Positions 1 to 49,007 of a stretch of DNA of 49,007 bases are shown piece after piece (within the stretch, counting starts at the first letter, position 1; each line of letters begins with the position of its first letter). The notes below the pieces were generated by a model that was not told the DNA's origin, searched no databases, and worked only from the letters and a program-made list of their open reading frames with translations. The stretch is from positions 1-49,007 of the forward strand of contig JANXYG010000028.1 of NCBI GenBank assembly GCA_025350245.1. The letters are read 5' to 3'. The translations under genes were made by a program, and so were the position numbers. The DNA is from Betaproteobacteria bacterium (lineage in GTDB: Bacteria > Pseudomonadota > Gammaproteobacteria > Burkholderiales > Ga0077523).

Positions 1-199
1 GTACCTGGATGGCATGACCACGGGTTGGCGATTGGCCAGTGGCCCTTGAGCAGCCCTTGAGCGGGCACCCCACGATAGACCGCTCGGGCGAAGTCCAAGG
101 CAACTGCGATTACAGCCTCGGCACTTCGCACGACAGGGTAATTAACCGCGACGCGGGACTGGGAGCGAAGAACCGCGTCCAGCATGCGCAAAGGTCAGC
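1..199. other. Unassigned left edge of window
   Basis: No gene can be supported here. A short open plus-strand frame at 2-49 (ending TGA) could be the tail of a gene whose body lies left of the window, but sixteen codons are too few to name it. The rest leads into the repeat array without recognisable coding. Confidence 0.3.
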
Positions 200-550
200 T
201 CAAGGGGGAAGGCGGAGCGCAGCGCAGCTGGAGCGCTGAACGAAGGAAACATCTGAAGCGAAGGGGCCCCGCCCACAGCCCCCCCGAGGACGGGGCGCCC
301 CCTTGGGGGAAGGCGCAGCGCAGCGCAGCTGGAGCGCTGAACGAAAGAAACATCTGAAGCGAAGGGGGCCCCGTCCACAGGCCCCCCCGAGGAACGGGGC
401 GCCCCCTTGAGGGGGAAGGCGCAGCGCAGCGCAGCTGGAGCGCTGAACGAAAGAAACATCTGAAGCGAAGGGGCCCCGCCCACAGGGCCCCCCGAGGACG
501 GGGCGCCCCCTTGAGGGGGAAGGCGCAGCGCAGCGCAGCCTGGGGGTGGA
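200..550 (-). repeat. Tandem array of the dispersed palindromic 3'-end element (three units plus a partial)
   Basis: Three near-identical units of about 107-110 bp start near 211, 311 and 418, followed by a partial unit ending near 550. Each unit holds the core GGGGCCCCGCCC ... GGGGCGCCCC inverted repeat and a CCCCCTTGAGGGGG hairpin. The array lies a few bases past the dgkA stop codon. Related single copies occur elsewhere in the window just past other stop codons. The unit is open in several frames and yields spurious Ala/Pro/Arg-rich ORFs, which I do not regard as genes. Confidence 0.85.
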
Positions 551-557
551 CGTCAAC

Positions 558-941
558 TCAGCCGAATATCACCAGCGCCCAGACAATCGCTACGTTAGCT
601 AGAGAAAGCAGCACGGCGGCGCTGCCGATGTCCTTGGCGCGCTTGGCCAGCCGATGGTTTTCCAGCGAGATGCGGTCCACCGTTGCCTCGACTGCCGAAT
701 TGAGCAGTTCCACCACCAGCACCAGCAGGACGCTGCCGATCAACATCGCCTTGCCGACGCCGGCGACCGGGATGAAGCAGGCAGCCGGGACCAGCACGAC
801 CGCAAGCAGGACTTCCTGGCGGAAGGCATCTTCGTGTCGATACGCCGCCCGCAGCCCGGCGACGGAGTAGAACATCGCATTCCAGATGCGCCGGATGCCG
901 GTCTTGCCCTTGTGCGGGCTTTCGGGCGAGGACATGTCCAT
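558..941 (-). CDS. dgkA: Diacylglycerol kinase DgkA
   Basis: A 127-residue integral membrane protein that phosphorylates diacylglycerol to phosphatidic acid at the inner membrane, recycling lipid released by periplasmic glucan and lipopolysaccharide modification. Length fits the prokaryotic DgkA family (about 120 residues). Visible features are the amphipathic N-terminus with NAMFYSVAGLRAAYRHEDAFRQE, the catalytic-helix motif ELLNSAVEATVDR and three hydrophobic segments. The start codon follows a short leader. The gene is the last of a minus-strand series, preceded by a gcvH remnant and followed directly by the repeat array, which may serve as its 3' end. Confidence 0.95.
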   Translation of the reverse strand: MDMSSPESPHKGKTGIRRIWNAMFYSVAGLRAAYRHEDAFRQEVLLAVVLVPAACFIPVAGVGKAMLIGSVLLVLVVELLNSAVEATVDRISLENHRLAKRAKDIGSAAVLLSLANVAIVWALVIFG

Positions 942-1022
942 GGACGAGGACCGGATCAGGGTGCGCGGCGAGTCGCCAACACGGTGCCTCGCACCCTAAC
1001 GACGTTTTGCTGCGGCGTTATT

Positions 1023-1190
1023 TCAGTGCGGCGAGCGCGGCGGCGGAATCGGGCTCGCCGGCGCCTCTACCAACACCAGGTCGCCCATCAACGCCTGCCC
1101 GTGATCGGTGATGCCGACGGCCACCGTGCCCTCCGCCTCGGCCAGGGCCCACTCATGGTTTTCGGTGTAGCCGCGGTCTGCCGGGATCAT
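1023..1190 (-). pseudogene. Truncated glycine cleavage H protein (gcvH) fragment
   Basis: An ATG at 1190, preceded by AAGGGAG at good spacing, opens a 55-residue frame. Its first 43 residues read like the N-terminus of GcvH (YTENHEW, VGITDHGQALMGDLVLVE). After VEAP the frame turns into a Pro/Arg-rich tail and stops, so the lipoyl-lysine motif and the C-terminal half of H protein are missing. A one-base shift would give a different short Ala-rich tail ending in TAA, which still does not restore the family. No gcvT or gcvP is nearby. It probably is a decayed gene copy; a short expressed peptide cannot be excluded because the start and ribosome site look intact. Confidence 0.6.
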
Positions 1191-1201
1191 TGGCGCTCCC
1201 T

Positions 1202-2491
1202 TCACGGATGAAAAAGATAGAGGCGATAGCCGGTGGCGACGATGTCGCCGGTATCGAGCGAGAGCCGGATGCCGAGTTCGGCATTGGCCGCGACCCCCGC
1301 CCCCGCCGGCATGCCCGACAAGTACTCGGTCGGACCGAAGACCTTGCGCGCGGCCGCGTCTTCGCGTGCATCGGTGAGCGTGAGCTCTAGCAGAGGCAGC
1401 GCCTGCTCGACCCGCGCGCGGTTGCGGATGGTCGCCGTCAGCGTCACGCGGTTCGGGTGCAGCGGATCGAGCGCCTGCAGGTCGGACGCCTCGATCGTGA
1501 GCCGATCCGTCAGTCGCGGCAGCGCCACCATGCAATGCAGGAAGTGGCACGCCGTCTCGAGCGAGGGCCGTGCCGATGGAGCCGCTTCGGCAAGCGCGGC
1601 TCGCAACAGATAAACCGTTTGTCCGACCAGCGACAGCGCAAGCACTGCGGCACTTGCGACCAGGCGCAGGGAGGTGCGGGGTGGACCGGGCGGCGCGAAC
1701 CCGGACGGAGTCACGATCGACGCGGCAGGACCCGACACCTCACGGCCAGCGTTCGGCGCATCCAGGGCAGGTGATGCAACACCGGCCGGCATGACGGGGA
1801 ATTCGGCGACAGGCCCGGTTTCGTCACCGGACCCATCGACGATCGGCGCCGCGCTTCCCACGACCGAAACCGGTGGCTCATCGGAAAAGGCTGCGGACGT
1901 TGCGCTATCCGCAACCGGAAGCGGCTCGGATTCCGTCAGTGCCGGCGCCGCGGCCATCGGTTCGGCGACCGCGGGATCATCGGCCTCGCCGGCCTCGACC
2001 CAACCGCCATCAGGCTCGCTCAGTGCCGGCAATGGCGAAATCGCCCCTTCGCCGAACATGCGGGGCGCCGGGTCCGCCATGGCATCGGGGTCTGATTCGT
2101 CGACGGCGACCTGCCCGGCATTGCCAGGCGCTTCCGAATCGGCGCTCGTCGGCGATACCTCGCCGCCGCTCACCGGCGCAGTCACGAAGACCTCGAGCGG
2201 ATCGACATCGATCGGCGGCCAGGGCGGCGCGGCGGCGTCATCGACAAGCCCGTGCACCGATTCAGGCAGCGGCGCTTCCAGCATCGTCGACACCGCGTTC
2301 GCGCCACCACCCTCGTCCGACGGCGGTACCGGGTCTACCGGCACGCGCGGGTCGCGCGCGCTCAGCGTCACAAAAGCATCGAACACCTCGAGGCAGACAC
2401 CGCACCGGACCTGTCCGCCCGAGGCCTGCAATTGCGCCAGGGTCACGCGGAACATGGATTCACAATGGGCACAACGGGTGAACATGCTCAT
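1202..2491 (-). CDS. Zinc-ribbon DUF3426 membrane protein
   Basis: A 429-residue protein of the zinc-ribbon/DUF3426 family found downstream of prmA in betaproteobacteria. Residues 1-40 form an MJ0042-type zinc ribbon with two CxxC pairs (CAHCE and CGVCLEVF). A long acidic, Pro/Ala-rich linker occupies about residues 45-270, a single hydrophobic helix follows near 275-295, and the C-terminal DUF3426 domain contains a family-typical LHCMVALPR region. The function is unknown; the layout suggests a cytoplasmic metal-binding head, a membrane anchor and a periplasmic domain. The gene lies 32 bp after prmA in the same direction and is probably co-transcribed with it. Confidence 0.85.
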   Translation of the reverse strand: MSMFTRCAHCESMFRVTLAQLQASGGQVRCGVCLEVFDAFVTLSARDPRVPVDPVPPSDEGGGANAVSTMLEAPLPESVHGLVDDAAAPPWPPIDVDPLEVFVTAPVSGGEVSPTSADSEAPGNAGQVAVDESDPDAMADPAPRMFGEGAISPLPALSEPDGGWVEAGEADDPAVAEPMAAAPALTESEPLPVADSATSAAFSDEPPVSVVGSAAPIVDGSGDETGPVAEFPVMPAGVASPALDAPNAGREVSGPAASIVTPSGFAPPGPPRTSLRLVASAAVLALSLVGQTVYLLRAALAEAAPSARPSLETACHFLHCMVALPRLTDRLTIEASDLQALDPLHPNRVTLTATIRNRARVEQALPLLELTLTDAREDAAARKVFGPTEYLSGMPAGAGVAANAELGIRLSLDTGDIVATGYRLYLFHP

Positions 2492-2523
2492 GGCCGACCG
2501 GGGCGCGGATCAGGTAGCTTCGC

Positions 2524-3417
2524 TCATCGTTTCGTGCCCCAAAGGCACACCCAGCCGTCGTCCTCTATGACCGGTTCGATCTCGATCCAGGGCTCGTAGG
2601 CACTGGCCACGGACTGCCACTGCCCGGCGAGAATGCCGGACAGGACCACGGCACCGCCAGGGCGGCACAGGCCGGTGATCAAGGGGGCAAGCACGCGCAG
2701 GGGGTTCGACAGGATGTTCGCCACCACCACATCCGCCGCTGCAAGCGTCGACGTATCAGTTTCAGCATCCAGAAAAACCGCGTCGACGGCGTTGCTCGCG
2801 GCGTTCGCGCGGCTGGCGATGACCGCTTGCGGATCGATGTCGATCCCGACGACCGTTCCAGCGCCGAACAACCTGGCCGCGATCGCGAGCACCCCCGATC
2901 CGCAACCGTAGTCGACGACCGACATGCCCGGGGTCACATGCTGGTCGAGCCAGCGCAGGCAAAGACGGGTCGTGGCATGGCTGCCGGTGCCGAACGCCAA
3001 GCCGGGGTCGAGCCGAATGACGATCTGTGCCCCGGCAGGCGGTTCGCACCAGGTAGGCACGATCCAGAGGCGCGACGAGATCGCCATCGGCTCGAACTGG
3101 CTTTGCGTGTGCCGCACCCAGTCGCGCTCCGGTACCGGCTCGATGTCGATCGCGCGAGCGGCCGGACCCGCACAGGCCCGGATCGCCGCCACGACCGGAT
3201 CAAGGTCGGTTTCACCGACAAACAGCCCGGAAACAAGATTATCGTCCCAGGTACCGGGCGGATCACTGCCGGGCTCACCGAACAGCGGTCGTTCGGCATC
3301 GGTTCCGGCATCGGCATCGGCGACGTCCACGGCCACGGCGCCGGCCTCCAGCAGGGCATCGGCGATGGCTTCCGCATCGGCTGCCGCGACCCGCACCCGC
3401 AGTCGCTGCCAGTCCAT
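2524..3417 (-). CDS. prmA: Ribosomal protein L11 methyltransferase PrmA
   Basis: A 297-residue class I SAM-dependent methyltransferase that trimethylates ribosomal protein L11. The N-terminal part is the L11-recognition domain. The SAM-binding loop is VVDYGCGSGVLAIAA, and the catalytic-region motif VVANILSNPL is intact, as is the family's GLAFGTGSHATTRLCL segment. Length matches the family. It follows accC, as is usual in betaproteobacteria, separated by a degenerate copy of the dispersed repeat, and leads into the DUF3426 gene. Confidence 0.96.
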   Translation of the reverse strand: MDWQRLRVRVAAADAEAIADALLEAGAVAVDVADADAGTDAERPLFGEPGSDPPGTWDDNLVSGLFVGETDLDPVVAAIRACAGPAARAIDIEPVPERDWVRHTQSQFEPMAISSRLWIVPTWCEPPAGAQIVIRLDPGLAFGTGSHATTRLCLRWLDQHVTPGMSVVDYGCGSGVLAIAARLFGAGTVVGIDIDPQAVIASRANAASNAVDAVFLDAETDTSTLAAADVVVANILSNPLRVLAPLITGLCRPGGAVVLSGILAGQWQSVASAYEPWIEIEPVIEDDGWVCLWGTKR

Positions 3418-3420
3418 CTA

Positions 3421-3492
3421 GGCGCCCGCCGGGCCGACCCCAAGGGCGCCTGCCCCCCTGGAGGGGTAGCGAATAGCGCAAGCTTGGGGGCC
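3421..3492 (-). repeat. Degenerate copy of the dispersed 3'-end element
   Basis: The stretch between the prmA start and the accC stop keeps the arms CCCCCCTGGAGGGG and GCTTGGGGGCCC in the order seen in better copies, but the central part is eroded. Orientation relative to accC matches the other copies relative to their upstream genes. Confidence 0.6.
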
Positions 3493-3497
3493 CAGGT

Positions 3498-4856
3498 TCA
3501 CTTGTCGCCCTTCTTGGCCTGAGCGAGCTTTTGCTCCAGGTAGTGGATGTTGGTGCCGCCGCGCAGGAATGCGCTGTCAACCATGATCTCCTGGTGCAAC
3601 GCGAGATTGGTCTGGATGCCCTCGACCACCATCTCGGACAACGCGATGCGCATGCGGGCGATGGCCTGCTCGCGTGTGGCCCCATACGCGATGACCTTGC
3701 CTACCAGGGAGTCGTAATAGGGGGGCACCACGTAATTGGCGAACGCATGTGAATCGACCCGGATGCCGGGCCCGCCGGGCGCATGCCACGACACGATGCG
3801 ACCGGGCGAGGGGGTGAACTTGAACGGATGCTCGGCATTGATGCGACATTCGACCGCGTGCCCGTGGAACACGACGTCTCGCTGCCGTATCGGCAGGCGC
3901 TCGCCGGCGGCCACACGAATCTGCATCTGCACGATATCGATGCCAGTGATCATCTCGGTCACCGGATGCTCGACCTGCACGCGCGTGTTCATCTCGATGA
4001 AGTAGAACTCGCTCTTTTCGTAGAGAAACTCGAAGGTCCCGGCGCCCCGATAGCCGATCTTGCGACAGGCGTCGGCGCAACGCTCGCCGATGCGGGTGAG
4101 CTCGCGGGGCGTCAGGCCCGGTGCAGGGGCCTCCTCCACGACCTTCTGGTGCCGCCGCTGCATCGAACAATCGCGCGTGCCCAGATGCACCGCGCCCTTG
4201 TGTTCGTCGGCCATCACCTGCACCTCGATGTGGCGCGGGTTCTCCAGAAACTTCTCCATGTAGACCGTGGGATTGTTGAAGGCGGCCTTGGCCTCGGTGC
4301 GGGTGGTGTTGACCGCGTTCATGAGCGCGGCTTCGGTGTGCACCACGCGCATGCCACGACCACCGCCACCGCCTGAAGCCTTGATGATCACCGGGTAGCC
4401 GATCGAGCGGGCGATCTTCACGATCTCCGCCGGTTCGTCGGGCAGGACGCCTTCGGCACCTGGAACCACGGGCACCCCGGCCTTCTGCATCGCCGCCTTG
4501 GCGCTCACCTTGTCGCCCATCAGGCGGATGGTGTCGGGGCGCGGGCCGATGAACACGAAGCCACTTTTTTCGACGCGCTCGGCGAAATCGGCATTCTCGG
4601 ACAGAAAACCGTAGCCCGGATGGATGGCTTCCGCGTCGGTCACCTCCGCGGCACTGATGATCGCGGGGATGTTGAGATAGCTCTGCGCCGAAGCTGCCGG
4701 CCCGATGCATACCGATTCGTCGGCCAGCCGGACGTACTTGGCATCGGCGTCGGCCTCGGAATGAACGGCGACGGTCTTGATACCCATTTCACGGCAGGCG
4801 CGCTGCACGCGAAGAGCGATTTCGCCGCGGTTGGCGATCAGGATTTTTTCGAACAT
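3498..4856 (-). CDS. accC: Acetyl-CoA carboxylase, biotin carboxylase subunit AccC
   Basis: A 452-residue biotin carboxylase (E. coli AccC is 449). It carboxylates biotin on AccB with ATP and bicarbonate, the first half-reaction of malonyl-CoA synthesis. Visible are the N-terminal [17 protein letters not shown], the glycine-rich ATP-grasp loop GGGGGRGM, the HIEVQV and [11 protein letters not shown] segments and the [14 protein letters not shown] active-site motif. It is the third gene of aroQ-accB-accC. Unusually, about 300 bp of repeat DNA separates it from accB, so coupling with accB may be weakened. Confidence 0.98.
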
Positions 4857-4913
4857 GGACTTGGCGATACCTCAGCGTACGCCGGGCCGCCCCATGAGCA
4901 CCAAACACCAGGA

Positions 4914-5158
4914 AGGCGTTGCTCGGCGGAGCCCGGGGATGCCGAACGCAGGGACATTCGGAAACGAAGGGGCAGCGCCCACAGGGCCCCCCCGAGGACG
5001 CTGCACCCCCTCGGGGGAAGGCGAAGCGCAGCGCAGCGTGGAAATGCCGAACGCAGGGACATTCGAAAACGAAGGGGCAGCGCCCACAGGGTCCCCCGAG
5101 GACGCTGCGCCCCCCGGGGGGAAGGCGGAGCGCAGCGCAGCCTGGGGGGGCGTCCTCG
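4914..5158 (-). repeat. Two tandem units of the dispersed 3'-end element between accB and accC
   Basis: Two adjacent units (about 4935-5045 and 5046-5155) share the GGGGCAGCGCCC ... GACGCTGC palindrome, a C-run/G-run hairpin and the end GAAGCGCAGCGCAGC. The block ends a few bases from the accB stop codon and fills nearly the whole accB-accC gap. If it terminates transcription, accC would depend on read-through or a local promoter. Confidence 0.85.
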
Positions 5159-5163
5159 CTGCA

Positions 5164-5631
5164 TCAGCCGATCAGAAACAGGGGTTCGCCATACTCGACG
5201 GGCTGACCGTTCTCGACCAGGACCGCCTTGACGACGCCGCCGTGATCGGCTTCGATTTCGTTGAGCAGCTTCATCGCCTCGATGATGCAAAGGGTGTCAC
5301 CCTCGGCCACCGCCTGGCCGACCTCGACGAAAGGCTTTCCTCCCGGGGTGGAAGCCCGGTAGAAGGATCCCACCATCGGTGACTTGACGATATGCCCTTC
5401 GGCCTCGGCGGCGGCATCCGCTCGAAGCTGCATTTCGGCTTCGGTGGCGGCCGCGGGGGCACCCAGCACCAGCGGCGCAACCGATGGCATCGGCGCGGCG
5501 GGCGCGTACATCACCGCGCCACGACTGATCCGGACCCGCTCCTCACCCTCGCTGATCTCCAGTTCGGAGATTCCCGATTTCTCGACCAGATCGATCAGTG
5601 CCTTGACCTTTCGAAGATCCATGACGTTCAA
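5164..5631 (-). CDS. accB: Acetyl-CoA carboxylase, biotin carboxyl carrier protein AccB
   Basis: A 155-residue BCCP that carries covalently bound biotin between AccC and the carboxyltransferase AccAD. The N-terminal helix region ([20 protein letters not shown]) interacts with AccC in the family. An Ala/Pro-rich flexible linker spans about residues 40-75. The C-terminal biotinyl domain contains the [10 protein letters not shown] entry and the biotin-lysine motif EAMKLLNE. The start codon overlaps the aroQ stop by four bases, indicating translational coupling. Confidence 0.98.
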
Positions 5632-6071
5632 GCCCCTGTGTCGGCCAGAGCGTGCTCCAGAGCAAGCTCATAGCCGCGCGGCCCGAGGCCGCAGATCAGA
5701 CCGACCGCGATGTCGGTGAAGTACGAGTGGTGCCGGAAAGGCTCGCGGCCGAAGACGTTGGAAAGGTGCACCTCGATGAAACGCACCCGGGTAGCGGACA
5801 GCGCGTCCCTCAGGGCGACGCTGGTATGGGTGAAGGCCGCGGGATTGATGATGACGAAGTCGACGGGGTTGTCCAGCAGTCGTTGCACCCGTTCGACCAG
5901 ATCGCCTTCGCTGTTGCTCTGAAAGGTGTCGACCACGGCGTTGGCCGCGCTCGCGCGATCGGCAAGCTTGCGGTTGATGTCATCGAGGGTGGTGGTACCG
6001 TAGATGTGGGGTTCGCGACGGCCCAGCAAATTGAGATTGGGGCCATGCAGCACGAGAATCCGTCGAGCCAT
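5628..6071 (-). CDS. aroQ: Type II 3-dehydroquinate dehydratase AroQ
   Basis: A 147-residue type II dehydroquinase, catalysing dehydration of 3-dehydroquinate to 3-dehydroshikimate in the shikimate pathway; the family forms dodecamers. Diagnostic motifs are [18 protein letters not shown] at the N-terminus, [31 protein letters not shown] and the ending region [17 protein letters not shown] with the catalytic His. It heads the aroQ-accB-accC cluster, an order common in proteobacteria. A 243-bp spacer separates it from the tlpA-like gene upstream and probably holds the promoter, though I see no convincing -35/-10 pair. Confidence 0.97.
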
Positions 6072-6314
6072 TACGGCATCCTCCGCGTTACTGCTGGATG
6101 ACGGCCGATCGCCAGTCGATCAGGAACGCCGTCGCCAATTCACGAAGTTTGCCGGAGTTCAGCGTAACTTGTCCAGTGATCGGCTCAGATTGGAACCGAC
6201 GACATTGACGCCGGAAACCACGCGGAAATCGTGGCAATGCCAGTCGGGCTGGAGACCGGAAGCTCGATTGCCGAGTGGTCGAAAACCATTTTTTAGCTAC
6301 GGATTCACCGACGA

Positions 6315-6845
6315 TCACTGCAAGAGCGGCTGAATCAGCTGGGTCAGCCTTGCCTCATCCACGCCCCCAAGTTCGGTCTTGACCACCTTGCCGGCACGAT
6401 CGACGATGACCGTGAATGGTAGTGCACCCAATTGGTTGCCGAGCGACCGGGACAGCTCGACGGCGTCCAGTTCGCCCACCAGGATGGGATAGTTGATGCC
6501 CATCTCCCTGGCGTATAGCGCCACCTTGTCTTTTTCGTCGATGGCGACGCCGACGAATTGCAGTCCACGCGGACCGAGTTTCTGCTGCATCCGGATGAAA
6601 GCCGGAATCTCCTTCCGGCACGGCGCGCACCAGGTCGCCCAGAAGTTGATCACCAGCACCTTGCCTTTCCAGGTTCCGAGTGGCGTCTTGACGCCCTTGA
6701 GGTCGGCGAGCGCGGCGTCCATCAGACCGGGGGGCGTCGGCGGGGCCGTGGCGCTTTCGACCTCGCCGGTACGAAAGTAAAGCCCAGCCGCCAGGGCGAG
6801 CAGAGCCACGGCGGTGAAAGCGAACAACTGCTGCAGGCGATTCAT
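6315..6845 (-). CDS. TlpA/ResA-type membrane-anchored thioredoxin
   Basis: A 176-residue thiol-disulfide oxidoreductase facing the periplasm. Residues 5-22 are a hydrophobic signal anchor, and the thioredoxin fold follows with the active site WCAPC at residues 72-76 inside INFWATWCAPCRKEIP and the cis-proline region ALPFTVIVDR. The ATG at 6845 is chosen because it starts directly at the anchor; the open frame upstream only mirrors the neighbouring dsbD-like gene. It lies 48 bp after the DsbD alpha-domain gene, so the two probably act together on periplasmic disulfides, perhaps in cytochrome c maturation or general reduction. Confidence 0.9.
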   Translation of the reverse strand: MNRLQQLFAFTAVALLALAAGLYFRTGEVESATAPPTPPGLMDAALADLKGVKTPLGTWKGKVLVINFWATWCAPCRKEIPAFIRMQQKLGPRGLQFVGVAIDEKDKVALYAREMGINYPILVGELDAVELSRSLGNQLGALPFTVIVDRAGKVVKTELGGVDEARLTQLIQPLLQ

Positions 6846-6892
6846 AGGGACAGGACCAGATCGGGTTTTCTTAAGGGGGCTGTCGGCGGGGG

Positions 6893-7381
6893 CTAGCGCC
6901 CTTCCAGGGAGTCGAGCAGGCTGCGGGGCGGCGCAGGCAGGGCTTCGTCGCCCATGGCGTTGAGGACCAGCCGCTGGTCCTGGGGCGTGTAACAGATGCC
7001 TGCGTCGGCGCACCCCTGGGAAACAACCCGCAGATTCAATTTGTCGGCGCCCGGCGGAAGCCTGGCCGGGATTCGGATGGTGATCTCGCCGCGATAGGTT
7101 TCGACCTTGCCGAAGAACTCGTCGTCCTTGACGGTGCCAGCCGGCAACTGCGGCGCGCCCAGTTGGGCCGACGCCGGTTCGATGCTGAACCGGAGCTTGT
7201 CGCGATACAGGTAGTACCCGTCGGCCACCAGCAAACGCACCAGGATATGGCTCTCGGGCAGCAACCGCGCCGAAATCCGGAATGCCTTGCCGGGCTCCAG
7301 CAGATCGGGTGCCGCCGCTTGGGCGCCCGCCGGCACCAGGCATGCCAATCCGGCCAGGCACAGCCATTGCCGACGCGTCAT
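6893..7381 (-). CDS. Stand-alone DsbD alpha (N-terminal) domain protein
   Basis: A 162-residue exported protein with a signal peptide ending near AGAQA-A. The mature part matches only the periplasmic alpha domain of DsbD, including the family motif VVSQGCADAGICYTPQ with its two cysteines (Cys103/Cys109 in E. coli DsbD). The membrane (beta) and C-terminal thioredoxin (gamma) domains are missing: the frame ends about 50 residues after the cysteine motif, and the next gene is a separate TlpA-like thioredoxin. In relatives a full dsbD usually sits near this place, so this looks like a split or shortened dsbD that needs an electron donor such as CcdA encoded elsewhere. Confidence 0.82.
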   Translation of the reverse strand: MTRRQWLCLAGLACLVPAGAQAAAPDLLEPGKAFRISARLLPESHILVRLLVADGYYLYRDKLRFSIEPASAQLGAPQLPAGTVKDDEFFGKVETYRGEITIRIPARLPPGADKLNLRVVSQGCADAGICYTPQDQRLVLNAMGDEALPAPPRSLLDSLEGR

Positions 7382-7382
7382 G

Positions 7383-7464
7383 GCAGCACCACAGGGCCCC
7401 CGAGGATGCTGCTGCGCCCCCTGGAGGGGGAAGCCGGAGCGTAGCGCAGGCTGGGGGTGGACGT
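7383..7464 (-). repeat. Single partial copy of the dispersed 3'-end element
   Basis: Begins with CACAGGGCCCCCGAGGA, continues through CCCCCTGGAGGGGG and ends in AGGCTGGGGGTGG, a few bases from the stop codon of the SDR gene. Orientation relative to that gene is the same as at dgkA, accB, hemX and prfA. Confidence 0.8.
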
Positions 7465-7468
7465 CATT

Positions 7469-8341
7469 TCAGCCGGCCAGCGCGGCGGGTAAGCCGTGCG
7501 CGACCGTCGGATAGCGCAGGCGTACCCGCAATTCACGCTTGAGCCGATCGTTGATCAGCCTTCTGGACTCCCGCATGAACGAGAGCAGGCCGACGGGAAT
7601 CCGGCCCTGCGCTTCGCGCCAGCTGATTCGAGGGGGCAGGTCGAGCCCGAACCGGCTGGCGACCAGGTCGAAGTAGTCGCCCATCTTCATCGCGGAGTCG
7701 TCATTGGCGTTGTAGGAACGACCACCACGCCCCCGCGACAGCGCCGCGATCACGATGCGGGCGAGATCATCGGCGTGAATATGGTTGGTGAAGGCATCGT
7801 CTTCGGTGGCCAGCGTAGGCGTCCGCGCCGCGAGCCGGTCCAGCGGCAGACGGTCGGCCGCATAGATGCCTGGCACCCGCAACACCACGATCTGCACGCC
7901 ATGACTGAGACCCCAGGCGCGCAACCGGCACTCTGCATCGACACGCCGGCGAGCCCGATCACTTTGGGGATCCAGCGGCCGCGTCTCGGCCACCCAGTCA
8001 CCACCGCAATCGCCATAGACACCGCTGGTACTGATGTACACGAGGCGCTGTGGTAGCCTCGCCGACTTGGAAAGGCTGTGGATGAGATTGCCGGTCCGGG
8101 TGTCGCGGGTGCCGGCGGCGGGCGGCGGCGCGAGATGTACCACGTCGTGCGCTATGCCGGACAAACGATCGAGGCTGCCCGCTGCGTCGAGATCGCCGCG
8201 GATGGGCGTGACGCCATAGTCGCGAAGCTGTCGCGGGCCAGGATCCGAGCGCGTCAGGGCATACATTCGATAGCGCCCGGCGAGGGCGGGGATCATGCGC
8301 ACCGCGACATCGCCGCATCCGACAATCAGCAAACGTTTCAT
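7469..8341 (-). CDS. NAD(P)-dependent epimerase/SDR-family protein
   Basis: A 290-residue extended SDR-like protein. The N-terminus MKRLLIVGCGDVAVRMIP is a Rossmann beta-alpha-beta with a GxGxxA-type loop. VYISTSGVYGDCGGDW supplies the Ser and the Tyr, though the usual YxxxK is not canonical. NHIHADDLARIVIAA is typical of NAD(P)-binding epimerases and of the YeeZ-like subgroup. The substrate is not predictable. It is transcribed away from the plus-strand ferredoxin reductase, with about 140 bp between the two start codons. A repeat element follows its stop. Confidence 0.8.
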   Translation of the reverse strand: MKRLLIVGCGDVAVRMIPALAGRYRMYALTRSDPGPRQLRDYGVTPIRGDLDAAGSLDRLSGIAHDVVHLAPPPAAGTRDTRTGNLIHSLSKSARLPQRLVYISTSGVYGDCGGDWVAETRPLDPQSDRARRRVDAECRLRAWGLSHGVQIVVLRVPGIYAADRLPLDRLAARTPTLATEDDAFTNHIHADDLARIVIAALSRGRGGRSYNANDDSAMKMGDYFDLVASRFGLDLPPRISWREAQGRIPVGLLSFMRESRRLINDRLKRELRVRLRYPTVAHGLPAALAG

Positions 8342-8480
8342 GGCCGTATTCTAGTCCATGCATGCGCGGCACCTGCGCCCCAGGCAACCGTGGCGGGCAG
8401 ATGCATGCAGCCGTACCCAGGCATGGGGGCGGAGGTGGCGCCAGCCGATCCGAGCACCCCCGAAACAAGGAAAGTCGTCA

Positions 8481-9518
8481 ATGCCATTTCAGGTCACCCT
8501 GCAGCAAACTGGTCATCGCTTCGACGTGCCGGCCGGTCAATCGGTTCTCGCCGCGGCCAACGCGGCCGGCTACACCCTGGCTTATGGTTGCCGCAGCGGC
8601 TCGTGCGGCGCCTGCAAGGGCAAGCTCATCGAAGGTAGCGTCGACTACGGGGTCCACATGCCCTACACGCTGTCGGAGATGGAGAAGAAGGCGGGATTCG
8701 CACTGTTCTGCACGGCGAAACCACTGACCGACATCGTCATCGACGCCCGCGAAATCGGTGGCATGGGCGGCATCGAGGTCCGCAAGCTGCCGGCGCGCGT
8801 GTTGTCGATCGAGAAACCGGCCACCGACGTCGTGGTGCTCAAGCTCCAGCTGCCGGCCAATGTCGAGTGGAAGTTCCTCGCCGGCCAGTACATCGAGTTT
8901 CTGCTGCGCGACAACCGGCGGCGCGCCTATTCGATGGCGAATGCCCCGCACGTCACCGATCACGTCGAACTGCATTTGCGGCACATGCCCGGCGGACTGT
9001 TCACCGACCCGGCGTTCACGACCATGAAGGAAAAGGACATCCTGCGCCTGGAAGGCCCGATGGGAACCTTCTTCCTGCGTGAAGACTCCGCCAAGCCGAT
9101 CGTATTCGTCGCCAGCGGCACCGGCTTCGCGCCGGTCAAGGCGATCATCGAACACATGCTCCACCAGGGAATCGTGCGCCCGATGGTCCTGTACTGGGGC
9201 GGCCGGCGGCCGGCGGATCTCTATCTGTCCGAGCTGTGCCGCCAGTGGGAAGTGGCGCACGGCTACTTCACTTTCATGCCGGTGATTTCCGATGCCGTTC
9301 CGGAGGATGCCTGGGCCGGCCGCACCGGGTTCGTGCACCACGCGGTCATGGCCGACTTTCCGGATCTCTCAGGACACCAGGTCTATGCCTGCGGTGCGCC
9401 GATCGTGGTCGACTCGGCCCGCCGCGATTTTGTCGAGCAATGCGGACTGCCGCCAGACGAGTTCTTCGCCGACTCGTTCACCCCGTCAGTCGACCCCGCC
9501 GCCGCCGACCAGGGGTGA
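8481..9518 (+). CDS. 2Fe-2S ferredoxin/flavin NAD(P)H reductase (CDP-6-deoxy-glucoseen reductase-like)
   Basis: A 345-residue electron-transfer protein with an N-terminal plant-type 2Fe-2S domain (cysteines 37, 42, 45 and 77, in CRSGSCGACKGK and LFCTAK), then an FAD-binding domain (RRAYSMANAP) and an NAD(P)-binding domain (VFVASGTGFAPVKAIIE, YACGAPIVV). Betaproteobacterial homologues are usually named CDP-6-deoxy-delta-3,4-glucoseen reductase, but no deoxysugar genes are nearby, so a general oxygenase or reductase role is as likely. The ATG at 8481 has AAGGAAAG upstream; the open frame before it lacks domain similarity. Confidence 0.9.
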   Translation: MPFQVTLQQTGHRFDVPAGQSVLAAANAAGYTLAYGCRSGSCGACKGKLIEGSVDYGVHMPYTLSEMEKKAGFALFCTAKPLTDIVIDAREIGGMGGIEVRKLPARVLSIEKPATDVVVLKLQLPANVEWKFLAGQYIEFLLRDNRRRAYSMANAPHVTDHVELHLRHMPGGLFTDPAFTTMKEKDILRLEGPMGTFFLREDSAKPIVFVASGTGFAPVKAIIEHMLHQGIVRPMVLYWGGRRPADLYLSELCRQWEVAHGYFTFMPVISDAVPEDAWAGRTGFVHHAVMADFPDLSGHQVYACGAPIVVDSARRDFVEQCGLPPDEFFADSFTPSVDPAAADQG

Positions 9519-9722
9519 GGCGAGGCGGAACAGTTCCGCGACGATCCCCTCGTGCACGCAGTCGTGCTGCCGCATGCCGAGCGGCGAGAGATAGGGTTGG
9601 CGAGATGGCAACGATCCGCAACGACTGCGACAGCTCGCGGCCGAGTTCATGCACCTGTTCGAGATACCAGTCCATCGCCACCGAGCTCTGGCGCACCAGG
9701 GCAGGTCGCCGGTTGCCGTTTT
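9519..9722. other. Gap between reductase and hemY; possible frameshifted gene remnant
   Basis: No intact gene. On the minus strand, just after the hemY stop, one frame reads plausibly as protein (around ALVRQSSVAMDWYLEQV) and then degenerates near 9605. A second frame then reads plausibly (PYLSPLGMRQHDC) to a TGA at about 9500, overlapping the reductase end. This could be a broken gene; I do not recognise the family. Confidence 0.3.
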
Positions 9723-10931
9723 TCAGAAAGCGCTTCGGCGGCGACCCCCACTCGCTTCATCGAGCCGTTCCAGCGCCAGATCGAGTGCCGCGCGACGATG
9801 CAATTCGGACTCTTCGAAGCGACCGGTGTCGGCGGCGAGGCGGGCCAGCTCGAGATATGCGGTATGCGAGCGCTCGACCGCGAGGCTCGCCTCGAAGTAG
9901 CTGCGCGCCTTGCCCCAGAGACTGCCGTGGGCGCACAGGCGACCCAGGGCCATCAGCAGCACTGCATCACGCGGATGCTGGGTGAGCCAGGCCTCGGCTT
10001 TCTGCAACTGGTCGCGGGCATCGCCCTCGGGCGCACGCGAGTAGAGGGTGACGAGTTCGGCGTCCCACTGCGAATCCAGGGCCTGCTCGGCGATGCGTCG
10101 GACCTCACCCGGCATGCCGAGCGCGAGAAAACCACGCGCCGCCGCGGCGGCCACGCCGGGATCGCGCTTGAGGTCCGCTCCCACCTGGTCCCATGCCGCC
10201 CGCAGTTGCCCGGCGTCGATGGCACGCCGCTTCAGGCTCTCGGTGGTCGCGGCCCGCCGCAACTGCGCCACCACCGCCGACTCGAACACCCGCTTCTTCT
10301 CGACCCGTGGCAGGAGTTCCAGCACCCGGTCCCAATCCTTGGCCATCTGGTAGGCCCGCAACTGCAACCGCAGCGCGGAGGTATGCCGCTCGCGAATGCG
10401 CTCCAGGACCGCAAGGCCGTCGTGGTAGCGGCGCTCGTTCAGCAGCAGTTCCGCCTGGGTGATGTGGCGCAGGTAGTCGTCCTCCGGCGGACCGATCTCG
10501 GCCGCTGCGAGATACCGGTCGCGCGCCTCGAACGTGCGCAGCTCGTGCGCCGAGCGAGCGGCGATCACCGCGGACAGTCCGCGCGCCTCGCCAGCGGCGA
10601 AAGCCTTCGCGGCGGCGCGTTCGGCACGTCCGAAACGGCCTTCGAAATAGGCCTTCAGGGATTCCATGAAAGCCTGGCGGCCGCCCTCGCGCTGACGGCG
10701 TTCGTGGTAACGACGGACTTCGGCCGGCATCCCGACCGCGAGGAACACGGCGCGCAGGGCGAAATAGCCGAGCACGAGTACGGCGAGGATCGCCAGCACG
10801 GCGAGATTGATCGACAGTTCGACGCGGCGATGCGGAAACACGACCAGCACATAGCCCGTGTTGTACCGCGCCGCCAGCACCAGTCCGACCGCGGCACCGA
10901 ACAGACCCAGGACCCAGAACAGACTTTTCAT
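9723..10931 (-). CDS. hemY: HemY-like TPR membrane protein
   Basis: A 402-residue inner-membrane protein of the proteobacterial HemY family (not protoporphyrinogen oxidase). Two N-terminal transmembrane helices (about residues 3-20 and 41-65) flank the HemY_N segment, with the typical RRVELSINLAVLAIL and AFMESLKAYFEGRFGRAERAAAKAF. The rest is TPR-like helical repeats. A role in assembling haem-synthesis enzymes is proposed for the family. It is the last gene of hemC-hemD-hemX-hemY; a repeat element lies between hemX and hemY. Confidence 0.92.
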   Translation of the reverse strand: MKSLFWVLGLFGAAVGLVLAARYNTGYVLVVFPHRRVELSINLAVLAILAVLVLGYFALRAVFLAVGMPAEVRRYHERRQREGGRQAFMESLKAYFEGRFGRAERAAAKAFAAGEARGLSAVIAARSAHELRTFEARDRYLAAAEIGPPEDDYLRHITQAELLLNERRYHDGLAVLERIRERHTSALRLQLRAYQMAKDWDRVLELLPRVEKKRVFESAVVAQLRRAATTESLKRRAIDAGQLRAAWDQVGADLKRDPGVAAAAARGFLALGMPGEVRRIAEQALDSQWDAELVTLYSRAPEGDARDQLQKAEAWLTQHPRDAVLLMALGRLCAHGSLWGKARSYFEASLAVERSHTAYLELARLAADTGRFEESELHRRAALDLALERLDEASGGRRRSAF

Positions 10932-10959
10932 TTCAGCCGGTCAGCGCCGGGAGGGTCCG

Positions 10960-11095
10960 GGGAAACGCGCAGCGCAGCGATGCTGAACGAAGGGAACCGC
11001 TGAAGCGAAGGGGCAGCGCCCACAGGGTCCCCCGAGGACGCTGCGCCCCCTCGAGGGGAAAGGCGAAGCGCAGCGCAGCCTGGGGGTGGTCCACA
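10960..11095 (-). repeat. Single copy of the dispersed 3'-end element after hemX
   Basis: A well preserved unit. GCTGAACGAAGGGAAC is followed by the GGGGCAGCGCCC ... GACGCTGC palindrome, the CCCCCTCGAGGGG hairpin and GAAGCGCAGCGCAGCC. It ends a few bases from the hemX stop and fills the hemX-hemY gap. Confidence 0.85.
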
Positions 11096-11098
11096 CAC

Positions 11099-12157
11099 TC
11101 ACCGCAAGGCGCGTTCGCGCGTCGTGCGTTGCGACTGGACGGCACGCAGGCTGTCGGCAATATCCGGCAGCCGCATGCTCACATCGCTGTCGCCAAGCTG
11201 CTTGAGCACCGCCAGCGCGTTGGCGCCGGTCTTGCCGCTGGTGTCGAACTGCTGCCCGAGCCAGCGCGCCGCAACGCGCAGGTCGGCGCGAAACGCCGCT
11301 TCGTCTCGTGCCAGCAGCGCGAGACGCGCCGATAGCAGCTTGAGCTTGAGATTCTCGCGAACGAAATAGGCCTGCTCGGGAGCCAGCAATGGTGCCTCGG
11401 GCAGATCGGCGACACGGATACGCAGCAGGTCCTTGACGTCGCGCAAGGCTTCGCCGCCGAGCCGGGCCCAGAAGCCAGTCGGCAAAGCGGCCGGACGCAA
11501 CGGCGTTTCGCTCGGCCGCTGCTCGGACGCCAGCGGCAACTCGTCGACCGCGGCAACCAGGTTGTCCAGCTTGAGCGTGAGCCCGGGCACATCGACGGCT
11601 GGCAGCGCCCTGAGCCGGTCGGCATCCCGGGTGATGACCCGCCGCAACGGGATCAGGTAGGGTCGATCGGCGCGTGCCAGCCGCTGGTCCGCCGCTTCGA
11701 GCGCGATCAGCGCGGCACGGACGTTGCCGGCCAGCTGCAACTGCTGGCTCGCCGTGACCAGGATCTGCTCGATCTCGGCCAGCACCCATTCGTCGCGATT
11801 GCGCGCGAGCTCCTCGTACAACGATTCGAGCGCCACGCGCTGATTCTGGGTTTCGATGAGGCGCGCTTCGAGCATGCCCATGCGGCTTTCGACATCGCGC
11901 AGCGAATTTCGAACCTGTTCGGCGAGCAACCGACTGTCGCGATTGCCGGACTCCATCTCGCCCAGGCGGCGGGCCAGGTCGCCCTGCAGGGCGGTCGCCT
12001 CGCGCCGCGCATCCGCCCATTGCCACAGGGCAAGCGCGAGGGCGACCACGGCGATGGCCATGGCCGGGTTGATCTGGCGGGCGGCCCGGCTCCAGATCGG
12101 TTCGCCCGTTGCCGGTGGCGATACCGCCTCGGGTGGTGAATCGTGTGAATCGTTCAT
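11099..12157 (-). CDS. hemX: HemX-like protein
   Basis: A 352-residue HemX-family protein, often annotated as uroporphyrinogen-III C-methyltransferase although this branch lacks a methyltransferase fold. One transmembrane helix lies near residues 27-45 (INPAMAIAVVALALALWQW). A coiled coil follows (about 50-115, ALQGDLARRLGEMESGN), then the conserved HemX region (EIEQILVTASQQLQLAGNVRAALIAL). The ATG at 12157 is preferred because it overlaps the hemD stop and directly precedes the family's N-terminus. It probably works with HemY at the membrane. Confidence 0.9.
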   Translation of the reverse strand: MNDSHDSPPEAVSPPATGEPIWSRAARQINPAMAIAVVALALALWQWADARREATALQGDLARRLGEMESGNRDSRLLAEQVRNSLRDVESRMGMLEARLIETQNQRVALESLYEELARNRDEWVLAEIEQILVTASQQLQLAGNVRAALIALEAADQRLARADRPYLIPLRRVITRDADRLRALPAVDVPGLTLKLDNLVAAVDELPLASEQRPSETPLRPAALPTGFWARLGGEALRDVKDLLRIRVADLPEAPLLAPEQAYFVRENLKLKLLSARLALLARDEAAFRADLRVAARWLGQQFDTSGKTGANALAVLKQLGDSDVSMRLPDIADSLRAVQSQRTTRERALR

Positions 12158-12951
12158 GCCGGTCTCGCAGCCGATGCGGTGGCAAAATGCGCCAGCAAAG
12201 CGGCGACCGTCGCGCGGTCGCCGCTGCCGCACACTTCGGCATGCCCGATACCGAGCGCAATCGCGGCGGCGGCGATGCGTTCGTGGGCCACGAACACCGG
12301 GAGCGTGCACAGCACAGCGCGCGCGCGCGCACCAACCATCTCGAACAGGTTGCCGAGCCCTTCACCGCTCGAAGCGGTCACGGCTGCGATGGCGGCGGCG
12401 GCGAGATGCCGCTCTAGCGGCGCCGGATCGGCGATCGGACGGCGGCGCCGATAACACGCCACCGTCGTGAGGCGCGCGCCACGGGCGGCAAGCGCCTCCG
12501 CCAGCAGGCGACGCCCGCCTTCGCCCGTGAAGATGAAGGCGCGAACCCCGGCGACATCCCGCAGCTCGGCGCGCTCGAGCAGAGATTCGGTATCGGCGCC
12601 GGCAGCCGGGATCAGGACATCGACGACACCGAACGCCGCCAGCGCCGCGGCGGTGCCCTCACCCATCGCGGCAATTTTCACGCGCGATGACAGGCCGCCG
12701 GCCGCCCGCAGCGCCGGCCATGCAAAACCGACCGCGTTCGCGCTGGTGAAGATCGCAAGGTCGATCTCGCCACGGGACGCAACCGCTTCGGCCAGGGGCG
12801 CCGGATCGACTGCAGCCGCGATCTCGATGGTGGGAAACAGCACCGGCTCACCGTCAGCGGCCGCGATCAGATCGGCCAGCGCAGCGGCCTGATGCAAAGG
12901 CCGGGTCACGAGGATCTGTCGGCCGCCAAGCGTGCGGACCGGTACGCTCAC
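12154..12951 (-). CDS. hemD: Uroporphyrinogen-III synthase HemD
   Basis: A 265-residue enzyme that cyclises hydroxymethylbilane with inversion of ring D to uroporphyrinogen III. Family hallmarks are the opening GGRQILVTRPLHQAAALADLI, IFTSANAVGFAWPAL at the domain interface, AAMGEGTAAAL and AVTASSGEGLGNLFEM. I chose a GTG at 12951 (AAGGGTGG upstream), which starts right before the conserved N-terminus. An ATG at 12993 would add 14 residues and is also possible. The stop overlaps the hemX start by four bases; hemC is 17-58 bp upstream depending on the start. Confidence 0.92.
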   Translation of the reverse strand: MSVPVRTLGGRQILVTRPLHQAAALADLIAAADGEPVLFPTIEIAAAVDPAPLAEAVASRGEIDLAIFTSANAVGFAWPALRAAGGLSSRVKIAAMGEGTAAALAAFGVVDVLIPAAGADTESLLERAELRDVAGVRAFIFTGEGGRRLLAEALAARGARLTTVACYRRRRPIADPAPLERHLAAAAIAAVTASSGEGLGNLFEMVGARARAVLCTLPVFVAHERIAAAAIALGIGHAEVCGSGDRATVAALLAHFATASAARPA

Positions 12952-13009
12952 CGCCCACCCTTGGCGCTGCGTGACATCCGGTCGAGCGAGCATTTGCCCC
13001 GGGACCAGA

Positions 13010-13948
13010 TCATGTCGTGGTGTCGAGCGCACGCAGGATGTCGAGGGCGCCAGCCGCGGCAAGCTTGTCGGCCACGGCTTGCCCCAGCGCATCGGCGGCG
13101 TCCTCGACATATGGCGCAGCCGCGACGGCACGCACGACCCGGGTTCCGTCCGGGCTCGCCACCAGCCCGCGCAGCGTCACGCGGTCATTGGCGATCTGGG
13201 CAAAGCCGCCGAGCGGAACTGTACAACTGCCTCCCAGCCGACGACTCAAGGCGCGCTCCGCCCGGACGCACCATGCCGTGTCGCGATGGTTCAGGGGTTG
13301 CAGCAATTCGATCAGGTCGGCACGGTCGGCACGGCACTCGATGCCGATGGCCCCCTGACCGACCGCCGGCAGACTGTCTTCGGGGCTCAATCGCGCCCGG
13401 ATCCGGTCGGCGAGCCCGAGGCGCTGCAAACCGGCAGCGGCAAGGATGATGGCGTCGTAGTGCCCTTCGTCGAGCTTGCGCAGCCGTGTTTGCACGTTGC
13501 CGCGCAGCGGCTCGATGCGCAGCGCGGGGAAGCGCTCGCGCAGCTGGCTCTCGCGCCGCAGGCTCGAGGTGCCGACCACGGCGCCCGCCGGCAACTCGGC
13601 CAATGACCGATAGCGGGACGACACCAAGGCATCGCGGGGGTCTTCGCGCTCACCGATGGCCGCGATCACGAAGCCGGGCGGCAGATTCACCGGCACGTCC
13701 TTCATCGAATGCACCGCGATGTCGGCGCGGCCGTCGAGCAGGGCGTCTTCGAGTTCCTTGACGAACAAGCCCTTGCCGCCGATCTTGGCGAGCGAGGATC
13801 CGAGCTTGCGGTCGCCCTCGGTGGTCATGCCGAGCAGCGCAACCCCGAGGCCGGGATGCGCCTGCTCCAGCAGGGCACGGATATGTTCGGCCTGCCACAA
13901 TGCCAAGGCGCTCTCGCGGGTGGCGATGACTATTCGGTTGAGGGGCAT
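13010..13948 (-). CDS. hemC: Hydroxymethylbilane synthase (porphobilinogen deaminase) HemC
   Basis: A 312-residue enzyme that polymerises four porphobilinogens into hydroxymethylbilane. Conserved features are [18 protein letters not shown], the [11 protein letters not shown] loop with the catalytic Asp, [11 protein letters not shown], and [10 protein letters not shown], whose Cys carries the dipyrromethane cofactor. The ATG at 13948 gives the family's usual beginning; a GTG at 13963 would add five residues. It is the first gene of the hem cluster and lies 71 bp after the small exported-protein gene upstream of it on the same strand. Confidence 0.96.
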
Positions 13949-14019
13949 GGCGGGCGCGGACACGGGGAATGGAGACGATCGACTACCGGCTCCGATTCTA
14001 TCAGCGGCGGCGCCTGGTT

Positions 14020-14541
14020 TCAGAGGTCACGCGAACCGTTGGACCGCTGCCGTGCGCGCCCGGCCGCAAGCTCTGCGAAAACCGTCGGGGTCATGCAGGA
14101 GACGCCCGACCGGGTGATGCGCCCGTCGAACTGTTCCGCGAACACCACCATGCCATCGACCCGCCAGACCCAGACGGCATTGTCGAACGTTCCGCCCATG
14201 CCACCTCGCAGCCGTTCCGTATGGTCTTCCGGGTCGGCAAGCAGCGCGCGCAGGCGCCCCACCACGGTGGCGAATCCGGACTCTCCCAGATGCACCGAGG
14301 ACGCGACCAGGACGCCGGCATCGAGATCCACCATCGCGGCCTCGGCCGGCTCGCCGTGGAACGAGGCGACCACGCCCGCCCCGAGCGCGCAGCGCGTCGT
14401 CCCGGCACCGGGCTCGCACCGGTACTCATGCATCCCGCCAGCCACCAGGCACGCATGACTCAATCGATGCCCTGCGTCATCCGCCAACGCGGGGGCCGGG
14501 GCACCGAGACCGGCCAGGATCAACCACCCGACGACCCTCAC
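14020..14541 (-). CDS. Small exported protein of unknown function
   Basis: A 173-residue protein starting at a GTG that overlaps the stop of the LytTR regulator gene (GTGA), so it is likely translationally coupled. Residues 1-20 form a signal peptide ending PALA-DD. The mature part has four cysteines (near ACLVAG, YRCEPG, TRCALG and VSCMTP), suggesting disulfides, and an aromatic region ([20 protein letters not shown]). I recognise no family. Position between a LytTR regulator and hemC suggests a partner or output of the two-component pair. Confidence 0.7.
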
Positions 14542-15311
14542 TTCGCGCCGCGGGCGAACTCGCGCACCACATGGGCCTGGCGGCGCGAGACCGGCAGCCG
14601 CTCGGCGATGGCAGCGAACAACACCTCCCAGTGCGGCTCGCCGCCGTCGACGTTGGCGCGCTCGAATCCCGCGACGTGTGCTTTCGCCACCAGGCAATTG
14701 CGATGCACCCGAACGAAACGGTGGGCGTATTCCTCCTCCAGGCGGGTCAGCGACTCTTCCAGCAGAAGCTCGCGATCACGGGTGCGCACCGTGACGTACT
14801 TGAGTTCGGCCCGCAGGTAGAGCACGTCGGCCACCGGGATCAGCACGATCCGGCCGCGCTCGGGAATCGCCAGATGGGTTCGCGGTTCGGGCGTGGCGGC
14901 GCGCAGCACGTCGAGCCGCAGCGGGGTGAGGGCGCGGACCCGCGACAGCGCGTCGAACAGCCGCCGCAGGCGGATCGGCTTGAGCAGATAGTCGATCGCG
15001 TGCAGTTCGAACGCGGCCAGCGCGTGATCGTCGTAGGCCGTGGTGAAGATCACCCTGGGTCCGTCCGGCAGGCGCAACAGATGGCGCGCCGCCTCGAGAC
15101 CGTCCATCTCGGGCATGCGAATGTCAAGCAGAACGACATCGGCCTCGGCATCCTGGACCAGTTCGAGCAACTCGACACCGGTGCTGGCTTCGCCCACCAG
15201 TTCGACCGGCAGGCTGGTGGCGCAGTCGTCGAGCAGGTCGCGCAGCCGGCTCCTGGCGGGCGCCTCATCATCCGCAATGATCACCCGCAACGCATCGGGA
15301 TTTCGACTCAC
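14538..15311 (-). CDS. LytTR-family response regulator (AlgR-like)
   Basis: A 257-residue response regulator. The receiver domain (1-125) has the acidic pocket IIADDEAPAR, phospho-acceptor Asp63 in VVLLDIRMPEMDG, the Thr in IFTTAYDDHAL and Lys in YLLKPI. The C-terminal LytTR DNA-binding domain (about 150-250) includes RFVRVHRNCLVAKAHV. It pairs with the LytS/AlgZ-type kinase upstream. Odd: the first 52 bp around its start codon is repeated 140 bp upstream, so the kinase stop now overlaps a decoy start instead of this one. Confidence 0.93.
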   Translation of the reverse strand: MSRNPDALRVIIADDEAPARSRLRDLLDDCATSLPVELVGEASTGVELLELVQDAEADVVLLDIRMPEMDGLEAARHLLRLPDGPRVIFTTAYDDHALAAFELHAIDYLLKPIRLRRLFDALSRVRALTPLRLDVLRAATPEPRTHLAIPERGRIVLIPVADVLYLRAELKYVTVRTRDRELLLEESLTRLEEEYAHRFVRVHRNCLVAKAHVAGFERANVDGGEPHWEVLFAAIAERLPVSRRQAHVVREFARGAK

Positions 15312-15452
15312 CTGCCCAGTCCTCCTTGTCGGCGCCCGTCTTCGCTCGCCCGACTCGCATCCCGGCTGCGCCGGGGCCCTGCTCGGTGGCTCTCTCCGAC
15401 CGCCTCATCATCCGCAATGATCACCCGCAACGCATCGGGATTTCGACTCACC
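15261..15452. repeat. 52-bp perfect direct repeat (15261-15312 and 15401-15452) with 88-bp spacer
   Basis: The segment covering the first 17 codons of the response-regulator gene and its ATG occurs twice, identical over 52 bp, offset by exactly 140 bp. The right-hand copy (15401-15452) overlaps the kinase stop. It starts a frame that leaves the regulator sequence after ADDEA and runs into an Arg/Gly-rich shadow. The 140-bp step is not a multiple of three. Confidence 0.93.
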
Positions 15453-16467
15453 CTTTTTCCTTCACATAGGGCACGCGGATATGGACCTGATAGGTGCTGT
15501 CGCGGACCTGTGACTCGAGCTTCGCCTCGGCATCGAAATGCAGCGCCAGACGTTCGCGGATGTTGCCGAGCGCCATCTTGTTGCCGGCATGGTGCCCACC
15601 ATCGCGATGATACGGATTGAGCAGCACCATGTGCACCTCGCCGCGCACCTGGTAGATGTTGATGGTGACGACGCCGGTTTCGGGTGACGGTTCGATGCCG
15701 TGAAACACCGCATTCTCGAGCAGCGGCTGCAGCACCAGTGGCGGCACCATCGCGTCGTGGGGCATGTTCTCGACGTGCCATTCGATCCGCAGGCGATCGC
15801 CGAGCCGCAATTGTTCCAGGTCGAGATACCCGCGGCACAAGCGCACCTCGTCGGCCAGCGGTGCGAGGTTGCGGTTGTCGGCCATCAGCACCCGAAACAG
15901 GTCGGCCATGTCTTCGAGCGCGGCTTCGGCGCGCCGGGGCTCGCTTCGCACCAGCGACAACACGGCGTTGATGCTGTTGAACAGGAAGTGCGGCCGGATG
16001 CGCGCCTGCAACGCCTGCAGACGGGCCTCGGTGAGCGCGGGCGACAGCGCGCGGCTGCGCATGAAGAAGTAGAAGAGCACGGTCGCGGCGGTCGCCAGGG
16101 CGAGCAACAGATGCCGCCAGGGCCCGCCGCTTTCATCGAGATAGCGCCCGGTCACGTCATGCGTGACGACGGCCATCAGACCGACGGTGGCCAGCACCGC
16201 GGCGACACCGGCGCGATAGCCCAGGCGTTCGATGCGCGCGAGCAGCGGCGAAACCAGCGCGAGCACGGCCAGCGACAGCACCAGGACCGGCTGCACATGC
16301 ATCGAGACGATGGAGAATTCCTCAAGGTACGTGGCCGGCGAAGCCGCGCGCAGCAGCGTCGCGACCAGCGACAGCCAGGTCACGATCAGCATCGTGCGCA
16401 ACCAGACCCCGAGATTGAGAAAGCTCGGCAGCCGGTCTGGCCAGCGGTTGTGATTTATACTCGCCAC
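15448..16467 (-). CDS. LytS/AlgZ-type sensor histidine kinase
   Basis: A 339-residue membrane kinase of the His_kinase (LytS/YehU) class. Four or more hydrophobic helices occupy about residues 15-150. The phospho-His motif follows as [17 protein letters not shown], then the ATPase domain with [13 protein letters not shown] and [11 protein letters not shown]. The start is uncertain: I use a GTG at 16467, just before the family's typical [15 protein letters not shown]; an ATG at 16392 is the fallback. The gene is divergent from argH and lies upstream of its LytTR regulator, with the repeat-caused spacer in between. Confidence 0.85.
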
Positions 16468-16581
16468 CCTTCCGAAAGCCTGACATGGCGCGGCTTTGCG
16501 CCGATCGGACGGCATGCCGGGCAGTTCGTCTCGATCACCAACATGGCATGTTCGCACAGTCCGGGAAGCCACGAAAACCTC

Positions 16582-18003
16582 ATGCCAACAGATTCTTCCG
16601 CCAGCAGCACGACACCCGCAGTCCCGGCGGCAGCCTGGTCGGGACGCTTCAACGAACCGGTGGCCGAGCGGGTCAAGCGCTTCACCGCGTCGGTCGGGTT
16701 CGACCAGCGTCTGGCGCGCGTCGACATCGACGGATCACTGGCGCATGCCCGGATGCTGTGCCACGTCGGCGTCCTGTCGGGCCCGGACCTCGCCGACATC
16801 GAGCGCGGACTCGGCCAGATCCGGCAGGATATCGACGGCGGCCGCTTCGTGTGGTCCCTGGACCTCGAAGACGTGCATCTGAACATCGAGCGCCGGCTGA
16901 CCGAACTGGTCGGCGACGCCGGCAAACGACTGCACACCGGCCGCTCCCGCAACGATCAGGTCGCGACCGACCTGCGCCTGTACCTGCGTGATGCCATCGA
17001 CCAGATCCGCGTTCTGGTCCGGGAACTGCGCCGGGCCCTGATCGATCTCGCCGAAGTCCATGCCGACACGGTGATGCCCGGCTTCACCCACCTGCAGGTA
17101 GCCCAGCCGGTGACCTTCGGGCATCACCTCATGGCTTATGCCGAAATGCTCGAGCGCGATGACGGGCGTCTGGCCGATGCCCGCAAACGCACCAATTGGC
17201 TGCCGCTCGGCAGCGCAGCACTGGCCGGCACCAGCTATCCGATCGACCGCGAGCACGTCGCGCGCGCGCTCGGTTTCGACGGCATCTGCGCCAACTCGCT
17301 CGACGCGGTGTCCGATCGCGATTTCGCGATCGAATTCTGCGCCGCCGCCGCCTTGGTGATGACGCATCTGTCGCGCCTGTCGGAAGAACTGATCCTGTGG
17401 ATGACTCCGCGGTTCGGGTTCATCGATATCGCCGACCGCTTCTGCACCGGCTCCTCGATCATGCCGCAGAAGAAGAATCCGGATGTGCCCGAACTGGTAC
17501 GTGGCAAGACCGGCCGCGTGAACGGCCACCTGATCGCTTTGCTCACCCTGATGAAGTCGCAGCCGCTCGCCTACAACAAGGACAACCAGGAGGACAAGGA
17601 GCCGGTCTTCGACACCGTGGATACGCTCGTGGACTCGCTGGCGATCTACGCCGAGATGATGCGCGGGGTGACGGTCGATCCGGTCGCCATGCGCGCGGCG
17701 GCGATGCAGGGCTTCGCCACCGCCACCGACCTGGCCGACTACCTGGTCAAGAAAGGGCTGCCGTTCCGCGAAGCGCACGAGGCGGTGGCGCGCTGCGTGC
17801 GCCACGCCGCGGAGCATGGCGTCGACCTGTCACAGATCGACCTTGAGGTCCTGCGCCGCTTCTCACCCCTGATCGACACCGACGTGTTCGGTGTCCTGAC
17901 GCTCGAAGGCTCGATCGCGGCCCGCAACCACGCCGGCGGAACCGCGCCGGCGCAGGTGCGGGCCGCGATCCAGGCGGCGCGAGCAGCCCTGGAGACCGCA
18001 TGA
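16582..18003 (+). CDS. argH: Argininosuccinate lyase ArgH
   Basis: A 473-residue fumarase-superfamily enzyme that cleaves argininosuccinate to arginine and fumarate. Present are [13 protein letters not shown], the [20 protein letters not shown] segment, [15 protein letters not shown], and the flexible catalytic signature [20 protein letters not shown]. The start at 16582 precedes the family N-terminus; an in-frame ATG at 16543 would add 13 residues. It is divergent from the kinase gene, and its stop overlaps the start of the next SDR gene by four bases. Confidence 0.97.
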
Positions 18004-18776
18004 GTTCGACCGATCTGCCCGCGCTGTTTTCCCTGGCGGGGCGAACCGCCGCAATCACCGGCGGCAATTCGGGTATCGGCCACTGCATCGCCCTTGCCCT
18101 GTCCGAGGCGGGTGCCAACGTGGTGTTGATGGCGCGCGATCGCGCCCGCCTCGAAACCGTCGCGCGCGACATCGAGACGCGCGGCGGCGCGGCGGCATGG
18201 TTCGATTGCGATCTGTCCGATCGCAGCCGCCTGGCGGACATCGCGGTCCGCGCCGCGAAAGGGTTCGGCCCGCCCGACATCCTGGTCAATGCCGCCGGCA
18301 TCAACCTGCGCCCACCGCTCGAGCGACTGACCGAACGCGAGTGGGACGCCACCATGACGCTCAATCTCGATGCGCCTTTCGTGCTCTCGCAGGCGCTGGC
18401 GCCGGCCATGGCAGCGCGCGGATGGGGCCGGATCATCAATATCGCCTCGCTGCAATCGGTACGCGCGTTCGGCAACAGTGGCGCCTACGGCGTTTCGAAA
18501 GCGGGGGTGGCGCAACTCACCCGGGTGCTGGCCGAAGGCTGGTCGCGCCATGGCATCAACGTCAATGCGATCGCCCCGGGTTTCTTTCCGACGCCGCTCA
18601 CGAAACCGGTGTTCGACGACCCCGAACGGGCGCGGGCGATGGCGGCGCGCACGATGATCGGGCGCAACGGCGAACTCGACGACCTGCGCGGTACCGCAGT
18701 GTTTCTGGCCTCGCGCGCATCCGATTACATCACCGGGCAGGTGTTATTCGTCGATGGCGGCTTCTCCGCCGGTTGA
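18000..18776 (+). CDS. SDR-family oxidoreductase
   Basis: A 258-residue classical short-chain dehydrogenase. Residues 14-25 carry the TGGNSGIG cofactor loop, with [11 protein letters not shown], the catalytic Ser in NIASLQSV, the YGVSK active-site motif (Tyr and Lys) and [15 protein letters not shown]. The C-terminal [13 protein letters not shown] is typical. The substrate is unknown; gluconate 5-dehydrogenase-like sugar or polyol SDRs look closest. Start and stop overlap with argH (ATGA) suggests co-translation, although the reactions are unrelated. The Liv transporter begins 118 bp downstream with its own likely promoter. Confidence 0.93.
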
Positions 18777-18807
18777 GCCCCGGCGGGCGCGGAAGCGCTT
18801 GCCCGGG

Positions 18808-18836
18808 TTGTCCGACGGGAGGCAAGCTGCTAGATT
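18808..18836 (+). promoter_or_regulatory. Putative sigma-70-type promoter before livK
   Basis: TTGTCC (18808-18813), a 17-bp spacer and TAGATT (18831-18836) lie about 60 bp before the substrate-binding-protein start. Match to the sigma-70 consensus is fair (four of six bases in each box) and spacing is optimal. Assigned by eye only. Confidence 0.4.
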
Positions 18837-18894
18837 CAATCGGCGAGCCGGCATCTGCCACAGACCGGCACCACCACCTTTGGGGAGAATCCAG

Positions 18895-20250
18895 ATGAGC
18901 CGCATCACACATGCCGCAGTCGCGGCCTTGGCCACTGTCGTCGTTTCAGTGCTGGCGCCCGCCCCCGCCCAGGCGGTGCAGAAAACCACCTTCCGGATCG
19001 GATTCGTCACCTTCCTGTCCGGGCCGGCAGCCGGCCCGTTCGGTGTCCCCGCCAAGCTCGCCGCCGAAGCGATCGTCGAATCGCTCAATGCCGGCAAGGG
19101 GCCGGCGCCCTACCAGGTCAAGGGCATCGGCAGCCTGCCGATCGAACTGGTGGTGGTCGACGAGGCCGGCGGCGGCACCAAGCAGGTCAGCGAGTTCCGG
19201 TCGCTGGTCGAGCGCCAGAACGTCGACGCGGTGATCGGCTATATCGGCAGCGGCGACTGCCTGGCGATCGCGCCCGTGGCCGAGGAACTGAAGATGCTCA
19301 CGGTACTGGTCGATTGCGGCACGCCGCGCGTGTTCGAGGAGGCGAGCTACAAGTACGTGTTCCGCACCCGGGCGCACGCCACGATGGATGCCGTGGCGGC
19401 CACGCTCTACCTGCTCGACAACCGGCCCGCGGTCAAGCGTATCACCGGCATCAACCAGAACTACGCCTATGGGCAAGACTCGTGGAACGACTTCGAAGCC
19501 ACGATCAAGACCATTCGGCCGGACGCCGAGATCATCAGCTCCCAGATGCCGAAGTTCGGGGCGGGTCAATACGGCGCCGAGATCTCCGCGCTGCTGTCGG
19601 CCAACCCCGACGTGATCCATTCCAGCCTCTGGGGCGGCGACCTGGAGGCGTTCATGCTACAGGCGCAGCCGCGTGACCTGTTCAAGCGTGCGCAGTTGAT
19701 CCTGGTGGCCGGCGAACCCTACCTGCATCGCCTGCCCGGCAAGATCCCGGACGGCACCATCATCGGTGCCCGCGGCGCCAACGGCGCCTTCGCGCCCGAT
19801 TCCCCGATCAAACGTTGGCTAACCGAGTTGTACAAGGGCAAGTCGGGCGGCCTCGATCCCAACTATCCGGCCTACAGCGTCGCCAACGCCTTCCTCGGAC
19901 TCAAGACCGCCTTCGAGAAGGCGCAGCGCACCAAGATCGGCTCCGCCATCCCGATGGGCGCGGCGAAGAACGTGAAGGAAGAGATGGAAAAGGCATACGC
20001 CCCGGCAAACACCGAAGAGGCCATCGCATCGTTCGAGAACCTGGTCTTTGACGGCCCGGCCGGCAAGGTCCGCATGGCACTGGGCAAGGGGCACCAAGCC
20101 GTCCAGGGAACCGCCTACGGCACCACGCGGCTCGAGAATGGCGTGATCAAGCTCGGCAACATCAAGTACTACGACGCCGACCGGGTCACGCCGCCTGAGG
20201 GTGTCAGTTCTCTCGACTGGATCAAATCAGGATTCCGCAAAACCAAGTAG
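18895..20250 (+). CDS. livK: Branched-chain amino acid-type ABC transporter, substrate-binding protein
   Basis: A 451-residue periplasmic binding protein (Peripla_BP_6, type I fold). A signal peptide covers about residues 1-27 (LAPAPAQA-V). The first strand TTFRIGFVTFLSGPAAGPFG and the hinge-region segment DAVIGYIGSGDCLAIAPVA are typical. It is longer than E. coli LivK/LivJ (about 370), and this subgroup is known to bind ligands other than leucine, such as amides, urea or aromatic acids. The ATG at 18895 has GGGGAG at proper distance. It heads a complete five-gene transporter; the real substrate is undetermined. Confidence 0.92.
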   Translation: MSRITHAAVAALATVVVSVLAPAPAQAVQKTTFRIGFVTFLSGPAAGPFGVPAKLAAEAIVESLNAGKGPAPYQVKGIGSLPIELVVVDEAGGGTKQVSEFRSLVERQNVDAVIGYIGSGDCLAIAPVAEELKMLTVLVDCGTPRVFEEASYKYVFRTRAHATMDAVAATLYLLDNRPAVKRITGINQNYAYGQDSWNDFEATIKTIRPDAEIISSQMPKFGAGQYGAEISALLSANPDVIHSSLWGGDLEAFMLQAQPRDLFKRAQLILVAGEPYLHRLPGKIPDGTIIGARGANGAFAPDSPIKRWLTELYKGKSGGLDPNYPAYSVANAFLGLKTAFEKAQRTKIGSAIPMGAAKNVKEEMEKAYAPANTEEAIASFENLVFDGPAGKVRMALGKGHQAVQGTAYGTTRLENGVIKLGNIKYYDADRVTPPEGVSSLDWIKSGFRKTK

Positions 20251-20296
20251 ACCATTGGCGCGCTCCCCGGCGCGCCTGCTGCACTGACATCCTGCC

Positions 20297-21193
20297 ATGA
20301 ACCAACTGCTCGTCGTCGTCTTCGATGCGCTGACCTATTCGGCATGGCTGTTCATCATCGCGGTCGGGCTCACGCTCATCTACGGGGTGATGAAGATCCT
20401 CAATATCGCGCACGGCAGCCTGTATGCGCTCGGCGCCTTTTCCGCCGTGTCGCTCAGCAGCTGGTGGCTCGCGCACGGCTACCCCCCCATGGGGACCTAC
20501 GCGATGCTCGCGCTGGCGGCCCTGCTCGTGGGTCTCATCGCCGGCCCGCTGATCGAACGCGGACTGCTGCAGTTCCTGTACGAGAAGGACGAAGTGGTGC
20601 TGGTGCTGGTCACCTATGCGCTGTTCCTGATTCTCGAAGACCTGATGAAGCTCGTCTGGGGCGTCGATCCGCTGCTGCTGTATGAACCTTACCAGTTGCT
20701 CGGCAGCATCGAGATCGGCGGCATCGGCTACCAGAGTTTCGATCTGGTGCTGATCGCGGTCGCCGTGCTCGTGGGTATCGGGCTCGCCTGGGTCCTGAAC
20801 CGCACCCGATCCGGAAAGCTGTTGAAGGCGGTGATCCACGACCGCGAAATGAGCGCGGCGCTCGGGATCAACGTCAAGTTCACGTACTTTCTCACGTTCA
20901 CCGTCGGCGCCATCCTAGCCGCGGTCGGCGGCGCCCTCACTGCGCCCAAGATCTCGGTGGTCACCGGCATCGGCGCCGAGGTCATCGTTCTCGCCTTCGC
21001 GGTCGTGGTGATCGGTGGCCTGGGCAGTATGGGCGGGGCGGCGCTCGGCGCGATCATTGTCGGCCTGGTCCGCACGATCGCCGTGCACTATCTGCCCGAG
21101 GTCGAGGTGTTCAGCATCTATTTCGTCATGGCGGTGGTCCTGATCGTGCGTCCCAAGGGTCTGTTCAGCGGCGCCGAGGTGCGCAGGATATGA
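20297..21193 (+). CDS. livH: Branched-chain amino acid-type ABC transporter permease LivH
   Basis: A 298-residue inner-membrane permease with about eight transmembrane helices. Family signatures are GLTLIYGVMKILNIAHGSLYALGAF near residues 22-47 and GGLGSMGGAALGAIIVGLVRT at about 235-255. AALGINVKFTYFLTF lies in the cytoplasmic loop that contacts the ATPases. It lies 46 bp after the binding-protein gene and overlaps livM by four bases (ATGA). It forms the translocation channel with LivM. Confidence 0.95.
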   Translation: MNQLLVVVFDALTYSAWLFIIAVGLTLIYGVMKILNIAHGSLYALGAFSAVSLSSWWLAHGYPPMGTYAMLALAALLVGLIAGPLIERGLLQFLYEKDEVVLVLVTYALFLILEDLMKLVWGVDPLLLYEPYQLLGSIEIGGIGYQSFDLVLIAVAVLVGIGLAWVLNRTRSGKLLKAVIHDREMSAALGINVKFTYFLTFTVGAILAAVGGALTAPKISVVTGIGAEVIVLAFAVVVIGGLGSMGGAALGAIIVGLVRTIAVHYLPEVEVFSIYFVMAVVLIVRPKGLFSGAEVRRI

Positions 21194-22125
21194 AGCTCGA
21201 CCGGACTTCCGTTGCCCTGCTGGCGGTGGGCGCGGTGCTGATCGCGGTTGGCCCGGTGCTGCCGAAATGGGGCGTGTCCCTGCTCAACGTGTCGCTCTGC
21301 TACGGCATCGTGGTGCTCGGGATGATGCTGATGATGCGTACCGGTCTGGTGTCTTTCGGGCACGGCCTCTACTACTGCATCGGTGCCTATGCCGGCGGCC
21401 TGCTCGACCACTACTTGAAGCTGCCCGACATGCTGCTGATGGTGGCGGGAGGGGCATTGTCGGCCGCGGTGGTGGCCACCATCCTCGGCTTCCTGCTCGC
21501 GAAGTACCGCGACATTTTCTTCGCCATGCTGTCGCTCGCCTTTTCGATGATCCTCTACGGGCTCCTCACCAAGAGCGCGAGCCTGGGCTCCACCGACGGC
21601 TTCAACGTCGCGGCGAAATCGATCGCCGGTGTCGCGGTGAATGGCGAGGGCCGCCAGTTCGCGGCCTACGCCCTCACCGTCGCACTGGCCGCGGTGTGCG
21701 CTCTCCTGCTCAATCTTTACCTGCGCTCACACCGCGGGCGCCTCGCCGAAGCCATTCGTGACAACGAGCTCCGGGTCGAATATATGGGGGCGTCGGTACG
21801 CAACATCGTGCACCTGCATTACATCATGGCGGCGACGTTCGCCGGCATCGGTGGCGCGATGATGTCGATCAACATCGGTCATATCGACCCGGAAATGACC
21901 TACTGGCCGCAATCGGGTGAATTCGTGTTCATCGGCATCCTCTCCGGCACCGGCAGCGTGTTCGCGCCGATGCTGGGGGCGCTGCTGTTCGAGACCATCC
22001 GCAGCTTCGCCTACGAATATTCACCGAACACCTGGCAGATGGTGCTGGGCATCACCATGCTGATCGTGATCGTGTTCCTTCCCGGCGGACTGTGGTCGCT
22101 GTTCCGGCAGAGGCGGGCGCCATGA
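21190..22125 (+). CDS. livM: Branched-chain amino acid-type ABC transporter permease LivM
   Basis: A 311-residue permease, second half of the transporter channel. Hydrophobic segments run through the whole length. Family motifs are RTGLVSFGHGLYYCIGAYAGG, AIRDNELRVEYMGASV in the coupling loop and GTGSVFAPMLGALLFE. Start overlaps the livH stop. It lies about 100 bp before the livG start used here; that gap contains GC-rich sequence without another gene. Confidence 0.95.
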   Translation: MKLDRTSVALLAVGAVLIAVGPVLPKWGVSLLNVSLCYGIVVLGMMLMMRTGLVSFGHGLYYCIGAYAGGLLDHYLKLPDMLLMVAGGALSAAVVATILGFLLAKYRDIFFAMLSLAFSMILYGLLTKSASLGSTDGFNVAAKSIAGVAVNGEGRQFAAYALTVALAAVCALLLNLYLRSHRGRLAEAIRDNELRVEYMGASVRNIVHLHYIMAATFAGIGGAMMSINIGHIDPEMTYWPQSGEFVFIGILSGTGSVFAPMLGALLFETIRSFAYEYSPNTWQMVLGITMLIVIVFLPGGLWSLFRQRRAP

Positions 22126-22228
22126 GACACCCGGCGAGGGGCCCCTCCGGGGATCGACGGTCAGTCGATTGGTGCCGGCCGCCGACACGGGGGCGTCGGA
22201 ATCTCCTGGCGGCAGGGGAGGCGGCAAC

Positions 22229-22981
22229 GTGACAGCTATCCTGGTCGCCGCGGGGCTGAACAAGAGCTTCGGTGCCGTCACCGCCGCCAATGACATCAAT
22301 ATCGCGGTCGAGCGTGATTCGGTCGTCGGTCTGATCGGGTCCAACGGCGCCGGCAAGACGACCTTCATCAACATGGTCACCGGCTACCTCAAACCGACCA
22401 CCGGCACCATCAGTTTTGAAGGCCGCGACATCACCGCGCTGGCGCCGCGCCAGATCACCCGCCTCGGCATCTGCCGCTCGTTCCAGATTCCGCAATTGTT
22501 CAACAGCATGAGCGTCGCCGAAAACCTGCTGGTCGGTGTCGGCATCATGGCCTCTGCAGGCAGCGACTGGATCGCGGCCGGTCGCCAGACGGGAAACCCG
22601 GGCGAGGCAGTCGACGCGATCCTCGATCAGTTCAACCTCGGTGGCTATCGAGACCGTCAGGCGGGCCTGCTCCCCGAGGGCACCCGCAAATTGCTGGACA
22701 TCGCGCTGGCAATGGTGGTGCAACCGCGCATCCTGCTGCTCGACGAGCCGACCAGCGGCGTGTCCGCCGACGAGAAGTTCGAACTCATGGACATGGTCAT
22801 GAAGGCAGTGCGCGAAACCGGCGTCACCGTGCTGTTCGTCGAGCACGACATGGAGATCGTAGAACGCTACACCGATCGGGTGCTCGCGTTCTACGAGGGC
22901 CGGATCATCGCCGACGGTGCGCCCGCCACGGTCCTCGACGCCGCCGAGGTCAGGCGCTACATCATCGGCGAACAACGCTGA
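22229..22981 (+). CDS. livG: Branched-chain amino acid-type ABC transporter ATPase LivG
   Basis: A 250-residue ABC ATPase. Walker A is GSNGAGKTT, the LivG-type insertion region follows (GICRSFQIPQLFNSMSVAENLL), and Walker B is ILLLDEPTSGVS. The signature region LLPEGTRKLLDIALAM deviates from LSGGQ, with LPEGTRK in its place, as is common in LivG-like proteins. I use the GTG at 22229 because GGGGAGG stands at the right distance and the homology starts there; an upstream frame would add 20 unrelated residues. Confidence 0.93.
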   Translation: MTAILVAAGLNKSFGAVTAANDINIAVERDSVVGLIGSNGAGKTTFINMVTGYLKPTTGTISFEGRDITALAPRQITRLGICRSFQIPQLFNSMSVAENLLVGVGIMASAGSDWIAAGRQTGNPGEAVDAILDQFNLGGYRDRQAGLLPEGTRKLLDIALAMVVQPRILLLDEPTSGVSADEKFELMDMVMKAVRETGVTVLFVEHDMEIVERYTDRVLAFYEGRIIADGAPATVLDAAEVRRYIIGEQR

Positions 22982-22983
22982 CC

Positions 22984-23631
22984 ATGCTCGACATCGAACA
23001 ACTCGACGTATCCATCGGCTCGGTCAACGTGCTGCGCGGGGTCGACATGCAGGTCGGTGATGGCCAGTTCGTCGGCCTGATCGGCCGCAACGGCGCCGGC
23101 AAGACCACCCTGATGCGCGCCATCATGGGCATCCTGCCGCCGCGCGCCGGGCGCCTCAGCTACCTCGGCAAACCACTCGCCGGCGTGCCTTCGCATCGGC
23201 GGGCGCGCGACGGCATCGGCTACATGCCCGAGGATCGCCGTCTGGTGCCGGCGTTGACCGTCGAGGAAAACGTCCTGATCCCGGCCTGGGCGGGCCGGCG
23301 ACCCGACGCGCAGCAGCGGCTGCGACAGATCTACACGATGATTCCCGAGGTCGAAGGCTTCGCCACGCGCCGTGGCCTGCAACTGTCGGGGGGGCAGCAG
23401 AAGCTCGTTGCGCTCGCCCGTGCGCTCATGTCGGGAACGCGCCTGCTGTTGCTGGACGAACCGTTCGAGGGGGTCGCGCCGGTGCTCGCCCGACGCCTGT
23501 CCGAGGTCATCGCCGGGTTGCGCGCGGAGGGGTTGTCGATCATCCTCACCGAGTCTGACCTGTCCCACTCGAAAGACCTGCTGGACCGGATTTACACGAT
23601 CGATCGTGGCACCGTGACCGCCGCTTCGTAG
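22984..23631 (+). CDS. livF: Branched-chain amino acid-type ABC transporter ATPase LivF
   Basis: A 215-residue ABC ATPase, slightly shorter than usual LivF (about 235). Walker A is GRNGAGKTTLMRA, the Q-loop region contains GIGYMPEDRRLVPALTVEENV, the signature is LSGGQQKLVALARAL, and Walker B is LLLLDEPFEGVAP. The C-terminal tail is trimmed to IDRGTVTAAS. It starts two bases after the livG stop and pairs with LivG as the heterodimeric motor. Confidence 0.94.
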   Translation: MLDIEQLDVSIGSVNVLRGVDMQVGDGQFVGLIGRNGAGKTTLMRAIMGILPPRAGRLSYLGKPLAGVPSHRRARDGIGYMPEDRRLVPALTVEENVLIPAWAGRRPDAQQRLRQIYTMIPEVEGFATRRGLQLSGGQQKLVALARALMSGTRLLLLDEPFEGVAPVLARRLSEVIAGLRAEGLSIILTESDLSHSKDLLDRIYTIDRGTVTAAS

Positions 23632-23676
23632 GCGGAGTTCCATTACAGGCGCGGTTTTTGCAGTTCGTTGCAAGCC

Positions 23677-26600
23677 ATGAAAACCGCCTCTCCCCCTTCC
23701 TCCGCCCGTCCGCCCTGGCGATTCGCGGTTGTTCTGGCGACCCTGGCGGTCGTCAGCGCGCTGACCGTCGCGGCATACGGGGTGTACGCCTGGCACCGCG
23801 TGCAGGAAGAAGCGGCTGACCGACTGGCCGGCCTGGCGCGCCTGGGCGCCGAATCCTCGCGCCTGTTCTACGACAACATCGACGGATCACTGGCGGTCCT
23901 GGCCAGACGTATCTCCGAAGACGGTGCCGCTGGCTCCCCCGCGAAAACCCAGGCCCTGCTCGAGCGCTACAACGTGCGGTCCGGACCTTTGCAGGCGATG
24001 CAACTGATCACGCCCGATGGCCGGGTGGTGGCGGATTCGATCCAGCCCCGGATTGCCAACTGGAATCCGGCTGCCGACCCGACCGCCATCCACGGCCCGG
24101 CATCGGATCTCGAGATCGGTCGTCCACTGCCGGGTGACCTGGACGAACCGAAACTGATTCCGGTTCGCTATCCGGTGCGCAACTCCAGGGGGCGGTTGCT
24201 GTTCACGCTCGCCGCGCTGGTCTCGACCGCAGAGCAGACGCGGATTCTGTCCGAACTGCAAATGCACGGCACCGGCACTATCGGCGTGGTTCGCGACGAC
24301 GGTGTCGTGCAGGACCAGTGGCGGGCCGGCTACAACCAGGGTGCGTGGTTCCCGAACCCGGTGGACGGTGTGCTCGCCGCCACCCTGAAAGCCGATTCGG
24401 ACCAGAGCCATGGCCGGATCCCGCACGTCGAGGCCGACAGCACCGAGCGTCGTTTGATGGCGTTCCACCGCATCCCCGGATATCCCCTGGCGCTGGTGCT
24501 CGCGATGCCTTCCCGCGCCATCTGGACCCTGTGGCTGGCGCGGGTACAGGTTCCCGTCTTCCTGCTGCTGTGCATGGCAATGGCAGGGGTCATCATCGGC
24601 CGCCGTGCCACCGCGCAGCAGTCGCTATGGTCGCGCGAGGTCGACCAGCGCCAGTCACGCCTGGAGTTGCTGCACCGGATGGCGACCCTGGTCAACGCCG
24701 GGTTACCCGTGACCGATGTCATCGAACGCACGGTCGCATCGTTGTCGAGCCGTTATCCTGCGCTGCGCATCACCTATTCGACACTGGACGAACGCGGACG
24801 GTTGGTGGTGATCGAGTCGATGTCCGCGCCCGGACTGCCGGACGCGACCGGATATGAGATCGACTATGCCAAGACGCCCGAATACCTCGCCGTGCTGCGA
24901 TCCGGTGGCCCCGGCCTGATCGAGAACTGGCGCACCGATCCGCGTATCCAGGCGCTGCAGCTGCCCGACCTGTGCCTGGCCGCTGCCTGTCTGGACATGC
25001 CGCTGGCGCATCCCGGGGCCCTGATCGGCCTGCTGTCGCTCGACTCGGCCCAGCCCGGAGTGTGGGGTGCCGACGAGGTCGACACCCTGCGCGAGGTCGC
25101 GAGCCAACTCGCGCTCGCCCTGCGTGAAGCCCAGGCGCAGCAGGCCCGCGTGATCGCCGTCGAGCAGTTGAGCGATCGCGAGAGCACCTTTCGCCGGCTC
25201 GCGGAGATCTCGTCCGACTGGTTCTGGGAACAAGACACCGAGGCCCGCTTCCGTCTGCGCGCCGACGCCTTCTGGCTGACCCCCGGTCCGTTCGGCAGCG
25301 AATCGAGCTTCATCGGCACGCCGGTGTGGGATTTGCCGGACACCCGCTTCGACGCAGGCAGGCTGGCCGCCCATCGGAACGCACTCAGCCGCCGCGAAGC
25401 GTTCCGCGATTTCGAGTTCGAACAGATCGCCGCCGACGGCAGCCCGCGGCATCTGTCGCTCAGCGGCATCCCGGTGTTCGATCCCGACGGCACCTTCGTC
25501 GGCTACCAGGGCGTCGGCCGCGACGTCACGGGGCAGAATCTCGCGGCGCTCAAGCTGCGCGAGAGCGAAGCAACCTTCGCCGCGGTCTTCAACAGTTCAC
25601 GGGATGCGCTTTTCGTCGGCAACATCCGCGACGGGTCGGTCAGCGATTGCAATCCGCGCGCGGTCGAACTGTTCGCGGCCCAGTCGAAGCAGTCGCTGCT
25701 GCGGCGACCGGGCCATTCGCTGCTGCGCCACCCACTGTCGCGCTCGGTGCTGGCCGATCGGCTGCAGCGCATGGGCGGCGGCGAGATCCTCCAGGAAGAC
25801 CTGCCCTTCCGCTCGCGCGCTGGGCGCGTGTTCTGGGGCGAGATGGTGGCGGTCGAACTGCAACTGCCGGGCCCTCCCAACTACCTGGTCCGCGTGGCCG
25901 ACATCAGCGAGCGCAAGGAAGCCGAGACCCGCCTGCGCGCGAGTGAACAACGGTTCCGTGACCTGACCGAGTTGTCTTCCGACTGGTTCTGGGAGATGGA
26001 TGAAGAGCTTCGTTTCACCGAGATCTCGGCCTCGGCGCTCCACGGCTTCACGCAGGGGCGCGAGAGCCCCATCGGCAAGCGCCGCTGGGAGCTGCCCTAC
26101 ATCCTCGATCAGCAGGACCCGAAATGGGAGCTGCACCGTCGCACGCTCGCGGCGCACAAGCCGTTCCGCGATTTCGTCTACCGCTACCACTCGATGCAGG
26201 GCATGCGCTGGTCATCCATCAGCGGCCGCCCGCTGTTCGACGACAATGGCACGTTCGCCGGCTATCGCGGCATCGGCACCGACATCACCGAGCGCAAGAT
26301 GAGCGAGGACCGTATCCGCTATCTGGCGCAGCACGACGAGCTCACCGGATTGCCGAACCGGACCGCGTTCCAGCAGTCGGTGTCGCACGCGATCGAGCAG
26401 TCGCGACGCTACGACCGGAAGATCGCCGTGTTCTTCGTCGACCTCGACCGTTTCAAGAACATCAACGATACGCTCGGGCACGACGCCGGCGACACCGTGC
26501 TCAAGGAAGTGGCGCTGCGGCTGCGCGGGTGCCTGCGCGCGGGCGACGTGGTCGCGCGCCAGGGTGGCGACGAGTTCGTGGTCCTGGTCGAGGAGTACGT

Positions 26601-27621
26601 CACCGAAACCGACCTCACCGGTATCGCCCGCAAGATGATGGAGGCCTTTGCCCAGCCGTTCTTCCTCGGCGGCCAGGAGTTCCTGCTGACCGCGAGCGTG
26701 GGCATCGGCACCTTCCCGCTCGATGGCAACGATATCCAGAGCCTGCTCAAGGCCGCGGACATCGCGATGTATCGGGCCAAGGAGTCGGGCAAGAACAATT
26801 TCCAGTTCTATGCGCCGCAGATGAACGTGCATACGTTCGAGCGCCTGGCGCTGCAGGCTTCGCTGAAGCGGGCGCTGGAGCGCAACGAACTGCGCCTGTT
26901 CTATCAGCCCAAGCTCGAGCTGACGACGCGCCGCATCACCGGCATGGAGGCACTGCTGCGCTGGGACCACCCGGAGATGGGCCTGGTGCCGTCGATGCAG
27001 TTCATCCCGATTGCCGAAGAAACCGGCCTCATCACCCCGATCGGAACCTGGGTCATGCGCGAGGCCTGCCGCCAAGCCAAGGCCTGGGAGCGTGCCGGGC
27101 TGCGCGATCTCAAGGTGGCCGTCAACCTGTCGGGACGCCAGTTCCTCCAGGATTCGCTGCTGGAGGAGGTGGTGTCAGCGCTCGATGACGCCGGGCTCGA
27201 CGCTCGCTACCTGGAGCTGGAGATCACCGAAAGCACCGTGATGCAGAAACCGGAGCTGGCGGCCGGCCTGCTCGGCGCGCTCGACGAACTGGGCGTGTCG
27301 ATCGCGATCGACGACTTCGGCACCGGCTATTCGTCGCTCGCCCATCTCCAGCGCTTTCCGGTCGACGTGCTCAAGATCGATCGCTCCTTCATCAAAAATC
27401 TACCCGACGACCCGGACGACGCCGCGATCACGCGCGCCGTGATTGCGCTGGCCCGCAGCCTCAAGCTCGAAGTCGTGGCCGAAGGCGTCGAGCAGGCGCA
27501 TCAGCTCGAATATCTGGCGGCGCAAGGTTGCGACCAGGCGCAGGGCTTCTTCATCGGCCGGCCGATGCCGGCCACCGAGTTCGAACATTTCATGCGTGAG
27601 ATCGGGCGCTTCGCGGCATAG
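23677..27621 (+). CDS. Membrane PDC/GAF/PAS sensor with GGDEF and EAL domains
   Basis: A 1314-residue cyclic-di-GMP enzyme. The order is: TM helix about 15-38, a periplasmic sensor region to about 280 (dCache/PDC-like), a second TM helix about 285-307, a GAF-like domain about 335-485, three PAS domains (about 505-625, 628-750, 754-875), GGDEF (intact GGDEF at 963-967 with an RAGD I-site five residues before it) and EAL (EAL at 1091-1093, with DDFGTGYSSL and VVAEGVE). Both catalytic motifs look complete, so synthesis and hydrolysis are possible; the PAS/GAF array would select the output. The ATG at 23677 is preferred over an in-frame TTG at 23668. PAS1 and PAS3 share SSDWFWE, suggesting internal duplication. 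Confidence 0.95.
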   Translation: MKTASPPSSARPPWRFAVVLATLAVVSALTVAAYGVYAWHRVQEEAADRLAGLARLGAESSRLFYDNIDGSLAVLARRISEDGAAGSPAKTQALLERYNVRSGPLQAMQLITPDGRVVADSIQPRIANWNPAADPTAIHGPASDLEIGRPLPGDLDEPKLIPVRYPVRNSRGRLLFTLAALVSTAEQTRILSELQMHGTGTIGVVRDDGVVQDQWRAGYNQGAWFPNPVDGVLAATLKADSDQSHGRIPHVEADSTERRLMAFHRIPGYPLALVLAMPSRAIWTLWLARVQVPVFLLLCMAMAGVIIGRRATAQQSLWSREVDQRQSRLELLHRMATLVNAGLPVTDVIERTVASLSSRYPALRITYSTLDERGRLVVIESMSAPGLPDATGYEIDYAKTPEYLAVLRSGGPGLIENWRTDPRIQALQLPDLCLAAACLDMPLAHPGALIGLLSLDSAQPGVWGADEVDTLREVASQLALALREAQAQQARVIAVEQLSDRESTFRRLAEISSDWFWEQDTEARFRLRADAFWLTPGPFGSESSFIGTPVWDLPDTRFDAGRLAAHRNALSRREAFRDFEFEQIAADGSPRHLSLSGIPVFDPDGTFVGYQGVGRDVTGQNLAALKLRESEATFAAVFNSSRDALFVGNIRDGSVSDCNPRAVELFAAQSKQSLLRRPGHSLLRHPLSRSVLADRLQRMGGGEILQEDLPFRSRAGRVFWGEMVAVELQLPGPPNYLVRVADISERKEAETRLRASEQRFRDLTELSSDWFWEMDEELRFTEISASALHGFTQGRESPIGKRRWELPYILDQQDPKWELHRRTLAAHKPFRDFVYRYHSMQGMRWSSISGRPLFDDNGTFAGYRGIGTDITERKMSEDRIRYLAQHDELTGLPNRTAFQQSVSHAIEQSRRYDRKIAVFFVDLDRFKNINDTLGHDAGDTVLKEVALRLRGCLRAGDVVARQGGDEFVVLVEEYVTETDLTGIARKMMEAFAQPFFLGGQEFLLTASVGIGTFPLDGNDIQSLLKAADIAMYRAKESGKNNFQFYAPQMNVHTFERLALQASLKRALERNELRLFYQPKLELTTRRITGMEALLRWDHPEMGLVPSMQFIPIAEETGLITPIGTWVMREACRQAKAWERAGLRDLKVAVNLSGRQFLQDSLLEEVVSALDDAGLDARYLELEITESTVMQKPELAAGLLGALDELGVSIAIDDFGTGYSSLAHLQRFPVDVLKIDRSFIKNLPDDPDDAAITRAVIALARSLKLEVVAEGVEQAHQLEYLAAQGCDQAQGFFIGRPMPATEFEHFMREIGRFAA

Positions 27622-27725
27622 GTACGCCCCCCAGGCTGCGCTGCGCTTCGCCTTCCCCCCACTGGGGGGCGCAACATTCCTCGGGGAACCCTGCGGATGT
27701 TGCCCCTTCGTTTTCCAGACATCCC
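27622..27725 (+). repeat. Dispersed 3'-end element in inverted orientation after the GGDEF/EAL gene
   Basis: Directly after the stop codon the sequence reads CCCCCCAGGCTGCGCTGCGC, then a C-run/G-run hairpin and the eroded GCGGATGTTGCCCCTTCG arm. This is the reverse complement of copies that follow minus-strand genes, so its polarity relative to the upstream gene is the same. Confidence 0.8.
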
Positions 27726-27826
27726 TCTCCGGTTACCACCCGGCGCCGCTTCACCTACCCGGCGCGCTGTGCTGTCGCGGACCGCATGTACACTCTGCGG
27801 CACGCTCTCTGTCCAAGGATCTAGCC

Positions 27827-29194
27827 ATGTCCCCGACCGGCCTGCTGGCACTGATCGGCAACACGCCGATGGTGGAGATCACCCGCATCGACACCGGGCT
27901 GTGCCGCCTGTTCGTCAAGCTCGAATGCCAGAATCCGGGCGGGTCGATCAAGGATCGCATCGGGCTGTCGATGATCAGTGCCGCCGAGGACAACGGGCGG
28001 CTGAAACCCGGTGGAACCATCGTCGAGGCCACGGCCGGCAACACCGGGCTGGGACTCGCGCTGGTCGCAGCGGCCAAGGGCTACCGGCTGATCCTCGTGG
28101 TGCCCGACAAGATGGCGCGCGAGAAGATTTTCCATTTGCGGGCGATGGGTGCCGAGGTCCGCCTCACCCGCTCGGACGTGGGCAAGGGCCATCCCGAGTA
28201 CTACCAGGACATGGCCGAGCGGCTCGCACGCGAGCTGCCGGGCGCGCTCTTCATCAACCAGTTCGCCAATCCGGCGAATCCGCTCGCGCACGAGACCGGC
28301 ACCGGACCCGAAATCCTGGCACAAATGGACGGTGACATCGACGCGATGGTGTGCGGCGTGGGTTCGGCCGGCACTATCACCGGCCTGTCGCACTTCTTCG
28401 CGAAAGCCTCGCCGAAGACCGAGATGATCCTGGCCGATCCGGTCGGGTCGGTGCTGGTCGACTACATCACCACCGGGAAATTCGGCGAGGCCGGCAGCTG
28501 GGTCGTCGAGGGCATCGGCGAGGACTTCATTCCACCGATCGCGGATTTTTCGCGAGTGCACAAGGGCTACTCGATTTCCGATGCCGACAGCTGCAACACC
28601 GCGCGCGACCTGCTCCTCAAGGAAGGGCTGCTCGGCGGCTCTTCCAGCGGCACGCTGGTGGCGGCGGCGCTGCGCTATTGCCGCGAACAGACCACGCCGA
28701 AGCGGGTGTGCACCTTCATCTGCGACAGCGGCAACAAGTACCTGTCCAAGGTCTACAACGACTACTGGATGATCGATCAGGGATTCGTCGTACGCGAGAC
28801 CTTCGGCGACCTGCGCGACATGATCACCCGCCGTTTCGACGAAGGTGGCACCGTCACCGTGGGTCCGGACGACAAGCTCGCCATCGCCTATGCGCGCATG
28901 AAGCTCTACGACGTGTCGCAGTTGCCGGTGATGGAGGGCGACCGGCTGGTGGGCCTGCTCGACGAATGGGATCTGCTCAAGGCCACCCAGAAGGCGCCAC
29001 GACAATTCGCCGAAGCCGTGCGAACCGCGATGACGCAGAAGATCGAGACCGTCGGCCTGAACACGCCGCTGGCAACGCTCATGGATGCTTTCGAACGCGG
29101 TCATGTCGCCATCGTCGTCGAGGGGGGCAGGTTCTACGGCCTGATCACGCGCATCGACGCGCTCAACCACCTGCGCCGCAACGTGGCCCTGTAG
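27827..29194 (+). CDS. Cystathionine beta-synthase
   Basis: A 455-residue PLP enzyme that condenses serine with homocysteine to cystathionine. The catalytic core (1-330) has GNTPMVEI, the PLP-lysine motif NPGGSIKDRIG (Lys42), TAGNTGLGLALVA and the phosphate loop GVGSAGTITG. A pair of CBS domains follows (about 330-455), probably binding an adenosyl ligand as a regulator. There is no N-terminal haem domain. The ATG at 27827 has AAGGA upstream; the longer open frame only runs through repeat DNA. With the next gene it forms a transsulfuration pair. Confidence 0.93.
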   Translation: MSPTGLLALIGNTPMVEITRIDTGLCRLFVKLECQNPGGSIKDRIGLSMISAAEDNGRLKPGGTIVEATAGNTGLGLALVAAAKGYRLILVVPDKMAREKIFHLRAMGAEVRLTRSDVGKGHPEYYQDMAERLARELPGALFINQFANPANPLAHETGTGPEILAQMDGDIDAMVCGVGSAGTITGLSHFFAKASPKTEMILADPVGSVLVDYITTGKFGEAGSWVVEGIGEDFIPPIADFSRVHKGYSISDADSCNTARDLLLKEGLLGGSSSGTLVAAALRYCREQTTPKRVCTFICDSGNKYLSKVYNDYWMIDQGFVVRETFGDLRDMITRRFDEGGTVTVGPDDKLAIAYARMKLYDVSQLPVMEGDRLVGLLDEWDLLKATQKAPRQFAEAVRTAMTQKIETVGLNTPLATLMDAFERGHVAIVVEGGRFYGLITRIDALNHLRRNVAL

Positions 29195-29262
29195 CGCGGA
29201 ACCCGGCCTGCCTCCGCTACCATTGCCCCTCGTTTCGCGCCATCTTTCCCTCTGGGCCGACC

Positions 29263-30435
29263 ATGTCCGAAGCCAAGCATCCTGCACACGCCTTCGCCAC
29301 CCGCGCCATTCATGCCGGCCAGGCGCCCGACCCCACGACCGGTGCGGTGATGCCGCCGATCTACGCGACATCCACCTTCAAGCAGCGCTCGCCCGGCGAT
29401 CACACCGGCTTCGAGTACGCGCGCAGCCAGAACCCCACCCGCATGGCCTTCGAGCGCAGCATCGCCGACCTCGAAAGTGGCGCCGCGGCCTGGGCGTTCG
29501 CTTCCGGCCTCGCCGCGATGAGCACCGTGCTCGAACTGCTCGATGCCGGCAGCCATATCGTCGCGGTCGACGATCTTTATGGCGGTAGCTGGCGGCTGTT
29601 CGAACGCGTCCGCAAGCGCTCGATGGGGCTGCGCACGACCTTTGCCGATCCCGACGTCCCGGGAGCGGTCGAACGCGCGCTCCAGCCCGACACGAAGATG
29701 ATCTGGGTCGAGACCCCCACCAACCCGATGCTGAAGATCGTCGACCTGGACGCGATCGCCGCAATGGCGCGCGCCCGCGGCATCCTCACCGTCTGCGACA
29801 ACACGTTCGCCTCGCCCTATGTCCAGCGGCCGCTGGAACACGGCTTCGACATCGTCATCCACTCGATCACCAAGTACATCAACGGCCACTCGGATGTGGT
29901 GGGCGGGGCGGTCGTGGTCGGCGACAACCCCGGCCTGCAGGAACGCCTCGGCTACCTGCAGAACGCGATCGGCTCGATCCTCGATCCGTTCTCGAGCTTC
30001 CTGGCGCTGCGCGGGGTCAAGACGCTGCCGCTACGCATGCAGGCGCACAACGCCAACGCCCTCGAGATCGCGCGCTGGCTCGCATCGCACCCACGCTGCC
30101 GTCAAGTGATCTACCCCGGGCTGCCCGCGCACCCGCAGCACACCCTGGCACAGCGGCAGATGAACGGTTTCGGCGGCATGGTCTCGGCCTATCTCGACAC
30201 CGACCTCGCCGGCACCCGGCGCTTTCTCGAACAGTGCGAACTTTTCACGCTGGCCGAGAGTCTCGGCGGTGTCGAGAGTCTGATCAGCCACCCGGAACTG
30301 ATGAGCCACGGGTCGCTCACGCAGGAACGTCGCGACCAGTTGCATCTCACCTCGAATCTGGTGCGACTGTCGGTGGGCATCGAAGACATCTCCGACCTGA
30401 AGCACGATCTTGAAACCGCCTTTGCCGCCCTCTAG
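29263..30435 (+). CDS. Cystathionine gamma-lyase/gamma-synthase family enzyme
   Basis: A 390-residue Cys/Met-metabolism PLP enzyme. Motifs are ATRAIHAGQAPDPTTGAVMPPIYATST, SGLAAMSTVLELLDAGSHIV, the Asp in VCDNTFASPYVQRPLEHG, the PLP lysine in HSITKYINGHSDVVGG, and the C-terminal SLGGVESLISHPELMSHGSL. Sequence alone does not separate gamma-lyase from gamma-synthase; the beta-synthase immediately upstream (68 bp) favours the lyase and reverse transsulfuration from homocysteine to cysteine. The ATG at 29263 gives the family's N-terminus. Confidence 0.92.
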   Translation: MSEAKHPAHAFATRAIHAGQAPDPTTGAVMPPIYATSTFKQRSPGDHTGFEYARSQNPTRMAFERSIADLESGAAAWAFASGLAAMSTVLELLDAGSHIVAVDDLYGGSWRLFERVRKRSMGLRTTFADPDVPGAVERALQPDTKMIWVETPTNPMLKIVDLDAIAAMARARGILTVCDNTFASPYVQRPLEHGFDIVIHSITKYINGHSDVVGGAVVVGDNPGLQERLGYLQNAIGSILDPFSSFLALRGVKTLPLRMQAHNANALEIARWLASHPRCRQVIYPGLPAHPQHTLAQRQMNGFGGMVSAYLDTDLAGTRRFLEQCELFTLAESLGGVESLISHPELMSHGSLTQERRDQLHLTSNLVRLSVGIEDISDLKHDLETAFAAL

Positions 30436-30454
30436 ACAAGCCGAAGGAGCCCCC

Positions 30455-30958
30455 ATGCTCGAACGACTCACCAGGCCGCGAACCCTGCTGCTGGCCACGT
30501 TTGCGGTCTGCGCAGGTCTCATTGCCTACGCGCTGTGGTTGCAACACGCCAGCCACCTCGAACCGTGCCCGATGTGCATCCTCCAGCGCTACGCGTTCGT
30601 GGTGGTCGGCGTGATCGCGCTGGCAGCCGCGATTCAGAATCCCGGCAGAATCGGCATGCGCGTCTATGCGGTGCTGATGGGGCTCGCGGCGATAGCCGGC
30701 GGAGCCATCTCGACCTGGCAGAGCTGGCTGCAGCACCACCCGCCGAAGGTCGCCGATTGCGGGCCCGGCCTGGAAACCATCGTCGGCGAGTTCCCGCTGT
30801 CGGAAGCCCTGCCGATGATCTTTCGCGGCGCCGGCGATTGCTCGAAAGTCGATTGGACCTTTCTCGGACTGTCGATCGCGGAATGGGCACTGGTGTGCTT
30901 TGCCGGCATTGTGGTGACGGCGATGATCGTGTGGGTTCGCGCCACTCGGAAGCCCTGA
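30455..30958 (+). CDS. dsbB: Disulfide bond formation protein DsbB
   Basis: A 167-residue inner-membrane oxidase that transfers electrons from DsbA to quinone. Four hydrophobic helices are visible. The first periplasmic loop carries the active pair CPMC (Cys38/Cys41) followed by ILQRYAF, and the second loop holds Cys102 and Cys129. The ATG at 30455 begins right before the first helix. It lies 19 bp after the transsulfuration gene and ends about 50 bp before the edge of the accessory island. Confidence 0.95.
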   Translation: MLERLTRPRTLLLATFAVCAGLIAYALWLQHASHLEPCPMCILQRYAFVVVGVIALAAAIQNPGRIGMRVYAVLMGLAAIAGGAISTWQSWLQHHPPKVADCGPGLETIVGEFPLSEALPMIFRGAGDCSKVDWTFLGLSIAEWALVCFAGIVVTAMIVWVRATRKP

Positions 30959-31011
30959 AACACGGGTTCCCGATCACCCGCGGCTGATCGCGGCTGGCGA
31001 GCCCCGCGCGG

Positions 31012-31083
31012 CTACGTCGGCAACGGCCTGCGCTCGGGCGCGGCTCCCGCCAGCGCCGTGCCGATCATCGCGTCACGCGAGAC
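31012..31083 (-). pseudogene. Orphan 3' end of a nitrile hydratase alpha-type gene (left flanking repeat)
   Basis: Read on the minus strand, this fragment encodes LVSRDAMIGTALAGAAPERR and then stops at a TAG (31012-31014). The first part is the same as the C-terminus of the intact hydratase alpha protein encoded at 38977-39573, but without any upstream gene body. At DNA level 31036-31083 matches 39001-39048 at 46 of 48 positions. It probably is the displaced original 3' end of that gene, left behind when the island arrived. Confidence 0.7.
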
Positions 31084-31177
31084 CAGTCCCGCGCGTCGCA
31101 GGAACGGTAGCGCGATCCGGTTTTCGACGCTTCAATAACATCGCCCTCGCTAACGAGTCGCGCCGCTCAACTTTTCC

Positions 31178-32725
31178 TCATACCGCTGAGCACCGCGAGT
31201 CATCCGCGCCCGAGAACGCTCTTGGGCTGACGTAGGACAGTACTCGCCGTCTCAGCCCGTGGCGATGGCCACTGGCGCGCCCGAACTGCTGTGCTCCGAC
31301 GGCCGCCACTCCGTCACGCGCGAGGGCTTTCTGCCACCGTTTCCACGCAGTCCCGGGAATCGATGCAGTGTCTCCCAGTGACGCTCGACCGCCCCTCATA
31401 ACAGGAAACCCGTATCGCTTTGCCATTTCCAGCGCGTCGCGGCCGTAGCACTCCCATCTCGTCCCGACCTGCAACCAGACAATCGCACCCGGAAACCGGG
31501 AAGTGAACCAACTGTGCTGACTGGCCAGACTGGTGGCGAACGGTGGTTCGAGACGGCTACCGATCCCGGGCCACGCCAACGGGAACAGCGCGTCGAGCCA
31601 TGGATGTCGTGCCCAAAGTCGAGCGGTCAATCGGAAACCGCTTGCATGCCGAAAGTGGCCGAGGTAACTGCCAAGCGAGCTTTGGAGCGCCTTCGATTGC
31701 GCGAGATCCATGCACAGCCCGTGGTTTCCGACCAACGTCGATCCCCACTTCGCAAGGCACTGATCGGCCGCATCCACCACCCGCTGCCGGACCAGCAGAT
31801 AGTTCGGCCTGATGACATACCCGAGAAAATCCACGCCACGACTGACCGCCCACGGCATACCCACCGGCGTACGCAGGCTCAATCCCAAACGTTCCCGAAG
31901 GAACTCTTCGATCGCGTCCCGCCACGCGAGCAAGCGTTTCGGATCGGGATCGACCAGCACGAAATCGTCCACGTACCGCAAGTACCAGCGGCATTTCAGC
32001 GTGTGCTTGACGAACTGGTCCAACTCGTTGAGGTAGACGTTCGCGAAGAACTGGCTCGACAGGTTCCCGATGGCGAGTCCGCATTCCGGGGCCGCGTTGA
32101 CGAGGCGCTTATGCGGTGGAACCCGGTCGAAACGCGCCGGGTGCCCAAGGCGATAAGCCCCTTGGGCCGGGTTACCGGTAAGCAGGCTGCGCGTAATCCT
32201 CGCCAGATGCCGATACCGCTCTTCCTCCGACGGGTATCGTCGTGACGACTGGTCGAGGCGATGGGAGATCATGGCGAAGAGTCGTCGTCGGTCGATGGTG
32301 TTGAAGTAGTTGGCGATGTCGAGTTGCAGGGCATAGGCCCGCTGCTGGCCGTTGCAGGTTGCCTGCCGCATGAATGTCTGCAATCGCGTCACAGCACTGT
32401 GCGTGCCCTTACCCTGCCGATTGGCATAGCTGTCATGGATAAAGACGGGCTCGTACAGCACCTCGAGTTGGGGCACAAGCCAATGGTGGACCACACGATC
32501 CGCAAAAATCGGCGCGTGAATTTCGCGCGCCTTCGGTTTGGTGGTCACGAACACCCGGGTGCGGGAAGGACGCCAGGTACAAGCATTCAACGCCGTCTGC
32601 GCCGCCGCCAGCCGGTCCAGCAATCGGCCGTTGTAGCGCAAACAGTCGCGGGTGCCACGTTTTCGCCGCCGGCAGGCGAGCCATGCTGCCCAGAGCGATC
32701 GAAAACGCACTCGTGGCTGACTCAT
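31178..32725 (-). CDS. DGR reverse transcriptase with MutS-like C-terminal extension
   Basis: A 515-residue reverse transcriptase. Motif A is LQLDIANYFNTID (Asp136), the DGR-type IGxxxSQ motif is IGNLSSQ (219-225), the catalytic YVDD is at 251-254, and GVDFLGY lies at 297-303. The DGR context supports the class. Residues about 415-505 lie beyond a normal DGR RT and resemble MutS domain I: QVGTRWECYGRDA, a following SIPGTAWKRWQKAL and a GVAAVGAQQ stretch correspond to the family's GDFYELFGEDA, IPMAGVP and VAICEQ. I use the ATG at 32725, 46 bp after the TR; the open frame continues upstream through the TR, but that part reads as Thr-rich shadow. It would copy TR RNA with adenine-directed errors. 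Confidence 0.92.
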   Translation of the reverse strand: MSQPRVRFRSLWAAWLACRRRKRGTRDCLRYNGRLLDRLAAAQTALNACTWRPSRTRVFVTTKPKAREIHAPIFADRVVHHWLVPQLEVLYEPVFIHDSYANRQGKGTHSAVTRLQTFMRQATCNGQQRAYALQLDIANYFNTIDRRRLFAMISHRLDQSSRRYPSEEERYRHLARITRSLLTGNPAQGAYRLGHPARFDRVPPHKRLVNAAPECGLAIGNLSSQFFANVYLNELDQFVKHTLKCRWYLRYVDDFVLVDPDPKRLLAWRDAIEEFLRERLGLSLRTPVGMPWAVSRGVDFLGYVIRPNYLLVRQRVVDAADQCLAKWGSTLVGNHGLCMDLAQSKALQSSLGSYLGHFRHASGFRLTARLWARHPWLDALFPLAWPGIGSRLEPPFATSLASQHSWFTSRFPGAIVWLQVGTRWECYGRDALEMAKRYGFPVMRGGRASLGDTASIPGTAWKRWQKALARDGVAAVGAQQFGRASGHRHGLRRRVLSYVSPRAFSGADDSRCSAV

Positions 32726-32770
32726 GGCCCAACGCACCAGCACATACGCGAAAGTCGCGGTGCCCGCCTC

Positions 32771-32879
32771 GTCACTCTCCGCTACGCACCAAACGAACAG
32801 CGTTGTCGTTGTCGCAGTTGTTGTTGTTGTTGTCAACGCTGCCGTCGCCGAAATTGACATTCCAGCAATTGGAGCCGTT
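32771..32879 (-). other. DGR template repeat (TR)
   Basis: A 109-bp copy of the target gene's 3' end, between avd and the RT on the same strand. Read in the target frame it encodes NGSNCWNVNFGDGSVD followed by five Asn (AAC) codons, CDNDNAVRLVRSGE and a stop. The density of AAC/AAT codons is the classic signature of a template in which adenines are randomised. Fourteen of fifteen substitutions between TR and VR are at TR adenines. The exception is a G/C change near the 3' end, within the region expected to distinguish the two initiation-of-homology sequences. TR is 9 nt shorter than VR. Confidence 0.95.
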
Positions 32880-33087
32880 GGGCACTCCGAGCAGCAGAAC
32901 ACCCACACCGCGGGCCAAGGTCAATTCACCTCCGGCTCGCGCTAGCCCATGCGCTTTTGCGGGCCGCCAACCACCTCGACCCCACCGGTAAGCCACCCGC
33001 ACGCGGCAGGCTCGCCTGTATCGATATGCCATCGCCGGATGTGCCGTCGATGGCGTCATGGGCGCACAGTGACTCGGGACGCGCGGG

Positions 33088-33525
33088 TCAGACAAGTTGA
33101 CCCGATTCCGCCCGCCCTGCACCGACACCTTCCCGCTCGTTTCCGGCTGGATGCAGCCGCGCCTTCTGCAGAGCGCGCCGCCAGCCGGCCGCCTGTCGGG
33201 CAATACTCAGGGCCAACTCGACGCCCTGCTCGAACTCTGCCCAACTGCGAAATGCATGTACTTCCTTTCCGAGTTGAAGCAGCAGCTTCAGTTCCTCGGC
33301 AGCAAGGTGCAACTCGGTAACAACCGCAGTCCGGGTGCTCGGGTCCGCGGCCTGCGCGCGCAAGACCAAGCGGCACACCGCGAGCGCCTGCGTTCGCAAC
33401 TGCGAACCCACGGTGTACTTGTGGTAGCGCGCGAACCGGCGCACGGCCTCTTCTACCCAGACCAGCATCCGTTGCGAATCCCGCCAGATCGGTAGATGAG
33501 ATGTCGAACTCCCGCGCGTGGTCAC
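33088..33525 (-). CDS. avd: DGR accessory variability determinant (Avd)
   Basis: A 145-residue basic, helical protein between target and TR, the usual place of Avd, which forms a pentamer of four-helix bundles and assists the RT on the template RNA. The family-like stretch is LPIWRDSQRMLVWVEEAVRR, followed by ARYHKYTVGSQLRTQAL and later LHLAAEELKLLLQLGKEV. Several Arg/Lys residues (RRFARYHKY, RRALQKARLH) fit nucleic-acid binding. The start codon lies within a 12-bp perfect palindrome (33516-33527). Identification rests on pattern and location. Confidence 0.85.
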   Translation of the reverse strand: MTTRGSSTSHLPIWRDSQRMLVWVEEAVRRFARYHKYTVGSQLRTQALAVCRLVLRAQAADPSTRTAVVTELHLAAEELKLLLQLGKEVHAFRSWAEFEQGVELALSIARQAAGWRRALQKARLHPAGNEREGVGAGRAESGQLV

Positions 33526-33555
33526 GCCATCGGATACCGCAGGAAAAGTTCAAAA

Positions 33556-33673
33556 GTCACTGTCCGCTACGCACCAAACGAACAGCGTAGCCGTTGTCGC
33601 AGTAGCCGTAGTTGCTGCCTTTGCCGCCAACGCGGCCGTCGCCGAAATTGACAACCCAGCAACCGGAGCCGTC
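33556..33673 (-). other. DGR variable repeat (VR) at the 3' end of the target gene
   Basis: This 118-bp stretch ends with the target's stop codon. It aligns with the TR over its whole length, with a 9-bp length difference. On the coding strand AAC, AAT, AGC and GAC codons of the TR appear as GAC, GGT, GTT, CGC, GGC, AGC, TAC and TAC-type codons: every internal difference is a template A replaced in the VR. The last 25 bp before the stop are nearly identical and act as the presumed initiation site. Confidence 0.95.
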
Positions 33674-34066
33674 TTTCGATCTCGTGTGATACCACTCCGA
33701 CGGCGTATCCGGGAAGATCTCGTCGTCTATCGACGGATTCTCGCAGTTCTTCGCAATGATCGTTTTCAGCTCGTCTACTGACGGCATGCGCCAGCCATTC
33801 GACCAGCCCTCGTTGGCGCTGTCGTGGGTGAACTTTTTCGGTACTCCGACGCAACCCAGATCGTCTTTCCACGTCTGGCCCTGACTGCAGCGCATCCAGG
33901 TGAGATCGGTCTTCTTGTCGTAAACGACGCCGCCCTTGACCACGAGGCGTGCACTCGACGGTTTGGAAGTCTGGGAAGAGTCGCACTCCGCGAGTGCAGT
34001 GCTTGCCGCGACACACACGCCGGCACCCATCGCCAAGACCCAGATCGACGCCACGCTCACATGCAT
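33557..34066 (-). CDS. DGR target: secreted DUF1566 (Lcl_C)-type variable protein
   Basis: A 169-residue exported protein. GGGAGGAG lies 7 bp before the ATG at 34066, and residues 1-26 form a signal peptide ending STALA-E. The mature part reads like a DUF1566/Lcl C-terminal domain: VYDKKTDLTWMRC, WSNGWRMPSVDELKTII, PSIDDEIFPDTPSEWYHTRS and WVVNFGDG. Residues 132-169 are the VR. Sites facing mutable codons are 132, 135, 138, 140, 145, 150-155 and 158-160; Cys136 and Cys156 are fixed by A-free codons and may form a disulfide across the variable face. A binding protein whose ligand pocket is diversified is the likely role. It has no canonical lipobox. Confidence 0.9.
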   Translation of the reverse strand: MHVSVASIWVLAMGAGVCVAASTALAECDSSQTSKPSSARLVVKGGVVYDKKTDLTWMRCSQGQTWKDDLGCVGVPKKFTHDSANEGWSNGWRMPSVDELKTIIAKNCENPSIDDEIFPDTPSEWYHTRSKDGSGCWVVNFGDGRVGGKGSNYGYCDNGYAVRLVRSGQ

Positions 34067-34200
34067 TTGACTGCTCCTCCCGAGGTAAGTCCAGAAAGCG
34101 CCGGATTCCGCGCCGGCGCGGGAAATGCGGTGAACATAGTCGAAACCGGGACGCAATGGCAAGAGACAAGATCGCCTGTTCCCGGCCTTTGTTCGATGCT

Positions 34201-35346
34201 TCAGGGCAACGGCCGGGCCACTCGGAATCCAAGGTTGCTCGACCGATCCTTCGCCAGCGTCCAGCTACGTTGTGCCAGTCGAACCACCTCCGGCTTGTCG
34301 TACCAACTACCGCCGCGGGTCATCCGCCGCTTGCAATTGCCTTCGGTCCAGGCGGCCCCGTCGGTCGGAGCTCCTTGAAACGAGCCATTCTGGCAGTCCT
34401 CCACCCATTCCCAAACGTTGCCGAGCATGTCGTACAGTCCGAACGCATTTGGCTTGAACGCCCCCACGGGTGCCGTGGATCCATAGCCGTCGTCACACTC
34501 GAATGCATCCGTCGACAGTTGATAGGCGCGCTTCCGAGCCTGATCGCTCACGTTGGCGAACCGGCAAGCGCGGGCAGCATCTTGACCCCACCACGTGGCT
34601 TCCTGAGTGCCAGCTCTGGCGGCGTACTCCCACTCAGCCTCGCTCAACAGCCGATATGGCTTGCCGGTCTTGCGCGACAACCACGTGGCATAGGCCACCG
34701 CCTGCGGGTACGACATGTTGATCGCCGGACGGCGTCCGCGGCCCCATCCCTCATCCTTGAGGCTTGCGCAGCCCGTGTCAGCGACGCAAACATCCCATTC
34801 ATCGAACGTTACCTCGAACTTCCCGACTGCGAACGGCGCAGCCACAGTAACCATGCGCGGTGGTCCCTCGGATTCCTCGCGGCCATCTTCGTCGCGGGGC
34901 GATCCCATGACGAACCGCCCAGGCGGGATCACCACCATCTCCGGGCACTGCGGGCAGTCGCGAAACACCGTTCCAGCAGGCACGCCACCATTTCCCGTCT
35001 TGCCCCCGGCAGGCGCGGCAGCCGGTTCCGTCAGGCGCTTCCGCGCCGCCACGGAAACCTCGCTCTTGGGGTCGATCTCAAGCGACTTGCTCCATTGGAC
35101 CCTGGCTTTCTCGCCCTCGCCTGTGGCGAGATAGGCCTCGCCCAGGTAAAAGCGCGCCATCGCGTTGTTCGGGTCGCTTTTCAGGCCCCGTTCAAACTTG
35201 GCTATGGCCTGCGCCGCCTTGCTCTGCCCAAGCAGTTCAAATCCGTCAGCGAAGAGTTGCTGCGGGTCTTCCGCCGACACCCTGCCGGACGCGAGGACGA
35301 CCAGCACCGCAAAACACAGCGAAACCCATATCCGAGCCCGTCCCAT
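34201..35346 (-). CDS. Secreted TPR-FGE-sulfatase (SUMF1-like) domain protein
   Basis: A 381-residue exported protein. A signal peptide covers residues 1-25, TPR-like helices about 28-100 (AIAKFERGLKSDPNNAMARFYLGEAYL), and an FGE-sulfatase/C-type-lectin-like domain 130-381. The latter shows CPEMVVIPPGRFVMGSP, LLSEAEWEYAARAGT, NAFGLYDMLGNVWEWVED and the C-terminal RMTRGGSWYDKPEVVRLAQR. This fold is a frequent DGR target, but its 3' end has no TR-like sequence, so it is not diversified by this element. It lies 134 bp upstream of the DGR target on the same strand and may be a partner. The ATG at 35346 starts the signal peptide. Confidence 0.85.
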   Translation of the reverse strand: MGRARIWVSLCFAVLVVLASGRVSAEDPQQLFADGFELLGQSKAAQAIAKFERGLKSDPNNAMARFYLGEAYLATGEGEKARVQWSKSLEIDPKSEVSVAARKRLTEPAAAPAGGKTGNGGVPAGTVFRDCPQCPEMVVIPPGRFVMGSPRDEDGREESEGPPRMVTVAAPFAVGKFEVTFDEWDVCVADTGCASLKDEGWGRGRRPAINMSYPQAVAYATWLSRKTGKPYRLLSEAEWEYAARAGTQEATWWGQDAARACRFANVSDQARKRAYQLSTDAFECDDGYGSTAPVGAFKPNAFGLYDMLGNVWEWVEDCQNGSFQGAPTDGAAWTEGNCKRRMTRGGSWYDKPEVVRLAQRSWTLAKDRSSNLGFRVARPLP

Positions 35347-35410
35347 GCACGTCCACCTTCCAGAGTAGAAGTAGCCAACGTTATGATTGCCGGAAACGGG
35401 GGGTCGTGTC

Positions 35411-37048
35411 ATGCCAAAATATTCCGGGGAATCGATCAACGATACGCTGATGTGGGCTGCGGCGAATGTGCTCGCACTGGTTTCCCTGTTGCAATGGACG
35501 CCGGCGAACGCCCGAGACGTGCTGAGCCTGTTTCCCTCCACGCGCTACTTGATTCTGAGTTCCCCATGGCGCCCGACGTCCAACGACGAATGCAGTGCAC
35601 TCCAGCAAGAGTTTTCGGCAGAGGTTTCTGGCCTGACTGGGCAACATCAAGCGTGCCTGGCCGACACACCAGCCGATCCGAACGAGGGCGGCTCGTGCTC
35701 GAAGGCCAGTTGCCAAGCGCTGCACAGCGCCATGGATTCGGCGTCGCGCAAGTCGAGCGCAGAGACGAGCCTGTGCCGGCAGCGAGTGGGCGAGTACCTG
35801 GCAGCCCAACGTCAGGAAGCCGAGCAACGGCGCAAAACCGCGGAGGCTGCGGAGCGGGAGGCAAAGGACCGCGAACGCGAAGACGCTGCCCGCAAGGCAA
35901 AGACCGAAGCGGATCGCCAAAAGGACGACAAGTCCCGGCGTGATCGCGATGCCGAACGCGACCGCGACCGGAAGGCCCAGGAAGCGCGCGATCAACGCGA
36001 CCGCCAGGAGGCAGATGCTCGGCAAACCAAGGACAAGGCCGAACGCGAGGCCGCGCGCGTAAAGGCGGACAAGGAATCAGCTGATCGAGCGAGCGCAGAC
36101 AAGGAAGCGAGGAATCAGGCCCGCGCGGCGCAGGACGCTGCGGACCAAGCCCGCCGGGAATCGGAGCGGGCCTTGGCTCAAGCCCGGTACGAAGCCGAAC
36201 TTGCCCGGGCGAGAGAAGCCACCGCCAAAGTGGAACGCGAAAACAAGGAACAGGCGCTCTATCTCGACCTCGTTATCAAACTGAAGGACGGAAAAGACAA
36301 AGTCAGCATGACCAAGGAGTTCATCGAGAATCCGTTCAAGAAGGCCGCGGAAATGGCTGGCGACGCGGTGGTCGGCAAGCTGGTAGACAAAGGCCTGGAT
36401 CTCGCCGCGCCCATCGGCCCTGAGAAGGAGGACTCTCGCTACGAAGCAGTGGCTGCCGGCGTAGACGCTGCCCGCGGCACGGCGCTCGGGGGCAGCCCCG
36501 CTGCGGATAAGATTTCTGGCGCTGCACTGGAAGGCATCAACAAGATCAACCGCCAAGTGTTGGGCCAGTTGGATGACTTGGGAAAGCAGATGGACCAGAT
36601 CGGCAAAGGAGAGACGCGATCGGCTGGCACAACACCTTCAACCTATAGTCCCTCACCGCCTCCTCGAACCTCTGGGGGTGAGGTAGTCCGGCCCAGAGCT
36701 GCTGCCGAGACGCCCAACCCCTTCAGGCGCGAGACGAACAACGACCGCGTTGCAGCAGCATCACCGGAAGGGATGCCGACCGTCAACCCGTTCGTCAAGC
36801 GCGGCGGCGGGTCCACGTACGATGATCCGGATACCGGTCGCACCTACAGCATTCCGTCGGGGCACATCCTGTATCGCAACCCCGGCACCGGCGCGTTGTC
36901 CGTCGTCGAAGACGCCCAAGTGCGCCGCTCCAGCGACGACGATTGGATGGAAGACGGACAACCACGGTGCAGCGCGTCGGGCAAGGGTCGGGTTCTTGCC
37001 GAGTGCGAGAAACGTCGCAAGACGAAGAATCCGTTTGCGACCAAGTAG
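35411..37048 (+). CDS. Secreted coiled-coil protein of unknown function
   Basis: A 545-residue protein divergent from the FGE gene. The N-terminus (1-35) ends with a signal-like ALVSLLQWTPANA, followed by a Cys-containing region (about 60-135). A long, strongly charged Ala/Arg/Glu/Lys/Asp coiled coil spans about 140-300. A helical segment (310-400) with Gly-rich parts and a Pro/Ser-rich linker follows, then a C-terminal domain around STYDDPDTGRTYSIPSGHILY and a short Lys-rich end. I recognise no family. Divergence from the FGE gene over 64 bp suggests a shared regulatory region. A structural or envelope-spanning role is only a guess. Confidence 0.7.
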   Translation: MPKYSGESINDTLMWAAANVLALVSLLQWTPANARDVLSLFPSTRYLILSSPWRPTSNDECSALQQEFSAEVSGLTGQHQACLADTPADPNEGGSCSKASCQALHSAMDSASRKSSAETSLCRQRVGEYLAAQRQEAEQRRKTAEAAEREAKDREREDAARKAKTEADRQKDDKSRRDRDAERDRDRKAQEARDQRDRQEADARQTKDKAEREAARVKADKESADRASADKEARNQARAAQDAADQARRESERALAQARYEAELARAREATAKVERENKEQALYLDLVIKLKDGKDKVSMTKEFIENPFKKAAEMAGDAVVGKLVDKGLDLAAPIGPEKEDSRYEAVAAGVDAARGTALGGSPAADKISGAALEGINKINRQVLGQLDDLGKQMDQIGKGETRSAGTTPSTYSPSPPPRTSGGEVVRPRAAAETPNPFRRETNNDRVAAASPEGMPTVNPFVKRGGGSTYDDPDTGRTYSIPSGHILYRNPGTGALSVVEDAQVRRSSDDDWMEDGQPRCSASGKGRVLAECEKRRKTKNPFATK

Positions 37049-37162
37049 GCGAACATCTTGGGCGCCGACGAGCGAAAATCGGCCTTCCCGACGGCAGACT
37101 GCTTTGTCTGATAGCAAGGGCGCGATTGCGTTCATGTCGCTGCCTATCCGATAGGAGGTTTC

Positions 37163-38500
37163 ATGCTCGCCACCTTCACCCTCAGCAACTTCAAGAGCTT
37201 CAGGGAAGCGCAGCTCCACCTGGGTCCCTTGACCGTCCTGATCGGTGCCAACGCCGCTGGCAAGAGCAACGCGATCGAGGCTCTCAGGCTGCTTTCCTGG
37301 CTCGCCCAAGGCCAGAAGCTGAGTTCGATTCAGTACGCGGTCAACAGCGCCGACCGGGTCGTGCGCGGCCGAATCGATGACCTCTGTCATCGCGGGCAGA
37401 GCCAGTTCGGTCTCGGCTGTGTGACCAACGATTCGCATTGGAACCGCTTGGCAATGCAGATCAGCATTCGCGAAGGTGAATTGCACATCTCTGCCGAGAA
37501 GATCGACGAGGTTTTGGTAACGGTCCCTCTTTACGATATGGACCAGCCATCGACAGGGCTGAGCACAGATGCCGGGGTGGCGTACAACAATTTTTCGCGA
37601 GGTCGCAACAAACCGCACGTTACCGTGAGCGATCAAATGGCGGTGTTTGCGCAGTTGGAGAGTGCTGTTCGTTTCGAGGTCGGGCACAAAAAAGCCCAGG
37701 AAACGATTCCCGATGTCGCAAAGCGGTACCAGAACCTGTTGTCGAACATTCTATTCCTGGATCCGGTTCCGGCGCGCATGCGGGAGTACAGCTTCACCAA
37801 CGACAAGCGACTGCTCGGGGACGGTACCAATCTTTCGAGTGTGCTGTTTCGTCTCTGGGGTGGCGGCGATGACTTCCCCGCGGAACCCTTCTTGTCGCAA
37901 CGCGCGGCCATCCTCGAGTTCATCCAAAGCCTGCCTGAGCAGGACATTGCCGGTTTGAACTTCCTGAACGGCCCGCGAGGCGAAGTCATGGTGGAGTTGC
38001 TCGAGACGTTCGGCGGTGCCCCGATGGCCTATGACGCCTCGCTCCTGTCGGATGGCACATTGCGGGTGTTGGCTATTGCTGCCGCAATGCTCTCGGCGCC
38101 GGAAGGCAGTCTGGTAGTCATCGAAGAAATCGACAACGGTGTGCACCCGAGCCGCGCGCGCCATCTGCTGGACAGCATTCGGTCGATTGCAGAGCGCCGC
38201 AAACTTCGCGTGCTCCTATCGACACATAACCCAGCCATGCTGGATGCACTCCCGGATGCCGCGGTACCCGATGTGGTGTTCTGCTATCGCGACCCAGTAA
38301 GCGGAGCAAGCAAACTCGTTCGAATGCAACAGATCCCGGATGTCCCTGAACTGCTGGTCCAAGGACAACTGGGCCACCTGATGACTTCGGGCGCGCTGGA
38401 ACGGTTCGTCAAGACACACAAGGGTTCTGAGGCGCGCAAGGAGAAGGCAAGGGCATGGTTGGAAACGCTTCACGCGGCCGACCCCGGGGTGGAGGGATGA
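37163..38500 (+). CDS. RecF/OLD-like AAA (ABC-type) ATPase
   Basis: A 445-residue ATPase of the AAA_21/SMC-like group. The N-terminus LSNFKSFREAQLHLGPLTVLIG leads into Walker A GANAAGKSN (about 29-37). SLLSDGTLRVLAIAAAML is the signature, VVIEEIDNGVHPSRA is Walker B with the extra Glu, and LLSTHNPAMLDALPD is the switch His. The middle part (100-260) is unique. There is no C-terminal TOPRIM. GGAGG precedes the ATG. The stop overlaps the PIN gene by four bases; such ATPase-nuclease pairs resemble two-gene phage-defence systems (PARIS, Septu), with PIN as effector here. Confidence 0.9.
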   Translation: MLATFTLSNFKSFREAQLHLGPLTVLIGANAAGKSNAIEALRLLSWLAQGQKLSSIQYAVNSADRVVRGRIDDLCHRGQSQFGLGCVTNDSHWNRLAMQISIREGELHISAEKIDEVLVTVPLYDMDQPSTGLSTDAGVAYNNFSRGRNKPHVTVSDQMAVFAQLESAVRFEVGHKKAQETIPDVAKRYQNLLSNILFLDPVPARMREYSFTNDKRLLGDGTNLSSVLFRLWGGGDDFPAEPFLSQRAAILEFIQSLPEQDIAGLNFLNGPRGEVMVELLETFGGAPMAYDASLLSDGTLRVLAIAAAMLSAPEGSLVVIEEIDNGVHPSRARHLLDSIRSIAERRKLRVLLSTHNPAMLDALPDAAVPDVVFCYRDPVSGASKLVRMQQIPDVPELLVQGQLGHLMTSGALERFVKTHKGSEARKEKARAWLETLHAADPGVEG

Positions 38501-38952
38501 CTGCGATCGTCATCGTCGACAGCTCCATATTGCTGAACATCCTCAATGTGCCAGGCAGAAACCAGCACAGGGCAGAAGTCCTTTTCGATCTCGAGCGAAT
38601 GATCGAAGCGGGGGATCACCTCTTCATTCCAATGGCAGCCATCGTCGAGGTCGGGAACCACATCGCCCAATTACCGGATGGCACGCTTCGCAGGTCGTCC
38701 GCCGATCGCTTCGTCAACGAGTTGCGCAAGGCGGTCGCGGACGACGCTCCCTGGAAACCTATCAATTTTCCCTCGAATGAAGAAGTTCTTGGGTGGCTCG
38801 ATGCGTTTCCCGATTCGGCTACCAAGGGCATCGGTATGGGCGACCTCTCAATACGCAAGGAATGGGAGGCCTGCTGCGGGCGCTACGCTCTCAGCCGAGT
38901 TCGCGTCTGGACATTGGACAATGATCTTGCCGGGCTCGACCGAATAGTCTGA
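38497..38952 (+). CDS. PIN-like ribonuclease paired with the ATPase
   Basis: A 151-residue protein that reads like a PIN domain: Asp8 in IVIVDSSILLNIL, Glu51 in AAIVEVGNH, Asp116 in GIGMGDLSIRKEW and Asp141 in VWTLDNDLAGLD could form the acidic metal site. PIN proteins cleave RNA and often act as toxins. Start overlaps the ATPase stop (ATGA). No antitoxin-like gene is adjacent, so the ATPase may hold it in check or trigger it. It is the last gene before the right island boundary. Confidence 0.8.
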   Translation: MTAIVIVDSSILLNILNVPGRNQHRAEVLFDLERMIEAGDHLFIPMAAIVEVGNHIAQLPDGTLRRSSADRFVNELRKAVADDAPWKPINFPSNEEVLGWLDAFPDSATKGIGMGDLSIRKEWEACCGRYALSRVRVWTLDNDLAGLDRIV

Positions 38953-38976
38953 ACACGGATACGCGATACGGGACTT

Positions 38977-39573
38977 CTAGTCTCCGGATGCGGTGGGGCA
39001 GGGCGCGGCACCCGCCAGCGCCGTTCCGATCATCGCGTCACGCGAGACGAGCTTCGCCAGAGCCACCTCGTCCAGTCCATCGGTCCCGGCGGGTCTGGCC
39101 GGCACCACCAGATAGCGCATGTCGGCGGTCGAATCGTGCACACGCACGGTCGTGGTGACTGGCAAATCGACACCGAATTCACTCAGCACGACACGCGGCT
39201 CCCGGACGGTACGGCTGCGGTACTCTCGGCTCTTGTACCAGTCGGGCGGCAGGCCCAGCAGCCAGCGCGGATAGCACGAGCACAAGGTGCACACCACGAC
39301 GTTGTGCACGTCCGGCGTGTTCTCGACGACCACCAGCTTGTACAGGCCGCGGTCGAGGCCGATCTCCTCCAGCGCGGCATTGCCGTCCGCCAGCAGACGC
39401 GCCTTGTAGGCCGGATCGACCCAGGCCCGGGCGACGACCTTCGCGCCACGGGCGGGCGTGCGCGCATCCATGTCGGCGACCTGGGCGTCGACCTGTTCGA
39501 GCGACAGGATGCCCTTGTCCGCGAGCAGCTCGCGCAGCGAGGTTTCGAGGAGATTGAAGTAGGTGGTGGGCAT
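38977..39573 (-). CDS. Cobalt-type nitrile hydratase alpha / thiocyanate hydrolase gamma subunit
   Basis: A 198-residue metal-binding subunit of the nitrile hydratase family. The metal claw VCTLCSCY (Cys95, Cys98, Cys100) with Thr before Leu is the cobalt type; two of these cysteines are oxidised in active enzymes. REYRSRTVREPRVVLSEFGV and LVSRDAMIGTA are typical. It converts a nitrile to an amide or hydrolyses thiocyanate to COS and ammonia; the split-beta arrangement leaves both possible. Its last 50 bases include the right-hand copy of the island repeat (39001-39048), so its C-terminal tail may come from the island. Confidence 0.9.
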   Translation of the reverse strand: MPTTYFNLLETSLRELLADKGILSLEQVDAQVADMDARTPARGAKVVARAWVDPAYKARLLADGNAALEEIGLDRGLYKLVVVENTPDVHNVVVCTLCSCYPRWLLGLPPDWYKSREYRSRTVREPRVVLSEFGVDLPVTTTVRVHDSTADMRYLVVPARPAGTDGLDEVALAKLVSRDAMIGTALAGAAPCPTASGD

Positions 39574-39575
39574 GA

Positions 39576-39863
39576 TCAGGCCGGTTCCAGCCAGTGCTGG
39601 TAGATCTCGACGTCGACGGTGTCGGTGGCGGGCCCGCTGTAGTCGGGCCACAACTCGCGCTGCGCGAAGCGCACCCGGTATAGCGGCTGCGCCGGTTCGC
39701 CGGAGCGACAGTAGGCAAGCTCCTCGGGGTTGCGATAGACGCCGCACAGGCGCTCCACGATACCGGTGTGGCCACGCGCATAGAACGGGGTGCGCACATG
39801 ACCGGGCGGAAAGGCCACGCGCACCTGCACCTTCTGCCCGTCGCGGAACCGGACGTCGGTCAT
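39576..39863 (-). CDS. Nitrile hydratase beta C-terminal-domain subunit (ScnA-like)
   Basis: A 95-residue protein equal to the C-terminal SH3-like half of nitrile hydratase beta: FRDGQKVQVRVAFPPGHVRTPFYARG, GIVERLCGVYRNPEELAY and YRVRFAQRELWPDYSG are characteristic. In classical nitrile hydratases this is fused to the N-terminal half; here it is a separate gene, as in thiocyanate hydrolase and three-subunit nitrile hydratases. Start overlaps the preceding beta-N gene stop by four bases; the alpha gene starts two bases later. Confidence 0.9.
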   Translation of the reverse strand: MTDVRFRDGQKVQVRVAFPPGHVRTPFYARGHTGIVERLCGVYRNPEELAYCRSGEPAQPLYRVRFAQRELWPDYSGPATDTVDVEIYQHWLEPA

Positions 39864-40216
39864 GATCCTGCGGTCGGCTCGCGCCGCCGCTCTACCTCGG
39901 CCATCTTGCGCGCGAGGTCGTCGATGGAGATGACGCCGCGCTGGATCAGCGCCTGCGTGATGGCATGGATCCACCGCTCATAGTAGGTCATGCGATCGTA
40001 GGCGGCAGCGCCGAGGCCTTCGATGTGGCGGCGCAGTTCATCGACGCAGATCAGGCGCCGGTCCGGGTGGGCGAGCAACACGTTCAGGGCGTCGACGCGC
40101 TTTTCCCACAGGGCGTATTCGTGCTCTGTGCAGGCGACACGACCGGCATCTATCCCGCCCATGTCGTGCACTCCGCGCGCCGCCAGTGCGCCGGACTGAT
40201 CGCGCTGGAGGCTCAT
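39860..40216 (-). CDS. Nitrile hydratase beta N-terminal-domain subunit (ScnB-like)
   Basis: A 118-residue helical protein equal to the N-terminal half of nitrile hydratase beta: ARGVHDMGGIDAG, HEYALWEKRVDALNVLL, DELRRHIEGLGAAAYDRMTYYERWIHAI and the ending QRGVISIDDL. The order beta-N, beta-C, alpha matches scnB-scnA-scnC. Its ATG overlaps the stop of the RND adaptor gene (ATGA), so the hydratase is translationally coupled to the efflux operon. I see no separate cobalt activator gene in the window. Confidence 0.88.
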   Translation of the reverse strand: MSLQRDQSGALAARGVHDMGGIDAGRVACTEHEYALWEKRVDALNVLLAHPDRRLICVDELRRHIEGLGAAAYDRMTYYERWIHAITQALIQRGVISIDDLARKMAEVERRREPTAGS

Positions 40217-41559
40217 TTCTTCGGCGGGTCGGCAGCCTTTGCTGCGTCGGCCTTGGGCATCGCCACAGCCTTGGGAACCTCGGCGGACTTCGGCATCTCC
40301 GCGGGCTTCATCGCAGCGGCTGGCTTCGCACCGGCATCGGCGCCCTTCGGTGCATTTGCAGGCTTCGGCACATCTGCAGGCTTCGGCACATCTGCCCCCT
40401 TCGGTGCATCTGCAGGCTTGGGCGCTTCCGGCGGCTTCGGCGGTGCGCCCGGTGGCTGTTGCGGATTGACTTTCGCGCCCTCGGCCAGGCTGGCCGGCGG
40501 GCTGACCGCCACCACCACGCCCTCGTCCAGACCGCTGGCGATCCGCAACATCTTGCCATCGGTACCGGCGACGACGATCGGCACGAAATGCGCCTTGCCG
40601 TCCTTGCCGACGATGACCACGAACGGCTTCTTGTCCTTGGTGACCAACGCGCCGACCGGCACCTCGATGAAGCTGGTGGCGGGGATCAGCAGCGACGCGT
40701 TGACGAAACTGCCGGCGACGAAACGCCCGTCGGTATTGTCGAATTCGACCTCGGTGCGCAAGGTCCGGGTGCGGGTGTCGAGCGCGCCCGAGGTGCGGGC
40801 GATCTTGCCGCTCACCTTGCGCTCCGGTGCCGCGGCATCGATCACGTCGACGTCGAGTCCGGCCTTGATCACCGGCGCATCGGCCTGCTCGGCGTAGACG
40901 GTGATCTTGAGTTTCGAGGTATCCGCTATCGTCACCAGCGGCAATGCCGATGTCTGGTTGCTGGCCGCGTTGGTGACCAGCGCGCCCTGGTCGGCATAGC
41001 GCGCCGTGACCACACCCGCGAACGGCGCGCGCAGCGTGCGATAACTCGACAACGTGCGCACTTCGCCGATCTGGGCCTCGGCAACACGCACGTCGGTGTC
41101 GGCGGTGTCGAGCGCCTGCTGCGAGAAGAAACCCGCGCCCGCGAGTTCGCGCGTGCGCTTTGCGATCTGCCGCTTGTTGGAGAGGCCGGCATTGATGGTG
41201 GCGACCTGCGCATCGAGTTCCGGCGAGGTGATCTCGGCGATCACCTGACCCTGCTTGACGATGTCACCCACGTCGACATTGATGCGACTCAGGTAGCCGC
41301 TCACCTTGCTGTAGAGCGTGACGCTCTGGTGCGGCAACGCCTCGCCGACCAGGGTGATCTTGCGAAAATTGGGACCCTTCTGCGATTTGGCAACGGTGAC
41401 GTTGACACCGGCCGCGGCCTTGTCGGCCTTCTCGCGCGTTTCGGCCGCCTCGCGCGCCTCGCGCGCCTTGGAGTAATAGAGCACGCCGCCGCCGGCCGCC
41501 ACGATCAGGACGATGCCGATGATGAGGAATACGACGAAGGAACTGCGCTGACGTTGCAT
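40213..41559 (-). CDS. RND efflux periplasmic adaptor (membrane fusion protein)
   Basis: A 448-residue HlyD/AcrA-type adaptor. An N-terminal membrane anchor (about 8-28) precedes a lipoyl half-motif (YSKVSGYLSRINVDVGDIVKQGQVI), a hairpin, the second half (LRAPFAGVVTARYADQGALV) and the beta-barrel (LKITVYAEQADAPVI). Residues about 365-448 are an unusual low-complexity tail of degenerate PKPADAPKGAD-type repeats. It lies 24 bp after the permease gene; stop overlaps the hydratase beta-N start. Order permease-adaptor is the reverse of the common acrA-acrB order. Confidence 0.92.
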   Translation of the reverse strand: MQRQRSSFVVFLIIGIVLIVAAGGGVLYYSKAREAREAAETREKADKAAAGVNVTVAKSQKGPNFRKITLVGEALPHQSVTLYSKVSGYLSRINVDVGDIVKQGQVIAEITSPELDAQVATINAGLSNKRQIAKRTRELAGAGFFSQQALDTADTDVRVAEAQIGEVRTLSSYRTLRAPFAGVVTARYADQGALVTNAASNQTSALPLVTIADTSKLKITVYAEQADAPVIKAGLDVDVIDAAAPERKVSGKIARTSGALDTRTRTLRTEVEFDNTDGRFVAGSFVNASLLIPATSFIEVPVGALVTKDKKPFVVIVGKDGKAHFVPIVVAGTDGKMLRIASGLDEGVVVAVSPPASLAEGAKVNPQQPPGAPPKPPEAPKPADAPKGADVPKPADVPKPANAPKGADAGAKPAAAMKPAEMPKSAEVPKAVAMPKADAAKAADPPKK

Positions 41560-41583
41560 TGTTGGATTCTCCCTATGCGATCG

Positions 41584-44500
41584 CTAGACCGCGTCGCCGC
41601 TGGCTTCGCGCTCGAAACGAGCGTCGAGCAGGTGCAGCGTTGGCATCTTGCGGCGCAGCAGGCTGTAGACCACCGGCACGACGAACAGCGTCGAGATGGT
41701 GGCAAGAATCAGCCCGCCGATCACGGCAATTCCCAGCGGCGCGTTCTGCTCGCCACCCTCGCCGAGACCCATTGCCATCGGAATCATGCCGATGATCATC
41801 GCCAGTGCCGTCATCAGCACCGGCCGCAAACGGGTGCGCCCGGCTTCGATCGCAGCCTGGACGACGTCCACCTCCGGGTGCAGCGCGCGGTACTCGTTGG
41901 CGAAGCTCACCACCAGGATCGAGTTCGAAACCCCGATGCCGACCGCCATGATCGTGCCCATCATCGACATCACGTTCAGGCTGGTACCGGTGAGCGTGAG
42001 CATCCACAGGATGCCGATCAGCGCGCCCGGCACCGCCATCATGATGATGAACGGGTCGGTCCACGACTGGAACAGCATCACCAGCAGCGCGTAGACGAGG
42101 ATCACAGCCAGCACCAGGCCCAGAGCCAGGCTGGAAAAGGACGACTGCATCACGTCGTACTGGCCGCGGATATTGATCTTGGCCGTCTTCGGAAAATCCT
42201 TTTCGGCCAGGATGGCGTCGATCTTGGCCTTGATCTCGCTCACGGTGCTGCCGAGATCGCGTCTGTCGAGATTGGCGGCGATGTCGATCACGCGCTGCAG
42301 CGTGTAGTGCGAGACCGACTGATAACTCAGCTCGGGCTTGATGGTGGCGACATTGCCGAGCGTGATGACCGGTGCACCCTGGGTCGGCATGGTCACGCGC
42401 GGATCGGCGGCAACCGAAACCGGCGAAGTTGTCGGTGACACCGGGGTCGCCATCAACGACTCGACACTTGCCACGCGCTCGGGTGGCGTCCGTACCGACA
42501 CCGTGTAGTTGACGCCATTGGGGTTCAGGAAATACGACGGCGCGATGATGTCGCTCGACGACAGCGAGATCAGGGCGCTGTTGGCCACATCGCGTTGGGT
42601 AAGGCCGAGCCGGGCCGCCCGCATGCGATCGACATCGATCTTGAGCGCCGGGTAATTGAGCACCTGCATCTGACGCACGTCGACGGCGCCGACGGTTTCC
42701 TCGACCGCGCGGCGCACCCGGTTGGCGTAGCCCTGCGCCCGCTCGAAGTTGGAGTCCTGCACCTGGATGTCGATCGGCGCCGGCAGGCCGAAGTTGAGCA
42801 CCTGGGTGACGATGTCGGCGTTCTGAAAATAGAACTCGGCCCCCGGATACTTCTGCGGCAGCGCCTTGCGGATCTCGCGCAGATAGTGCTCCACCGGCTG
42901 GTGCGGCGCCTTGAGCAGGATCAGCACCTCGGCGTCCATGCCGCTAATGTTGTCGGTGGGCACCAGCGCCAGATTGAAGAACAGTGGCACGCCGATCATG
43001 TCGTTGATGCGGTCGATCTCCGCGGCGGGGATGATCTTGCGCAGATCTTCCTCCACCGCGAGAACCAGCTTCTCGGTTTCCTCGATGCGGGTGCCGATGG
43101 GCGCGCGCACATGCAGCTTCATGATGCCCACGTCCGGCGTCGGGAAGAAGTCGGTGCCGACCACCTTCACCAGCATCAGGCTGATGCCGCCGAAGATCAC
43201 CACCACGAGCATCATCACCAGGCGATGCGTCAGCGCCATGATCAGGAGGCTGCCATAGAAGTTGGTCAGCCCGTCGAGGATGCGGTCGCGCCCGGCGTTG
43301 AAGCGGGCACCGAAACCGCGGCGCGTACCGGGCTCGTGGTCATGCCGCTCGCCTTCGAGCAACTGGCGCGACAGCATCGGTACCAGCGTGAACGACAGGA
43401 TGTAGGAAGCGAGCAGGGAGAACACCACGGCCAGCGCGAGCGGCGTGAACAGATAGCGCGAGACGCCGAACAGGAACGACACCGGGAAGAACACGATGCA
43501 AATCGCGAGCGTGGCCATGGTGCGCGGCATGGCCACCTCGCGCGAGCCTTCGAGAATCGCGACGGTCAGTGGCTGGCCCATGGCGCGGTGGCGATGGATG
43601 TTTTCCACCGCGACGGTGGCGTCGTCGACCAGGATGCCGGTCGCGAGCGCCAGCCCGCCGAGCGTCATCAGGTTGATGGTGTTGCCGGTGACGTACAGGC
43701 AGATCACGCCGGCGAACATGGCGCACGGGATCGAGGTGATCACCACGATGGTGTTGCGCCAGCTCCCGAGGAACAGCAGGATCATGATCGACACCAGCAC
43801 TGATGCCAGCACCGATTCGGATGCCACGTTGGTGATGGCCGCCCGCACAAACGTCGACTGATCGAAGTCGAGCGTGATGTCCATGCCGTCGGGCGCGCCG
43901 GCGCGGATCTCGTCGAGCAGGTTGCGCACGCCGTTGACCACCGACAGGCTGGACGCGTCGGAATGCTTCAGGATGGTGAGATAGGTGGCGCGGCGACCGT
44001 CGACGTGGACGATGTTGCTCTGGACGGTGAAGCCATCTTCCACATGCGCCACGTCGCCCAGCGCCACTGGCACATTGCCCTGGATGCGCAGCGGCATGCG
44101 ATTGAATTCGTCGACCGTTGCCGGGCTCGAGTTCATCAGCACGTTGTAGTCGAAGCTGCCGATGCGCGCGGTGCCGGAGGGAATCAGCAGATTCGAGTTC
44201 TGGAGCGTGTTGACCACGTCGTTGGGCGACACACCCTTGGCCGACATGAGGGTCGGATTCAGGTCGACCGAGATCTGCCGCAACCGGCCGCCGAAGGGAG
44301 CGGGCACCTGCAGGCCGGGAATCGTGAACAGCTTCACGCGCACGAAGTTGAACGCGTGGTCGAACATCTTGCCCTCCGGCAGCACCTTGCTGGAGAAGGT
44401 CATGTTCACGATCGGCACGTTGGCCGGGTTGTACGTGATGATGATCGGCGGCGAGATACCCGGCGGCAGGATGCGCAGCGCAGTGCCGTTGATGGCGTTG

Positions 44501-44829
44501 ATCTGCGCGATGGCGGCGCCGATGTCCATGCCCGGGTGGAAGAACACCTTGACCAGCCCGATGCCGGGAATGCAGTTCGACTCGATGCGCTCGATGCCGG
44601 CGACCGTGGTCGAGTAGGCGCGCTCGGAGATGATGACGACGCGGCGCTCCATCTCCTCGGCGGAGAGGCCGGAGTACTGCCAGCCGACGAACACGACCGG
44701 AATATCGATCTTCGGGAAGAAGTCGACCACCATGCGCGTAGCAGCCAGCATGCCCAGAAGCAACACCAGCAACGACAGCACGGCAATGGTATACGGCCGC
44801 CGCAGAGACAGCCGTACGAGTTCCATCAT
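41584..44829 (-). CDS. RND-family efflux permease
   Basis: A 1081-residue proton-driven RND transporter. Twelve transmembrane helices are apparent in the pattern 1+5 and 1+5, with two large periplasmic loops. It begins MMELVRLSLRRPYTIAVLSL; helix 4 contains GLALATGILVDDATVAVENIHRHR with the proton-relay Asp pair, and FGVSRYLFTPLALAVVFSL follows. The C-terminal half repeats the pattern (MMGTIMAVGIGVSNSILVVSFANEYR). The sequence looks closer to the HAE-1/MdtB-like group than to metal pumps, but the substrate is unknown. A GGGGAG site precedes the start. Coupling to the hydratase hints at a toxic nitrile or thiocyanate-related solute. Confidence 0.94.
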   Translation of the reverse strand: MMELVRLSLRRPYTIAVLSLLVLLLGMLAATRMVVDFFPKIDIPVVFVGWQYSGLSAEEMERRVVIISERAYSTTVAGIERIESNCIPGIGLVKVFFHPGMDIGAAIAQINAINGTALRILPPGISPPIIITYNPANVPIVNMTFSSKVLPEGKMFDHAFNFVRVKLFTIPGLQVPAPFGGRLRQISVDLNPTLMSAKGVSPNDVVNTLQNSNLLIPSGTARIGSFDYNVLMNSSPATVDEFNRMPLRIQGNVPVALGDVAHVEDGFTVQSNIVHVDGRRATYLTILKHSDASSLSVVNGVRNLLDEIRAGAPDGMDITLDFDQSTFVRAAITNVASESVLASVLVSIMILLFLGSWRNTIVVITSIPCAMFAGVICLYVTGNTINLMTLGGLALATGILVDDATVAVENIHRHRAMGQPLTVAILEGSREVAMPRTMATLAICIVFFPVSFLFGVSRYLFTPLALAVVFSLLASYILSFTLVPMLSRQLLEGERHDHEPGTRRGFGARFNAGRDRILDGLTNFYGSLLIMALTHRLVMMLVVVIFGGISLMLVKVVGTDFFPTPDVGIMKLHVRAPIGTRIEETEKLVLAVEEDLRKIIPAAEIDRINDMIGVPLFFNLALVPTDNISGMDAEVLILLKAPHQPVEHYLREIRKALPQKYPGAEFYFQNADIVTQVLNFGLPAPIDIQVQDSNFERAQGYANRVRRAVEETVGAVDVRQMQVLNYPALKIDVDRMRAARLGLTQRDVANSALISLSSSDIIAPSYFLNPNGVNYTVSVRTPPERVASVESLMATPVSPTTSPVSVAADPRVTMPTQGAPVITLGNVATIKPELSYQSVSHYTLQRVIDIAANLDRRDLGSTVSEIKAKIDAILAEKDFPKTAKINIRGQYDVMQSSFSSLALGLVLAVILVYALLVMLFQSWTDPFIIMMAVPGALIGILWMLTLTGTSLNVMSMMGTIMAVGIGVSNSILVVSFANEYRALHPEVDVVQAAIEAGRTRLRPVLMTALAMIIGMIPMAMGLGEGGEQNAPLGIAVIGGLILATISTLFVVPVVYSLLRRKMPTLHLLDARFEREASGDAV

Positions 44830-45092
44830 GGTGAAGCATTCTCCCCTGGTACACCGACCCCGGTGCTGTCGATCTCCCGCGAATTTACTGTTCTTGTTCT
44901 ACGGCAGAGCCCTGGATGATAAGGGCTGGGCGCGGTCGGCGTCGAGTACGGAATACAATCACCGTGCACGTATCGATCCAATCCGCGCCCGCCGCCATGA
45001 GCGCGGCACACGCCCGACTCGACCGCCGACGGCGCGGGGTTTCGAGGGACGACTGCACGCACGACCCGGGCGTTGCACCCTGGCGCCACCGG
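44830..45092. other. Intergenic region upstream of the RND operon
   Basis: 263 bp between the grxD stop and the permease start. No gene. A short imperfect hairpin (AGCCCT ... AGGGCT, about 44908-44926) and an AT-richer patch near 44881-44900 are the only structures; no strong promoter boxes are visible, though the operon promoter should lie here. Confidence 0.4.
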
Positions 45093-45437
45093 CTACTTCG
45101 CGAACAGCTTCTTCAGTTCGCCGCTCTGGTACATCTCGCGCATGATGTCGGAACCACCGACGAACTCGCCGTTGACATACAACTGCGGGATGGTGGGCCA
45201 GTTGGAGAATTCCTTGATGCCCTGGCGCACTTCGGCGTCCTCGAGCACATTGACGGTGGTGACTTCCTCGACACCACAGGCCTCGAGAATCTGCACCGCC
45301 GCCGCGGAAAAACCACACATCGGCGCGTCGGGCGTGCCCTTCATGTACAGCACCACCGGATTGGTCGTCACCTGCTGACGGATACGTTCATTGGCGTCCA
45401 CGAATCGACTCCTGAAAACATCGGGTCGGGCCGACAT
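45093..45437 (-). CDS. grxD: Monothiol glutaredoxin GrxD
   Basis: A 114-residue class II glutaredoxin that binds a glutathione-ligated 2Fe-2S cluster and helps deliver it. The active site is [13 protein letters not shown] (Cys41), with [29 protein letters not shown] conserved. Length fits the family. It follows prmC with a 24-bp gap, the usual place in betaproteobacteria. Confidence 0.97.
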
Positions 45438-45461
45438 GGCCTCCCGGATAGATCGCGGATT

Positions 45462-46346
45462 CTAGCAGCCCGCCGACCGGACGGAATCCGCGCGACGTCC
45501 GTGAACCACGCGGGGGTTGTCGCCAGCATCGTCGAGAACCGCGATTCCGGTGAAGCCGGCCGCCTCGAACAACGCCACCACCGCCGGCCGCTGCCGGTAC
45601 CCATGCTCGACCAGTAACAGCCCGTCGGGCGCCAGAACCGCGCCTGCACCCGATACGATCCGGCGCAGGTCGTCCAGCCCGTCGCGGCCCGACACCAGCG
45701 CCGACGCCGGTTCATGCGCCAACGCCGCAAGATGCGGATCCCCGGTCTCGATGTACGGTGGATTGGCCACGACGAGATCGAAAGGCCCCGGCGGCGCGCC
45801 GGCGAACCAGTGGGCGCACGCGAACCGGACATTGGTGGCGCCCAGCCACCGGGCGTTGTCGCGCGCGATGTCGAGGGCTGCCGCTGCGCTGTCGATGGCG
45901 ACGACATCACTGCGCGGCCGTTCGAGTGCGATCGAGATCGCCACACAGCCGCTACCGGTGCCGAGGTCGAGGATACGAGCGGACCGGTCGGCACCGACAG
46001 CATCGAGCGCCGCGCCGACCAGCACGGCCGTATCGTCGCGCGGGATCAGCACCGCCGGGGTCACGCTGAACCGGCGACCCATGAAGAACTGTTCACCGAC
46101 CACATAGGCCAGCGGTTCCCCAGCGGCGAGCCGCGCGACCGCCAGATCGAATTGCCGCAGACCGACATCGGCGGCGGGTGCGGCCTCGCTCAGCGTGCGC
46201 TCGACGGCGCCCATCCCGGTCGTTGCCTCGAAGACGCGGACGATCCACTGCCACGCCTGGGAATCCGACAGCGGACCGGCGCCGTCACCCACCCTGGCCG
46301 CACGCAGTCGCGCCGCCTCGGCTCGTAACCGTTCACCGAGAGTCAT
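45462..46346 (-). CDS. prmC: Release factor glutamine methyltransferase PrmC
   Basis: A 294-residue SAM-dependent enzyme that N5-methylates the Gln of the GGQ motif in RF1 and RF2. The N-terminal helical domain includes LAAGEPLAYVVGEQFFMGRRF, ILDLGTGSGCVAISIA is the SAM loop, and VVANPPYIE is the NPPY catalytic motif. The ATG at 46346 begins the usual N-terminus; the upstream open frame is repeat DNA. It follows prfA, its substrate's gene, separated by a repeat element. Confidence 0.95.
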   Translation of the reverse strand: MTLGERLRAEAARLRAARVGDGAGPLSDSQAWQWIVRVFEATTGMGAVERTLSEAAPAADVGLRQFDLAVARLAAGEPLAYVVGEQFFMGRRFSVTPAVLIPRDDTAVLVGAALDAVGADRSARILDLGTGSGCVAISIALERPRSDVVAIDSAAAALDIARDNARWLGATNVRFACAHWFAGAPPGPFDLVVANPPYIETGDPHLAALAHEPASALVSGRDGLDDLRRIVSGAGAVLAPDGLLLVEHGYRQRPAVVALFEAAGFTGIAVLDDAGDNPRVVHGRRADSVRSAGC

Positions 46347-46377
46347 GCGGCCTCCTGACCTGTCGCGGGCGACATCA

Positions 46378-46503
46378 AAGCGCAGCCTGGTAGTGCGGAA
46401 CGAAGGGAATGCCTGAAGCGAAGGGGCAGCGCCCACAGGGTCCCCCGAGGACGCTGCGCCCCCTTGAGGGGGAAGGCGAAGCGCAGCGCAGCCTGGGGGT
46501 GGG
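46378..46503 (-). repeat. Single copy of the dispersed 3'-end element after prfA
   Basis: A full unit with GGAACGAAGGGAATGCC, the GGGGCAGCGCCC ... GACGCTGC palindrome, CCCCCTTGAGGGGG and GAAGCGCAGCGCAGCC. It ends a few bases from the prfA stop codon, in the standard orientation, and fills most of the prfA-prmC gap. Confidence 0.85.
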
Positions 46504-46505
46504 CG

Positions 46506-47588
46506 TCACCCTTCCTCGGCCATCGCCGCAAGCTGCTCGGCCTGGTGCTCGGCAACCAGGGCGTTGGTGAGGGCGTCGAGGTCGCCGTCCATGATCGCGT
46601 CGATCTTGTGCAGCGTCAGGTTGATGCGGTGGTCGGTCACCCGGCCCTGCGGGAAATTGTAGGTGCGGATGCGCTCGGAACGGTCGCCGCTGCCGATCAG
46701 GGACTTGCGCGTGGCGGCGGTCTTGGCCGACTGCTCGCGCGTTTGCTGGTCGCGGATACGCGCCACCAGCACCGACATCGCCTGCGCCTTGTTCTTGTGC
46801 TGCGAGCGATCGTCCTGGCATTCGACCACGATGCCGGTGGGCAGGTGAGTGATGCGCACCGCGGAGTCGGTCTTGTTGATGTGCTGCCCGCCCGCACCCG
46901 AGGCACGGTAGGTGTCGACGCGAATCTCGGCCGGATTGATGATGACATCGGCGATCTCGTCGGCTTCGGCCATCACCGCGACGGTGCAGGCGGAGGTGTG
47001 GATACGGCCCTGGGCCTCGGTCGCCGGCACGCGCTGGACGCGATGGCCGCCAGATTCGAACTTGAGCTTCGACCAGGCGCGCTCGCCGCTGATCTTCATG
47101 ATGATCTCCTTGTAGCCGCCGAGTTCACTCGGGCTCTGCGACACGATCGCGGTGACCCAGCGCTGGCGCTCGGCGAAGCGCGCGTACATGCGGAACAGGT
47201 GACCGGCGAACAATGCCGATTCGTCACCACCGGTGCCCGCCCGGACCTCGAGATAGATGTTGCGGTCGTCGTTGGGATCGCGCGGCAGCAGTTTGAGCTG
47301 GAGATCGGCCTCGATGGTCGCGAGGCGCTCGCGCGTGGCCTTGATCTCGGCTTCGGCGAACGCCTTCAGCTCCGGGTCGGCCATCATTTCCTGCGCGGTG
47401 AGCAGGTCGTGCCAGCCGTTGCGATAGTCCGTGTACAGCGACACCACCGGATCGAGCTCGGCGCGCTCGCGGGTCAGGCGCCGATAGTTGTCGAGATCGG
47501 CCGTGACCTGGTCGGATTGCAGCAGGCGATTGATCTCCTCCAGCCGCGCCGACAACTGCGCGAGCTTGGCCTCGATGCTGGGTTTCAT
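46506..47588 (-). CDS. prfA: Peptide chain release factor 1 PrfA
   Basis: A 360-residue class I release factor that reads UAA and UAG and triggers peptidyl-tRNA hydrolysis. The catalytic GGQ lies in [19 protein letters not shown] (about residue 235), the methylated Gln being PrmC's target. The [16 protein letters not shown] entry and the [19 protein letters not shown] segment are typical, and length equals E. coli RF1. Start overlaps the hemA stop by four bases. Confidence 0.98.
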
Positions 47589-48838
47589 CCCTCTTTGGGA
47601 ATGGCGTAAAGCCGGCCGAGCGTGGCGATCAACTGGTCGCGCTCCTCGCCGTCGGCGCCGTTGAGCGCCCGGGTCGGTGCATGCAGGAACTTGTTGGTGA
47701 GGCCCTGCGACAGCGATTCGAGCACCGCCCGCGGGTCGTCGCCCCGCGCCAGCGCTTTCGCCGCGCGCTCGACTTCGTGCTGCCGCAGCTGTTCGGCGCG
47801 TTCGCGCAACGCGCGGATCGCCGGCACCACCCGCCGGCCCTGCAGCCAGTGCATGAAGTCGTGCACGCCGGCGGTGATGATGGCTTCAGCGGCACCGACC
47901 GCCGCGCGGCGCTGATCGACGCCTTCCTGGACGATGCGGCCGAGATCGTCGACGGTGTACAGGAACACGTTGCTCAGACGCCCCACCTCGGGCTCGACGT
48001 CGCGCGGTACGGCGAGGTCGACGATGAGCATCGGCCGATGCCGCCGGCTGCGCAACGCACGCTCGATCAGGCCCTTGCCGATGATGGGTAGCTGGCTCGC
48101 CGTACAGGTGACGACGATATCGTGCTGGGCGATATGGTCGGGCACCTCGGCGAGCGGGATGGAACGGGCGGAAAACCGCTGGGCCAGCGCCTGCGACTTT
48201 TCGAGGGTGCGGTTGGCGAAGGTCACCCGCTTCGGCGCGCGGGCGCAGAAATGCGCCGCGCACAACTCGATCATCTCGCCGGCACCCACGAACAGGATGG
48301 CCTGTCCGGCAACCGACGGAAAGATGCCCTCCGCCACCCTGACCGCCGCGGCGGCCAGGGACACCGAATTGGCGCCGATCTCGGTGCGGGTGCGCACTTC
48401 CTTCGCGACCGAGAACGTCTGCTGGAAAAGTTTGTGGAGGACGGTGCCGAGCGTGCCGGCTTCCTCAGCCTCGCGCACCGCCTGTTTCATCTGGCCGAGG
48501 ATCTGCGCTTCGCCGATGACCATGGATTCGAGGCCGCTCGCCACCCGAAACACATGACTGACCGCGCGTTCGCGCGGCAACTGGTAGAGCGACGCCTGCA
48601 ATCGGTCGGCGGGCAGACCGTGGTGCTGGGCCAGCCAGCCCACCACCTGGGCCGGCTCGGTGGTGGCGCAGTAGACCTCGGTCCGGTTGCAGGTGGAGAT
48701 GATCGCCGCCTCGCCCACCGGCTGGCGCCCGACCAGATCGCGCAATGCCGGTTGGAGATCGGCGGCCGGAAACGCCACCTGCTCGCGGATGGCGAGCGGC
48801 GCGGTCTGGTGATTCACTCCGAAGGCGATCAGTTCCAT
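47585..48838 (-). CDS. hemA: Glutamyl-tRNA reductase HemA
   Basis: A 417-residue enzyme that reduces glutamyl-tRNA to glutamate-1-semialdehyde, the first committed step of C5 tetrapyrrole synthesis. [14 protein letters not shown] opens the catalytic domain, Cys50 in [10 protein letters not shown] is the nucleophile, the NADPH domain begins [12 protein letters not shown], and a C-terminal helical dimerisation domain follows. The ATG at 48838 matches the family start. With hemC, hemD, hemX and hemY at 9.7-14 kb, much of early haem synthesis lies in this window. Confidence 0.97.
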
Positions 48839-48924
48839 GGATGACGAGTGCCGCCGGCGCGATGCGGCGTGTCCGACCTGTAAACGGTTTGAACCGGAGT
48901 ATATGTCAGCACCACAGGTAGCCA

Positions 48925-49007
48925 GCGGCCAGAAGGCGCTGAACGAAGGGAACATCGGAAGCGACGGGGCCCCGCCCACAGGGTCCCCCGAGGACGGGGC
49001 GCCCCCT
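48925..49007 (-). repeat. Dispersed 3'-end element cut by the window end
   Basis: Starts GCGCTGAACGAAGGGAAC and runs through the GGGGCCCCGCCC ... GGGGCGCCCC palindrome to the last base. Its orientation is that of copies following minus-strand genes, which predicts a minus-strand stop codon shortly beyond the window. Confidence 0.8.

Follow-up and report, generated by a model that had tools for sequence, protein, structure and literature searches.

The element and its parts

The question raised by this locus is whether the genes between positions 31,178 and 34,066 make up a diversity-generating retroelement (DGR) with all its parts, and, if so, in what kind of DNA it lies and whether it is still at work. 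The window, i.e. the whole stretch of DNA that was analysed, is one whole contig of 49,007 nt from a draft genome of 156 contigs (3.99 Mb, 95.8% complete). The preliminary description had placed a target gene with a variable repeat (VR), avd, a template repeat (TR) and a reverse transcriptase (RT) gene in that order, all on the minus strand, and this arrangement was recovered at 33557–34066, 33088–33525, 32771–32879 and 31178–32725, respectively. Every core part is present, and both the RT tree and the RT profile put the enzyme among DGR RTs, so the element was rightly called complete. We see very little room for doubt that it is a DGR, one more well-formed example of its kind.

The element had also been likened to the DGR of the Bordetella phage, which holds for the gene order. 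In BPP-1 (PV330005, Rauchvirus BPP1) it is target-avd-TR-RT according to the accessible part of PMC12875486, the same as here, and the two elements also share the adenine-limited differences between TR and VR, and their RTs lie together on one side of the tree. In other respects they differ. The target here is an Lcl_C protein and not the Mtd tail fibre, the RT carries a MutS domain I, the TR is separated from the RT start codon by a short spacer of 45 nt, and the DGR lies in a chromosomal island and not in a phage. Furthermore, the hairpin that follows the VR in BPP-1 was not found in this DGR.

In the mechanism that we propose, the RT would copy the TR RNA with the help of Avd, random bases being placed opposite adenines, and the terminal VR of the target gene would be replaced by the cDNA. 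The Lcl_C protein, which is probably exported, would thereby gain a new ligand-binding face.

The template and variable repeats

The TR (32771–32879, minus strand) is 109 nt long and holds 31 adenines, and the VR (33556–33673, minus strand) is 118 nt long and ends at the 3' end of the target gene. The two differ by 15 substitutions, of which 14 affect adenines of the TR (9 A>G, 4 A>T and 1 A>C), and the only one at another base is a G>C in column 112, near the 3' end. These counts are exactly those of the preliminary description, which did not mention that the alignment also requires a 9-nt gap, the VR being 9 nt longer than the TR. Counted over the TR, 14 of the 31 adenines are changed as compared to 1 of the 78 other bases. 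A slightly shorter local alignment has 13 of 14 substitutions at A (binomial P 6e-7, Fisher P 7e-8), and the alignment score of the two repeats, 72.6, was never above 15 in 500 shuffles. The final five TR adenines are unaltered in the VR, as expected near the initiation site. Mutagenic retrohoming would account for this pattern. TR-like DNA was found in the genome only at the TR and the VR themselves, and a search of the same genome for further VR copies gave none.

The related loci were taken from an RT-pair scan of genomes, where the best 80 of 551 relatives were kept as loci, and from a viral scan that gave 10 loci. On the stretch examined, 77 of 90 loci have a TR/VR pair beside the RT with at least 75% adenine bias, this value being the filter for a pair, and 13 have none; a few of the 90 loci are near-identical copies. 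Pooled over the related loci, 1252 of 1358 substitutions are at adenine sites, which is no independent proof of the bias because 75% was the filter.

The reverse transcriptase

The RT (31178–32725, minus strand, with its ATG at 32725) has 515 residues and matches RVT_1 with 42.7 bits, above the gathering score, and the RT family PHROG 1423 with 5e-90. The best PDB match of its profile is 8ub7, 'Reverse transcriptase' (5.6e-73), which we take to be the BPP-1 RT, as compared to 1e-22 for the group II protein LtrA. Both motifs that had been read from the protein, YVDD and IGNLSSQ, are present, and the latter corresponds to the [ILV]GxxxSQ motif that is described for DGR RTs in the accessible text of PMC3521204.

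A tree of 124 rows (113 different) was built with a quick method, with SH-aLRT as the only support and with warnings about long branches. A branch with SH-aLRT 97 joins 111 of the 124 rows, including this RT and the RT of a BPP-1-type phage, and leaves 13 rows (11 different) outside, all from genomes of the same order. When seven of the outside rows were scanned with NCBIfam, three were group II intron RTs and one a retron RT over the cut-off, and three were below all cut-offs. The RT phylogeny, which had been proposed as a check, thus places the RT with DGR RTs and apart from those of group II introns and retrons. The nearest RTs by tree path are those of Gallionella (L090), Rhodoferax (L055) and Halorhodospira (L056). 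Among 11 genomes of the same genus only two have a related RT, with 36–37% identity.

An alternative explanation is that the TR and VR are a diverged duplication of a gene end, and that the RT is of the group II intron or retron type. The NCBIfam models for group II, retron and DRT RTs do match the RT, but all far under their cut-offs, whereas true group II and retron RTs from genomes of that order score over their own cut-offs and fall outside the branch. The SQ motif, which the same source assigns to DGR RTs (PMC3521204), also speaks against this explanation, and so does the order of avd and TR, which is common to the relatives. The placement of the RT in the tree and by profile, together with the adenine bias between the repeats, makes it extremely improbable, and we consider it refuted by the tree and the bias. 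The RT is that of a DGR.

Target protein, Avd and the TR–RT junction

The target protein (33557–34066, minus strand) has 169 residues and belongs to Lcl_C (DUF1566; Pfam 79.3 bits), and the match extends to residue 166. Its N-terminus resembles a signal peptide, as judged by eye, and the protein is probably exported. Comparison with the PDB by sequence gave no match for the target. According to the accessible text of PMC6642488, DUF1566 has been reported as a CLec fold and Lcl_C/DUF1566 is the commonest Pfam domain among DGR targets, and the same domain heads the list of target domains in the part of PMC4159848 that was available. The target may thus have a CLec fold and bind a ligand.

The Avd-like protein (33088–33525, minus strand, 145 residues) matches the Avd family PHROG 3206 with 3.4e-12, and Pfam bAvd and NCBIfam Avd with 26.4 and 26.7 bits, both under cut-off. 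With a local profile, homologues were found in 86 of 97 loci searched; the profile did not detect Avd in the BPP-1-type phage locus (L145). It does match PDB 2gsc (E 0.0014), a protein that is called homologous to BPP-1 Avd in the accessible part of PMC10053308.

Measured from the end of the TR to the first RT profile position, the spacer is 64 nt, which is above most of its own lineage. The median distance is 18 nt for 45 pairs of that lineage as compared to 103 nt for 31 other pairs, with five loci that have the TR on the opposite side excluded and outliers kept (L065 with -81, L092 with 5946, and several above 400). No conserved RNA fold was found at the TR–RT junction in 16 loci of the sister lineage, a set that does not include this DGR (-0.7 kcal/mol).

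The three nearest relatives (L090, L055 and L056) have RTs that are 45–48% identical to this one, also with a C-terminal MutS-like domain, and targets of the Lcl_C type. The Gallionella and Rhodoferax loci share with this DGR an Avd and a TR before the RT, but they have two targets, one on either side of the RT, where this DGR has one. The Halorhodospira locus yielded no TR/VR pair and no Avd.

A MutS-like domain on the RT

Residues 401–501 of the RT (31253–31558, minus strand) form a MutS domain I, here called MSL, that matches Pfam MutS_I with 28.4 bits, the cut-off being 20.6. A profile of 21 such domains, with 5 of 26 rows left out (a duplicate, L064, L065, L068 and L069), matches the MutS structures 1ewq and 1fw6 (Taq MutS) with E 3.2e-14. 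MutS_I is matched at E ≤0.01 in 15 of 33 RTs, a non-random set in which 28 are this RT or rows with a match to the local profile and 5 are rows without such a match. The RT of another DGR in the same genome (C116, L013) matches the local MSL profile and lacks a Pfam MutS_I match. By the local profile, the domain occurs in 29 of the 124 tree rows, of which 28 belong to one fork of 49 rows and one is a separate archaeal row. The support of this fork is 81 and it is not starred, and the distribution of the domain needs at least 6 changes on the tree.

The MutS-like piece on a DGR RT is unusual, but not unique. The accessible part of PMC10053308 already lists MSL with PF01624 as a DGR accessory and mentions, in general terms, domains fused to the RT. 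No statement of a fusion between RT and MSL was found in the literature searched, a coverage that does not extend to the study that named MSL.

It is conceivable that, in this broad lineage of DGR RTs, a mismatch-recognition domain of MutS handles the mispaired cDNA that the RT itself makes, so that programmed error-making and mismatch recognition are coupled within a single protein. The domain would then hold the mispaired ends, guide the mutated cDNA onto the VR or shield the heteroduplex from mismatch repair. The very short TR–RT spacer would, on the same assumption, imply that the RNA signals for the start of copying lie inside the rt gene or have been replaced by MSL. We put this forward as a speculation that is rather unlikely to be correct. 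The Phe-x-Glu motif of MutS domain I is the one that contacts the mismatch, and in this RT it reads GTRWE, with the Glu kept and the Phe replaced by Arg. By eye, [FY]xE is kept in 15 of the 21 aligned domains and missing from this RT (RWE) and from L055, L056, L090, L095 and L130. In the sub-branch of this RT, where the Phe is lost, MSL would on this view bind nucleic acid but not recognise mismatches. What such a mismatch-repair domain does in mutagenic retrohoming can be tested directly in this RT lineage.

The 9-nt difference and the activity of the element

Four alignments score equally, and each of them places an AAA codon within the extra 9 nt of the VR; the TR carries a run of five AAC, which is prone to slippage. 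Since AAA cannot be derived from AAC by adenine mutation alone, and since the TR has the AAC run, it is most likely that the TR was shortened later. The simplest reading of the two sequences would be that an earlier TR, 9 nt longer, was the template of the present VR, and that the TR then lost 9 nt by slippage. The difference suggests that full-length copying of the present TR is not what produced the present VR, and that this TR has probably not been homed in full length since the change. Alternatively, the VR may have gained the 9 nt, or the assembly may have slipped in the AAC run. The loops of the relatives are, by eye, shorter than those of both the TR and the VR of this DGR, the VR loop being about 5 residues longer than the TR loops of L055 and L090, which argues against the wider family having started from a long TR.

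No hairpin was found after the VR (DNA fold z 0.08), and the only structure there is an inverted repeat of 10 nt whose arms are 33 nt apart. In BPP-1 the stem-loop after the initiation site is important but not strictly required, as stated in the accessible text of PMC12875486. It is thus not a defining feature, and an element without one can still be a DGR.

These observations could mean that the DGR is now silent, with its parts intact but with no retrohoming since the TR lost, or the VR gained, 9 nt. This would be a sub-case of the DGR explanation and not its opposite. The length difference with its AAA codon, the missing hairpin and the single VR copy in the genome all fit such a history, but the RT frame is open and its motifs are intact. 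Furthermore, 9 of the 77 related DGRs have a best TR/VR pair with a length difference of 1 to 15 nt, and the available part of PMC12875486 reports that the BPP-1 DGR homed an 18-nt difference in E. coli, which implies that a gap does not block homing. We find a silent element possible, though somewhat doubtful.

The island and its cargo

The DNA around the element had been called a chromosomal island, and this is borne out by a flanking repeat and by one sister species in which the site is empty. The island spans about 8 kb between dsbB and the gene for nitrile hydratase alpha. In the sister species G005 the tblastn matches of these two genes end 44 bp apart and the outer genes are syntenic, a clean empty site in one of 11 sister genomes. 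In G004 the two genes are separated by 7 kb of other DNA. In G008, G009 and G010 there are GGDEF-type genes between dsbB and RND genes, and the match to nitrile hydratase was not found; in the six other genomes only dsbB, GGDEF and mostly MetC neighbours were matched on the stretch compared.

The island is bounded by a direct repeat of 51 bp, identical at 48 positions (score 45, as compared to at most 20 in 500 shuffles). The left copy (31036–31086) is a 3' end of nitrile hydratase alpha that is orphaned and has a stop of its own (TAG at 31012–31014), and the right copy (39001–39051) lies within the intact gene (38977–39564, minus strand) and is its coding end. The left copy is slightly nearer to the sister genes than the right, with scores of 21 to 17 and 20 to 16. 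The 29-base core of the repeat occurs at just these two sites in the genome, with up to 3 mismatches allowed. The G+C content is 0.616 in the island and 0.663 in the rest of the contig, with overlapping 1-kb values (0.579–0.638 for the 8 of the island, 0.617–0.708 for the 41 of the rest). An integrase was not matched among the island proteins scanned with Pfam, NCBIfam and PHROGs.

Adjoining the target is a protein with TPR and FGE-sulfatase domains (34201–35346, minus strand; Pfam 192 bits). It was considered as a second target and ruled out, TR-like DNA not being found in it. It is followed by a charged, repetitive protein that matched no family (35411–37048, plus strand), by an AAA ATPase that is a candidate defence protein, PDC-M07A (37163–38500, plus strand; PADLOC 2e-198, AAA_21 105.7 bits), and by its partner, the candidate PDC-M07B (38497–38952, plus strand; PADLOC 2e-54). 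On this island, the insertion site of which has been mapped, the DGR has a candidate phage-defence pair as its neighbour. When the FGE, coiled-coil, AAA and PDC-M07B proteins of the island were compared with 92 DGR loci (E 1e-8), the only match was a weak one of the FGE protein in L014. As many of the loci are short, the comparison argues only weakly for a cargo that stands outside the DGR.

It had been noted that the element is not surrounded by phage genes. In agreement with this, PHROGs revealed no phage structural gene among 7 island and 9 flanking proteins, all from 21–45 kb of the window; the matches among these 16 were to RT, Avd, ABC transporters, a 'kinase' family and families of unknown function. 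The island could still be the remnant of a prophage, and the DGR a part of its gene set, since ten viral contigs of IMG/VR carry RTs that are 41–50% identical and part of the sister RT lineage is viral. Besides the lack of a phage structural gene in the proteins scanned, this is made less likely by the cargo, a candidate defence pair, by the flanks, which are syntenic chromosome, and by the five nearest RTs by tree path, which all sit on bacterial contigs. A phage origin of the island is therefore very unlikely.

Other DGRs of the same genome

The same genome carries two more DGRs, on C78 (L014) and C116 (L013), with other kinds of targets: NACHT proteins in the former and, as candidate targets in trans, PEP-CTERM surface proteins in the latter. 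The C78 element has an RT, an Avd, a TR and two VRs, one with 18 substitutions, all at adenine sites, and the other with 15, of which 14 are at such sites. The VRs lie in a TIR-NACHT-FGE and a NACHT-FGE protein, the NACHT domain of the second being just under cut-off. The accessible part of PMC10907252 describes a similar situation in Thiohalocapsa PB-PSB1, with several distinct DGRs per cell and both NACHT-linked and remote targets. The difference is that here one of the three systems has PEP-CTERM proteins as candidate targets in trans, and that the island DGR has a small, probably exported Lcl_C protein as its target.

The C116 element has an RT of the MSL lineage, an Avd and a TR, and its three VR genes are remote, one lying at the opposite end of C116, one on C32 and one on C42; adenine sites account for 17 of 22, 16 of 24 and 18 of 27 of the substitutions, respectively. 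One of the three pairs is above and two are below the usual 75%, and the three genes are therefore candidate targets in trans. All three proteins have PEP-CTERM signals over cut-off, located after the VR. In the literature searched, no paper was found that joins 'diversity-generating retroelement' with 'PEP-CTERM'. Signals of the VPLPA-, PEP- and IPTL-CTERM types are over cut-off in the targets of three loci with related RTs (L063, L067 and L092), and in a fourth (L060) the CTERM signal is just under it, 14.3 as compared to 16.

The island and its boundaries

The island that carries the window DGR has a 51-bp direct repeat at each end (window 31036–39051), which is the 3' end of the nitrile hydratase alpha gene, and the old end of this gene has been left behind at the island boundary. 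Inside the island (window 31036–39051) there was no integrase match. The DGR shares the island with a candidate phage-defence pair, PDC-M07A/B (window 37163–38952), and its target is directly adjoined by an FGE-sulfatase/TPR gene (window 34201–35346) on the same strand. This gene lacks a VR, and it is possible that it is a partner, or a former target, of the DGR.

Other DGRs in the genome

The RT of the second DGR, on contig C116 (8339–10773 in the excised stretch L013), belongs to the MSL lineage. Three Lcl_C-like genes are candidate remote targets of this element (L018 126–866, L016 3862–4545 and L019 3705–4316), all with a PEP-CTERM sorting signal after the VR. Of four related DGRs, three likewise have targets with PEP-, VPLPA- or IPTL-CTERM signals above the cut-off. 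A broken fourth DGR, similar to the C116 type, lies near one end of contig C142 (L194 3418–5065); it consists of avd and of RT fragments that are in differing frames.

The third DGR, on contig C78 (L014 3625–11838, TR 6654–6780), includes a protein with a VR on either side, one TIR-NACHT-FGE and the other NACHT-FGE. It resembles the DGR-diversified conflict systems described in PMC10907252 and PMC7159879.
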